Shown here in pieces: positions 1-56,037 of a DNA stretch of 56,037 bases. Source of the stretch: Priapulus caudatus (lineage: Eukaryota; Priapulida; Priapulimorpha; Priapulimorphida; Priapulidae); assembly GCF_000485595.1 (NCBI RefSeq), contig NW_014577892.1:1-56037 (forward strand). Reading direction: 5' to 3'. The notes under the pieces were generated by a model. That model saw only the letters and a program-made list of their open reading frames with translations. It searched no databases and was not told the DNA's origin. The translations under genes were made by a program, and so were the position numbers. The stretch's first letter is position 1. The number at the start of each line of letters is the position of its first letter.

Positions 1-750
1 CATTTCCCGGAAACCAGTTGTTTTCACGCAGTGGTTGCTATCAAGAAGCCCGCCAAATCTGGTACCACCTACTTCAACTACAAGGGTTTCTGCTCAATTG
101 TCTTGATGGCCCTGGTTGATGCGGACTACAAGTTCCGGTGGGTTTAGGTTGGAGACTTTGGGTCGAATTCCGATGGTCAGATCTGGAACAATTCACCACT
201 GAGAGCATCCATCGATGACAGTGTCATTGGTATCCCAGACCCCGAGCCTCTACCTGGGGATGATGTTGACGTGCCCTACTACATAGTTGGAGACGACGTA
301 TTTGCTGTCCGCAACTATCTCGTGAAGCCCTTCGGCAGACGTGGACTCCAGCATGACGAGTTGATCTTCAACTACCGGTTGTCTCGGGCACGCAGAGTGG
401 TTGAGAACGCCTTTGGCATCATGGCCAACCGATTCCGGTGTATGCTGACCACCATGCAGCTGCAGCCAGAGAATGTCAAGTTGGTGGTCAGGACATGTGT
501 TGTCCTGCACAACTTCCTGATAGACAGGAACCCTGCTAGGGATGCCCAGGTCATTGACCGAGAAGATGCCAACCACAACCTGGTGCCGGGTTCCTGGCGG
601 CAGGATGCGCAGATGCACGATATGAATGAGCCTCAGTGGGGTAACCGGGACACCGTGGCAGGGAAGAGACAGCGCCTGTACTTGAAGCACTATCTGACGT
701 CCGGTGCTGGTGCTGTTCCCTGGCAAGAGGAGAGACTCCACCAGTACTGA
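1..750 (+). pseudogene. HARBI1-like (PIF/Harbinger) transposase, 3' part, with an in-frame stop
   Basis: The reading frame runs in from the left edge to a TGA at 748-750. It carries the HARBI1/DDE_Tnp_4 signature: a YFNYKGF block followed by a VDADYKF block (which supplies a catalytic Asp), then GSNSDGQIW, and near the C-terminus a LSRARRVVENAFGIM block with the catalytic Glu and a VRTCVVLHNFL block. A TAG at 145-147 replaces the codon after WV, where relatives usually have Asp, so this copy cannot give full-length protein. The longest Met-initiated piece is 271-750. In Harbinger elements this protein cuts DNA together with a Myb/SANT-like partner, and such a partner lies tail-to-tail at 1003-3935. 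The N-terminal part is outside the window. Family assignment is confident; loss of function is inferred from the stop. Confidence 0.88.
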
Positions 751-1611
751 TTTCAAGACAAATTCATCTGTTCTTGAGTGAACCATTACATAATGAAGCC
801 AATGAAGACACAGAACTCAGTGATGCAGGGAGGCATAGTTTTTTATTCGTCTTTGAAAATTCACAAATATTGAGGACAACAATAAGTGCACACATATGAC
901 AAAACAATTAAACATGTATATCATCAAGAGAAGTTGACTCTTTTGGGAGGATGTGTGACCCTAGGTGTTACCCTAAGGCCGGCGATCTTGGCCAGGGTAC
1001 TTTCATAGAGTCCTGAAAATGACTGTTCCCCAGATGCGGGTCTGCTCACTCCATGGTGAACAGATCGCGCATCTCATCCCCAAGCTGGGGGGGGAGCAGA
1101 GGAGGTGCGAGGGTACACCAATCCCTGCTGCTGCTGCTGCTGCTGAAGAGGAGGAGGGTGAGGCTGGAGTCTGTGCTGCCAGTTGACCAGAGTGCCAGAG
1201 GGACACTCCTGGTGCTGCTGCTGGGCAAGTCCAACGGCTACCCCCCAGTCGGCTGCAGGGGTCACTTGCCTGGGGGGGTGGGTTCTGTGGAGCTGCCAGC
1301 TGGGCTCTACGCTGCCTGGTGGCTTTGCGGTGCTTGACAAGGAGCTGCTGTGCCTCCACCTGGAAGTCCTCCCAGGCCTCGTCGTCTAGGTCCTTGGCCC
1401 CAAGACCGAGCTGGCGAGCAAACGCGGGCCTCTCATCATCTTCCTGAAAATACAAGGAGAAAAAAACATTTTAATTTTATTACAATATATATTAAACAAC
1501 AACATGTAAAAAATAAATTTTCATCATTTTTATAAAATATATATCAATTCTTTGAACTACATTTTTCTTCAGTGAGCGAGTGAGTGAGCGAGCGAGTGAG
1601 TCAGGCAGTAA

Positions 1612-1878
1612 AGGTCAGCGCACACTGGCGTTTTTCAACGCGTGAATCAGCGTTAAAAAACGCACAGACAACGGCGGTAGATAAACGCGACAAAAACGCG
1701 CAGTGTGCGCCTATCTCGCGTTGCCTGTGCATTGCGTTTTTAAACGCTGCGTTGCCTGTTGAAATATCAAACATGAAAGGTAACTATGACAGGCGCACAC
1801 TAGAAATATTTGTTTGCGTCTTGGGTGCGTTTTTAAACGCTGATTCACGCGTTGAAAAACGCCAGTGTGCGCTGACCT
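1612..1878. mobile_element. Harbinger-type MITE with ~50-bp terminal inverted repeats
   Basis: The termini are near-perfect inverted repeats of about 50 bp, starting AGGTCAGCGCACACTGGCG on the left and ending with its reverse complement. A TAA triplet flanks both sides (1609-1611 and 1879-1881), as expected for the TWA target-site duplication of PIF/Harbinger elements. The 267-bp element encodes nothing; open frames across it are by-products of its GC-rich repeats. It lies in the third intron of the Harbinger accessory gene, between GAGT/CAGT simple repeats. Confidence 0.88.
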
Positions 1879-2319
1879 TAAGTCAGGCAGTAAGTCAGTA
1901 AATACTGATAAAGTATACCTATATTTTTATAAAATATTACATTTTTTCATGTAATATTTTATATAATATTTACCTGGCGGAGCAGCTCTTGTTGACGCTG
2001 CTGTGAAGCAGCAATCCTCTCCTCGATCCTGGTCACCAGTGCGGCACTGCCAGAGACCTTCTTCCGCTTGGCCCCCTGTGGTGTGGAGGTGGCAAGAGGT
2101 ACCCCCTCCTCCAGGTCTTCGCACACAGGGTCACGTGGCGGGTCCACAGACTCTTCCTCCGAGTCGCTCGTGGCTGGTGCACGTCCCTCAGCGGCACTGG
2201 GGGGGGGGGTACCCGACCGGGACACACCAAACCGGTTAGGGTGTCTCTGGCGGAGCTGTGCTATCAACTGAAAGTAGAAGAAAATAACATGTATTTTTAT
2301 TTTTAAACATATGTCAGTC

Positions 2320-2505
2320 ACTCAGTCAGCCAGCCAGCCAGTCAGTCAGTCAGTCAGTCAGTCAGTCAGTCAATCAGTGAGTCAGTCAGTCAATCAGTCA
2401 ATCAGTGAGTTATTCAGTGAGTTAGTCAGTGAGTCAGTGAGTCAGTGAGTCAGTCAGTCAGTCAGTTATTCAGTCAGTCTCTCAGTCAGTCAGTCAGTCA
2501 GTTAT
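2320..2505. repeat. (AGTC)n tetranucleotide microsatellite
   Basis: An almost continuous run of GTCA/AGTC units with a few substitutions (GTGA, TTAT). It lies in the second intron of the MADF-like accessory gene, next to its exon 2. Confidence 0.95.
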
Positions 2506-2745
2506 ATAGCTTGCCTGTATACTTCCACACCTGACCTCTCCGGCACTCGGTACACATGCTCCTGCAGGAAGCTGAGGCGTCTCTTGAGGTCCACCTCCCT
2601 TGGGGTCAGAGCACCAGCACCAGAGGGGGGCTTGCTTGCACGGCTGTATGTGCTGCGCATGTTTCTCCACCAGGTGTACATGCGATCACCCGACGCCACA
2701 GATCCTGAAAAATACAAGGGGAAAAAATACATTAATACATTCATA

Positions 2746-3736
2746 AGTGAGTGAGTGAGTCATAACACTTATCAATGATAGTGAGTGAGTGAGATGGGTG
2801 AGTGAGTGAAGTAGATGAGATCATCGAGTGAGTGGTGAGTGAGTGAGTCGAGTGAGTGAGTGAGTGCAGTGAGGTGAGTGAGTGACGTGGTGAGTGAGTG
2901 AAGTGAAGTGAGTGATGTGATGTGAGTGAGTGAGTGAGTGCAGCTGACGTGAGTGAAGTGAGTGAGTGTGAGTGAAGCGACGTCCGAGTGAGTGGTGAGT
3001 GAGTGATGGTGACGTGAGTGAGTGAGTGAGTGAGTGAGTGGCACGTGAGTGACGCTGAGTCTGTGAGTGAGTGAGATGCCAGTGAGTGAGTGAGGGAGGT
3101 GAGTCGAAGTGAGTGCAGATGATGGTGATGTCGAAGTGAGTGAGGGAGTGAGTCGAGTGAGTGAGTGCAGGTGAGTGAGTGACGTGAGGGAGTGACGTGA
3201 GTGAGGGTGTGAGGAGTTAGTGAGGGTGGTGAGTGAGGAGGTAGTGAGGGAGTGACGTGAGTGAGGGTGTGAGTGACGGTGCAGTGAGTGAGTGAGTGAG
3301 TGAGTGAGTGAAGCTGACGTGAGTGAGGAGTGACGCCTGATGCACGTGAGTGAGTGAGTGATGACAGTGATGTGGTGAGTGAGCTGCAGTTGAGTGGCAG
3401 TGAGTGAGTGAGTGACGTGAGTGCAAAGTAGGATTGAGTCGATGTCGAGTGAGTGGTGAGTGAGTGGTGAGTGAGTGAGTGAGTGCGTGAGTGACGCTGA
3501 GTGAGTGAGTGAGATGCAGTACCAGTGCCGTGAGTGGCTGGATGAGTGCAGTGAGTGAAGTGAGTGAGCTGAGTAGAGTCGCGCTCGAGCTCGACTCGCG
3601 CTCGCACTGATGATGAGTGAGTGAGTGAGCTGAGTGGTGAGTGAGTGAGTGAGTCGAGTGAGTGAGCTGAGTGAGGAGGTGAGTGAGTGAGTGAGCGGAT
3701 GAGTGAGTGGTCGAGGTGAGTGAGTTGCAGTGAGTG
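2746..3736. repeat. ~1-kb imperfect (GAGT)n tetranucleotide tract
   Basis: About 1 kb of GAGT units with scattered insertions such as CGA, GCA and GACG. Because 4-bp units cycle through all frames and this motif seldom makes a stop on the minus strand, long Ser-Leu-Thr-His reading frames appear, including a 353-codon one at 2741-3802. These are not genes. The tract fills the first intron of the accessory gene. Confidence 0.96.
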
Positions 3737-3939
3737 AAGTTCCCTAGTTTTGCCAATTCTTTGCATCATCACGCTCCTAGGACTTTGAAAATCATAAGCC
3801 ATCTCGCCACGATTCCATCCCTTTGCACCCTGTCTTCAAGAAAGTCTGGCGTATTCTTGTCATAGAGTTCGGGTTTGCGCCTTCACGTAGCCGAAGACTT
3901 GGTCTCCTGAGCTGTCGTGAGCTTCAGCTTCCTCTTCCC

Positions 3940-4777
3940 TGGTTTTCACCCCCACACCTTCCACACACCACCTCCCCGCCTTCTCAAGTCTTCTTCTGCA
4001 GGAGCGTGGCATGGCCCATCCAGCCCTCAACCCGCCCGCTAGAGCCTGCTCAGGGGCAGCGGCCTCCCTCTCTGGACTGTCTGCCCTCCCCTCTCCCTCC
4101 TACCTCCTCCATCCCTAAACCTGGGTCATATCTCCCCTCTTTGACCTCCCCCACCTAAACTCCTCTCTGACACTGAAACGACACTGTAGTCTTTCCCTCT
4201 TCCCTTTCCTTTTCACTTCTTGCTATAGCCATTGTTAACGACCAAATCTTTGAGACCAAGGATTTTGGACAATACAAAACTGAATGACGTTCTGCTGGCT
4301 GGTGAAAGCATCGAATGCAAATTCGGCGCACGCTAGCCTGTACCGCCATGCGGTTAGCGACTACACCCTAGGTCGCATGCCGTTAACGTGTGGATAGCGT
4401 ACTAACGTACCTTGCCGTACGCGACAGGTGTAGCCCAGCGCTATCACAGCCTTATCACAGTGTCGGCTAACTAGCGCAACGTACCTTATGTACGTAACCT
4501 ACACTTACACGCACATTACACAAACATTAGCCGTAGCACAGCGTACTGTAACCTAGCCGCAACGTTACCTTACGTACCTGTACAACACTGCCCTTACCAG
4601 TCATTTGCCAGATTTTTAACCTACCTCAGTGACCGTAGTGTACTACAACGTTACCTTAACGCTATCTTAACGTGCCTATGCACCAAATCCTGATACGCTG
4701 AGGTAGCGTTATTAACGAAGTGAGACCGAGAGCCACTGACCTCGCAAGTATAGCTAGGATGCCATGGGGCGTCGTTC
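3940..4777. other. No gene recognised; C-rich then GTACCTTACGT-rich sequence
   Basis: The 3940-4160 part is pyrimidine-rich with many CCTCC runs. From about 4380 to 4680 short motifs such as ACGTACCTT, GTTAACG and TACGTAAC recur at irregular spacing. No conserved protein motif was seen on either strand. Confidence 0.5.
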
Positions 4778-4990
4778 GTGTACAACACACACACACACAC
4801 CACACCCACAACACACACCACACACACACACACACACCACACACACACACACCACACACACACACACACGAGAGGAGAACACACAGCACGCACGCACGCA
4901 TCACATCACGCACCACGCACACGCCGCACGACACACACAGCACACACACACACGCGCACACACACACACACACAACACACGCACACATAA
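4778..4990. repeat. (CA)n microsatellite with interruptions
   Basis: Long runs of ACACAC/CACACC with short interruptions (CGCACG, GAGAGGAG). Overlapping His/Thr-rich frames on + and Cys/Val-rich frames on - are artefacts of the repeat. Confidence 0.97.
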
Positions 4991-5252
4991 TACTGTCTAT
5001 TACAATGGTTGCCAAAGCAACATGGAGTTTTGTGGAAACCGAAATCGGGACTTTGCTTCCATGACCAAGTTATGCGAACTTGACGAAAAAGTGGACCATG
5101 TCATCGATAACACTAGATTGTTTAATTTAAACCAGATATGAGTAAATATGTTTAGCAACAGCTCTAGGTCTCGATTGGTCGGTTAGACAATGGTCCGCTG
5201 TATGTACGTTATATATATGTATATGTATATGTTTATGATAAACATATATATA

Positions 5253-5923
5253 CAGTAAATCTCGCATAAGTCGTCATTGTCTAACTCGTCAATTCACATA
5301 AGTTGTCATGGAAGTCAAAGTCCGATTTTCTCTCATAGTAATCCATCGATAGCCACGCCTAAGTTGCTTATTTATAAGTCGATCATTTCAGTCGTTTTTA
5401 AAGACAACGTTCTTCAGCTTGTCAAAAGTGAAAAGATCACATATGTACATAATGTTTATTTTTTTTAAAGAAAAGAAAAAACGTTTTCATTTATAATAAG
5501 ATTTTATTAAAAATTAAAAGGGTTACCTTTAAATACTTTTCCTTTAGTGCAGTATACAATACTTGACAGGTCTCTATGACGATGCTTGAAATGTCTCTTT
5601 CTCCAATTTCTATATTGATGGACAAGGCTTTCGCGAATGGTTTCCCTGAAAATTATTCCAGAAAAATGAATTAGTAAAAATTATGAAGTATTATTTTTTT
5701 ATTTGTGTAAAAATGAATTTATTATATTTTTGTTTATATATATGTTATATTAACTCGCATAGTCGACACTTTGGAACCAGGCATTTTTGGTCGACTTACG
5801 AAAAGTCACGACTTAGCGGGGGAGCGCTTTCCAATGGATTTATTGTATGTAGAGGAAGGGGACTTCCATGTTACGGATTGGACGAATTGCGAGTTAGAGT
5901 TGACGACTTAGGCGGTTTTACTG
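5253..5923. mobile_element. DNA transposon remnant with ~70-bp degenerate inverted termini
   Basis: The left end starts CAGTAAATCTCGCATAAGTC after a TA. The right end, reverse complemented, starts CAGTAAAACCGCCTAAGTCG; the two stay alignable for about 70 bp, through an ATGGAAGTC block. The interior is AT-rich and contains one minus-strand exon that looks like a HARBI1/DDE4-type transposase (5527-5645). The right flank reads TTA, so the target duplication is unclear. The termini recall Tigger-like elements, whereas the exon points to the Harbinger/ISL2EU lineage, so superfamily placement is open. Confidence 0.62.
5527..5645 (-). pseudogene. Isolated exon of a HARBI1/DDE4-like transposase
   Basis: A minus-strand acceptor (TTTTCAG at 5646-5652) and donor (AAG|GTAACC at 5527/5526) bound about 119 nt of open frame. 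It reads roughly as IEIGERDISSIVIETC then LYTALKEKYLK. HARBI1-like proteins have a matching N-terminal stretch (a helix-turn-helix ending in a variant of ISRIVRETC, then a YLK-Pro segment). No other exon of the same protein was found nearby, so this is a leftover piece. Identification rests on this short pattern only. Confidence 0.45.
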
Positions 5924-5929
5924 TTAGAC

Positions 5930-6392
5930 CTGGCTTATTCACTATCATTTAGTTAATTGTTATTAATTTAATTAATAATAAAGTAATTAATAATATATTG
6001 GATATTATATCTGAATACTCTCTGTTAATTGTTAAATTTTTGATAAATTAGAGCTATTCTTAAATTATATATGACATTTGTATTAAATTTTGTAATGCAG
6101 TGTAGATTTGTTTATCCCGATATGAATTACTTTCGGCTGCACTATTTTATTACTGCCGTCATTGTGATTTGTGGCGTATGGTGCAGAAGGTGCATGCCAA
6201 AACAGGTGTATGTTTTGATTGTGTGACTTTATAGAATTTATTATATTATATAATAAAATAAATAATATATGTTTTTGTGTATTATGTTTGAAAAACAATT
6301 ATTTGTGTTTTTTGTTAATTATAATTAGTTCGCATATTTCTTGTTCATAACAAAACATCCCCTACGCAAACCAAGTGATACTTAGCATAAAA
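5930..6392. other. AT-rich stretch with nothing recognised
   Basis: A/T-dominated sequence with long TAAT/ATTA runs. A 71-codon minus-strand frame at 6083-6298 has no recognisable motif and is probably chance. Confidence 0.5.
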
Positions 6393-6748
6393 GGTGGCAA
6401 ACTCACTTTAGGCCATATTATGTATGACCAAGATATTTCTGTGTACTATTAACTGATTGCACAGAATTTCAGTATATCAGGAATGATGCAAAACCCTAAC
6501 CCTAACCCTAACCCTAACCCTAACCCCAACCCTAACCCTAACCCTAACACACACTTCGTGATACCTAAGGAGTAAGGTTATACTTTATGACTTAGGGTTA
6601 GGGTTAGGTTTTTTTTGCATCATTCCTTGATATACGGAAAGTCTGTGCATCAGTTGATGATACACAGAAATCTGTGCATCAGTTGATGATACACAGAAAT
6701 CTGTGCATCACTTCGTGATACCTAAGGTGCCTAAAGTGGAATTGCGCC
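6393..6748. mobile_element. Inverted-repeat element with internal telomere-like array and 9-bp TSD
   Basis: AGCATAAAA occurs on both sides (6384-6392 and 6749-6757), a perfect 9-bp target duplication. The termini are inverted: left GGTGGCAAACTCACTTTAGG, right (reverse complement) GGCGCAATTCCACTTTAGGC. Inside is a longer imperfect palindrome whose arms run through GATGCAAAA and (CCCTAA)n on the left (about 6493-6547) and (TTAGGG)n and TTTTGCATC on the right (about 6594-6632). Non-coding and 356 bp long. Termini starting GG with a 9-bp TSD fit a Merlin-like or MULE-like non-autonomous element; the superfamily is not proven. Confidence 0.8.
6640..6716 (+). repeat. ~29-bp direct repeat, nearly three copies
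   Basis: The unit TCTGTGCATCAGTTGATGAT followed by ACACAGAAA repeats with small changes, and the last copy is partial. It sits in the right arm of the telomere-like-array element. Confidence 0.85.
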
Positions 6749-6780
6749 AGCATAAAAAGTAAACAGAATCACTATTGAGC

Positions 6781-6877
6781 GATATCTCGCCAACAAGTTG
6801 AGTTACATTTCTAGAAATATAGACACGTGTAGACACATGTATTAGCTATGATCTCTCTGAGTCTTGAGTTTATTGAA
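6781..6877 (+). repeat. Dispersed ~100-bp repeat, copy 1
   Basis: Starts GATATCTCGCCAACAAGTTG and ends near GAGTTTATTGAA. Related copies lie at 44882-44979 and 45070-45165, all on the plus strand, sharing GAGTTGAGTTACATTTCTA and CACATGT.TTAGCTAT.ATCT. There is no coding potential, and element boundaries are not visible. Confidence 0.75.
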
Positions 6878-7210
6878 ATGCTGTAATGCTGTTTTATTGT
6901 AGATAGCCTACAGTTGAATATTTTGGATTAGCTGAGATGGGATTACAACAACTCCCATTTGGACCTTCTTCGGAGTTTACAGCACAATTTCATTACAGTT
7001 TTTTGCACGTACATCGCTATTGATTTTCTCCAGTGAAAACCATATATAGGGCCTATTTGATCATAACACTCGATCTCTTCGACTGTAGCTAGTCTACTAC
7101 ACGTTCCGTATTAAACCGACCAGGCTCTACGACTGTTACACGGTGTACGTCCTCTCGCCAACGTAGTGTTAATTACGCGAGAAGGGAACTTGTGGCTAGT
7201 TCCGTATTAG

Positions 7211-7284
7211 CTCTAGAACAAGAGTAGATAATAACATATATCTATATCTATACACATGTGTTATTATCTACTCTTGCTCTAGAA
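7211..7284. repeat. 26-bp inverted repeat (hairpin)
   Basis: The left arm ends AAGAGTAGATAATAACA and the right arm starts TGTTATTATCTACTCTT. They pair over about 26 bp around a 22-nt TATATCTATA-rich loop. The surroundings (7060-7450) hold no coding sequence that I recognise. Confidence 0.85.
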
Positions 7285-7458
7285 CTATAGCCCTCCGCTC
7301 CGCCGCAGGCGCGTCTGCAGGCTCCAGTCTACAGTCTATAGTCTGGAGGCTGCAGGCTCCGTTTTATGATCCGATCGGTTTGTTATGATTATTTTGATCA
7401 ACATATCAAAACAAATCAAACATATTTATACCTAACTTTAAGAGCTACTGATAGTACT

Positions 7459-7768
7459 GCTCAAGGGGTCGTTGTCGTAACAGGTACTACAGATATGTAC
7501 CCGAGGTACATATATGTATACACAAACTGTACCAGACTTGTACTACAGAAGTGTACCCTAACTCTAACACTAACCCTAACCCTAACCCTAACCCTAACCC
7601 TAACTCTAACCCTAACCCTAAACATACCTCATATAAAAATATAAACATAATACTAAACAACCTAAAACTACCTCCTAATTATATAAAAATATAAACATAA
7701 TACTAAACAACCTAAAACTACCTCGGGTACATATCTGTAGTACCTGTTACGACAACGACCCTTCGTGC
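7459..7768. mobile_element. Inverted-repeat element with internal CCCTAA array and 9-bp TSD
   Basis: GATAGTACT flanks both ends (7450-7458 and 7769-7777). The left end reads GCTCAAGGGGTCGTTGTCGT and the right end reverse-complements to GCACGAAGGGTCGTTGTCGT; the arms pair for about 48 bp, through GTACCCGAGGTA. The middle has an ACCCTAACTCTAACACTAACC-type telomere-like array (7555-7622) and a direct duplication of a roughly 45-bp ATATAAAAATATAAACAT segment. An open frame at 7366-7644 simply reads through the array. Same architecture as 6393-6748 and 52892-53080. Confidence 0.83.
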
Positions 7769-7779
7769 GATAGTACTAT

Positions 7780-8320
7780 CATCCTTCTAACCCAATATAT
7801 AAGTTTTGTTCGATATCTGTTGATATAATCGAATAAATAGCCCGATATTTCTAGGTAGTACTACTGTAACGTCTCTCTCTCTCTCGTGTTTTCCTTAAAC
7901 ACTCTTTCTCTCTCTCTACTTGCGCCCTCTATTCTTTTTACAGGAGCGTAGCCCTAGATGTGTCGACGTTACCTGCACTTCTATGCTCACTCCTGGCCTT
8001 GCGTTGTGTACTTTTAGATTTGTATCGCTGGATTGTGCGAGAGACGTTTGTGTCGAGCGTTCGGAGCACGCGTGAGGGGATGGCTGTCTGATTATTGTTT
8101 ATTGTTTATTTGGTATATCGTCAAGTTTATGTTTATGTGCTGTCGCGATGGGCAACGAACCATAGGTTCTTCGCCTGATAATTAAGCTGCGCACTTTACG
8201 TTGTAATTTGTAATACTTTATGTTTAGTCTGTCGTCCGTCTCCTTTTTCTGGGTGTGTCAGTAAATAGATGTCCAGATGTAAGAGGAAGAGTGATATAAA
8301 TTTAGGTCTATATACAGATA
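7780..8320. other. No gene recognised
   Basis: Mixed sequence with two short CT-repeat patches (about 7868-7918). It may include the outer part of the Gypsy LTR that lies to the right, but no terminus could be fixed. Confidence 0.4.
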
Positions 8321-8329
8321 TACGGTGTG

Positions 8330-9375
8330 GTGAGTCCAGATCGTTGACTCGTTACCCGTTGAAAGAAGCCCACGCACAACAGTAATTTCAGTGTAATTTT
8401 AACGGGTGACTCAGGGGTCAAGAAACTTGACTCCTGCTAATTCTATGCTCTCTTGACTCAAAAACGGGAGCTTGTAGTTCTTTATATTAATAGAAGTGTC
8501 TTGACTCAAAAACGGGAGCTTGTAGCTCTTTATGCTAACAGAAGCGTCTTGACTCAACTAGTAAATATTTTATTAGTCAACACGACCAGTAAATTCAGCC
8601 GAGTGATGAGCCTAGGGCTCTTTCAGCTCCTAACCTGGTAGTGTCACAACCGGCGAACGACTCCTCGCGAGTCCTACGTACAGCTATATTTATATACAAT
8701 TTCGTTAGATCAACAGGGATCACTGGAAAACGATACTATTACATCTGTATTATTCACGTCTGTTATACCATATCACATATCGGTTTTATTGCCCACTATC
8801 ATTTAACCAGATGCACTATTTAAGATTTATACGATATTATAGTTTAAATACAAGAATCTTCATTTAAAACAATATAATTATGCTTCCGGTTCAGTTATCC
8901 TTGCGAGCCCCGCGATCACGCGACTATCGGTTACCACGCAAATGACAACAACTTTCAGCATTTCCAGCGCGTCAAGACTGAGTCAGTGCGTCAAGCTACA
9001 TTATTGCAATTATCTTGACTCATTGACTCAAATTACAGCATTTCCGTACATATACAGTGTTATCCAACGACAAGATGAACTATAACCAGCCAACAACCCA
9101 TTTAATGAACAGATCGTGTTGCTACAGTACTTTACAATACTACGGTGAGAATTACAGCTACCCCTATATACACGCGATGATTCTACAGTAGGCTGAGTAT
9201 TGACCCGTTGGCCGACCGCCCAACTGCTAATAATGTAATATAAGAAATCACGGTTACTGTAGTTTACTTCTAACTATTTATAGTGACAGTTAAATTTACT
9301 ACTGATCCCTCATTAACCAGGACTAGAGTAAGAGACACAAATATATATTAGTGCTGGAAGAGCAAAGTCGTTACA
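8330..9375 (-). mobile_element. Gypsy 3' LTR (outer end approximate)
   Basis: Read on the minus strand, a polypurine tract (AAGGAGGGGAGAG, 9376-9388) is followed directly by TGTAACGACTTTGC, a typical LTR start. The region to the left is non-coding. It contains two tandem copies of a unit beginning TCTTGACTCAAAAACGGGAG (8449-8553) and further scattered TTGACTC motifs. The outer end was not located: no second LTR copy or target duplication was seen, so the left coordinate is a guess. It belongs with the minus-strand ORFs at 9741-13428. Confidence 0.6.
8449..8553 (+). repeat. Tandem ~50-bp duplication inside the LTR
   Basis: Two units each start TCTTGACTCAAAAACGGGAG and then read CTTGTAG.TCTTTAT, with a partial third start. 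A few substitutions separate them. Probably LTR enhancer-type sequence, but the function is unknown. Confidence 0.85.
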
Positions 9376-9388
9376 CTCTCCCCTCCTT
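9376..9388 (-). promoter_or_regulatory. Polypurine tract of the Gypsy element
   Basis: On the minus strand this is AAGGAGGGGAGAG, immediately upstream of the LTR start TGTAACG. Such tracts prime plus-strand DNA synthesis in LTR retrotransposons. Confidence 0.75.
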
Positions 9389-9740
9389 AAACACTGCACG
9401 TCCCCGTGCAGGCAACTGACCTATCAACCTCATTGTTATTGAATATCCCCCATACATACACACATACCAAAACATCAATGTAATGCCCCACCAAAATCGT
9501 CTAAAGGGTCGAACGACTCGTCCGAAACAGTTGAATGCAACATTACCAACAATATCAGAAAACAATACATACCTCTGACCCCATAAGGGTCCATAACAAT
9601 AACAATGTAACAATGTAACAACCAAGTGAATTTACCCTTACCAAACATTACCTTACGATTATTTACCGTGTCCTGATGAAGGCTTGCCTACAATGTAACA
9701 AAAATTAAATCCCAAGTTAACCCCCCAGTTACTGACTTTC

Positions 9741-10154
9741 TTACACTTCCTTCTTCTGGAGCTTGCCCTCCTTCCCCTCCAGGTCGGTTGGCAGCTCGCA
9801 GAGTGGCAGTCCCTCCTCGTCGAATACGGCGACCAGGTACTTCTCTCCTCTGAGGTAGCTGAGGCAGCGGCCGAGGGTCAGGGGGCAGAGGTTGAAACCT
9901 TCTCCAATTTCGCCTTCATTTCGTCCCTCTCCTGACCTATCTTCTTTAATTCCCTGCTCACCTGAGCCATGGCCGCCACCTCCTCCTGCCTCTGCTTGCA
10001 GCGTTCCTCTGCTTCCCGCTGCAGTAGTCCGTCTTTTATCGCGTTGTATGCCCGGCGGGCGTCTTCTTGCCGACATCCTGCACATTGCGTCGGTGACGAT
10101 GGCGTCATCGTGCCGGATCTCGCGTCGCGGATATCTTCGCAAGGGCACGCGCAT
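9741..10154 (-). pseudogene. Accessory ORF downstream of zinc-finger ORF, frameshifted
   Basis: Two overlapping minus-strand frames (9878-10108 and 9741-10154) appear to be one ORF split by a frameshift. The first reads like a coiled coil rich in Glu, Lys, Arg and Gln (REAEERCKQRQEEV, then ELKKIGQERDEMKAKLEKV). The second supplies a plausible C-terminus (CLSYLRGEKYLVAVFDEEG) ending at 9741. It lies between the zinc-finger ORF and the polypurine tract. I do not recognise the family; its position suggests a structural or regulatory accessory product of the retrotransposon. Confidence 0.5.
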
Positions 10155-10176
10155 CTTCAGGGCCAGCCGGATTCGC

Positions 10177-11175
10177 CTACACCTCTCTTTGGTGGGGATT
10201 TCCCGACCGTGCGAGGGACGCTGCGTATTGGCTCCACTTTGGGCGACCGGTCACCGGCGGTCGCCAGGGCTCTGGCTGGCATGGCTCCTGCGTTCTCTCT
10301 CCCCTTCGTAGGGTACAGTTGCGTCCCACAGGTACCTCGACTGCCGCGGCCTTCTCTCGCGGCCGATGGACTTGGCCGAAGTGATACGGGTGTACGGGTG
10401 GCTCCGGTGGGAGCGACTTCCTGTTACTGCCTGTTGGCGCCTCCCGATAACATCCTCGGGTTCGGGTGCCGACCGATGAGACTTGTTTCTCCACGACCCA
10501 GGACCGCAAGGGCTGCCGGTCCTCCTCGTGGAGACTACATCTAGGCCGTCTCTTTGTTATCCGTCTCTCCGGAGGTGGGGGTCTCTTTATTCTTGATAGT
10601 CTTTCTTTCGCTCCACCACGCAACCGGAAACCGGGAGGCGCATGGGTCAATTCCCAATCTATCCTTTCTTCGTCGTCGTGTTCTAGCCACTGGGTGGGGA
10701 GGCGTGGCTGGTCCGGTTTGGGCCACCGGTGAACAGTAGCGAGGTCGCCACGCATGCTGTTCAACCGGGGTGCCTTAAACCCACACCTCTCGCAGCGGTA
10801 CCCCAGGTAGAACTTGATGTGATGTTCCTCGAAGTGCTGGTGCAAGTATCGCCGTTTCTTGCACGAGGTACCGCACCCCGGGAATTTACACTTGTAAGGT
10901 ATTCGGTAGTTGTCCAGTGATGTTGGCGTCGCGGCGGCCTCGTTCTCCTTGCTCTCAGCTGCCTCCTCCATAAAGCTGTCGGACATGGGGGAGAGCAGCT
11001 GAGGCAGGAGATTGAACGTTCCGTCCTGCAGCATGGCCTCCACCTCGCCGAGCTCTTCCACTGGTGATGGTCGCTCAAACAGTGGTGTCTTGTTGTCGTC
11101 CTCCATTTCCGCCATCAGCATTTCTGCAGCAGCAGCAGCAGCGGCAGCCTCCTCTTCCATGTATAAGTTGGCCAT
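10177..11175 (-). CDS. C2H2 zinc-finger accessory ORF of a Gypsy retrotransposon
   Basis: A 332-codon open frame starting with ATG at 11175. The first 100 residues are acidic, with an Ala run. Residues about 95-150 carry two zinc-finger-like units: YKCKFPGCGTSCKKRRYLHQ with following HFEEHH (Cys-x4-Cys...His-x4-5-His), then YRCERCGF with later His residues. The C-terminal half is Arg/Pro-rich. It lies 3' of the integrase on the same strand and before the LTR, where some Gypsy-like elements keep extra genes. The role is unknown; nucleic-acid binding is inferred from the fingers. The frame is intact, unlike most others here, although basic low-complexity sequence makes the tail less certain. 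Confidence 0.6.
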   Translation of the reverse strand: MANLYMEEEAAAAAAAAEMLMAEMEDDNKTPLFERPSPVEELGEVEAMLQDGTFNLLPQLLSPMSDSFMEEAAESKENEAAATPTSLDNYRIPYKCKFPGCGTSCKKRRYLHQHFEEHHIKFYLGYRCERCGFKAPRLNSMRGDLATVHRWPKPDQPRLPTQWLEHDDEERIDWELTHAPPGFRLRGGAKERLSRIKRPPPPERRITKRRPRCSLHEEDRQPLRSWVVEKQVSSVGTRTRGCYREAPTGSNRKSLPPEPPVHPYHFGQVHRPREKAAAVEVPVGRNCTLRRGERTQEPCQPEPWRPPVTGRPKWSQYAASLARSGNPHQREV

Positions 11176-11179
11176 CGTC

Positions 11180-11765
11180 TCTGTAACAAAAACTTGCTAA
11201 TGGGTATGCACGTTATCACACTCAGTGCCTGTGGCACATATAGTACGTCATTTACGCGCAACTCGAATTCATCGCACCGATGTATAGCCCCCCTTTTAGC
11301 GTATCGTTCATTTTCGGTCTGTAGCTCGCGTACGTTTTCGTCGGGCTGTCACGGGCCAGTGAATCATCTCATTGTTCATTTGTTTCCTCTACTTTGTCAG
11401 ACAGTGCTCTATCCCCGAGCGTGATCCTTCTACTGTGACTCTCCCTGGTCACTGTGACTTAACCCTTCTCGGTTAATCACCTAGCCCAAACTACGGGCAT
11501 TTTTGAGGTAGCGTCCTTCGCGCTCCCCTCCTTTAGGAGCAGGCATCCCGGATGCCTCTCCCTGACGACAACAGTAGATAACTGAAACCATAACATCCAG
11601 CGCTCACTCAACCTTTTCCCACTCGACGGTATCGCCCATTGGAGACAACGGCGAGACTAGCCATCACTAGACGTCGGATTCCTTTCGCCGCTGCCCCACA
11701 ATCGGTTTGCAAAACTCTTGCGTTGCTACATTAGCCGAAATAGTTTGTTACATCGCTTTAGCGGA
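11180..11765. other. Non-coding spacer between integrase and zinc-finger ORF
   Basis: Short frames only; no motif recognised on either strand. It may hold a splice site or internal leader for the downstream accessory ORFs, but this could not be shown. Confidence 0.4.
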
Positions 11766-11769
11766 ACCT

Positions 11770-13428
11770 CTAAAGATCCAAACGTTGGACAGGTTTTCTC
11801 ACGCGTCCACTACGCCGAGGCACAAGACCTGTGTCCAACCCTTGCTCTTGTTCTGCCCAGCTATCGATGTCTGCCAAGGGATCTTCTTGCTCAAAGCCGT
11901 CGTATTCTCTGTCATCCCCTGTGCATCCCTGACAGCCTGCCTTGCTATGCTGCTGGTCCTCGTTTCCCGTTCCTCCTGTATTTTCAGCAGCATGGCTCCC
12001 CTGATCCCCTCCATCGTAGACAGCCAACGAATCCAGGTGAACCATTCGGTCCTTCCCATTCGTTTTAATGCTTATCTGAGCTAATTCAGGTGATGGCCTT
12101 CGCGTGATAAGGCACGGCCCTAGCCAACCTTTGTTTAGTTTTTCTTTAGCTTTCGGAGGGTAATAGTACCACACCAAATCCCCTTCTTTGAATATTGTTT
12201 CTTTTACCGTTTTATTATACCCCTTCCTTTGACGCGCCGCAGCTGCCTTAAGCATTGTCGCAGCAAACTGGTAAGCTTCCGCCATGACTCGTCTTATCCA
12301 TTCCACATATTCTATGGGACATTCGTAGTCCTCTGTAGTAGGCGTAGGGCCCACTATGATATCCAGTGGCACACTTATTTCCCTACCGAACATTAGGAGG
12401 TTAGGGCTACAACCCGTGCTGTCCTGCTTTGTGGCCCGGTATGCCATTAATAAGTACGGCAGATGATCATCCCAGTCATCTCTGTGCTCACCCACATAAA
12501 CGGTCAACATGTTCTGAAGGGTCCTGTTAAAGCGTTCTACTAGTCCGTCTGACTGAGGGTGGTAAGGAGTTGTCCTCGACTGCTGTATGTCGAGCAGCTG
12601 ACAGACGCCTTTAAACAACTTGGACTCAAAATCCGGTCCTTGGTCCGTATGAATTTGCCTCGGCACTCCGAATCGGCACACAAACTCAATGACAAGGCAA
12701 TCCGCTGCTGTCATCGCTTGCTGATTCGGCAATGCATACGCTTCCACCCACTTAGAAAAATAGTCTGCCACTACCATAATGTAGACGTTCCCCTTCTTTG
12801 TCTGTGGTAGGGGTCCGACGAAGTCAATCGCGATCTTCTCGAAAGGCGGCGCGCCCACTCTTGTTTGCTTGAGCCGAGCATGATGAGCCGGTCTCTTCCT
12901 GTTCCTAGCGCAGGCGTCACAAGCTTTGCACCACCTTTCTACATCGTTTCTATAGCCAGGCCAGTAGAAACGTTGCCTTACCATATGCATGGTTTTCGCA
13001 ACGCCTAAATGTCCAGCCGTTCTTTCCTTGTGCAAGTGAGTGAGTATCTTGCTCCTTAAGTTTCTTGGGACAACCAACTGTTTTCTTGTAATACTTGGTG
13101 TTGCTGGACTTAGATAATTCCTGTACAGGAGGTCACCCACGACCTCTAGCTCGTCGTACTGACTCCAGTATGCCTTAAATTCCGTACTCTTGTCCTCTAC
13201 TTCATCGTAGGATGTCCTACAGTCACCCGACTTTTTCATTCCGATAATATGCATAATGTCAATTTCCTTCTGCCATTCGCGAATCTCATCGTGAGTCCAC
13301 TGGTCCATCCAGTTAGTTGCTATCTCCGTTGCAGGTCCGGCCTGCCCTGCAGTGTGGCTTCTCACCACGTTAACTCTCAGAAGTTTGGGCGGTAGGTTGT
13401 GTTTGTCTCTTTATTTTTCCTATTACGG
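11770..13428 (-). CDS. Gypsy (Ty3-like) integrase, C-terminal part of Pol
   Basis: An open minus-strand frame ends at 11770. Its first Met is at 13368, with a few codons open upstream. Order: an H2C2 zinc domain (HLHKERTAGH ... CKACDAC); the catalytic core with Asp in KIAIDFVGPL, Asp in QIHTDQGPDF and Glu in GLVERFNRTL, so the DDE triad is complete; a C-terminal GDLVWYYYPPKAKEK/LGPCLI chromo-/SH3-like segment; then a tail rich in Asp and Glu ending RRSGRVRKPVQRL. Protease, reverse transcriptase and RNase H are missing: sequence to the right of 13430 is unrelated. The element is thus 5'-truncated but its integrase is unbroken. Confidence 0.93.
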
Positions 13429-13429
13429 C

Positions 13430-14138
13430 TAGGAGGTGAAACGTCAGCTGTACGTTTTCAATCTTCACGGTTGAATAACAATTAACCCTGTTATATCTAT
13501 TATTCAACTCTAGTTACCGACTGAATGATCTTATTTAAAGGGACAGTAGCCTCTAGAATTTTACTGCATACAACTGTACTTACTGTATAACAAATCATCT
13601 ATTCCCACACGTATTTGTTACCAGATACCTAATTTAATTGTTATAATTAATTACACATCAACGCTACGAAATTTGAACGGCGCCATGACACCCGCGACCG
13701 TGCTGCCACCCCGAAAAAGTTGCGTATTTGACAGTTTATTTTGCACGATACAGACCGAGGGCTAATCACAAAAGTGCAATTATATTTATACCTAAATGCT
13801 ATTTAACCGAACGATCTTAACATTTTAGGGCAAATTTATCCATATTATAACTGAAACTATATGTCGTTTAGAGGATATTACAATCCTTTTGCTTTTAAAT
13901 GAATAAATAAGAAACACCTTTGGTCTGTAGCCCTTTGCTGAAAAGTGGTTTTGCGCAACTTATCAGACCGTGCGCTTTGAGTGGCGCCACCGTCGTTGTA
14001 ATCAAACTGTAGTCGTTAGTTTTAAAACATTTTTAAATAATATTTCTAATGGTGATTGAACCATGAAACTTTTTATGTAGCTTAATTTTAACCTAAATTA
14101 ACTGAAAATAACCCTAGAACCTAGAGTAAACGATCCCA
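13430..14138. other. AT-rich, no gene recognised
   Basis: No frame longer than about 60 codons and no conserved motif. The Gypsy element's upstream part ends abruptly at about 13430, but no duplication or second LTR marks the junction. Confidence 0.5.
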
Positions 14139-14400
14139 TTAATGAGTCATTTTCATAAAGCTTTCCGCTTTACCATTTGCTCTGGCGTGGTCAGGGGTCA
14201 CCAAGTGGTGATGAACCCCTTGTTTGTTTGCGAAGTTAGCAAAATCATGCGAACTGAATGGAGGGCCACCATCCGTATCAACTCGTCTCGGTATATCGTT
14301 GTGTAGTGTATTTGTCCACACGTAGTGCGTTCCACCAACAAACGATGCTTCAAAAACTGGCATAAAACAAACATGTCAACAAGTGACGGCCACATTCCTT
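14139..14400 (-). pseudogene. Gypsy integrase core fragment
   Basis: The minus-strand frame contains IPRRVDTDGGPPF, FANFANKQGVHHHLVTPDHA and NGKAESFMK. These match the segment around the second Asp and the Glu of a Gypsy DDE integrase. A stop just upstream and the lack of any zinc domain show that this is a small decayed piece. It is different in sequence from the integrase at 11770-13428. Confidence 0.78.
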
Positions 14401-14770
14401 ATTCTCTCCAGTTTATATAGCTTTATGTAGGTGGCGCTGATGGTTGTCTCTTAAAGCTAATGTATCCTGAATTACCACTATCCAACATCTACCCATTCCA
14501 TGGCTTGTAAAACCCATTGTCACATCCTTCAACTTGTTGAACTGTGAACTGTAGCAACCCATAACTGAAACACTTCAATATGCAACGTGCAATGCCCAAA
14601 CAATGTAAAAGTACTGTTCTGTAAATAAAACATTAATCACATACGACAATGTTGTATTGGTAACTTGTCTTGAAGAATGCAGTAATTAGTGCAACTTGAA
14701 CAACTAACCTTGAAATGCTATAACCGCTTATAACCGTGACAACACGTAAATAATTCCTCCGAATGTTAAT
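14400..14770. other. No gene recognised
   Basis: AT-rich sequence with no motif. It separates the Gypsy integrase fragment from the BEL-like gag piece. Confidence 0.4.
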
Positions 14771-14772
14771 TA

Positions 14773-15490
14773 CTATATTGTCTCGGTTAGACACTTGAAT
14801 ACAGCTTTGAGTCTCTGAATTCCACTCTCAATGTCTCTCAATGTCTTTCCTTTCCCATAAGGTCTCTCAAACAATGTCCTTGTACTTCGCTGGTGGCTTA
14901 CAGTCGCGTGACGGGTTACGGCGCAGACTAGCAGGAGTAGGGGACGACTTACAGCATGGCAGTCGAACACTGCTATGTTTGCCTCTTCAGCACATCCTAC
15001 TATGAAGTCAGCGAACGTCTCAAAGGAGGGAATGCGGTTTTTCTTATTCTGGGAACGTATAATTACAGACTGCCACTTACTTTCCAAGTACACTGGTAGT
15101 TGGCTGACAATTTTGAAGTTTTCATGGGGGATAATCCAGTATGCCCAGGTCTGTGATTCTACCTTTTGCTGCGCAGATCTCATCCAGCTAATGGGAAATC
15201 TCCTTAGACTTATAGGATCCTTGCCATTAATCTTAGTCCAGTTTTCTAGCTTAGTCAGAAACGCTCAGCTGAGAACCGAGTCTCCACAATACCAATATTC
15301 CAATTTCTCCCTGGCGCATTTATAAGCTTCCTGGTCTTGTAATTGATGGTAGCCACTAGCCATTTCTAAAGGCTCGCCTTCGAGGTGTTGGCCTAGGAGG
15401 TTGAGTTTCTCAGACACGCTGGTTGTTTTGGATGCTACCATGTTATCAAGTGTTGTCATCCATACGGGGTATTTGTGGGGTCTCCATTAA
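14773..15490 (-). pseudogene. BEL/Pao Gag-like (DUF1759-type) fragment
   Basis: Two in-frame minus-strand blocks are separated by one stop near 15265. The upstream block reads VSEKLNLLGQHLEGEPLEMA then EAYKCAREKLEYWYG-like text. The downstream block has FKIVSQLPVYLESKWQSV and FETFADFIVGCAEEANIAVF. This order (SEKL..L...L.GEP, then a LP..L..KW segment and F..FV...A..AN) is typical of the DUF1759 Gag region of BEL/Pao elements. A frameshift close to 15475 cuts off the expected GDP..Y..W start. No protease, RT or LTR of this element was found nearby. Confidence 0.66.
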
Positions 15491-16028
15491 AACGATATAT
15501 GTATATATGTGCTATATCGAGTAATCTTATGTGCGTCGACGAACGTTATAGGGGATTTTTCCTGGAGTAAGCGACAGCGTATAGACTCACTGTGGAGACC
15601 CGCAACAAATCTATCCCTTTGCCACATATCCAAGTTGTTACCATACTGACAATCTTCAGCCAGTCGTTTCAGCATGCCCACAAATTTATTTATGTCCTGT
15701 TCCATGCTCTGCACGCACCGATTGAATGTACACTTAGCCGTGATGATATTGGGTGCTGGCTTCAGGTGTTGGGTCAAACGGTCAATTATAGTTTGGAAAG
15801 TTTGGTCCCTGACCTTTGCTGGTGCAAACAATGCATGGGCCAACCTATAGAGCTCACCCCCATGCACTCAACCAGGGTGTGTACTGTACGTGCATCATCC
15901 GTAATGTCATTTGCTAACATGCAGGACTGGAAGCGCTCAGCAAATGTTTTAAAATCCTTTTATCCCGAAAAACGAAGAGTTGGCACCAAGGGTGCCTGCA
16001 TTAGAACTGGAGTGTTCATTGTAGCCAT
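15487..16028 (-). pseudogene. Gypsy Gag (Retrotrans_gag-like) fragment
   Basis: Starts at ATG 16028-16026 (MATMNTPVLMQAPLVPTLRF), has an in-frame stop after FSG, and shifts frame near 15860. It then continues with ELYRLAHALFAPAK, LTQHLKPAPNIITAKCTFNR, INKFVGMLKRLAEDC and DMWQRDRFVAGL. This is the usual order of Gypsy capsid genes: L...L.P.P..I..R..F..C, then F...L..LA..C.YG, then RDR.V.GL. It is truncated before any zinc knuckle. It lies directly beside the BEL-like piece, so two unrelated elements abut here. Confidence 0.8.
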
Positions 16029-16254
16029 AATGTAGCCATGTAGCGGCATAGTGTAAAATCACGAGTAGTGTCAACGGTTTCAAATTTGTGTCTTTATCCA
16101 CAAATTTCGTCGGTCCAACGTGGCGAACATCGAAAACTTACATGTATTTTGTTGGCTCATGATTCTCGTCGCTAATTCTGTAGTGTATGAATTTATACTT
16201 ATCTTGTGTTAAATCCAAGAAATTAACTTACTATCGAAATTTTCGATCTCCCTT

Positions 16255-17048
16255 CGGAAAATCTTCATCAGAATGTGGACGTCCCCATAGGTGGCAGCAG
16301 GTGACATGAAGATGTGTTACATTCGAGGGGGCCTGACCCAGGTGGGCAGCCTCGGCTTCAGTAAATTGCCATATGTGAGAGTGTTATATGTACGATCCTT
16401 CGTCCCTATTCATGGTCTTATCAGTTCTGCGCATTTTTATCGACTCCCGTATTTGTCTATCGGTGAGGACGCGCTCACCTTTCACTATCTTTTAGTTTTT
16501 CCAGTCTGGCACGTGATTAAATGTGGTCGACAATGGCCGTTTTATGTAATTCACCAGTAGAGCAGGGGCGTGTAGCTCTGGTGTGTTCACCTTTGTTCGT
16601 GTGTGAATCGACGTCTTTACAGTACTCCCAACAGTCTCGTACCAAATTTGCGTGACGTCTCTCCTATATAGGCAAGTTCACAGTTAGCACAATTGATTTG
16701 ATAAACGCAGCCGCAGGTGTTATCGCTGTCAACTTTGTCCTTCGGGTGAACTAAGATGTTACGTATAGTTTTGTATGGTTTAAAAGATGTCCGAATACCG
16801 TGCGATCTTAAAGCTCTGGACATGCGTTCGGATAGTCCTTTAATATACGGTAGCAGGACCTGACCTTTACTTTTTACGGTGTTACGTGTGGCTGTTTTCT
16901 TTCCGTTATCATTTTTATCCTTGTTCGCTTTTTGTCGTTTTACCTCCTTGATAGTCCACGGAGGATAACCACACTGTTTTAATGCCGCATTAATGTTAAA
17001 CGCATAAATTAGGTGTGGTACACACGCTATTAGATCGAGTGGACACAA
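16255..17048 (-). pseudogene. Penelope-like element, C-terminal part with GIY-YIG endonuclease
   Basis: The minus-strand frame 16617-17048 includes VLLPYIKGLSERMSRALRSH, FKPYKTIRNILVHPKDKV and CVYQINCANCELAYIGETSR. These are the segment between the RT and the GIY-YIG domain, and the start of that domain. After a frameshift near 16620 the next pieces (SHTNKGEHTRATR, GELHKTAIVDHI) match the usual continuation of the endonuclease. The far left (about 16255-16280) reads as SDEDF and then a hairpin-like end. The RT domain itself is absent. This is a truncated, inactive copy. Confidence 0.78.
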
Positions 17049-17318
17049 TTGCCATGGAAGAGGACAAACGGTCGGAAGAAATCACTATTACCATCGCATG
17101 CATTGAGATACAAAGAGATCGTTCATTGTCATTTCCTTCCAGCCTCAGGTTCTCCTCTGAATTCTCAGACACATTCAACCTGAATGCATTTGATATGGAC
17201 AGCATGGTAAGATCATGTCTGTTCTCAGCTTTCTTGGCCCACTCATCAGCTTCTCTGTTCATGGCCTGTATTGTACGGGTATTTTTAACCTCATGAATTT
17301 TTCCCTGGACTGCGTTTG

Positions 17319-18190
17319 TTACCCGGGGTCGGGTGGTTGGACCTGCAAGGATGGAGATGGCGTAAATGAGAAATTAAGACGACGAAGTCTGGGAAACGAA
17401 AAATGGTTATTTACCCAAAATGGCGAAATGCCTAACTGTATGAAGACAGTCAGAATGATAATGCATACATGAAAAATTGTAAGCAAGGAATCTATGCACC
17501 AGCGAATGTTATCATCTCGCTTTCTAATGAGAATTACATAGCATTCAGACATGGAGGGTTGGATAACGCATGCGGTTAACATGTTATCTAGATGAGCTTT
17601 CTCTTGTACGAAGCTCAGATGGGTATGCCGCATTTCATGTTTACTGGTTTAGCATCCCCAGTGTCCACTTCGTGTTCTAGTGATGTAAAATTTCCTAGAT
17701 CGTATTCGTCTCTAGCAAAACATCTTGAAATTCTTTAAATAGAAGCTTAAATTCCTCTTGTTCTAAAGGCTCTAGATTCTCAGATCTGCTCAACAGATCG
17801 ACCAAGTGCCCTGGTATTTCGATATTACTAGAAACTTCTACTTTCTTTGCCTGTAGATTTCCATCTTTCTCACGGTTAGGGGTATCTATTTGCACAGAAT
17901 TTTCTTCTGCTTCTCCAATTAGCTTATTGCACTTTAGTCGGACATTATGGTCTATAAAGTTAATTGCATACAATTCAATTCCCTTTCCCCGATCATGGAA
18001 CCTTTCCCAATAAACAAAGGAGAGTTGGTTACATTCTTCATCGGGATGTTAAACGAACAGACTGAACCAAGACGTTTCACAAGAGACTCTGGAATTTCCA
18101 CACCTTCCCTATTACCAAGTTCACTTGGATTGAAAATTGCAACTTCACCACCAAAAGCACCTTGTCAAAGATCTAACAAACTTCACAAGC
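17319..18190 (-). pseudogene. Gypsy pre-RT/reverse transcriptase N-terminal fragment
   Basis: In minus-strand order: VEIPESLVKRL with NSPLFIGKGSMIG (18190-17990), then IPGHLVDLLSRSENLEPLEQ and FKEFQDVL (17973-17695), then DLGNFTSLEHEVDTGDAKPV, and after a frameshift FVQEKAHLDNMLTACVIQPS with RKRDDNIRWCID (17633-17319). This is the well-known linker and first RT block of Ty3/Gypsy Pol (EHKIDTGDAKP, then HLD.ML..GVI.PS.S.W). The polymerase YxDD region is absent. Three frames are used, so it is dead. Its order relative to the Gag piece at 15487-16028 is wrong for one element, so they are separate copies or rearranged. Confidence 0.82.
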
Positions 18191-18229
18191 CCAGTCTCTT
18201 TATCATGCTTTTTGCCATTGTGAACATGT

Positions 18230-18560
18230 GAGGCCCTTTCGTCCCGGATGACCGCTTTGAACGCTTGTGTTTTAGAACGCGGATGACATAAGAGATTTAC
18301 CGATATTTGATGGACATTTGGCTGGAATTTGGAGCTGTATTGGGTCTTGATGGCAAATACACGATAAAGAGACTTATCCAGTAATTCCTGTGTCTATTTC
18401 ATTTATTGAACAAGCTCCGGGAAGACTCTGGGCGATTTGGCCGCCACACACAGAACGGGGAGTATAGCGCTCAATGCTTTCATAAGATAAATACTATCGA
18501 ACATGGGATTTGTCGGTAAATCAGGACCAGGTATTATTCGCCTACCGAACAAGCGTACAC
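18230..18560. other. No gene recognised
   Basis: No motif on either strand. It separates a minus-strand Gypsy RT fragment from a plus-strand integrase tail, so an element boundary must lie here, but I could not fix it. Confidence 0.4.
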
Positions 18561-18564
18561 GAAA

Positions 18565-19426
18565 CATCTCAGTTTACCCCTTTCTATCTCCATCACGGGA
18601 GGGAGGCAGTTCTGCTGCTGCAAGATTTCTTACAGACGTAGACACTACACAGACGATCCCGTGACCATAGTGACAGAAAGACTACACCAAGCTGTATCAA
18701 AAGTCCACCAACACACAAGGGGCACAAGAGGAAAAATAAGAGAATTTACGAGGGCTACAACAATTCCGAGTGGGGGACCCAACGTACTTCTACGAACCTG
18801 TACTGAATCCCGGTACAACGAAGAAACTGGCATTGCCATGGCAACCACACTACAGTATAATCGAGCAGCTGTCATGGGTACGCTTCCGAATCTGCAAGGC
18901 CAGCACACTTCACAGCAAAAGCGAGACAATCGCACAAAAACCACCTGAAACAGAAGAAGACAGAGACACGAGACAGAGATTTGGGAGGTGGGCAAAACAG
19001 ACCTACCAACCAAGTGATGGCGACGGAGAGTGGTCATCTGACGATGAAACGCCGTTGATAAATATACAACGTCGAGAGAGAGGAACAAGGCCGGAAGGCA
19101 GTGACGGCGAAGAGACACGAGAGTCAGATGACGATCCTGAGCAGAAAAGCAACTCGGATCAACACGGTCCGGCAGGAGTGAGAGAGATGCCACCGGAGGC
19201 AGAGGCGATCGCACAGGCCAGCGAATCAACTGGACACACAACGTACCTACCGGATGTAGAGATACACAGGAGTCTGAAATCCAGCGAGATTCAGACACAA
19301 TGTGGGACCCTTCGAGAAAGAGAGAGAGAGCACGTATCAGCACAGGGGATGTTCGGACGAAACATGACCGGAACAAATAGTGCTGACAAAAAAGAAGTGT
19401 ACAGCCGCCGAGGAGCACAGCGATGA
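18565..19426 (+). pseudogene. Gypsy integrase C-terminal tail, plus strand, frameshifted
   Basis: Three frames carry consecutive pieces: TSQFTPFYLHHGREAVLL (the usual end of the integrase core), ERLHQAVSKVHQHTRGTRGK, then from 18770 GDPTYFYEPVLNPGTTKKLA with PWQPHYSIIEQL and FRICKA (the GDKVWL...KK..PW.GPY.V chromo-like region), and a long acidic tail with SDGDGEWSSDDETP. The stop is at 19424-19426. The catalytic residues lie to the left and are missing. Strand and sequence differ from the other Gypsy pieces, so this is a further, separate element. Confidence 0.72.
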
Positions 19427-19429
19427 CGA

Positions 19430-20195
19430 CGACAAGGACACGACACGATTGTAAAATGGAAATGACTATCACCCTGACCATTACAAACGAAAAACAAACG
19501 ACCAACAACCAGACAGACGAACATAGGCGACTGAGAGTACACAACAGAGAGAAATAATAAGAAGGAAATAGTTCGGGTGAGAATCGAACGAGCCGCACAT
19601 GCACCCTCATACACCGAGGGGGTTTTCCACAGGCGGGATGCCACCTGTGGGAAGCCACGCACTCGTTCGAGCACAGGGGAGAGACAGAGGGAGACAAAAA
19701 AGCAGAGAGACAGGGAAGGGTCGAAAACGTAACGTGGATAGATAACGAGAGAGTAGAGAAAATATAACGACAGAACAGAGAGCGAAAGTGTACATAGTAA
19801 GCAAGGGTATATATATATAGCTGAGCCCTGAGACTTGCTGTATGTAATCGCTACGGCCTATGAGTTGTAAAATCTCACTTAATGTGCTACTCTAAATAAT
19901 ACATATATGACAATAAACAGAGACTTGAGAACATTGCATGGAACTTGTACTTTATCAATTAATAAATGATCCAGTCAACAATAAGCACATTACTATTGAT
20001 TATTAGTATTACTAGTATTATAGTGATTATATACACATTACTATACCTATACAAATGACGATCAAACAAGGCAAAAAAAAGGGTTTCTTACGTATGTAGC
20101 TGTGCCTGGCTTGTCTAGGTGCGTGCGGTCTACGCAACTAAGGTTGACTCTGACTCGTACTCAAAAATACCGCTATATTTATACAAAATCTGTTG
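19430..20195. other. Probable LTR/3' region of the plus-strand Gypsy piece; no gene
   Basis: Purine-rich sequence with GAGAGAC patches, a TATATATATAG at about 19810 and an AATAAA at 19913 that could serve as a poly(A) signal. These fit an LTR following the integrase tail, but no second copy or terminal TG..CA could be placed. The rest is AT-rich. Confidence 0.35.
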
Positions 20196-20203
20196 GTCGT
20201 GAG

Positions 20204-20435
20204 TAGGGCTGTAACGATCCACCGAAATGGAATCGGATCGAGATTCTCTTCCCTCGATCCGATCCTCGATATTTTTCCCCGTATTTTCGATTCCACTTCG
20301 ATACCACTTTTTTCCTCCAATAGATGACGGCACTACGCTATATACTGTGGAGTGTTACCAGAGCATATAAATCACTGAGAGGCTAATATCGAGAACCGGA
20401 TCGAATCGAGAGGCTTGTGTATCGTTACAGCCTTA
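20204..20435. mobile_element. hAT-type MITE with 8-bp target duplication
   Basis: The left end starts TAGGGCTGTAACGATCCACC and the right end reverse-complements to TAAGGCTGTAACGATACACA. GTCGTGAG (20196-20203) on the left and GTCGTGAC (20436-20443) on the right make an 8-bp duplication with one mismatch. Terminus sequence and TSD length fit the hAT superfamily. The 232-bp element is AT/GATC-rich inside and non-coding. Confidence 0.88.
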
Positions 20436-20443
20436 GTCGTGAC

Positions 20444-21110
20444 TTATCTTGCGCATGCATTAAGTCGCGCATTTTTGGACTCGAGTGTGCTAAGGCGAAA
20501 GGGTTAGTGGACAAGAGGGTGATACCTGTGATTTTATGTTTCTTTTTATATCTTTTGCATACATTTTTACGCATTCGTATTACCGAAGATTGCATAGATT
20601 CTCAGAAAGCCCACGTTTTATCTAGGCTGTTGAACTGTCGTTAAACTTGTGATAAACGTCAACTAGGTTTCTTAATTGTCCAACGGACCCGATGGCATAT
20701 ATAGTTTAATCCTAGCATAGTTGTGACATTTCTCCAAGTTAACTCAAAAATTATAACGGCCGAGAACCTACGTGATTATACTCCCCCCGCCAAATGAAAG
20801 TTATGAGCCCTAATTTATATGGCGAATAATGTTTTCGTAAGTGTAAAATGATTTCGAAAAAAGAATCTATGCAACCTTGGTTACTGAGTCACGTGAAACT
20901 ATTGGACATTCGTTATATAATAAAAGTTGAAAGCTGGTGATACTGGTATGTTTTCGTGATCGTCATTGTATAGCAGGTCTATTACCATTACCGTGCGAAA
21001 AGAATTTTAACCGTTCACAAAAAATTATATAAAAATATATAAAAATTACTCGTGCTAAAGTTATGTGGTTAGTCGCGCATCCTTGGGTCATTGAGTCCGT
21101 CATCCTTCCG
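20444..21110. other. No gene recognised
   Basis: AT-rich sequence with no motif or clear repeat. Confidence 0.4.
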
Positions 21111-21113
21111 TTG

Positions 21114-22138
21114 TCAGTTGTGATAAATGCATGTCGTTGCAGAGGCTCCATAGTGCTGGGGTGGATTGCCAGTGTGGTTGGGGATGGGGTTGTACTGGCC
21201 AGCCCCAGATAACGTTGGGCATGGCTGGGCGTTCCTCATGTCCTGCTTATGGTTGGCGTAATCAATGGCACCTGCTGGTGAAGCCTCGTGACAGGAAGCC
21301 ACAGGGTCACTTGCCGAGGTGCCTGTTAGCCTTCGCCTGGCCCACAGATAGGTAGTTGTGGTCCGTGTGGGCATTCGACATGTCTACAAGCAGCTGCTGA
21401 TGTTGCGAGAGCTGGTTGAGTTTCCTTGTTGTCGCTGACTGTTCTCATATTGTCGTTGCTGTTGCTCAAGAGGGTACAGTTAGATGACATGCCATACAGT
21501 GTAACCAATATTATGTGTCAAGTAGCTGTGTTTTTATATATTCACAGCTTGACATTGTTAATCTATCTCTACAGTTACATATGTTCATTGCTAATACACA
21601 TGGGTAACGTAATCTAGTAGGTTATGGAAGGCTCCTACGTCTGTGAGTGATCATGCACCTTACTTGTGTATGCACACTACTTCACGTGGCGCAGTGGTTT
21701 TACCTGTATTGCATCTTCATCTTCATCACGCTCTAAAGGGTGTGAGCGAGGGCGAGGTACTTGGTTGTCTTGTGCTAGGGATTCTTGGTGGAATGCAGGA
21801 TATAGACGCTGCGTTATAAATGGGGTTGTGGCTGTAACAGCCTGGTGTACACGTTCAGCTGTGGCTTGGATTGGTTGAACAAAGGGGGTGATAGGTGTAT
21901 GGGATGTGCGCATAACGCAGATACTCGGGAGCAAATGTTGGGGAGCACAGCAGTAGTATAACACTGCGATAATAAGTACACATATTACAACATATATGAG
22001 AATTTGGTGCCACTGTATGGTTAGACGTTTAGATGCTGCCTGAGCAACTTCGTTCTCATCAAGAATCTTTCTGCTGTCTGGGATAGCGTCCTTAGTTAGT
22101 TGAATGGAATGCTGGGCCATGCGATAACAATAAAACAT
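21114..22138 (-). pseudogene. Env-like membrane tail with downstream proline-rich segment
   Basis: A minus-strand frame (22138-21677) has one membrane segment, QILIYVVICVLIIAVLYYCC, at about residues 45-65, followed by a Pro/Thr-rich cytoplasmic-type tail. Farther left (21374-21114) another frame is Pro/Asn-rich and may be a frameshifted continuation. A single C-terminal membrane anchor with a cysteine pair and a proline-rich tail is the layout of env-like proteins of Gypsy elements. An env-like ectodomain remnant lies on the same strand at 27463-31170, and the hAT gene at 22602-25990 sits between. That they once formed one gene is inference. Confidence 0.45.
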
Positions 22139-22139
22139 T

Positions 22140-22600
22140 TTGATTATTATAGTTAATATTTATTATAAATCTGATCAGGTTCACACAAAAAAACGATTTC
22201 CTGTTGAAATGACAGGTCAGATAGGTCAGATGTTAACCCTTAACGTGCCACGTTCATGTACACTCGCACGCAGCGGAGTGCCATGTGCATGTATCCTCGC
22301 ATAAAGTGGAGTGCCAAGTTCATGTATACTCGCATTTGTCAATAAAATCATTGCTATATCCATTGAATTGTATGCATTGTATTGCGCGCATGAGTGACTC
22401 CATTAATTGTGTAGTGCACACCAAAGTCCTTCTTCTAGGCGTGTTTCTTTGGGGGAGGAAGTGCATTGTAAGTCATATTCCTTTTTTTTCTCTTAAAGCC
22501 AAAAATTAATCTGGCACAGGAGGATGAGTACCATGGCACTAGGCTCAAAATCTATGGGCACATTAAGGGTTAAATGACGTCTTAATTGTTTAACTTAGAG
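22140..22600. other. No gene recognised; two near-copies of a short motif
   Basis: The text CTCGCA...GGAGTGCCA.GT.CATGTA repeats at about 22262-22300 and 22300-22335. Nothing coding was recognised. This is the left margin of the hAT-like gene. Confidence 0.4.
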
Positions 22601-23690
22601 GTTAGAAATTACCAAAAATGTTCCTTCTGATATCTGACCTGGCTACAAATTCCTTTGCAACATGTTCAATGTCAATTTGGTCGAGGATCTCACTGTGGAC
22701 GGTGCATACAGCCGTGGCGTTGAGTCGTTGTTGGGACATTGTGCTCCTCAACCATGTCTTCAATCGACGCAAGGAGGAAAAACTCCTCTCGCACTCACTG
22801 GACGATACGGGGCATACAAGGAGGAGCTGCATGATGGCCTTCACCTGAGGGAATAGAGCGCAGATCTCTGGTGTCATCTGTCGGTAGGCGTCCACGGATT
22901 CATAAAGAGATGACGCGCCTGTGGTTTGACAAAACATCGGAAGTTGTACTGCCAGGATGTCTGTCTTCAGTTCCGGATATCTAATAGATGCAAAAATATG
23001 AATACAAAAGTATTTTTGTACTTATCAGATTCAGGAGTATTTATAAGTCTTATAAGACTATAAGGGAAATGAATGATTGAGACAAACAGAGCAAAAAAGG
23101 AAGAAAGAAATAACCAACCACTCAAAAAAAAAATACACAACTGTGTACGAGTGGTCATACATCATGCGTGTCTTATTTTTGAGAATGTATTTCTTTTGCG
23201 GCTTTGCTACATTTCCACCATTATCAATTATTTAATGTGATTCGTAAATACGTAGATCGGAAATCTTCAAAGGTACTATAAGATTTGTGCACCTTTTGGC
23301 AATATCCATGTCATTTATTGTTCCTAGCAAGACCTCCTTCAGCTGGACATAGTCTTCTAATCCAGACTTTGATGGATCGAACCTGTCTTAGCTGGACAAT
23401 GATGTCATCGACGAAGGAGAAGTACTTCTGTCTGTAGTATGCCTCTGGGTTGTCATGCGTGTATTGGTCTCCTTCACCGGCCAGTCGCCGGGGAACACGT
23501 CTTCTCCGTGGCAGCTTGAGAGGTTCTATGTCGAACTCTTCTATCTTCTGTTCAGTTGCTCGATACAAAGCGAGAAACTCCTCGTCAATACGGCTCGAAC
23601 GGATCTCTCTTGTTGCGATCCTTGCTGCTTTCAGCATTCCTGTAATATACAAGTTGTAAGGATGGATGAGAGACAACATTATAAATCACC

Positions 23691-23730
<40 letters not shown>

Positions 23731-23732
23731 GA
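23691..23732. repeat. (ATT)n microsatellite
   Basis: About 13 ATT units in the second intron of the ZMYM1-like gene, next to exon 3. Confidence 0.97.
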
Positions 23733-24404
23733 TATTCCACACTGACTATTCGTTAAAAAATAATTGCAAACACCTAAACACGCAGCATAATGGCGATTTA
23801 TCTTGAAACTATTAAATGGAATAAAGTACAGAAGTAGTGACAACAGCTCACCTGACACATTTGCTGACTTGGCCTGCAGTGCAGAATTCAGTTGCTCTAG
23901 GATGGCCATAGGCTTCATGGCCATTTGCAGACAAAGGAGAGTATCACCCTTGTCAAACCGGTCGAAAAGTCCGTTGGCTTTCACTGATGTTTCACCTGCA
24001 CTAGACATTGACATCTCCTGTAAACTGCAGAGAACGGCCTCGTAATTGTCCAGCACTGAAGCAATTGCTCGCAGTCGGCATAGCCAGCGGGTAGGACACG
24101 GGCCGGATGGAGGCAACGTTCGCAGGTTGTGTTGATTCATTGGATGCGATTGATTTGAAGAGAGCCTGTACCAAGGTACCAAACAAAAAATATACTTGTC
24201 AGTTTGAACATTCGCAAATTACAATATCTTATACAATAAATGAGTTTATGAATTAAAAAAGAAACATAGATGCTATGTTGCTGCCACTTGCGGCAGATAT
24301 ATAACCAGAATAACCAGAACAATAATTGTTAACATTGTTCATTTGTTCAAAAAAATAATTAATCTAAATCTAAAATCTATAGTTCCTGAGAAAATGGTTT
24401 CATT

Positions 24405-24535
24405 ACATTTCGACGAACATCCGACCATCTTTCTCAAGTGACAAGTCTCTTGGATAGCACTTGCGTGAGACAGGCGCGAGACAGTGCTAACCAAGATACT
24501 TGAGAAAGACGGTCGAGTGATCGTCGAAACGTCGT
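24405..24535. repeat. Imperfect inverted repeat with GTCGAAACGTCG-type end
   Basis: The left arm TTTCGACGAACATCCGACCA, followed by TCTTTCTCAAGT, pairs with ACTTGAGAAAGACGGTCGAG, followed by TGATCGTCGAAAC, on the right. It lies in the first intron of the ZMYM1-like gene. It resembles hairpin ends seen in some retroelements; no coding part is attached. Confidence 0.6.
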
Positions 24536-25720
24536 GGAACAATAAACAGTAAGTCCAGATTTAGATTAAGAATTCGTTTGAACACTGAACTCCAACTTCC
24601 ATTATCTTATTTCAAACATTCTTCTAAATGTTTATATCATTAGGATCTGAAATTAACCATGAATAGAATTATGATTAGCATGTTGAATTAACATTAAATA
24701 AAAACTAGTAATCTTACCTTATACTTTCCTGAACGATTGAAAAGTACACCAAGCTCGTGAACCCACTGCACAGCATCCCGAATAATGGGACATGCCTCGA
24801 CACCGTGTTGCATCACAAGATTCGACATGTGAGATCCACAATGGAAGTTTAGTGCTAACTGCTGTCGCTCTTTCACCTTGGCCTGGCAGCCGTTGTAGAA
24901 GCCCTGCATGTTCGCGGCCCCATCGTAGGTTTGGGCCCGGAGATCGCTGTGTGACAAGGAAAGTCGCGTTATAACATCAAAGATTACAGACGCAATGGTA
25001 TTGCCAGTCGTGTCCGGCAGTTCGTACAGTCCTACGAAATCTTCCTTGATACGCAGCTCTGCATCCACATGGCGGAAACATATCGATTCTTGTTCCGTTG
25101 ATGTTATGTCTTGGGTTCCATCCACCATGACTGCAAATATGCCATCTTTTTGTATGTCTTTAGCGACGCTGGTGACTACTTCCCGAGCAAGTATGTCAAT
25201 AATTTCACCTTGGGCCCGGGGGGTTGTGAAAGACGTAGTACGTCGCAGATATCTACTCAAACCCTCGTCGTTGACTTTCTTAAGCTCCAGAAGATGGTAA
25301 AAATTTCCCTCATTCTCCAAACGTCCCCTAAAGGCGAGACCCTGTCTAAAAAGGAATCAAAGACCTTGAATTATAATCAAAAGCGAGTGCTTGGCTTCTT
25401 GTTGTTGCCGATGACATTGGTCACTGAGTTGGGCTCCAATTGTCGGTTTTTTGGAAGCCTGCATCTGAAGCACGGCGAACCGATGACATTCAGAGGTCTG
25501 GTGAATTTCAAACCTCTGCGTAGCCTTCTTCCAATTTGTAAACCCAGCACTCGAGAAGGCTGGTTCTTTTACTTTCAAGAGTTGGAGAAGTCCAGCGGTT
25601 TGAGCTCTAGCACAGTCGAAACACATGATGCTTTCCTTCTGTTCGTCGTAGTGGAGCCATGGATAGGTTTGAAACCATTTATCCTGGAAGTAGACTTTCT
25701 GGTTCTTTCTTTCCTTGGGA

Positions 25721-25942
25721 GGATGACGCGAGCGGGGGGATGATTGGGCTTCGTGTGGGATAGAATTGTTGGGTTTCCTTCGTGAGTTTCAATGGCTGGA
25801 TCACTTTCATGCCCTTCCTTGTCATTGCCATCTTTGGAACTTTGGGGAATGTCGTCTGGAGGGATGACGCGAGCGGGAGGATGATTTGGCTTGGTGTGGG
25901 ATAGAATTGTTGGCTTTCCTTCGTGAGTTTCAATGGTTGGAT
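25721..25942. repeat. Direct duplication of ~82 bp
   Basis: Segments at 25721-25801 and 25862-25942 share GGATGACGCGAGCGGG, GTGTGGGATAGAATTGTTGG and CTTTCCTTCGTGAGTTTCAA with few differences. In the ZMYM1-like frame they encode two copies of a peptide containing ETHEG.PTILSHTKPNHPPA upstream of the zinc finger. Confidence 0.88.
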
Positions 25943-26009
25943 CCATGGGCGCAAACAACCTATGAAAGTTGGGAGAGACATAGGCATTAGTGTAGCGTGG
26001 TTCAACGCC

Positions 26010-26106
26010 GATTGTGTGTATATATGTATGTATGTATGTGTGTGACTGCGTGCGTGCGTGTGCATGCGCGTGCGCTTGTGTCCTGGTGGGTGTGTGTGTG
26101 TGTAAC
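26010..26106. repeat. (GT)n / (GTAT)n microsatellite
   Basis: Runs of GTATGTAT, TGCGTGCGTG and GTGTGTGTGTGTG. His/Thr-rich frames across it are artefacts. Confidence 0.93.
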
Positions 26107-26109
26107 ACA

Positions 26110-27080
26110 TACGTTAGGTTACTTATTGATCTTTGACAAAATTTAGTTTATAAACGTCACTCTGCAAAACAGAAGACCACAGACGTACGTGCAATTTTTT
26201 ATTTTTTTCCCTAACTATCACAAGTTTTTGCCCGAAAATCTCAAGGAGCGCCTTAACGAATGCCTTAGCAGAGAACTTACCCTTTGGTGAAAAAGGAATG
26301 CAGCGTTTTTTGCTTCCCCACCTTCTCTGTTGCCTTTGCAGGAGGCTCTAAGGAAGAGAGATAGACGAGCACTACATCGTGGTGGATACATGCATATTAA
26401 AAAAAAGAAAATGTAAAAAAATAAGTGATATGAACTTTCGCAGTTCACAAATGTTGAAAGAGATGTATTTGCCTGGGATATGCAGATGTATATGTATTGG
26501 GGCTAGTCCAACTTCGTACGAGTCTAGATTTATAAGAAAAGACAAAATCATTCATATTTTTTTTTATCAAAAAGTCTTTTGATAATATTTTGCAATTATC
26601 CAAATATGACAGTAACTTTATACTACCGGTACTACAAAGGCTACTTTAGAACACGAAGGCCAACTCATTACCAGTGAATAAATTTATCTATATTTATAAA
26701 TAAAAATTGTGTTCGTTCTCATTCTGACATTTCTGCCATCAAAATTCCCACATGACAAGGATAGAATATGATTCAACTTTCAAAGTTTCAATTATTCATC
26801 TTAACTGTTTGAATTGTTGGATGAAAATTAGTTAACCATGTGGGAGATACCTTTCACTTTCATCCTTTTCCTGGCTGTAGCCTGGTTGCCTCTTGAAAAT
26901 CCGAGAGACATCACTGTATTTTCTTGATGCAGATGCAGCCAGTTTATTAATAGCCGTCACTGCGCGAGTCGTTTCTTGGAAATGCACGCTCTGCCATTAC
27001 CTTAGTTTTGCACCCCCCCCCTACCGTCGCTCAGTGTTATAATGTGTTTCTATGCATTTTTTATCTGGCATGTCTACGGT
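26110..27080. other. No gene recognised
   Basis: AT-rich, with short frames only and no conserved motif on either strand. It lies between the hAT gene and a plus-strand zinc-finger-like fragment. Confidence 0.4.
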
Positions 27081-27082
27081 AA

Positions 27083-27330
27083 ATGGAACAGCCTAGTCAG
27101 ACAGGCGCTGTCTGCAAGGTGTCGCGTAGTTTGTCTGCTAATCAGATTAACACGTGGGGAGAATGGCGTCCAATTGCCATTGCCATCCAAAAAACCCGAC
27201 TTTTACAGAAATTCAGGAACGAATATACACAGATGTGGCCTGTACTTGTGAAGTCAAAACTCAGTGTTAATCATGGCTATTGCATGGTATGCAAGACAGA
27301 CTTTCAAGTGGGGCACGGAGGAAGGAGTTT
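27083..27330 (+). pseudogene. BED-like zinc-finger N-terminal fragment (hAT-related)
   Basis: The frame from ATG 27083 contains KFRNEYTQMWPVLVKSKLSV followed by HGYCMVCKTDFQVGHGGR. Proteins related to KIAA1586/ZNF862 begin with a similar W..........CM.C...F....GG.SD segment carrying a BED-like Cys-Cys-His-His finger. The sequence breaks off at GGR, before the His pair, in a G/C-rich stretch (27330-27420). It is therefore half a finger and not functional. It is on the opposite strand to the env-like remnant around it. Confidence 0.5.
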
Positions 27331-28481
27331 TTTTTTTGAATCTCAGGGGGGGATATTTGTACAGGCCATCCCCCCTCTTTCAAGAGCGGGGGGGTGCATC
27401 CCCCCATCCCCCCGGGATTTACGCCCATGTACGCCAGGTCTAGGTCACGCGTCTTATAAAGATTATTGGGGAAGGACTGAGGTGGGGATTAAATCCGTTG
27501 CGTTGCCGCGCTTAACATCTAGTTCTGCTAAATCTGCCCAAATTGTTGGTGTTGCTAGTGTGGGAGGTAAAATCTGAGTAAGAGTGGTAGTTAAGTTTAC
27601 CGTCGAATCGTGGTAATAGAAGGTAGGTAAGGTTAAATCCGCAGAATGTGCAGACCAGCCTGATTGCAAGGAGATAATTTGGCAGGTAATTATTTGTAAA
27701 TCAGTAAACCATAGGTGCCTGGTTGTTAGTGGGCTGACAAGAAATCGTCAGGCGGAAGGGTTTAATTGGTGAGATAAGCCAATGGCCATTACAGATATAT
27801 CTGACTAAATGTCTTGGTTTTGATTGCACCGTTACTCTGCGCTGACAATATGTTGATATGTCAGTGCTGTGCCTCAGAAATAGTGTTACTAAACAGTCAG
27901 TGGATCCTGATACGTAGTAGATTTCAGACTCAGATTGGCGGATGCCACTCGTGGCATCCAGACATTTGCGAGCAAGTTCTGATTTAGGGTAAAAATATGC
28001 GTGTCTTGGTCTGGGCAAATGGTATATATTTTTCATCGAGGACATAGTATACGGATGCTGATGTGCCGTTAATGTAAACGGGTGCGGGGAGAATTTGGAA
28101 GATATTAAAAATTTGTCCGACATGTTTTAGAGGCAGAAATGTGATAACATGGAAAGACGTGCGAACCGGTACTACAACTGTGTATATGAGACTGTGATAG
28201 TATAAAATGTGTCATCTATTCCCTTAGGTAAGGCGAGGTAATTAGGGATGACTTATTTGATACCCTGTAATACTTCTTGTAACTGGGTTGGTGATACTAG
28301 GGACATGGGTAATTTTCCCATGAGACAGCTGCTAAGTGGATGTTCAAGTCCAGCTACTATACCCGTAATATCCTGCAATGTTAACATCATCATGTCTATA
28401 GTTGTCTGCACCTGTGTTAGGGCAGCAATCCTATCATTTAGTCAGGGGTGGCGCTAGGGTATTTTCTTAGGGGGGCGAAAC

Positions 28482-28624
28482 CAGGGGCGTGTAGAGGAGC
28501 ACGCGAAGGGGGGTCTGGGGGTCTCCCCCAGAAATTTTTGAAATTAAACTCCCTCATATGCGTTTTCTGCGCGAGTAGGGGGGGGGGGTCCGGACCCCCT
28601 GGACCCCCCCTGTACACGCCCCTG
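28482..28624. mobile_element. Nested small MITE with CAGGGGCGTGTA termini
   Basis: Left CAGGGGCGTGTAGAGG and right (reverse complement) CAGGGGCGTGTACAGG form 12-13 bp inverted ends around a GGGGGGTCTGGGGG/GGTCC-rich body. The termini look hAT-like. No clean 8-bp duplication is visible. Confidence 0.7.
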
Positions 28625-28685
28625 GGAACTGTAGACTCTGATACCGTGTGCGCTTGCACTGACGGGTGGGGTCCAGGGGGTAGAT

Positions 28686-29652
28686 TCATGATTCATCAAG
28701 CTGCGTACGCAAAATATTTTGCGTAAATCTTGTGTACGCAATCGACGTTGCTTAGTTGCGATTCATCAACACAGCTATTTAGTAAATTTTCGTACGATTT
28801 CGCGTACGCAAGCGAGGCCGTTTTAGGTGCAATTCATCAAGCTAAAATTTACGTAAACCTTTGCGTAACTTTACACGAGTGCGAGGTGCGTACCACCTCG
28901 AAATTCCCGCAGGGTGTTTCCTGCATACCGCAGCTGCCATTATTTTATTCGAGAAAACATAAAATTACACTCAACTAAAAATAAAGAAATAAATTACCAT
29001 ACTACTACAGACAGGCGGGCGCCTTTGAAGTTTGTTTTCGTCATAGCTTGCGCATCTGTTTTCGTTATAACGGAGTCGTAGTTAGCCGATGTACGTGACA
29101 CGCACGCATTTGTAGTGCCACACAGCACGCACGTGTACGTACAACACGCACGCCCGTGTACGTACGCAAGCACGCACGGGTACGTGCACACGCACGTCAC
29201 GTGTATGTGCGACACCACGACGCTACCCGGCTTCGGCTATCTGGTACTGGGGGGTGGTACGTGTTTGCTTGCTTTCATTGAGTGTTTGAACACCAAGTTA
29301 TACAAACTGAAAATGAGGAGCAACTGAATCACATCCCCCAGCACGTCTGTAGACAGCTAGAGCTCATTATGGGTTTACATACAAGAGGGAGGCGTCAGTT
29401 TCGGTTTCCTTATGGTATGTGTCGCACAGTGGTGATTGGTTCTATGCTAGGCACGCCCTCAACAGCCAGCGCTGACGATGGCGTAGTGATTTACACCGGA
29501 AGTTCATCAACTTTCGCGTACGCAGTGCCTAGCTGCAGTTGATGAATCGCACCTACGAGCTTTGCGTACCGTCGGAGCCGCGCTTCACGTTACTTTCGTA
29601 TAAACTCTTGGCCTGTACGCATACACTTTGGCGCAAAAACGTTGATGAATTT
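28686..29652. mobile_element. Nested foldback-like segment with repeated ATTCATCAA motifs
   Basis: ATTCATGATTCATCAAGC opens the segment and GTTGATGAATTTGGGA closes it. In between, ATTCATCAA/TTGATGAAT and CGTACGCAA/TTGCGTAC recur in both orientations (28700-28860 and 29500-29650). No open frame has a recognisable motif. The boundaries are approximate. Confidence 0.5.
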
Positions 29653-31210
29653 GGGACCCCAGCGCGCAACCTTAGCTGCCCCTGGCGGGGTCCAGGGTGC
29701 AGAGAGCGCTGCAGGGGTCCGGGGAGCTCTCAGAGTTAGCTAATCAAAGCCCTTGCATTGATCGACAAAAAATTGATTGCAGGGAACAAGGGAACATATT
29801 ACCAGGAGCATGAAACCCGGGGGGGGAGCTCACCCCACATTATGGTTAGGTATCTGGTATGCTGCACTGCGAGTTAAAATGTGGGGGGGGGGGCTCGGGG
29901 AACTAACATCAGGACTTGAAGATAGGATCGGGTCTTGCAGACTAAATGTTTGTTGACATGTTGTATGCGTCTGGGAACCGGCTTGTCTCGAAAATGGGGG
30001 TCTCCGGAACTAGCTAGGATTTGGGATTGAAATTTCAGATGCGATGAAACTGTGGGACACGTTTAAAAGGGGCTCTCCGGAAACTGTGGGGGAACGATGA
30101 TTGGCTTCGAATCTATTGCTGTATTTAGCACTGAACCAATTAATTGTTGTATGTAGTATTGAGGAGAGAAAACATGCACCCTGGAGAGAGATTGAACGCA
30201 CGCACACGCACGCTCACACCCGACGCGGCGCGGGCCACTCTGGAGGCGCTGGGAACGCGGGCTGCGCTTTCACACTAACGTAAACTAGCGAGAGGGCGAC
30301 TCACGGAGAGATAGCATTAACCTCCGCAGTGCGAAACAATACGCCATACGACGTCTAACGAACACCCGAATAAACCCGTGTGCGAATATACGCAGCGTAA
30401 TGTTAATGCTCGCTCGCCGCTCAGGTCTGCAGCAAGCCTGGCTGTGTGGCTGGTTTTTCAAGCAATCGCTGGAAGCGCTAAATACTTGATTGTGTCCACA
30501 CACACACACAACACCACACCCACACACGACAACAGCACACGACACCACGCTACGTGTACACAAACGTTACAGACCCGATCACATAAACTCCCTCACTTCG
30601 TGGAGCGGAACTCACGCAACTGGTAAAAATATAAGAATAGTGAGTGGTAAAGAGATATTATTAGATGGTCAGTCTGAACTTCGTTGTGATGTCTATAATT
30701 TATAAGTTGTTAACGACCTCAAGTGGGCCTACCTTCTCTCTCGGCTCGGAAACAGCATCTATCGCAAAATATGGTTCCCAACTTGGACTCCAAGGAAATA
30801 ACACCTTGACATCGATGATCAACATTAAGCACAGGTTTTATATGGAATTGATTTCGACACATACTTCTTTCGATTTTTCGGCAGGAAAGGGGTTGACCCC
30901 ACCCCACCATCATTTGCAAGACATTTTGCAAGATGTTTCTTTTCTTTTTTTTTTTCTTTTCTTTTCTTTTTCTTCATTCTTGGCCTTTTCTTGGCAAATT
31001 GATTTAGTGCGGCGACGCCCCCCCCCCTCGCCAGGGAATCCGGTTGCCCCCCCCTGGTGGCGCCGCCCCTGCATTTAGTGTATCTGTAATAGTGGAGCGG
31101 TTAAGTGTTTTTAGGCATAATCGTTCAGTTAGTGATACAAGCATGAAAATTGTCACGAGCAGTTTCTATGGGACACTTGACAAGAAAACGGTCTTAGCCT
31201 CTTGAAATTT

Positions 31211-31460
31211 CAAAATGGCGGCCATTTCCCAAGATGGCCGCCATCAGAATCTCCAAATTATACCTTTTCTAATCGAAATTGATTTGGTTTTTCGATTGAG
31301 GAGGTTTTGGTGTCGTTTCTTATGTTTTAGACCATGCTGAAGCCAATGGTGTAAAAATAATCGACCTAAAATTCCAACATAACGTCCATTTTCCAAGATA
31401 GCCGCCAACCCTTGCGCCAATTGCCCAATGCGCCATTGCCCCATGCCCAGCCATTGCGCC
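31211..31460. repeat. GGCGGCCAT-rich repeat region
   Basis: Contains AATGGCGGCCATTTCC and AAGATGGCCGCCAT in a short palindrome, and further right repeated CGCCATTGCCC. A similar motif drives the tandem repeat at 40700-41140. Non-coding. Confidence 0.55.
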
Positions 31461-31469
31461 ATTGCTCAA

Positions 31470-32150
31470 CCGGGATGGCGGTGTTTTCAAAGACACGAAA
31501 GCAATCACTCATTGACATACTTCATGAGAATGGCATTATCATTTCCTACGACAGAGTGTTGGAAGTTTCTGCATTGCTAGGGGAATCCGTGGTGAACCAG
31601 TATGTGGTAGATGGGATTGTGTGCCCACCCATTCTGCGAAAGGGACTCTTCACCACCTCTGCCATTGACAACATTGAACATAGTCCCACAGCAACAACGG
31701 CAAATACATCTTTTCATGGTACAATGTTCCAACATCCAAGCCCCGATAATTAGGGCGAGATAAGGCCATCACTCCAACTTCCAAACAACATAGGAAAGAA
31801 AATTCCTGAGATTCCTGAATCCTTCTCCAACATCCGACCAGCTTTCTTTAATAAGGAAAACCCGGAGCCCCGTCCTGTAGCCAACCTACCTTTGCCAGAC
31901 CCCACCGTATTCAGCAGAAACTTCACACCCGAGTATGAGTGGTTGGAGAAGATCAGCCTAACCCAAGAAGTAGACGCTTCTGCCAGCCCACCCTGCATCC
32001 CAAAGGAGGAGCCAAGGTTTTGACGTTAGCATTACATCACTGCTCCCCTCCTCCGAGACCAGGCCCTTTCTGTTGCGATAATAAAGCATGTCATGGATAA
32101 AGTTAGAGATACAGTGGCATTCTTGAATCCATGACAAACAACAGTTTGTT
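31470..32150 (+). pseudogene. N-terminal half of a FEN-like nuclease family protein, degraded
   Basis: The plus-strand frame has AVFSKTRKQSLIDILHENGI, ISYDRVLEVSALLG, VVCPPILRKGLFTTSAIDNI and SFHGT; after a TAG at 31751-31753 the same frame continues with IPESFSNIRPAF, FTPEYEWLEKI and, after a shift, VAIIKHVMDKVRDTVAFLNP. I recall this order from large uncharacterised proteins of invertebrates and fish, whose C-terminal half carries FEN1-like acidic motifs and a Cys-rich end (compare 42486-43770 and 48361-49850). Here only the N-terminal half remains. The ILRKGL/DNID region distantly recalls DUF6589 proteins; that link is inference. Confidence 0.5.
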
Positions 32151-32465
32151 ATGCTCTGTGAATGTTCATGTCATGGTGAGTAAATCCGCTATGCAAAGAG
32201 TGAGAAAATAAAAGATTATGTATTTACTCTTTATTAAAAGAATGATGTCATGCAACTTAGCAGGGACCATCCAAGACAGGGATAATATAGTCTATAGTCT
32301 TTCCAAAGATCTCCTTGTGATAAACAGTGTAAGTGTTTTAACATAAATATAAACAAAATCTATCTTACTCAGCAGCCTTTCCCTTTGAAATTATTAAAAC
32401 TTCTTCCTATTCTTGTCCTCCAGGATGGTCCCTGTTTCTAAAATGTTTTTTCATGTTCACTATAC

Positions 32466-35400
32466 CTCAAGGAAATCCTGTTGTGTGTGAAAAAGTTCGA
32501 CAATGACAGGAAACAACTGATCAAGTCGTTGCTGGGTTGTATGTGTCCCTGCTCGGAGAGCCTTGGCCCCTTGCAGTCTAACCCTGGTCAGTTGGTCTCC
32601 ACCTACTGGAACTCGCAAAGCTTCCAACTCGTCTCCTGAAAACAGAAAACTACAGGTTTAATGCCTTAAATAATAATATAAATTATTCACTGAATAATCT
32701 TAACGAACACAATAACATAACAACTGAGGCCTACAAATATCATAAATTACACTGCATCTGACTACAAACTTGTCCATCTGCTGCATAGGAATGCAACTGA
32801 GTGACAATCGGTTGGAACCTAATTGTAACTCATTCAAGTACACCCATGGGTGTTCAGTTAATATTCTGCAGTTCATCCAACTTAGCACTTTTTCCCCTGG
32901 GCACTTATCACTGTGCCACAGAAATAATATATGGTGCAAACCTGAAATAACTAGAAAAAATATGGGCGCTTACAGATGTCAAATTTAACCCCTTTTCAAT
33001 GTGCAGTATAATTATATAGACACAAGTGCCAGCATGAGTTTTCCCCCAAAAATGAATTCATTCTGGACATGGAGAACATGTCAATTTTTAATGTCTAGTT
33101 AAATCTATTTAAAACGTTTAGAACTTTCCGAATATCAAAATCGGATAATTTTTTTTTAACTTGGACTGAATTCATACGTAATTTGATGGAGGCAGACACA
33201 TGAGGTAACAAAGTAAATATAAATATAATAAAGTTTAAGATTTCATTAGTAATGTATTGCTGTATCAAGTACCTCTTCCTGCTTTGGCAAACCATCTGTT
33301 TATCATCTGTACATATTCATCCATTATTCGGACACATCCCTCATACGCTACTTCATTGTTCAAGGAAACTGGTAGAACATGCATTGTGGACCTCAGTGCC
33401 ATTTCTTTGCTGAATGGGTGTTCAAGATGTTTGGGGAAAACATTAGCCATCCATGAAAAGCCAGGAAGGTGTTCCACCTGTGAAAACAAAAGCCATATAT
33501 ATGCACATTTAGGGCCATCCTTAAAAATAGGTTGGTTTGCCCAAACTGACAAAAAAATATGTTGGTTTACAAAATATTAAGAAAAAAAATTGTTTCAACA
33601 AGACCAAAAAAGAATTTGAGTGTGGCCATATTTTCTGGGTCGGACGGGTAAGGACAAACAAAGCAACAATTTTTATTTATGGCCTTGACAGTTTCATTAG
33701 CAAAATTAGACTGAGTAGATGGGTTGTAACGTTTGAATTTACGTTACTATGTAGTTGTAGGTTCTAATGTTATATGCGTAGCCAAAAGACATAGGCAAAG
33801 AGAAGTCAGTTAGTTACCATGACTGATGTAGTTTAATAAAGACATGTTTACAATCTATAGTCGCTGTCGCTTCTGGCTGCCGAGAGAGAATCCCAGATTC
33901 TGCTCGGGTCCCGGCTTTTATAGTCACAGCGTCTCACACACCTGCGTATGCGGGGCTTCACCACTATTGCCCTGGATGATGGCGGCACCTAACGGCAAAG
34001 ACTCGCTATTTTGTACCACCACCCTCCAGGAGGTCACGACCCCTAATGGCGCGGGTGTGCCGCGAGTGTCCAATATGGCTGCTGGCTCTGGCATTTGGCG
34101 GGCTTTATGCCTGATTAGCGGCAAGTAAGCCGCTAATCCCACCTCATGATTACACTACACGGTTGACCAGGCCTAACGTCACCTCGCATCAGCCGTGCAG
34201 TATCGCCACGGTTTCGCCCCTATGCTGAGGCTACCGCCGCTAATCACCACACGTCCGCACCGGCTAATTGTGGTCCTCCGAGTTAATCTCCAATCAGTCA
34301 GCACCCCAGTGCCGCGACAGCGGCGGCAGCCATTTTAATTGTGCAGCTCGCGGCCGTATTGACTGCCTCTGGTTGCCAGGCAACGCTGTTCAGTCAATAC
34401 TCGGACGGTCACGGGGCGTCGGAGAGGGGGGCAGAGTAACTCTCGCCCTTGTAACGAGCGGCGCTACACTTCTCCCCCCACTAAACCGATGTCCACCCTG
34501 TGGACATCGAATGCCAGCCTCCTGGCTGGCCGTCCACAGGGAGGGCCGTTGACGTCGTGGCATTCTAATAAAGTACATAACAGTAATAATACAGTAATAC
34601 ATTAAGGACTACTGGTGTGGTAGTCGTCCGCACCGTACAGAGCTACTTGTTATAAATATGTCCTGAAGGGACCTAATCATCTAATAAATTCTAGCTAACA
34701 CTGCCATTCACAGAGATATATAATGTTCATGATGCTGATTTCTCAGCGCTCGCCCTCCTCGTGTCTTGAAGGGGAGGTGGGTGGCTGCAACAGAGCGGCC
34801 AAGATTGCTGCTGTGGCGAGTGTTTGCGCTATCTGACGTATGTGCTCAGGGTCGAACGTTGTATGCGCCGGGTCGTCCTCGCCGACTCGAAACTCATACA
34901 TCGTGAGGTCAGAGTTTGTGCCCGACCTGACGAAAGAGCCGACGTAGTATCTATCTGGGAATGGCGATTGGCGTTCGCCATCCCAAGAGTCATCATTGGA
35001 GTCGTCCTGTTCATCACTGGATCCTCCAGTGGTGTCAGGTTCCGGGTAGGGGTAGGGGTGGCGCGGCATTGGCGTGCCGTTGAACCGGGCCTGCGGCAGG
35101 CAGGGAGCGCGCTTTCTCCCCGCCCTGCGGCACAGACCTCACATCTACAGGCTGCGCTGGCGTATGCGGCGTAAGCGCTGGCATGGCTCCGAGGGTGCAG
35201 ATGGCACAGGCGCAGAGGCGCCGGCGTGCATCGGCACCGAAGACGACGGCGCCGGTGGTTGTGATTCGTTGGGGTGTGGCCCGCCCTGACTGTTGTTGGA
35301 GGGGTCCTGACAATGTTCAAGTGGTATGATAATACGTGGCACAGTATCATAGCCGGGACAGTATATAAAATGACTGCCCGGTTAGTGCAATAGCGGCACT

Positions 35401-38400
35401 GGACAAATTATAGAATGCGGTCGCGTATAAGCCGCGGAATAAGCAGAATTACAAATAGGCCGCTTTAAACGGCGTCTGACAAATATATGCGTTTAAATGA
35501 AACGCGTGTTACTTATAGTGCGCTTTACGAAACAAGGTAATACGATTATCTCTACTAATTAACAAGACTAGTGCTAGCGGTGCACTCGCTGCACGTCGTC
35601 GGTGCTGTAAAACTATCCTTATGCCGGTATTGATTAAATAATGGGCCACTCATAAAGTGCTAGGGTGCATAATAGAATGGCGATGCATATCGCTAATCGT
35701 ATCACCTTAGCTTAACGTCTGATAGGAAAGCTAGATGACGTGAGGTGGGGCGGTTGGGCAGGGAACTGGTGTGGGCATAGAACGGTGTGCTGGGCGGGGC
35801 AGTAGAGAGATATGCCGGTGCAGTATGGGAGTGAGTAGGGAATCCTTAGGGATTGGGGAGTTGGGGGCCATGTCGGAAAGTATTTGTGTGATATTTGCAT
35901 TAGGAGGAGGTCGTACCATTACAGAGGTGGGTGGTGGGGTATTGGCAAGAAGGGTCGGGCCGGGGAAACCATGGTCATTGGACTGGTAGGTGGGTGTTAT
36001 AGGGTCGAAGGAACCCATTCGTAGTTGGGGCTCAAGAATTGTTAGTGGCATGCCGGAAAATAGCGAACAAGGTGTGGTCGTGGTGGGGGTGGGTGGGTAA
36101 CTTGCTATTCGTGTACGTCTGAGAGGAGGTGGGGAAAGATCGGCTGGATTGGGTTGGGGCTGGTGCTCGGGGCTGTGAGGGTGGCGGCAGCGACAACAGT
36201 AGCAATATGTGGCGATGACTATAATGGTGAGCAACAGGGATGTGAGAGCGATATACATTACATTTGATGCCGTGAGAGTCGCTAGTTTCTGGTTATTGTG
36301 AGCATCCCACGGTGCTATCTACTATACGAATCATGAGCCGTCTCATCAACAATAGCATCTCCCAACCCCCCAACCCACCCCCACCAGCACGGCGCTGCGT
36401 TCACAGCACCGTAGAATGCAGCAGAGCGTAGAGGATCAGCGTAGTAGGGCGCAGCGTACGACACAGCGTTTGGCGCAGTTGCGCGGTGGGATGGGAGGGG
36501 TTGGGAGCAATAACCCAGGTTCGAATCCTGGACACGGCACCAAATGTAATGTTTGAATTTACGTTACTATTTAGTTGTAGATTCTAGTGTTATATGCGTA
36601 GCCAAAAGACAGGCAAAGAGAAGTCAGTTAGTTACCATGACTGATGTAGTTTAATAAAGACTGTGATTTGAACAGTTACAGTTTACAATCTATAGTCGCT
36701 GTCGCTTCTGGCTGCCGAGAGAGAATCCCAGATTCTGCTCGGGTCGCGGCCTTTATAGCCAAAGGCGGGCCGCGGCGCGTGCTCACGCACGCGCCGCACG
36801 CGCCAATCACGGCGTCTCACACACACGCGTACGCGGGGCTTCACCACTATTGCCCTGGATGGTGGCGGCACCTAACGGCAAAGACTCGCTATTTTGTACC
36901 ACCACCCTCCAGGAGGTGGCGGCCCCTAACAGCGCGGGCGTGCCGCGAGTGTCCAATATGGCCGCTGGCTCTGGCATTTGGCGGGCTTTATGCCTGATTA
37001 GCGGCAAGTAAGCCGCTAATCCCACCTCATGATTACACTACACGGTTGACCAGCCTAACGCCACCTCGCATCAGCCGTGCAGTATCGCCACGGTTTCTCC
37101 CCTATGCTGAGCCTACCGCCGCTAATCACCACACGTCCGCACCAGCTAATTGGGGTCCTCCGAGTTAATCCCCAATCAGTCAGCACCCCAGTGCCGCGAC
37201 AGCGGCAGCAGCCATCTTAATTGCGCAGCTTGCGGCCGTATTGACTGCCTCTGGTTGCCAGGCAACGCTGTTCAGTCAATACTCGGACGGTCGCGGGGCA
37301 TCGGAGAGGGGGGAGAGTAACTCTCGCCCTTGTAACGAGCGGCGCTACAGGGTAAGACCTTTTTACATCGATAGACAAATAAATTGCAGTCAAATTTATA
37401 TATAAAATTATACAAATCGGTTACCCTGGATTATCCGAGATGTTTATCATAATTATGCTTAAACGGCTGAGATTCCCACCCTATATTCATATATACATTT
37501 ACTGGTATAAAGAGACCGAAACAACCACACATACATAATTGCCTGAGGATCAGTTCCTACCCTGTGGCTCATATCAGTTACCCCGGGGGTCACATCAAAC
37601 AATCCCCACCCCACCCTATAACCAAACAAATGCAAAAGAATTGCCAGGTGGTTGGTCTACACCTGTACCCGGTATAAACCTCTACTTATGGCCTACGTGT
37701 TACTATATATATGTGAATGCTAGTGGACATATCATGCCTCGTAAATAATAATTACAAATCCCAAATTCCGGACATTGAAAATTGTAAACCTCTATAGTGT
37801 CAAATCACAAAAATATGCACACATACTAAATAATATGGATTTGCCTTTGTTTGTTATATGAAACTAATTTAAATTTCAAAGATAGGCTACATTTAATGAG
37901 AAGTTTTTAAATATAAACTAGACAAATATGTACCATGATGCGAGAGAGCACGACCTTCAAGCCATTCCTGTAAGTCCCCTTTTCTTCAGCAGAGGTCAGA
38001 ACCTTGCCGATATCCATGCCAATTTCAGGGGGCGCCACGGAGTATGTGGTGACCTTAACTCGGTCGATGATGGAGGATGTGAAGAAATGGTAGTCCTTGT
38101 CCCTGTTATTCATCCTGATGTCACTTGTTCGAACTCGAATGTCCAAGTTATCCCCATTCAGTTTGCCCGTCTTCCCCTCTGAGAGGTCCCTAATCAGTTT
38201 ATCCTCCATATGGTCTCCAAATTCCTTCACAAGATTCCTTTTGGATTCAGCCGAAAGCGTCAAATGAACCTTATTGAGGTTGGACAGCAGCTGAAATAGA
38301 ACATGTGAGATTACATTACAAGAATGCCTCAAAATCTGAGCTGAAATGGTCACACAATCATTCAAAATGACCTTACCAACAGTGTTGTATGAAGATACAA

Positions 38401-39960
38401 GATAGACTGTACGCAAATGTAGTAAAGTGTGTGTGCGTGCGTGCGTGTGTGCGTGTGTGCATGCATGCACTAAATGTATACATGTATTTATATTCTTCAA
38501 CTTTGTAGCAGCATAAATCAAACACGGCAAATGTATGTATGTAAATATATACTTAAAGGAAATGGCTTACTATATTGCAGCGATCTCGCTTGTTGTCAAA
38601 TCCTATTTTGTATTATTGTAAATTACCCTGTTTTGAATTATGAAATAAATATTGTTTAAACCAAATATAAATAAAATGTTCCAGCCAAAACCCCAATCGG
38701 AAAACCATTGGACCTATCAGTCACACCAAAACCCTTCGGTAGTAAAACTAAAATAAACAGAAACAAAACAAAAATAAACCAAAGTGATGGTACAGAAAAC
38801 TGACATATTTGAGAAATGTATAATAATAATGGATCATAGTAACCCTGAGATAATAGCTAATAATGGATCATAGTAATGAAAGTTTAACATAATATAAATA
38901 TATTTAAATATCAGTAATGTTTTGATAGTTTAATTCTCATTTTGCATCTGAATAGTCGTGCCTGATCTCCAGGAGTTGAACCCGGTGACAATTTATTCTG
39001 TCAGTACCAACCACAAACCATTGATAAAACAAAAACTAATGGGTAAACAAAACAGAATTGAACAAAACAAAAAAGAGCAAACTTTATCATGGATCAGCAG
39101 TTAAATTAATCAATTAATTATTGTACATAACCATATGATCGGAGCGTAACGATACACTTTCTTACACAAACCTCTTTGTCAGCATGGTATCTGATAGCAA
39201 GAGATGAATACAGCCTCTGGATGGCCGACGCTTTGGTGTTTCTACTGTGCATCAGCATGCCATATATCGTAGCTATGGTGGCCACCATGGTCTCTGTGCT
39301 CCCCGACTTGTGTAGTGCTGATGTTAGACACTTGAGTAGGGTGGGGCAGTGTAAGAACATCTCCTGGACAGTTCGCCTGAATAAATTGTCTGTCGATAGA
39401 CTGTCGGGGTCTTTCATGGCAAACAACACACTGCTGCCATGTGACATTTTTGCTATTTCACTGTCAATTTCTTCATCGAACTCAGTGAACATTACAGACA
39501 TGTCGAAATTGGAAAGGGAATCAGTATGTACTTGGCCCTTCGTGTAGACGTGATCAAATGTAATTTTCTTCTTGCATGTCGATGATGATCTGCTTGAAAT
39601 GCGGAGATTTAGCTTTTCCACCGACGTTGATAACTGTTCAGCGACGGACAACCGTCGCAACGCCGATGGTGGGGTCTGTGCTGGTCGTTTCAAAGGCAGG
39701 GTCGCTGTTGGAGATGCGAATACATCAATGTTTGATGGCTCCGAGTGTGATATCGAAGCGTGGTTGTCAGACACAGATACTAAACCTATAACGTTCTGAC
39801 GATATGTCAATGCCGTGTCTACAAATTTGACACACGGATCGCAGATCGATGCACATGGTGTCTGAATAAAATAATCTAAGGGAGTTTGGACTTCTGTGTT
39901 ACTTACAAATGTTTTTAACTCGGCTGTTGTGCCTGACAACCACGATTTCTCGAACACCAC
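32466..39960 (-). CDS. DUF6589-like protein gene, four recognised exons, retroelement in an intron
   Basis: Minus-strand exons: 39960-39166 (ATG at 39960), 38290-37934, 33477-33273, 32635-32466. Exon 1 (MVFEKSWLSG...) ends SRNTKASAIQRLYSSLAIRY. Exon 2 has LNKVHLTLSAESKRNLVKEF, NGDNLDIRVRTSDIRM and KDYHFF. Exon 3 has LPGFSWMANVFPKHLEHPFS and YEGCVRIMDEYVQMINRWF. Exon 4 has VPVGGDQLTRVRLQGAKALR and VIVELFHTQQDFLE. Donors TGT|GTAAGA, ATG|GTACAT and GAG|GTACTT and acceptors ending CAG give phases 0, 0 and 1, all matching, with no stop inside the joined exons. DNLDI and GGDQLT are typical of this family, which is often found with mobile elements. Function unknown. The gene ends after exon 4, where a 3' exon would be expected, so it may be truncated. 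Its 4.5-kb third intron holds an LTR element. Confidence 0.66.
33725..34468 (-). repeat. 3' LTR of the short retroelement
   Basis: 744 bp, starting TGTAACGTTTGAATTTACG and ending GGCGCTACA on the plus strand. A CTATAAAAG box (minus strand, about 33916-33924) could be the promoter. It aligns with 36545-37349 but lacks a segment of about 45 bp and one of about 15 bp. Confidence 0.92.
34469..34485 (-). promoter_or_regulatory. Polypurine tract of the short retroelement
   Basis: On the minus strand TAGTGGGGGGAGAAG runs directly into the LTR start TGTAGCGCC, the expected position for the plus-strand primer. Confidence 0.8.
34743..35130 (-). CDS. Unknown acidic ORF in the short LTR element
   Basis: A minus-strand frame with ATG at 35069 (open upstream to about 35130) ends at 34743. 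It opens Pro/Tyr-rich (MPRHPYPYPEPD), then is acidic (SSDEQDDSNDDSWDGE), then has FPDRYYVGSFVRSG, MYEFRVGEDDP and a helical ATAAILAALLQPP. No family is recognised. It lies just upstream of the polypurine tract, like the accessory ORFs at 9741-11175, so it may be a lineage-specific gene of this retroelement group. Confidence 0.45.
35731..36320 (-). CDS. Membrane-anchored proline-rich ORF (env-tail-like) in the short LTR element
   Basis: A minus-strand frame, open from about 36320 with first ATG at 36258, ends at 35731. After about 20 residues (KLATLTASN) a single membrane segment (MYIALTSLLLTIIVIATYCY) is followed by CCRC and a long Pro/Ser/Thr-rich tail. The layout (one C-terminal membrane helix, cysteine cluster, proline-rich tail) matches the env-tail-like ORF at 21677-22138. 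I infer that this element is a deletion product of an env-bearing Gypsy that kept the last part of env. No ectodomain is present. Confidence 0.5.
36511..36542 (-). promoter_or_regulatory. Primer-binding site identical to a tRNA 3' half
   Basis: Read on plus, 36514-36542 is CCCAGGTTCGAATCCTGG then ACACGGCACCA. It has a perfect 5-bp T-stem (CCAGG/CCTGG) around the TTCGAAT loop, a 7-nt acceptor strand, a discriminator A and CCA, two bases from the LTR. On the element's sense strand it begins TGGTGCCGTGTCC, complementary to the tRNA 3' end. The match covers the whole T-arm and acceptor, well beyond the usual 8-18 nt. Confidence 0.88.
36545..37349 (-). repeat. 5' LTR of the short retroelement
   Basis: 805 bp, TGTAATG...GGCGCTACA on the plus strand. 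Compared with the left copy it has an extra GC-rich stretch with CGCGCC repeats (about 36765-36815) and a short insertion after AATAAAGACT. A CTATAAAGG box lies near 36750-36760 on the minus strand. Confidence 0.92.
37350..37930. other. Intron sequence, nothing recognised
   Basis: AT-rich intron part of the DUF6589-like gene, between the retroelement and exon 2. Confidence 0.5.
38420..38470. repeat. (GT)n/(GTGC)n microsatellite
   Basis: GTGTGTGCGTGCGTGCGTGT-type run in the first intron of the DUF6589-like gene. Confidence 0.9.
38500..39165. other. Intron sequence, nothing recognised
   Basis: AT-rich with repeated ATAATGGATCATAGTAA (twice, 38826-38876) and AAACAAAAC patches. No coding motif. 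Confidence 0.5.
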
Positions 39961-40337
39961 CTAGTTCCCATTACGTGACGTATATTCCAACATGGTGGAC
40001 TCCGTGCTAATCCCGAGGCGCTATTCTGTTGAATAGTCCGAGAGTTCCCGATTGCGATAGAGCGAAGACATGCTCGCAAGGGATTGTGGGATATGTATAA
40101 GGTTTACCCGAGTTGCATTGTGGGCTATGGCGTTGCTGGGCCACCATAGTATGGCTATGGTGCTATGTCGTTGCTGGGTCAGTGCAGCATTTTTATTATA
40201 TTTTTGTTTTTATTTTGTTTTATTTAATTATATTTTTTTATAAATTAAAAATAAGTAAATAAAAATAAAAAAAGAAGATTTTTTTCTCAAATAATAAAAA
40301 TATATTGGAAAAACTGCTGTTAAGCACCGGAAAATCG

Positions 40338-40615
40338 CTATGGCGTCACCGGGCCACCATAGACCTGAACCTTGGTTAGATTAAACACTGTTAAGGAGTC
40401 TTCCATGACATGCTGGAAAGGTTCTTGGGTTAGTTCAAAGTGTGTTAGTTTATCTTGCAATTCAATAATGTCATCTTCTGGTGCTACTCCATACAATACT
40501 TTCTGGAATTTTCCCAATAACGGGAGTAGTGGGTGCTTACTGCGATGCTTATTGAACATTGATGTCAATCCGTTAATACGTTCGTCAGGGGGCAGATATC
40601 CAAAATAAGGATGAG
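40338..40615 (-). pseudogene. Unrecognised coding-like fragment
   Basis: A minus-strand frame reads HPYFGYLPPDERINGLTSMF, then PLLPLLGKFQKVLYGVAPED, DIIELQDKLTHFELTQEPF and SLTVFNLTKV. Residue use and the run of hydrophobic spacing look coding, but I do not recognise the family. It lies upstream of the DUF6589-like gene on the same strand, before a tandem-repeat block, and may be a leftover of an element in that cluster. Confidence 0.35.
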
Positions 40616-40714
40616 CCTAAACTTTTTGGGTAGAGGCTGGAAACGGGTAAATATCATTTCTATGATACTTGGGGAGTTTCACTGGGTATGTTTCCAGGCT
40701 GACTTTTGCGTATT

Positions 40715-41140
40715 GTGGCGGCCATCTTGAAATCCAAAATGACCGCCAGTGAAAATGGATTTTCTGAAATATCTGGACTCCTAGACGTCGTAGAGACATA
40801 ATGTTGGTGGCTATACCCACATTTTCGATAGTGGAGAACCCAATTATTACACTTAGAAAAACATAGGATGGCGGCCATATTGGATTTCAATATCGCCGCC
40901 AGTGAAATTTGTTTATTTTGAATAACTAGACTCCAAGACGTCGTAGAGACATAATTTTGGTGTCTATACCCACATTTCGGATAGTGGTGAACCCAGTTAT
41001 AACACTTATAAAAGCATAGGATGGCGGCCATCTTGGATTTCAAGATGGCCGCCAATGAAATTGGTTTATTTTGTTTGAATAACTAAAATTCTAAATATCG
41101 TAGAGGCATAATTTTGGTGTCTTTACCCACATTTTCATGA
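40715..41140 (+). repeat. Tandem repeat of ~150 bp, nearly three copies
   Basis: Units contain GGCGGCCAT.TTG, GACGTCGTAGAGACATAAT, TGG.G.CTATACCCACATTT and AGTGG.GAACCCA.TTA. Copies start near 40720, 40868 and 41021; the last is partial. They differ by several substitutions each. The frames that cross the tract are artefacts. Confidence 0.87.
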
Positions 41141-41221
41141 CGCCATAGGTCTCCTCCTGAGTGTGTACCTTGTAGCAACAGGACTTTAGCGGAACATTTA
41201 CGGTAATCCCAGATAACATGC

Positions 41222-41556
41222 TGACGTTGGGCCAACGTTGGGCCAACGGCTGTCTTCAGCTCATGCTAACGTTGGGCCAACGTTGGGCCCAACGTTGGCA
41301 GCCAACGTTGGCCCAACGTCAGAAGCAAAGTTGATCCAAGTCTTTTTTGCTCAGCGTGCCAACGTTGGCCCAACGGCTTCTTTACTCAGCGTGCCAACGT
41401 TGGCTCCCAAGTTCATATTGACAACGTTGGGCCCAACGTCAGACAGCAACGTTTGCGCCAACGTGCTTTTTGCTCAGCTGCCCAACGTTGGCCAACGCCA
41501 TATTGACAAACGTTGGCCCAACGTCAGATTGCCAACGTTGGTTCCAACGGCTTTTC
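41222..41556. repeat. Degenerate repeat built from the palindrome CCAACGTTGG
   Basis: About a dozen copies of AACGTTGG in 335 bp, mostly as GCCAACGTTGGGCC-type blocks spaced by CGTCAG, CTCAGC or CATATTGACA linkers. The block is its own reverse complement, so the region can fold extensively. No coding content. Confidence 0.9.
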
Positions 41557-41579
41557 GTCCTGAGCATGCGCTGATCCCC

Positions 41580-41897
41580 TCTGTTCTCTCTCTCTCTGGG
41601 CACACACACACATAAAACACGCACACTTCTCTGCATTCTCCTCTTCTCTCGCTCTCTCTCTCTCTCCAAACACACACACACACACACACACACAACACCG
41701 GCCGGCGGCCAACACCACAACCACAAACACACACACACTACCAAAACACGCACACATCTCTCTCTCTCTCTCACATCACACATACACACGCGCACACCTC
41801 TCTCTTCTTCTCTCTCTCTCTCTCTCTCTCTCAACACCACACGCGCTGCGCGCACACAACCTCTCTGGTTTCTTCGCGCTGTCTCTCATCTCTCTCT

Positions 41898-41933
<36 letters not shown>

Positions 41934-42175
41934 CTCTCTCCTCTCTCTCTGCCTTCGTCACACACAACACAAACACGCCACACTCTCTTCTCTTCTCTCT
42001 CTCACACAACACACGCCAACCTCTTCTCTTTCTCTCTCCTCTCTCACACACACGACACACACACACACACACACGACACCACACATGCCAAACCTCTCTC
42101 TCTTCTCTCTCTGTCACACACACAACACAAACAACGACATCTCTCTCTCCTCTCTCCACCACAGCACACGCACAC

Positions 42176-42206
<31 letters not shown>

Positions 42207-42443
42207 GTCTCTCACACCCAACACGACACAACACCACACACACACACACACACACACACAGCACACATGCATACGCTCATCTCTCTCTGCTCTCTTCTGT
42301 CACACACACAACACAAACACGCACACCTCTCTCTCTCTCTCTCTCACACACACACGCACACCTCTCTCTCTCTCTCTTCTCTCTTCTCTCTACTCTCTGG
42401 TTCTCTCTCTCTCTCTCTCTGACACATACACACTCCCTCTCTG

Positions 42444-42492
<49 letters not shown>
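41580..42492. repeat. Compound (CT)n/(CA)n microsatellite, ~0.9 kb
   Basis: Alternating runs of CTCTCTCT and CACACACA. Every long frame here (Ser/Leu/Thr/His on +, Arg/Glu/Cys/Val on -) is an artefact. It ends directly before the FEN-like fragment at about 42486. Confidence 0.97.
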
Positions 42493-42493
<1 letters not shown>

Positions 42494-43770
42494 AAAAGCG
42501 GACAAATCGCAACTAATAAATATTCTGTCGAAAGATGCATTCCAGCCAGATTTTCCTATCAGTGACATCGTTAAAACATGTACCATTATTGATGGTATGG
42601 CAGTGGTACAATCCATTGGGAAACCGACAACAGCAGTTACGTTTGGTGACTTAGCAGATGTGTTTGTGAACTGTGTGAAGTCACACGGTAGAAATTCAGA
42701 CAGGATAGATATTATATTTGATCGATACGAGGAGAATTCTATTAAAGAAGGTACACGAGAAAGACGACGATCAGGGACAAAACAAATTAGGCGGTTGATT
42801 ACAGGTAAAGACACAAAACTCCAGACATTAATTTTATCACTCTCGCTGAAAACAAAGCCGATCTTGCTCGTTTCTTGTCAGAGGAATTGATCATCTCTAG
42901 TGAACTTGGCGGTAAAGAGATAATTGTGTGTGGAGGGTTTACGGAAATAACGAAAACGATATGTACCTCGGAACGTGATGTGTCAACACTTTGAGCAAAC
43001 CACGAGGAGGCTGACACGCGAATTGTTCTTCATGCGTGCGATGCTGCAAACCACGGATATAAGCGATTGTAGTTTGCAGGGATACTGATGTGTTAATGAT
43101 GCTAACAGTGTTTTCGGCAAAGTTGTCGCAGGAGGTTTGGATGAATTAAGGTCGGAACTTCAAAATCTCCTTGGATGATAAGAGTCCATGACATTGCAAT
43201 AAACAACAACACTCGAAAGGGATTGTTAGCTTTTCATGCGCTAACGGGAAGTGACACGACGAGTCAGTTTGCAGGAATTTCTAAAAACGCTGCATGGAAA
43301 GTATTTATTGAAGATCCAGATCGCATTCATGGGTTGGAACAGAATCTACCACTATTACCTAGATTAATTGCTATCATCAGTGGAAGCATTTATATGTAAA
43401 CTGTATGATCCAACGACAACATTGGTAGTCATACAGGAGATTCGCTTGTCGAAGTTCTTCTAATGCAAGACGAATATTGACTATTTGCCACCAACGAAAG
43501 ACGCACTGATACTACATTGTCATCGAGCCCACTATCAGAGCCTCATTTGGAACCAGTGTGTAGATAGTACTCAGTGCATTCCTTCAGCATTTGACTGCGG
43601 TTGGTATATGCAGGATGGCATTCTGAAACCACGGCTCATGACACTGAATTCATTTTGTGCCAATACTATTGCAATAAAGACATGTGGCTGTAGTAAGGAC
43701 GGACCTTGTTGCCGTACACGTAGCTGTACATGTACCAAAAACAATAGAAATATTGTCATCAGTGGCGTTT
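42486..43770 (+). pseudogene. C-terminal half of a FEN1/XPG-like nuclease family protein, several lesions
   Basis: Plus-strand pieces in order: ADKSQLINILSKDAF; CTIIDGMAVVQSIG (first Asp motif); ADVFVNCVKSHG; DRIDIIFDRYEENSIKEGTR; after a frameshift near 42815 LGGKEIIVCGGF; ANHEEADTRIVLHACDAANH (Glu/Asp motif, preceded by TGA); CRDTDVLMMLTVFSAKL; RKGLLAFHALTGSDTTSQFA followed by GISKNAAWKVF; LPPTKDALILHCHRAHYQSL; and a Cys-rich end CGCSKDGPCCRTRSCTCTKN. ID-G, EEAD, DTD and G-x-DT..GI.K match in order the active-site and helix-hairpin motifs of FEN1-type nucleases (EAEA, EDMD, GCDY..GIG). At least three stops or frameshifts make it inactive. No termini of an element were found around it. Confidence 0.6.
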
Positions 43771-43774
43771 GAGC

Positions 43775-44040
43775 TTTATGCCTAATGCTCCTAGGCAATT
43801 ATGATTCATGGTTAATTGCCATTTTACTCATACTTGTATCAAGAATCTAAGTCTTAATCTCTCGGTCATTCTGTATTCATCCATTCATAGTGTCATTCTT
43901 TTGGTCAGATTTATCCGAGTCATCAGTGACAGGGTTATGACAGTGTTCACAACGCGGCATCCCTAAAACCATTTACGCAACCTATAGTGGTTTCACGGGC
44001 CGCCGGCTGTCAGCCTTGAATGCACAAGTTACTGCTGGTT
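43775..44040. other. No gene recognised
   Basis: No motif or repeat seen. Confidence 0.4.
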
Positions 44041-44042
44041 GC

Positions 44043-44759
44043 TTAGCTCTCCACTCGTACCTGATTACCTTGATCAGAGACATCTGAACGAGTATCTGCA
44101 TTAGGTTGTACATGCTTGTTCCGCAGCTCTGTCTTGTGCTTCAATGTGTCAGGGCGCAGCTGGTCCCAACACAAGCATGGGTTGGCAGTGCGTAAATTAT
44201 CTACATGGGCCGTTACTTCTCGCTTGGTCAGTTTATGCTGAAGTATGCACTTCTTTGGTGTCAACACTTTTGTAACAATATTATGTGGCTTTCATGGTGA
44301 TGCAAGTTTATGCGCTGTGTAAGGCTTAAGGGTCGGATCATGGTAATATTCCGGATCACCGGCCGCAAATTCCTGTTGTCGATCTCTTTCATCATATTGT
44401 TGCTTATTGCGCAAGCGCACCATATGCCTCACATCACGAAGGAATGAATACGATTGATGGAATCTTCCCAAGGTTTGTGCGATGGGGTGCTCATCATAGG
44501 TTTTCCTCCTGGGCAGTAACAAATTGTCTAATGGAATGGTGAGCTGTCTCCCATAAAGCAGGTAGAAGGGCGAGTGTTCCGAAGTACTATGTGTGCTAAC
44601 ACGATACACTGAGAGAAGAGGTGGAATTAGCAAGTCCCAATTATTTTGATATTGATTTACGTAGCTTGCGATCATATTGTTCAAGACGCGGTGAAATATC
44701 TCATTGGCTGCGTTAGAGGCTGGATGGAATGGTGCACACCCATAGATATCATATAACAA
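44043..44759 (-). pseudogene. Gypsy integrase 3' fragment
   Basis: The minus-strand frame 44759-44292 reads PFHPASNAANEIFHRVLNNM (the segment with the catalytic Glu), IASYVNQYQNNWDLLIPPLL, YRVSTHSTSEHSPFYLLYGR and the start of the C-terminal domain. After a shift, 44267-44043 has LTKREVTAHVDNLR and a basic/acidic tail. The two catalytic Asp residues lie to the right and are missing. Sequence differs from the other Gypsy integrase pieces. Truncated and frameshifted. Confidence 0.85.
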
Positions 44760-44881
44760 CTAGATAGGCCTGACGTCATCGCCAGATGGGATTTCCTGCC
44801 GCCATATTGGAAAGATGATTGTCGCAGTGTTTTCTAGGGCAGTAAACAGACGAACGGACATTAGGAAAGTGTACTTCCTCT

Positions 44882-44979
44882 GATATCTCGCGAACGAGTT
44901 GAGTTACATTTCTAAAAATTCTAGCTATTATAGACACATGTCTTAGCTATAATCTCTGAGAATTGTGAGTTTATTGAAC
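44882..44979 (+). repeat. Dispersed ~100-bp repeat, copy 2
   Basis: GATATCTCGCGAACGAGTTG...GAGTTTATTGAA. Aligns with 6781-6877 and 45070-45165. The upstream neighbour GGAAAGTGTACT is also shared with copy 3. Confidence 0.8.
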
Positions 44980-45069
44980 CACGATTAGTTTAATTATTTA
45001 CCAAATATATGCGTGCGGTGTCGCTCATAGGCTAATATACGCACGGCTATGGGCGGTAGGAAAGTGTAC

Positions 45070-45165
45070 TATCTCGCGAACGAGTTGAGTTACATTTCTA
45101 GAAATCTAAATACCTATAAACACATGTCTTAGCTATGATCTGTGGGAACTTTGAGTTTATTGAAG
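45070..45165 (+). repeat. Dispersed ~100-bp repeat, copy 3
   Basis: ATCTCGCGAACGAGTTGAGT...GAGTTTATTGAA, about 190 bp after copy 2, with the same GGAAAGTGTACT lead-in; the two form a tandem pair. Confidence 0.8.
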
Positions 45166-45169
45166 CACG

Positions 45170-46130
45170 AGGAGTTTTCTATAGACGAAATAGGAATTTT
45201 GACATAAACGAAAGGGGAGTACGAGTAGGCCAACCGGTCATAAACCATATTACTTGGAGCTAGTTTGTTAATTAGTCATCCTTTAGCTTCTACCACAACA
45301 TGAGCATGTGCACATTCCGTTTGCCTTCTGTGCAAAGCTACACTGCCTGGGGTGGCGGGTATATAAGTGCGGCATATGACAGTTAACATATGACTTGAGC
45401 GGTCACACCATGTATTACAACTGTATCTCGTGGATTATTTGTATATAGTATTGTGATTATTGGTGTCAGGTAAAAGGCTATTAAGTATTATATAGCGAAG
45501 TGCTGCATAAATCCGTGTTTCTGTTTCTGTTACTATCGTGGTTGGCCATAGCGGAACGTGCCTGGCAGTCGAGGTACAAGACCCGACGTGTCACGCCTGT
45601 GGGATGATCACGGCCTGATCAACCACTCACAAAGGGGAAAACGTTACAATGCTCAGTGAACTGTGGTTTATATACTAAGACAAATATTTAGGCAGAAAAC
45701 TAAAGCTTACCAAGTTACAAACTACGTACCCTTCCAGGGTTTTCCTGTTCCTACGATAGTTACTATAGTGGTAGTGAAGTGGATTTGCAGCGCTCGTGTG
45801 CATCTGTTTGTGTCGCGAGCGTAGATAAATAAATGTACGTAGCAGTGTGAGTACTAACGTAGCGATGAGTGCGAGTATGACACATTCTGTGTGAAGAGTG
45901 ATACATGTTCTTTGAGTGTAGTGGAATTGCACACAATGTCCCCAAAGAAATAGAAAAGGGTTTACCACTCTTCGCTATATATCACTTGTACGCACGTGTG
46001 TGTCCAAATTTATTTGTCCATTTCAGGAAATTCAACTTAGTTACATCATTGCTCTCATTTTAAAAACATTCAATATAAAGCTATTAAAACAATCTGAAGG
46101 AATATAAAACATATATACAGCTTTAAACGT
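45170..46130. other. No gene recognised; promoter-like patch
   Basis: A TATATAAG at about 45359 and GC-rich sequence to 45620 resemble an LTR or promoter, but no partner copy was found. Short minus-strand frames at 45675-45968 have no known motif. Confidence 0.35.
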
Positions 46131-46131
46131 A

Positions 46132-46312
46132 CAATGTAGCCTCGTTATATCGAGATTGTTGGGCGCCACACAATGTCATCGCAAAAAAAGTAGGGTCACA
46201 CTAAATCGGGGTTAGATATATGTGGCTATATCCACTACGGGGGTCCAACTACTCATCGCTTTATATCCGAATTCGCGTTAAATCGCAGCCCCTAAAATCG
46301 GGGTTCCACCGT
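46132..46312. mobile_element. Tigger/mariner-like MITE
   Basis: TA flanks both sides (46130-46131 and 46313-46314). The left end reads CAATGTAGCCTCGTTATATC and the right end reverse-complements to CGGTGGAACCCCGATTTTAG. These degenerate inverted ends and the TA duplication fit Tc1/mariner-Tigger. 181 bp, non-coding; the minus-strand frame of the neighbouring gene reads into it. Confidence 0.66.
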
Positions 46313-47490
46313 ATATACAACATTAAACATATATAGATAGTAAGATAGTAGATGGTAAGATAGTACAAATGTTTTCTAAGGAGAACTACAGCTACCCCTA
46401 TATACACGCATTGATTGAACGATGATTCTTGACGTTGCAGCAGAAGATTGAAGTCCGTGAATGCTGGCAAAGTTGCCTGGTAGAAGAGCAAACGAATCTC
46501 GGTTATTGGGTCGGAGAATCGTTTATTCAGGCGCTTGAATCGAGCTTGGCTTTCGTCTGGAAAAAAAATCACATTACCGTGATATATATCCTGCACTGCT
46601 ACAATAACGTGTAGATAGTTATGGTTTTTATTTAACAACAAGGTTGGATTATGATAGAAAGTATTAAACATTGATATACATTTATTTTTATCTGTACCAA
46701 CATAAAACAGTAAATTATATCTATTATTTTTTGATGAATTAAAATGTACTTACTGTTTGATTTGAAGTAGCTTGCAAGTGACGTGTACAATTTCAATGTG
46801 CGGTTGACTGCCTTTTTCGGACTCAGCCATCTTGCTTGCACATAGTTCACCACTTCCATGTACTGAGAGTCAGAAAACTGGCAAAACTCTGTTGAAGTAA
46901 ACATATGAGATGAAAAATTACAGGGATTTTTCTTATATGTATCATCTTTTTTGTCAGAGGGCTCTGATTCTATTAACATTAATCACTGAATGTAGTATTG
47001 TATTAAGCAGCATTATTTCAAAACGTACAAACAGTTTTGTAGAATTCTGTTCCAAGCTTACTCTCAAGTCCTGCCTTCCTCTTATTGCTTCCTTTGAACC
47101 AATAGGCCAGATCTACCGCCAGATCTTCCATATCAAAGTTTGTCAGCTGTAACACGAGATTGAGAAGAAATACATTTATATTTCATAATTTTCATCTCAT
47201 TGTCAAAGTTAATCATTGTCAAATAAGTAAAGAACAATTCATGTTTTTAGCTGTGGCAATAAAATTATAGTTATTGACATGCTTAGTGATTTAACTTATA
47301 AAAGAGCAGAACAAAAACAACTTGTGTCTTGACTTAATGGAATTCCTGATTCCCATGTTAACGCTTGCGTTGTCTAGGGATAGAGCAATACAGTTTTGCC
47401 AGGGAATCTGATTGTCTTCAAAAACCTGGTCCATCTTGTTAAATATGGTTTGCGCGGTGGCAGCAGCTGTACCGGTCGTTGTACACATGT

Positions 47491-48398
47491 TAGTCCGGGA
47501 GCCATGGGGTCATACCCTGCACTGAGAGTTAAAGTTTTTTTCTTTGCTGATTTTTGTAGACTAGGTGTTGGTCTTTACTTTCTAAGTGGATGACCACCCG
47601 TCACCCTTGAGCAAATTTTTATATTAACCTTTTTGTGTTGAGAGCGTCAACTCAAAAATTGGCGAAAAATTAGGGGTGGGGAAAACAAAAAGTCTACTTG
47701 ATCTGTTGTTTTTAAAGCTAATGGAATCATGTGACCACTGCAAAATGGTTGGTATTTAAGAGCTCTTTCTAATGATAGGTGAATAATAAGGTCACTAGAG
47801 GTCAAAAGGTCACAAATGTTTGACCTTCCTCGAAATCTTAAATATTGCTTTTAGCACCCCTTCCTTGGTCAAGAACAGGCTATAATGGTGCTTTTTACCC
47901 CTAAATTTGTTCAAGGAGATCCCCTGCTATCATTTTAAACCGCCCATGTTCAAATATGTTGAATGTTCACCAACCTATTACAAAAGAAAGACAAGTGATG
48001 TGCTAAAATAGCTGTTTTTATTACCCAAAAGTTGATAACGCTTACAGTAATGAGATCTGTCGATCTAGAGCAACCGTTGCTCCACCACAGGGTCAAAGGT
48101 CATACAAGTACACAGTTAACTGCAGTCAGTTGTTTCGATGAACTGACTGGCATCATTTTAAATAACCAACCCATAGGTAGCTCCATTATATTTCGTTTAT
48201 TTAAAAATGAATTCTCATTAATACTTGATATTTTCATAAACTAGGCATGCTCTATGTCAAATGTTGGCACTCGTCTACTATTGTCTCAGGCGAAATAAAG
48301 AATATGGTAGTCCCATTTTTGGTAAGAAGTGTTTCAGTTCCAACTAACCATCAGCCCTCTCTAGAACAACCAATGCTGTAGCAAGCACAAAACATTGT
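47491..48398 (+). repeat. Left terminal inverted repeat
   Basis: About 908 bp. Landmarks: TAGTCCGGGAGCC, ACCCTGCACTGAGAGTTA, GGATGACCACCCGTCACCCT, AAGAGCTCTTTCTAATGATA, CAGTCAGTTGTTTCGATGAA, CTAACCATCAGCCCTCTCTA and CACAAAACATTGT. The last part overlaps the 3' end of the FEN-like frame. Confidence 0.92.
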
Positions 48399-49850
48399 GC
48401 ATGGTAAGTGAACAACATCTTTGCATGAACACTTTCGTGCATGGACGATCACTAGAACAACCACATTTCATCAAGCGAAGGATATATTCTGGGGCACAAA
48501 AGGCATTTTCTGGAAGCAGGACAGGTGTGAGTGTCTTTGTGTCCTTTTCCTTCATCCATCCAAATTCCTCTGGGTCCAACAGAGGGGGATTGTTTTCCTG
48601 AAGTGATCGCCAAAGAATGGCTTGGTAGTGTGCACGTTTTAAATTCTTTAAGAATGCTTTAGTCATAGGTGGCAGTGAACATAGTTTGGGAGACGAGGTG
48701 ACGCCCTTGCCATTTTTAGCAGCCCAAAGCTGAATGCGAACCTGTGACATGTCCACAGCATTTTTCTTGCCATAGCAAGCTGATACGAATGTTGTGGCTT
48801 GGTTGTAGACATCAGCAAGTTCAGCAGTTACGTCACCAACTGCAGACAAGGTGTGGCCAGCCATAAGGACTGATTACAGTTTCTTTACCAATTCCGAAGT
48901 ATGTGGCAACCGTGTCGCAACCTGAAAGGGCGTGAGCTTGAAGGAGATTTTGAGCGATCATCTGGTGTTTTTTTGCTGTCTCACCAATGTCAATCACCGT
49001 CCTACCTTTCACTGGTGATTCCATGATGACTGGGACTTTGAGGTCACTTCGATCATAATAGTAGACTAGTAGGACAAACACATCTGTGTCATCAGACATC
49101 ACTGTAATGGATTTCCCTTCTCTACTGCACCGCAACACCTGTTGGACAATAATATTGTCTGCTTCCTCATGGGTCGTTGTGAGGTCATGACGTCTTCTGA
49201 TCCCATCATTTTGAATTTCAAGTGGAGTGTTGCTTTCCGCTGTGATAACTAGCTTGTCTATGCCGGTGCTGTTTGTGTGGAAGATCCTGTCCCGAGACAG
49301 TTCATCATAGATGAAACATAATCCTCAACTGTACCAGCCTCGAGACAGTTCATCACCCAAAACAAAGCAGAACTGTCTATCACCATCATATCAGTCATGC
49401 CTGTTTTTCTACTCGACTCTTCTTTAGCTGTGACTTGTTTGTGGCAATCCTCATCCCATCAGTGGTAAACATCGATGTTGGCACTGGTGCAAGTTCATGG
49501 GAGAGAACATGCTTGATATCAATATCCTGCGAACTGGATAGCAGACCAATGACCCGTGCATAAATGGCATTTAAGTCCGTAATCTTGTTGTCCCCAATGG
49601 ATACTCCCTGCTTCCTCACAGTCATTGTAACAACCTTCTTGGGAATGGTTTCATAAAACCCGTCTGGCCATTTTGTTTCAAATTCTTCTGTTTCTTTCCA
49701 ATATGAACGGAGTTCTGGACATTGACCTCAGCTTTGCCAATTTGCCCAGTTAATTTACGATATTCACTATCTCTTCTGGGTGGTTTGCAGGGTCCATGGG
49801 GTCAATGCACATCTCTAGCTTTCTGCGGATAACAATGTTTTGTGCATGCT
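48361..49850 (-). pseudogene. FEN1/XPG-like nuclease family gene inside the TIR element, broken
   Basis: Minus-strand order: LEMCIDPMDPANHPEEIVNI; after shifts SYWKETEEFETKWPDGFYE, AIYARVIGLLSSSQDIDIKH and HELAPVPTSMFTTDGMRI; MVIDSSALFWVMNCLEAGTV (first Asp motif); KLVITAESNTPLEI; THEEADNIIVQQVLRCSREG; VMSDDTDVFVLLVYYYD; LLQAHALSGCDTVATYFGIG; LPPMTKAFLKNLKRAHYQAI; and CGCSSDRPC near the end. EEAD, DDTD and GCDT..FGIGK correspond in order to the catalytic acidic pairs and helix-hairpin of FEN1-type nucleases. The stretch between the first Asp motif and KLVITAE is much shorter than in the 42486-43770 copy, and a 14-bp direct repeat marks this spot. Several frameshifts make it inactive. Start not determined. 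Confidence 0.65.
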
Positions 49851-50802
49851 ACAGCATTGATTGTTCTAGAGAGGGCTGATGGTTAGGAACTGAAACACTT
49901 CTTACCAAAAATAGGACTACCATATTCTTTATTTCGCCCGAGACAACAGTAGACGAGTGCCAACATTTGACATAGAGCATGCCTAGTTTATGAAAAGATC
50001 AAGTATTAATGAGAATTTTTTTAAATAAACGAAATATAATGGAACTACATATGGGCTGGTTATTTAAAATGATGCCAGTCAGTTCATCGAAACAACTGAC
50101 TGCAGTTAACTGTGTGCTTGTATGGCCTTTGACCCTGTAAGTTTGGCAAAATATGCCACAATCTAGGACTAAGCCTCTTGACTTTCCCCATTGCAATATG
50201 TGATGGAAAAATGGTTGCTCTAGATCAACAGATCTGATTAATGTAAGAGTTATCAACATTTGGGTAATAAAAACAGCTATTTTAGCACATCACTTGTCTT
50301 TCTTTTGTAATAGGTTGGTCAACATTCAACATATTTGAACATGGGTGGTTTAAAATGATAGCAGGGCATCTCCTTGAACAAATTTAGGGGTAAAAAGCAC
50401 CATTAGAGCCTGTTCTTGTCCAATGCAGGGGTGCTAAAAGCAATATTCAAGATTTCGAGGAAGGTCAAAAATTGGTGACCTTTTGACCTCTAGTGACCTC
50501 ATTATTCAACTATCATTAGAAAGAGCTCTTAAATACCAACATTTTGAGTGGTCACATGATCCATTAGCTTTAAAAACAACAGATCTAGTAGACTTTTTGT
50601 TTTCCCCACCCCTAATTTTTCGCCAATTTTTGAGTTGACGCACTCAACACAAAAGGGTTAATACAGAAAATTGCTCAAGGGTGACGGGTGGTCATCCACC
50701 TAGAAAGTGAAGACCAACACCTAGTCTACAAGAATCAGCAAAGAAAAAAACTAACTCTCAGTGCAGGGTTCCGCCCAAAATCGGGGTTTGGCTCCCGGAC
50801 TA
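49831..50802 (-). repeat. Right terminal inverted repeat
   Basis: About 972 bp, reverse complement of 47491-48398 with scattered substitutions. It has extra sequence around 50140-50215 (GTTTGGCAAAATATGCCACA and following) absent from the left arm, and a different 20-bp stretch next to the terminal TAGTCCGGGAGCC. Confidence 0.92.
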
Positions 50803-52291
50803 TGTCAAGAAATCGATAGACTACCCCATGGTTAATGTCAAAAATCTTGACTGTAATTGGGTTCATTTTCTCCAAGCCTGAATTAAAGACAGAAAAAACA
50901 TTGTATGAGTTTCAAGAATAGAACATTCAACATCCCTAATATAATCTAGTTACTTGAAAACTATCTTTAGAGTACATTTCTCCTTTGTAGTTGGACTTAT
51001 TCTTCAACACTTTTCATAATTAAAGGTATGTTTAATAGGTTGACTTTTAGTGGTGAGAATGATATGGTTTGAATAAGATTTTTTTTTCTTAACATGTCAA
51101 TGTTTGGGTAGTATCAATTTTTGTTTTCTTATTTTTCATGAAGGCTCATTTGATTTATGATATTGTGTTACATCACTTCAAAGCTGAAATAGACATAATC
51201 TGTAAAGTTACCAGTATCATTTGACCATCTGTCGACAAGGAAAACGGCTGCTCTTGCAACTGTTTCACCAGCTGTCTGTGGTAATATGGAGCTAAGGCCC
51301 GATTGATGATACAGGATGTTTTTGTCCTTGCTGATCTGTATCCTGTAGCAACAGATGAGTCAGGGAAGCACTCCTTCATGAGGGGGCTGAATTGATCGGC
51401 AAATGCCAGGGGCACGTTGTGCTGCACCATTGTCATTGCCACTTTCACTTCTGCTCTGCGGATCTGAAAAAGATGAACCGATGGACATCCTGTCTTATTA
51501 TCAGTGGGTATAGGTTTAAATATTATCACTGACTAAATTTTCTTATAATTCAATGACAAATTTCCATCAAATATTTGGGTTAACTGCAATGAACTGGGAC
51601 CAAACTTTTTAATATTTCCGTGTCTTTTTGAAGGATAATTAATATAATATAATCTTTAGGATATGTCTCACCCTTTATGCTCATATTTTTGTTTGAATTT
51701 TTATTTCTGTTAATCTAAAGCACAATGATTTTGTAAGGTGTCAAATCCACTTGAAGCCAAATGCTCAAGGCGCACTTGTGCAATATTTTCGCTCACCATT
51801 TTGAGGGCGTCAAAATATGATTTCATATTCATTTATTTCCATGACCAATTCCTGCAAGAATTGTGAACGAAATTAGATAAAATAATTATTATAAATCAAT
51901 GTTAATAGATACTTGCCTTGGTCTCTGAGCTTGACATTTCCTTGTTACCAGTTTGAACAGTTAAGTGAGTTATTCCCCGTGTTGTTTTTCTTAACCTCTC
52001 CTCCTTGTGGCCTTTGCTTGAGATGTGGCGCTTGATGTCAAATAGACCTTGGTGAGCACATGACTCCTGGCCGCAAATATTGCATCGGAAGTGGGCAGCT
52101 GTGGTCCCCATTGTTGTGAAGGGCCATATTTCAGCCCATTGTTTCTTGAAAGAAGAGTTGTAGGTTGCTGGACCTTGTTTAACCTTTGACTTGGCACTGC
52201 TAACCTTGGTTTTTTTAACAACCACCTGAGTGTTGTCACTATCAGTGTCGCTGCCTGTATCCATCCCCTGTGTCTCATCTTGTTGTAACAT

Positions 52292-52883
52292 CTAAAATAT
52301 AATAGAAATTATACAATTAGTCCTTGGTATTATTAATATTGTCAATTATACTTGCACCCCCAATTTTTTTTAACTTCATGATTTTGTTTTTCAGTATAAT
52401 CATAAAATGCCGTTTAATAATATATAGAAACTAAATCTGGAAAAAATAAAAATATTAAGCATTGACTTTTTAATAAAGGGTGGTCTACAATAATTCTTAT
52501 ATAGGCCGACCTCCTCCCCCCTTTAACTTAGCGGGACTTTTTAGACCCTGTTCAAGAGCGACAGACTAAATTTGGCATATCGTGGGCCCAGTCATAAGGG
52601 GGGGGCACTACTATATACTAGTAGGGGGCGGGGCATACTATACTAGATTGTCACACACTGTACTGGAGGTAGGGACGAAATGCCACCGAGTGCATAGATG
52701 AGCATATACATTTATTGAAGAATGAAGAAAATATTTCTTAACTGTCAAATAACAGGAACAACGTACACAGGAGTGAGTGACAGTAGCGAAATAGGGGCTG
52801 AACACACTTGTTTTTATATAGTCAGATTAGGTAAGTGTGCAGCCTTATACACACTGAAACTAGCACTAGCCTGTCCACAGATG
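52292..52883. other. No gene recognised
   Basis: AT-rich region upstream of the KIAA1586-like gene, with G-rich patches near 52590-52640. No conserved motif. Confidence 0.4.
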
Positions 52884-52891
52884 GATATTTC

Positions 52892-53080
52892 GGCCCAAGT
52901 ATAGAGAACATGGGTCCCAATAAAACCAATGTGCCTAACCCTAACCCTAACCCTGATTCTAACCCTAACCCTAACCCGTAACCATAACCCTAACCTATCT
53001 ATATTGCATATTAAGATCTATATTTATATTATGTAAATGACATTGGTTTTATTGGGACCCATGTTCTCTATCCTTGAACC
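52892..53080. mobile_element. Inverted-repeat element with internal CCCTAA array and 8-bp TSD
   Basis: GATATTTC flanks both ends (52884-52891 and 53081-53088). The left arm GGCCCAAGTATAGAGAACAT continues through GGGTCCCAATAAAACCAATG; the right arm is its reverse complement (starting GGTTCAAGGATAGAGAACAT). The centre holds (CCTAAC)n-type telomere-like repeats at about 52935-52996. 189 bp, non-coding. Same layout as 6393-6748 and 7459-7768. Confidence 0.87.
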
Positions 53081-53127
53081 GATATTTCTAGATCTATGCC
53101 TACGGAGCCTGTTGTTGTCAAACTAGA

Positions 53128-53180
53128 TACGATAACGTAGCCCTGCGGCTGCGCCAACACTGAGTTATCGTATCTGACTT
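53128..53180. repeat. Short hairpin AGATACGATAAC...GTTATCGTATCT
   Basis: Perfect 12-bp arms around a 29-nt GC-rich loop. No further repeat structure identified. Confidence 0.7.
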
Positions 53181-53199
53181 AGTCAAGTTAGTGACTATG

Positions 53200-54380
53200 C
53201 CATTGCCTGGTCATTTGGTACCATTTTGACCTGGTTTGTGTAAAAATATGGCAAAAATTACTTTATGACTCATACGCAGTTAGTACTTACTTGTGAAGCG
53301 ATATTGCCTTGGATTTGCTGATGGCATTTCGGTAGTTGAAACATAATATTCCGAAACACTGTGCCTTGAGATGCCATGACACAACAAACAATGCAAAAAG
53401 TCATCATTCCAATATGGCGGCGCGGTGGACCGTTCAGGCCAATGCACTCTCATTGGCTAGGGCCTATCTAGTGTTATATGATATCTATGGGCACACCTGA
53501 CTGCTTTAATACCAACGTGGTTCGTTAATGTAGCCATAACAGTTTACAGAATTCAGTCCCATTATCAGACAGGAGGATTTTTGGTGAACGGACTTTTCGG
53601 TCACATATTTTCAACAGATAGGACTTTTTGGCTAAATTCAAAATTTTTTGGTTTTGTGTTTATTTGTTTGTGCATAGATATATACAACACATTGATAGCT
53701 GACTTGTTAGTTCCACTGCCGATGTGGCGTTTGTAGGTGGCTTTACTGTTAGTGTCACTCTCCACTTCCGGCACTAAGCTTAGCAATGCCAGAGCATAGG
53801 CCACAGCCGGCTGTGCATATTTGTTTGCGTTGTCAGTCATACTTGTAATAGCCAAACATTGCATTACATATAGACTAAGGGATATAACTATTGTTTTATT
53901 GCTCTTTTGTTTCTTGCAGCTGATAAGTGAGGACGGGAAGCGGACATATTGAATTTCGATAACATCTGTAAACCTTTAGTTGTCACGATATTTCTCCTTT
54001 AGTATACTAATGGTCAAACAATTCGGTAAGAAAATATTATAGTAAGATGCACCAATATATCTATATTTCATAGCCACAGTGTGTGAGGAATGACATCCCC
54101 GGTAGCGGGCGTTGTTAGGTTATGTCCAGTGAATTTGAGCATTCTGTTTGCACGTATGAGCATAGTCGTGCACTGTATAGCACTTCCAGTACGGTCGGTC
54201 TCACAGTTTCCTATCGATGATTAATTGTTTGTTTACTCTTAGATATGATAAATAAGGAAAACTTTGATTGAGGATCTTTAATGTTTATGCACATTTAGTA
54301 CTTGTAATTAGGAGCTTATAATGAGGTCAGAGTAGAAATACGATGACTTTGTAAACTTTTGAGCCAATTCCTGTAATCAG
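53200..54380. other. No gene recognised
   Basis: Mixed AT-rich sequence. A TTTGTTTCTTGCAG at about 53907-53920 looks like a splice acceptor, but no coding exon follows. The minus-strand frame 53601-53864 has no known motif. Confidence 0.4.
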
Positions 54381-54389
54381 GTAGTGATT

Positions 54390-55017
54390 ACATGTGTGAC
54401 GTTTGAGCCAGTCACGGCCTCAATGTGCGCCACAGGTTCGATCATAGATCCACACGCGTACACGAGCAGTAACGGAGACAACAATACCAAGTTGAGTGTT
54501 CAAACCGGGAACGCCGGTGCTTTTATTGGCCCGCCGACCAACAGGCCGGTGGCCATAAATACTACACAAACTTGGGCTGAATGCCCAGAAACAGAAACAG
54601 TAGTCACACAGTAGCAATCAATGCGACTCGAAGACTCAGCATGTCTGCGTGCAGAAACGGTCAAGCCGTCAGTAAGCACCGGGCAGAGGGTGAGTCCAGG
54701 AGTGAAAAAGCGTGATTGTTTACCTTACCACTCGCTGGTCCTCGCGTTGTGTATTTCGGAGCACATGGAGAGAAACATCAGTGACCACCTCTACTGCGAG
54801 AAACAGCAGCTTATATACTAATAGTTGTCACGTGGTTATGCCACGTAATCATCAAACAAGATACAGGGATTCACGTCGCGTGACGTAGTCACGTGGTTAT
54901 GCCACGTAATCATCAAACAAGATACAGGGATTCACGTCACGTGACGTAGGTGAAACCTTACATCCAAATCCCGTTGGGACGCGGGTCACGTGATCCTGGT
55001 GACCCTTGACCGCTACA
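54390..55017 (-). mobile_element. LTR (3' LTR, minus strand) of a retroelement running off the right edge
   Basis: On the minus strand a purine-rich tract (GAAAAAGGAAGGGGGTAA, 55018-55034) runs straight into TGTAGCGGTCAAGG, a likely LTR start. A TATATAAG box is present on the minus strand near 54808-54817. The outer end is put near 54390, where TGTGTGACGTTTGAG resembles the outer end of the LTR at 33725, but no duplication supports it. No second copy is in the window. Confidence 0.5.
54832..54949 (+). repeat. Tandem duplication of ~60 bp in the LTR
   Basis: Two copies of GTCACGTGGTTATGCCACGT followed by AATCATCAAACAAGATACAG and GGATTCACGTC, differing by about one base. Several CACGTG E-box-like sites lie inside. 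Confidence 0.93.
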
Positions 55018-55019
55018 TT

Positions 55020-56037
55020 ACCCCCTTCCTTTTTCTGAGTCTTGCCGCCTCGGCAAGGCTCGTACGAGTGTTCACAACAAAAGCCTGCCCAATAATATGC
55101 TTAAAAAAAACCGCGTGACTTCATACAATTCAAATACAAAAAGAACAATACTGAAAACGCATCGCAGTGAGGACCGGACGGCTTGCAACCACGGGCGGAG
55201 ATTCACCCGTCGTGAACAACACCGTACGCAACCCCAGCCTGCGTGACAGAAACCTACAACAATGCATCTACGTAAAACTAGACGCCACTGGAACAACAAA
55301 ACACCATAGCACGGGGCAAAGTAAAATTTACTTTTACATTATTCATTTTAATTCATTACATTTATTTATATCAATTGCACCGACACAATACACGTGTAGG
55401 AGCAGCGTGAAATGAACACATGACGCAGCATAGGTCATCCGTATTACAGGCTTTCATTTTTAAGGGGCGCGATCGCGCTCGCGCTCCACCGCGCACCATA
55501 AATTGTGCCATGGTGCGCGCATCATCGCGCCTCATAAAAGTGGTTGAAATCGCGCACCAAATGTCTGTGTATTATGTTGAAATAGCGCTCCATTTTACAG
55601 GGATGAAAATCTTCCGCGGATCCGCGGAAATCCGCGGATTTCACAGTCCCAGGGTCAATTTTGTGAAACGTCTAAATCCGCCGAGAGAAAATTTTAGGGG
55701 GGTTAGAATGTACAAATTTTCATTTTACAGTCCAACAGCCTACTAACAGTACCTTCATTTAATACCATTGTAATATAGTTTGCTTTACAATATAGACACG
55801 GCTTAGTTCACTGTTTGAGATTGTCAGACGTTGGCCAGTGTGTGCGTTTGTTTGACGCTGCAAGTGTGTGTGGTTGTGTATGCCGCGCGTGCTACGCAGG
55901 CCGTATATATAGTACGCGATCGATCGATCGTGTACATCAAAAGCCGCCGCGTCACGCGTGGCCTTGAGGCTAGTTTTCCCTGCCCATAGAGTTGCAATGG
56001 TTATCCGCGCCTTGCGACCGCCAAGACCCAGTCGACT
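55020..56037. other. No gene recognised at the right edge
   Basis: Contains a CG-rich block (GCGCGATCGCGCTCGCGC near 55466-55483), a TCCGCGGATCCGCGGAAATC palindromic patch near 55616-55640 and a GATCGATCGATCG run near 55918. No coding motif was recognised. It may be the 3' interior of the retroelement whose LTR ends at 55017. Confidence 0.4.

Follow-up and report, generated by a model that had tools for sequence, protein, structure and literature searches.

The window analysed here, 56,037 nucleotides of Priapulus caudatus DNA (contig NW_014577892.1), contains a nuclease gene enclosed by long inverted repeats. The first-pass annotation proposed that this FEN1-like nuclease may be the mobilising enzyme of a group of DNA transposons that lack a DDE transposase, the alternative being a passenger gene in a non-autonomous element. 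The locus raises the question of whether it is a mobile element and which protein would move it.

Structure of the element and its insertion site

Exact 13-bp inverted termini bound the element (TAGTCCGGGAGCC at 47491 and GGCTCCCGGACTA ending at 50802), and the inverted repeats of about 0.9 kb described at first pass were likewise seen (Table 1). In the alignment of the two arms (908 and 971 bp), 849 of 898 aligned bases match (94.5%); it contains 83 gap columns, 63 of them in one block. When the entire window was scanned for inverted pairs of at least 60 nt, only one pair besides the arms was returned, of 66 nt. TGT is present on both sides of the element, as annotated, while the longer ATGT duplication considered at the same time requires that the final A of the right end be assigned to the target. 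When the flanks are joined with a single TGT, an open minus-strand frame runs across the insertion point (...NHGVVYRFLDMCTTTGTAAATAQ...). Since the empty site restores a reading frame, the element is a true insertion, and its nature as a real mobile element is confirmed.

The interrupted open-frame relic occupies positions 47294-47487 and 50806-50890 on the minus strand. It presumably derives from a hAT transposase, which it resembles; a Pfam search with its two pieces returned no family.

Table 1. Features of the element and its immediate flanks (window coordinates)
Feature	Position	Strand	Basis
Whole element, putative non-autonomous AcademX-type derivative; gene on minus strand	47491..50802	-	ends, arms, copies
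Target-site duplication, left copy TGT	47488..47490	.	flanks joined restore open frame
Target-site duplication, right copy TGT	50803..50805	.	flank comparison
Left arm, forming the element's 3' end; innermost ~38 bp belong to the tail of the coding region	47491..48398	-	
Right arm: subterminal bases unlike the left end, then inverted copy of the 3' region	49832..50802	+	
Gene relic, residues ~886-1454 of a ~1,460-aa full-length protein	48360..49830	-	frames broken
FEN1/XPG-like nuclease segment with HEEAD, DDTD, GCDT..GIGK	48836..49324	-	motifs; fold via relative P0127
C-terminal Cys-rich (CXC, tesmin/TSO1-like) segment, frame-shifted	48360..48440	-	
Inverted C-terminal codons, inner end of right arm	49826..49870	+	P0140 residues 1440-1454
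Putative founder junction, codon ~886 against inverted 3' sequence	49790..49880	-	12/12 copies compared

The gene relic and its protein family

The coding region, read on the minus strand from 49830 down to 48360, carries the EEAD, DDTD and GCDT..FGIGK motifs noted previously, but the single coding region to which they had been assigned is in fact spread over several frames, with no single open one. In the numbering of the relative P0122, the window gene is without residues ~1067-1131, and the DDE transposase half is absent from the window copy. Pfam XPG gave no match above its cut-off for the nuclease.

Relatives were collected with a read-through query of the window gene (251 proteins found, best 120 listed) and with the longer relative P0013 (314 found among 7,993 candidates scored, best 120 listed), and the counts given here refer to the 209 distinct proteins listed by these searches. 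The hosts named among the matches listed for the read-through query include fish, pearl oyster, crab, sea spider, coral and a hydrozoan, in agreement with the first-pass description of a family widespread in invertebrates and fish. Many of the best 120 of the 314 P0013 matches are about 1,460 aa long. At least 1,000 aa are reached by 54 of the 209 listed relatives, and 51 of these extend over the nuclease as well as the putative DDE region, the exceptions being P0158, P0182 and P0190. The other 155 are shorter than 1,000 aa; 62 of the 209 start no earlier than residue 886, and 21 proteins of about 670-790 aa (e.g., P0027, P0042 and P0052) start around residues 770-800, shortly before the DDE domain ends. 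We take the shorter relatives to be putative partial gene models or exon-wise frames; alternatively, some may represent nuclease-only elements or separate genes. Because they are numerous, we hold the interpretation of the window element as a derivative slightly less firmly.

Conserved residues were read in P0122 numbering from two alignments, A1 with 20 and A3 with 60 sequences. D435, D608, GGMH637, E742 and E813 are conserved in the N-terminal half, D1043, D1084, E1184-E1185-D1187, D1210-D1211-D1213, G1267-D1269 and GIGK1276-1279 in the nuclease, and nine cysteines at positions 1419-1452. The N-terminal half of the relative P0205 was modelled with a DDE transposase fold, and full-length relatives are predicted to have the RNase H-like fold and three acidic residues of DDE enzymes. 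A model of the relative P0127 matches the structures of Exo1, FEN1 and XPG at 8-14% identity, which bears out the proposed FEN1/XPG-type nuclease; the acidic pairs and the helix-hairpin in a FEN1 fold were read on P0127 and not on the broken window gene. A family profile gave no match at E ≤ 10 among the sequences of solved structures, and a Pfam scan of six full-length relatives returned no helicase at E ≤ 0.1. The predicted order of the full-length protein is an N-terminal Cys-rich part, a DDE transposase with a helical insertion, a FEN1/XPG-like nuclease and a C-terminal CXC domain.

Copies of the nuclease-half element in the same genome

The search with the terminal 100 bp, suggested at first pass as a way to find further copies, gave 26 matches in the 385-Mb assembly, including the two ends of the window element itself. 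The remaining 24 fall at 20 further places; every one of these was inspected, and some are cut by contig ends. At 11 of the 20 places the nuclease core continues into the inverted right arm, and ten of these 11 retain at least part of each arm, L027 being cut near a contig end. One arm and a partial core are found at L013, L019 and L021, and an arm only at L015, L017, L018, L020, L023 and L024. With the first 885 residues of 17 relatives as queries, no DDE half was detected between the arms at the 20 other places. Since the DDE half is missing both there and from the window copy, the latter can be at most a non-autonomous derivative. At L026, a separate DDE+nuclease relic adjoins the copy.

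In all 12 copies compared, the window included, codon ~886 meets the same inverted 3' sequence. Within the right arm of the window element, the inverted codons match P0140 at 10 of 15 residues (E 0.001), with weaker matches to P0001 (E 0.027), P0122 (E 0.71) and P0126 (E 0.99). The occurrence of the same arm at the same codon in every copy compared, together with the inverted 3' codons inside that arm in the window, indicates that the long arms owe part of their length to an inverted duplication of the 3' end and go back to one founder event.

Six copies have two ends, and a perfect 3-bp target-site duplication flanks two of them (TGT in the window, GAT at L010). No clear duplication was found in L009, L011, L012 and L028, and none of 9-10 bp was seen among the six. 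An excess of one-base insertions, as if the contigs were poorly polished, was observed in L010, L011, L012, L021, L022, L025, L027 and L028 and is absent from the window copy, L009, L014 and L016. In the core of L014 (C647), a segment is duplicated and one N is present, which probably reflects an error of assembly.

Full-length relatives in the same genome

A protein search of the same genome returned at least 43 stretches, some of which are nuclease-only copies. L040 covers residues 32-1448 between 462-bp inverted repeats, L041 covers residues 1-1454 between 397-bp inverted repeats with about 5.7 kb between the repeat ends, and L042 covers residues 5-1454. The repeats of L040 and L041 end before the coding region. 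The right end of L041 and the left end of L042 are TAGTCCGGTTGCC, and those of L040 are TAGTCTGGCGGCA and TAGTCTAGTTGCC; the left terminus of L041 is decayed, and the right end of L042 lies outside the stretch examined. A second, outer pair of inverted repeats is present at L040 (965-1213 and 8800-9118), beyond the element's own repeats.

The ends of the window element and of the transposase-nuclease elements of this genome have TAGTC..G..GCC in common, and some 110 bp further inward each window arm, either end of L040, the right end of L041 and the left end of L042 carry CACCCTTG(A/G)GCA. As a yardstick for chance, the 56-kb window matches the 13-mer with at most two mismatches at two places, taken to be the element's own ends, and with at most three at eight places. 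Identity to P0122 ranges from 24 to 50% among these full-length relatives, and the direct parent is not one of them. The search gave no full-length element that ends in exactly TAGTCCGGGAGCC; the ends seen are TAGTCCGGTTGCC or more diverged. The observation that, according to the first-pass annotation, would speak against its own proposal, another transposase between the same inverted repeats, was thus made in substance: full-length relatives hold a DDE-type domain in the nuclease protein itself, and DDE+nuclease elements of this genome share the terminal and subterminal motifs, but not the identical 13-bp terminus.

Origin of the element and alternative explanations

Very probably, deletion and inverted duplication turned an AcademX-type DNA transposon into this non-autonomous derivative, which is mobilised in trans. 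The nuclease gene represents the 3' half of a gene native to the transposon; of the alternative offered at the outset, the non-autonomous element stands, but the foreign passenger does not. In the founder event, codons 1 to ~885 would have been lost, and with them the whole transposase domain, and an inverted copy of the 3' end would have taken their place, for example by template switching during repair of an excision gap. This copy would have lengthened native inverted repeats of about 0.4 kb to about 0.9 kb, leaving only the nuclease and CXC half. The founder would then have been copied several times, presumably by transposase provided in trans by full-length elements: a full-length protein made elsewhere would cut TAGTCCGG-type ends and insert them with a 3-bp duplication, carrying the nuclease-half element along. 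As to the nuclease in the full-length protein, our guess is a role in end trimming or second-strand processing.

It is very hard to uphold that the nuclease alone mobilises a self-sufficient transposon group that can dispense with a DDE transposase. A multi-copy family with only the nuclease half does exist, core similarity among its four cleanest copies is 95-98%, a long frame is open through the nuclease in L014, and many listed relatives are of nuclease-half length. However, in the longest relatives a DDE half is part of the nuclease protein itself, this genome also contains DDE+nuclease elements whose ends are related, and the junction common to the copies cuts into the coding region. Codon-position bias is also absent among the copies, the differences falling equally on all codon positions in 36 of 36 pairs, a weak test, since decay or sequencing errors give the same picture. 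With a DDE-type domain in the very protein that contains the nuclease in full-length relatives, there is no support for the proposed transposon type without a DDE enzyme.

A two-component system, in which a nuclease+CXC protein from the nuclease-only element works or competes with full-length protein supplied in trans, appears unlikely. The majority sequence of nine copies gives a nearly complete nuclease+CXC frame with a possible start methionine at about residue 933, and the open frame of L014 makes a protein product from some copies possible. On the other hand, the frame is interrupted several times in the window copy and in L009, and in L016 a frameshift precedes the C-terminus; the even spread over codon positions is uninformative on the founder, given decay and sequencing errors. 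We are equally doubtful of a split system whose founder still made the FEN1-like nuclease with its CXC DNA-binding tail, the copies being partners or parasites of full-length elements; if true, end processing and strand transfer could be supplied by different copies. There is also little to recommend the view that the 0.9-kb arms are native inverted repeats of the autonomous element with C-terminal codons inside them. No direct parent with repeats for comparison was found, and the outer part of the arms has motifs in common with the native repeats of L040 and L041; yet those repeats measure 0.46 and 0.40 kb and end before the coding region, and in the right arm the inverted 3' codons are joined directly to codon ~886.

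Derivation from an AcademX-type transposon therefore remains our preferred reading. The window element is probably no new kind of transposon but a decaying short derivative of a known type, and the inverted duplication of a 3' end may be regarded as one route to long inverted repeats. Some of the widespread unnamed animal proteins labelled 'Tesmin/TSO1-like CXC domain' are likely pieces of DDE+FEN1-like transposon proteins.

Other features of the window

A second, distantly related relic of a gene with FEN1-like and Cys-rich parts lies at 42501-43751 on the plus strand (tblastn with P0175, E 5e-11). Among the relatives listed for it, the nearest is a protein of Pycnogonum litorale (89% identity), and its relatives P0282 and P0321 have a DUF6589-like stretch near the N-terminus, just under the Pfam cut-off. 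No long inverted repeats were found around this relic. A 546-aa open frame at 11770-13410 (minus strand) resembles what we take to be a retrotransposon integrase.

Comparison with known systems

The nuclease of AcademX is of the XPG type. AcademX generates duplications of 3-4 bp and AcademH of 9-10 bp (Kojima 2020, cited in PMC10045372), lengths that the relevant passage of PMC10045372 relates to the encoded nuclease and helicase, respectively. AcademX as outlined there, a DDE-class DNA transposon with an encoded nuclease and 3-4-bp duplications, corresponds to the element type described here, and the average of 5,565 bp stated for curated bivalve Academ elements in an excerpt of PMC10294476 is close to the ~5.7 kb between the repeat ends of L041. 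A duplication of this length was found in two of the six two-ended copies and the nuclease is present; compared with AcademX, the window element is without the transposase half and has an inverted duplication of the 3' end. We infer membership in AcademX from architecture and duplication length. AcademH, which belongs to the same Academ superfamily and, in the same passage, is set apart by a helicase and 9-10-bp duplications, was rejected in view of the 3-bp duplications and the negative helicase scan of the six full-length relatives. In its modelled fold, the N-terminal half of P0205 is like the P element, hAT (Hermes) and RAG1, in comparison with which the full-length relatives have additional FEN1-like and CXC domains. 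The C-terminal half of the family resembles FEN1, Exo1 and XPG (Rad2) in predicted fold and acidic residues.
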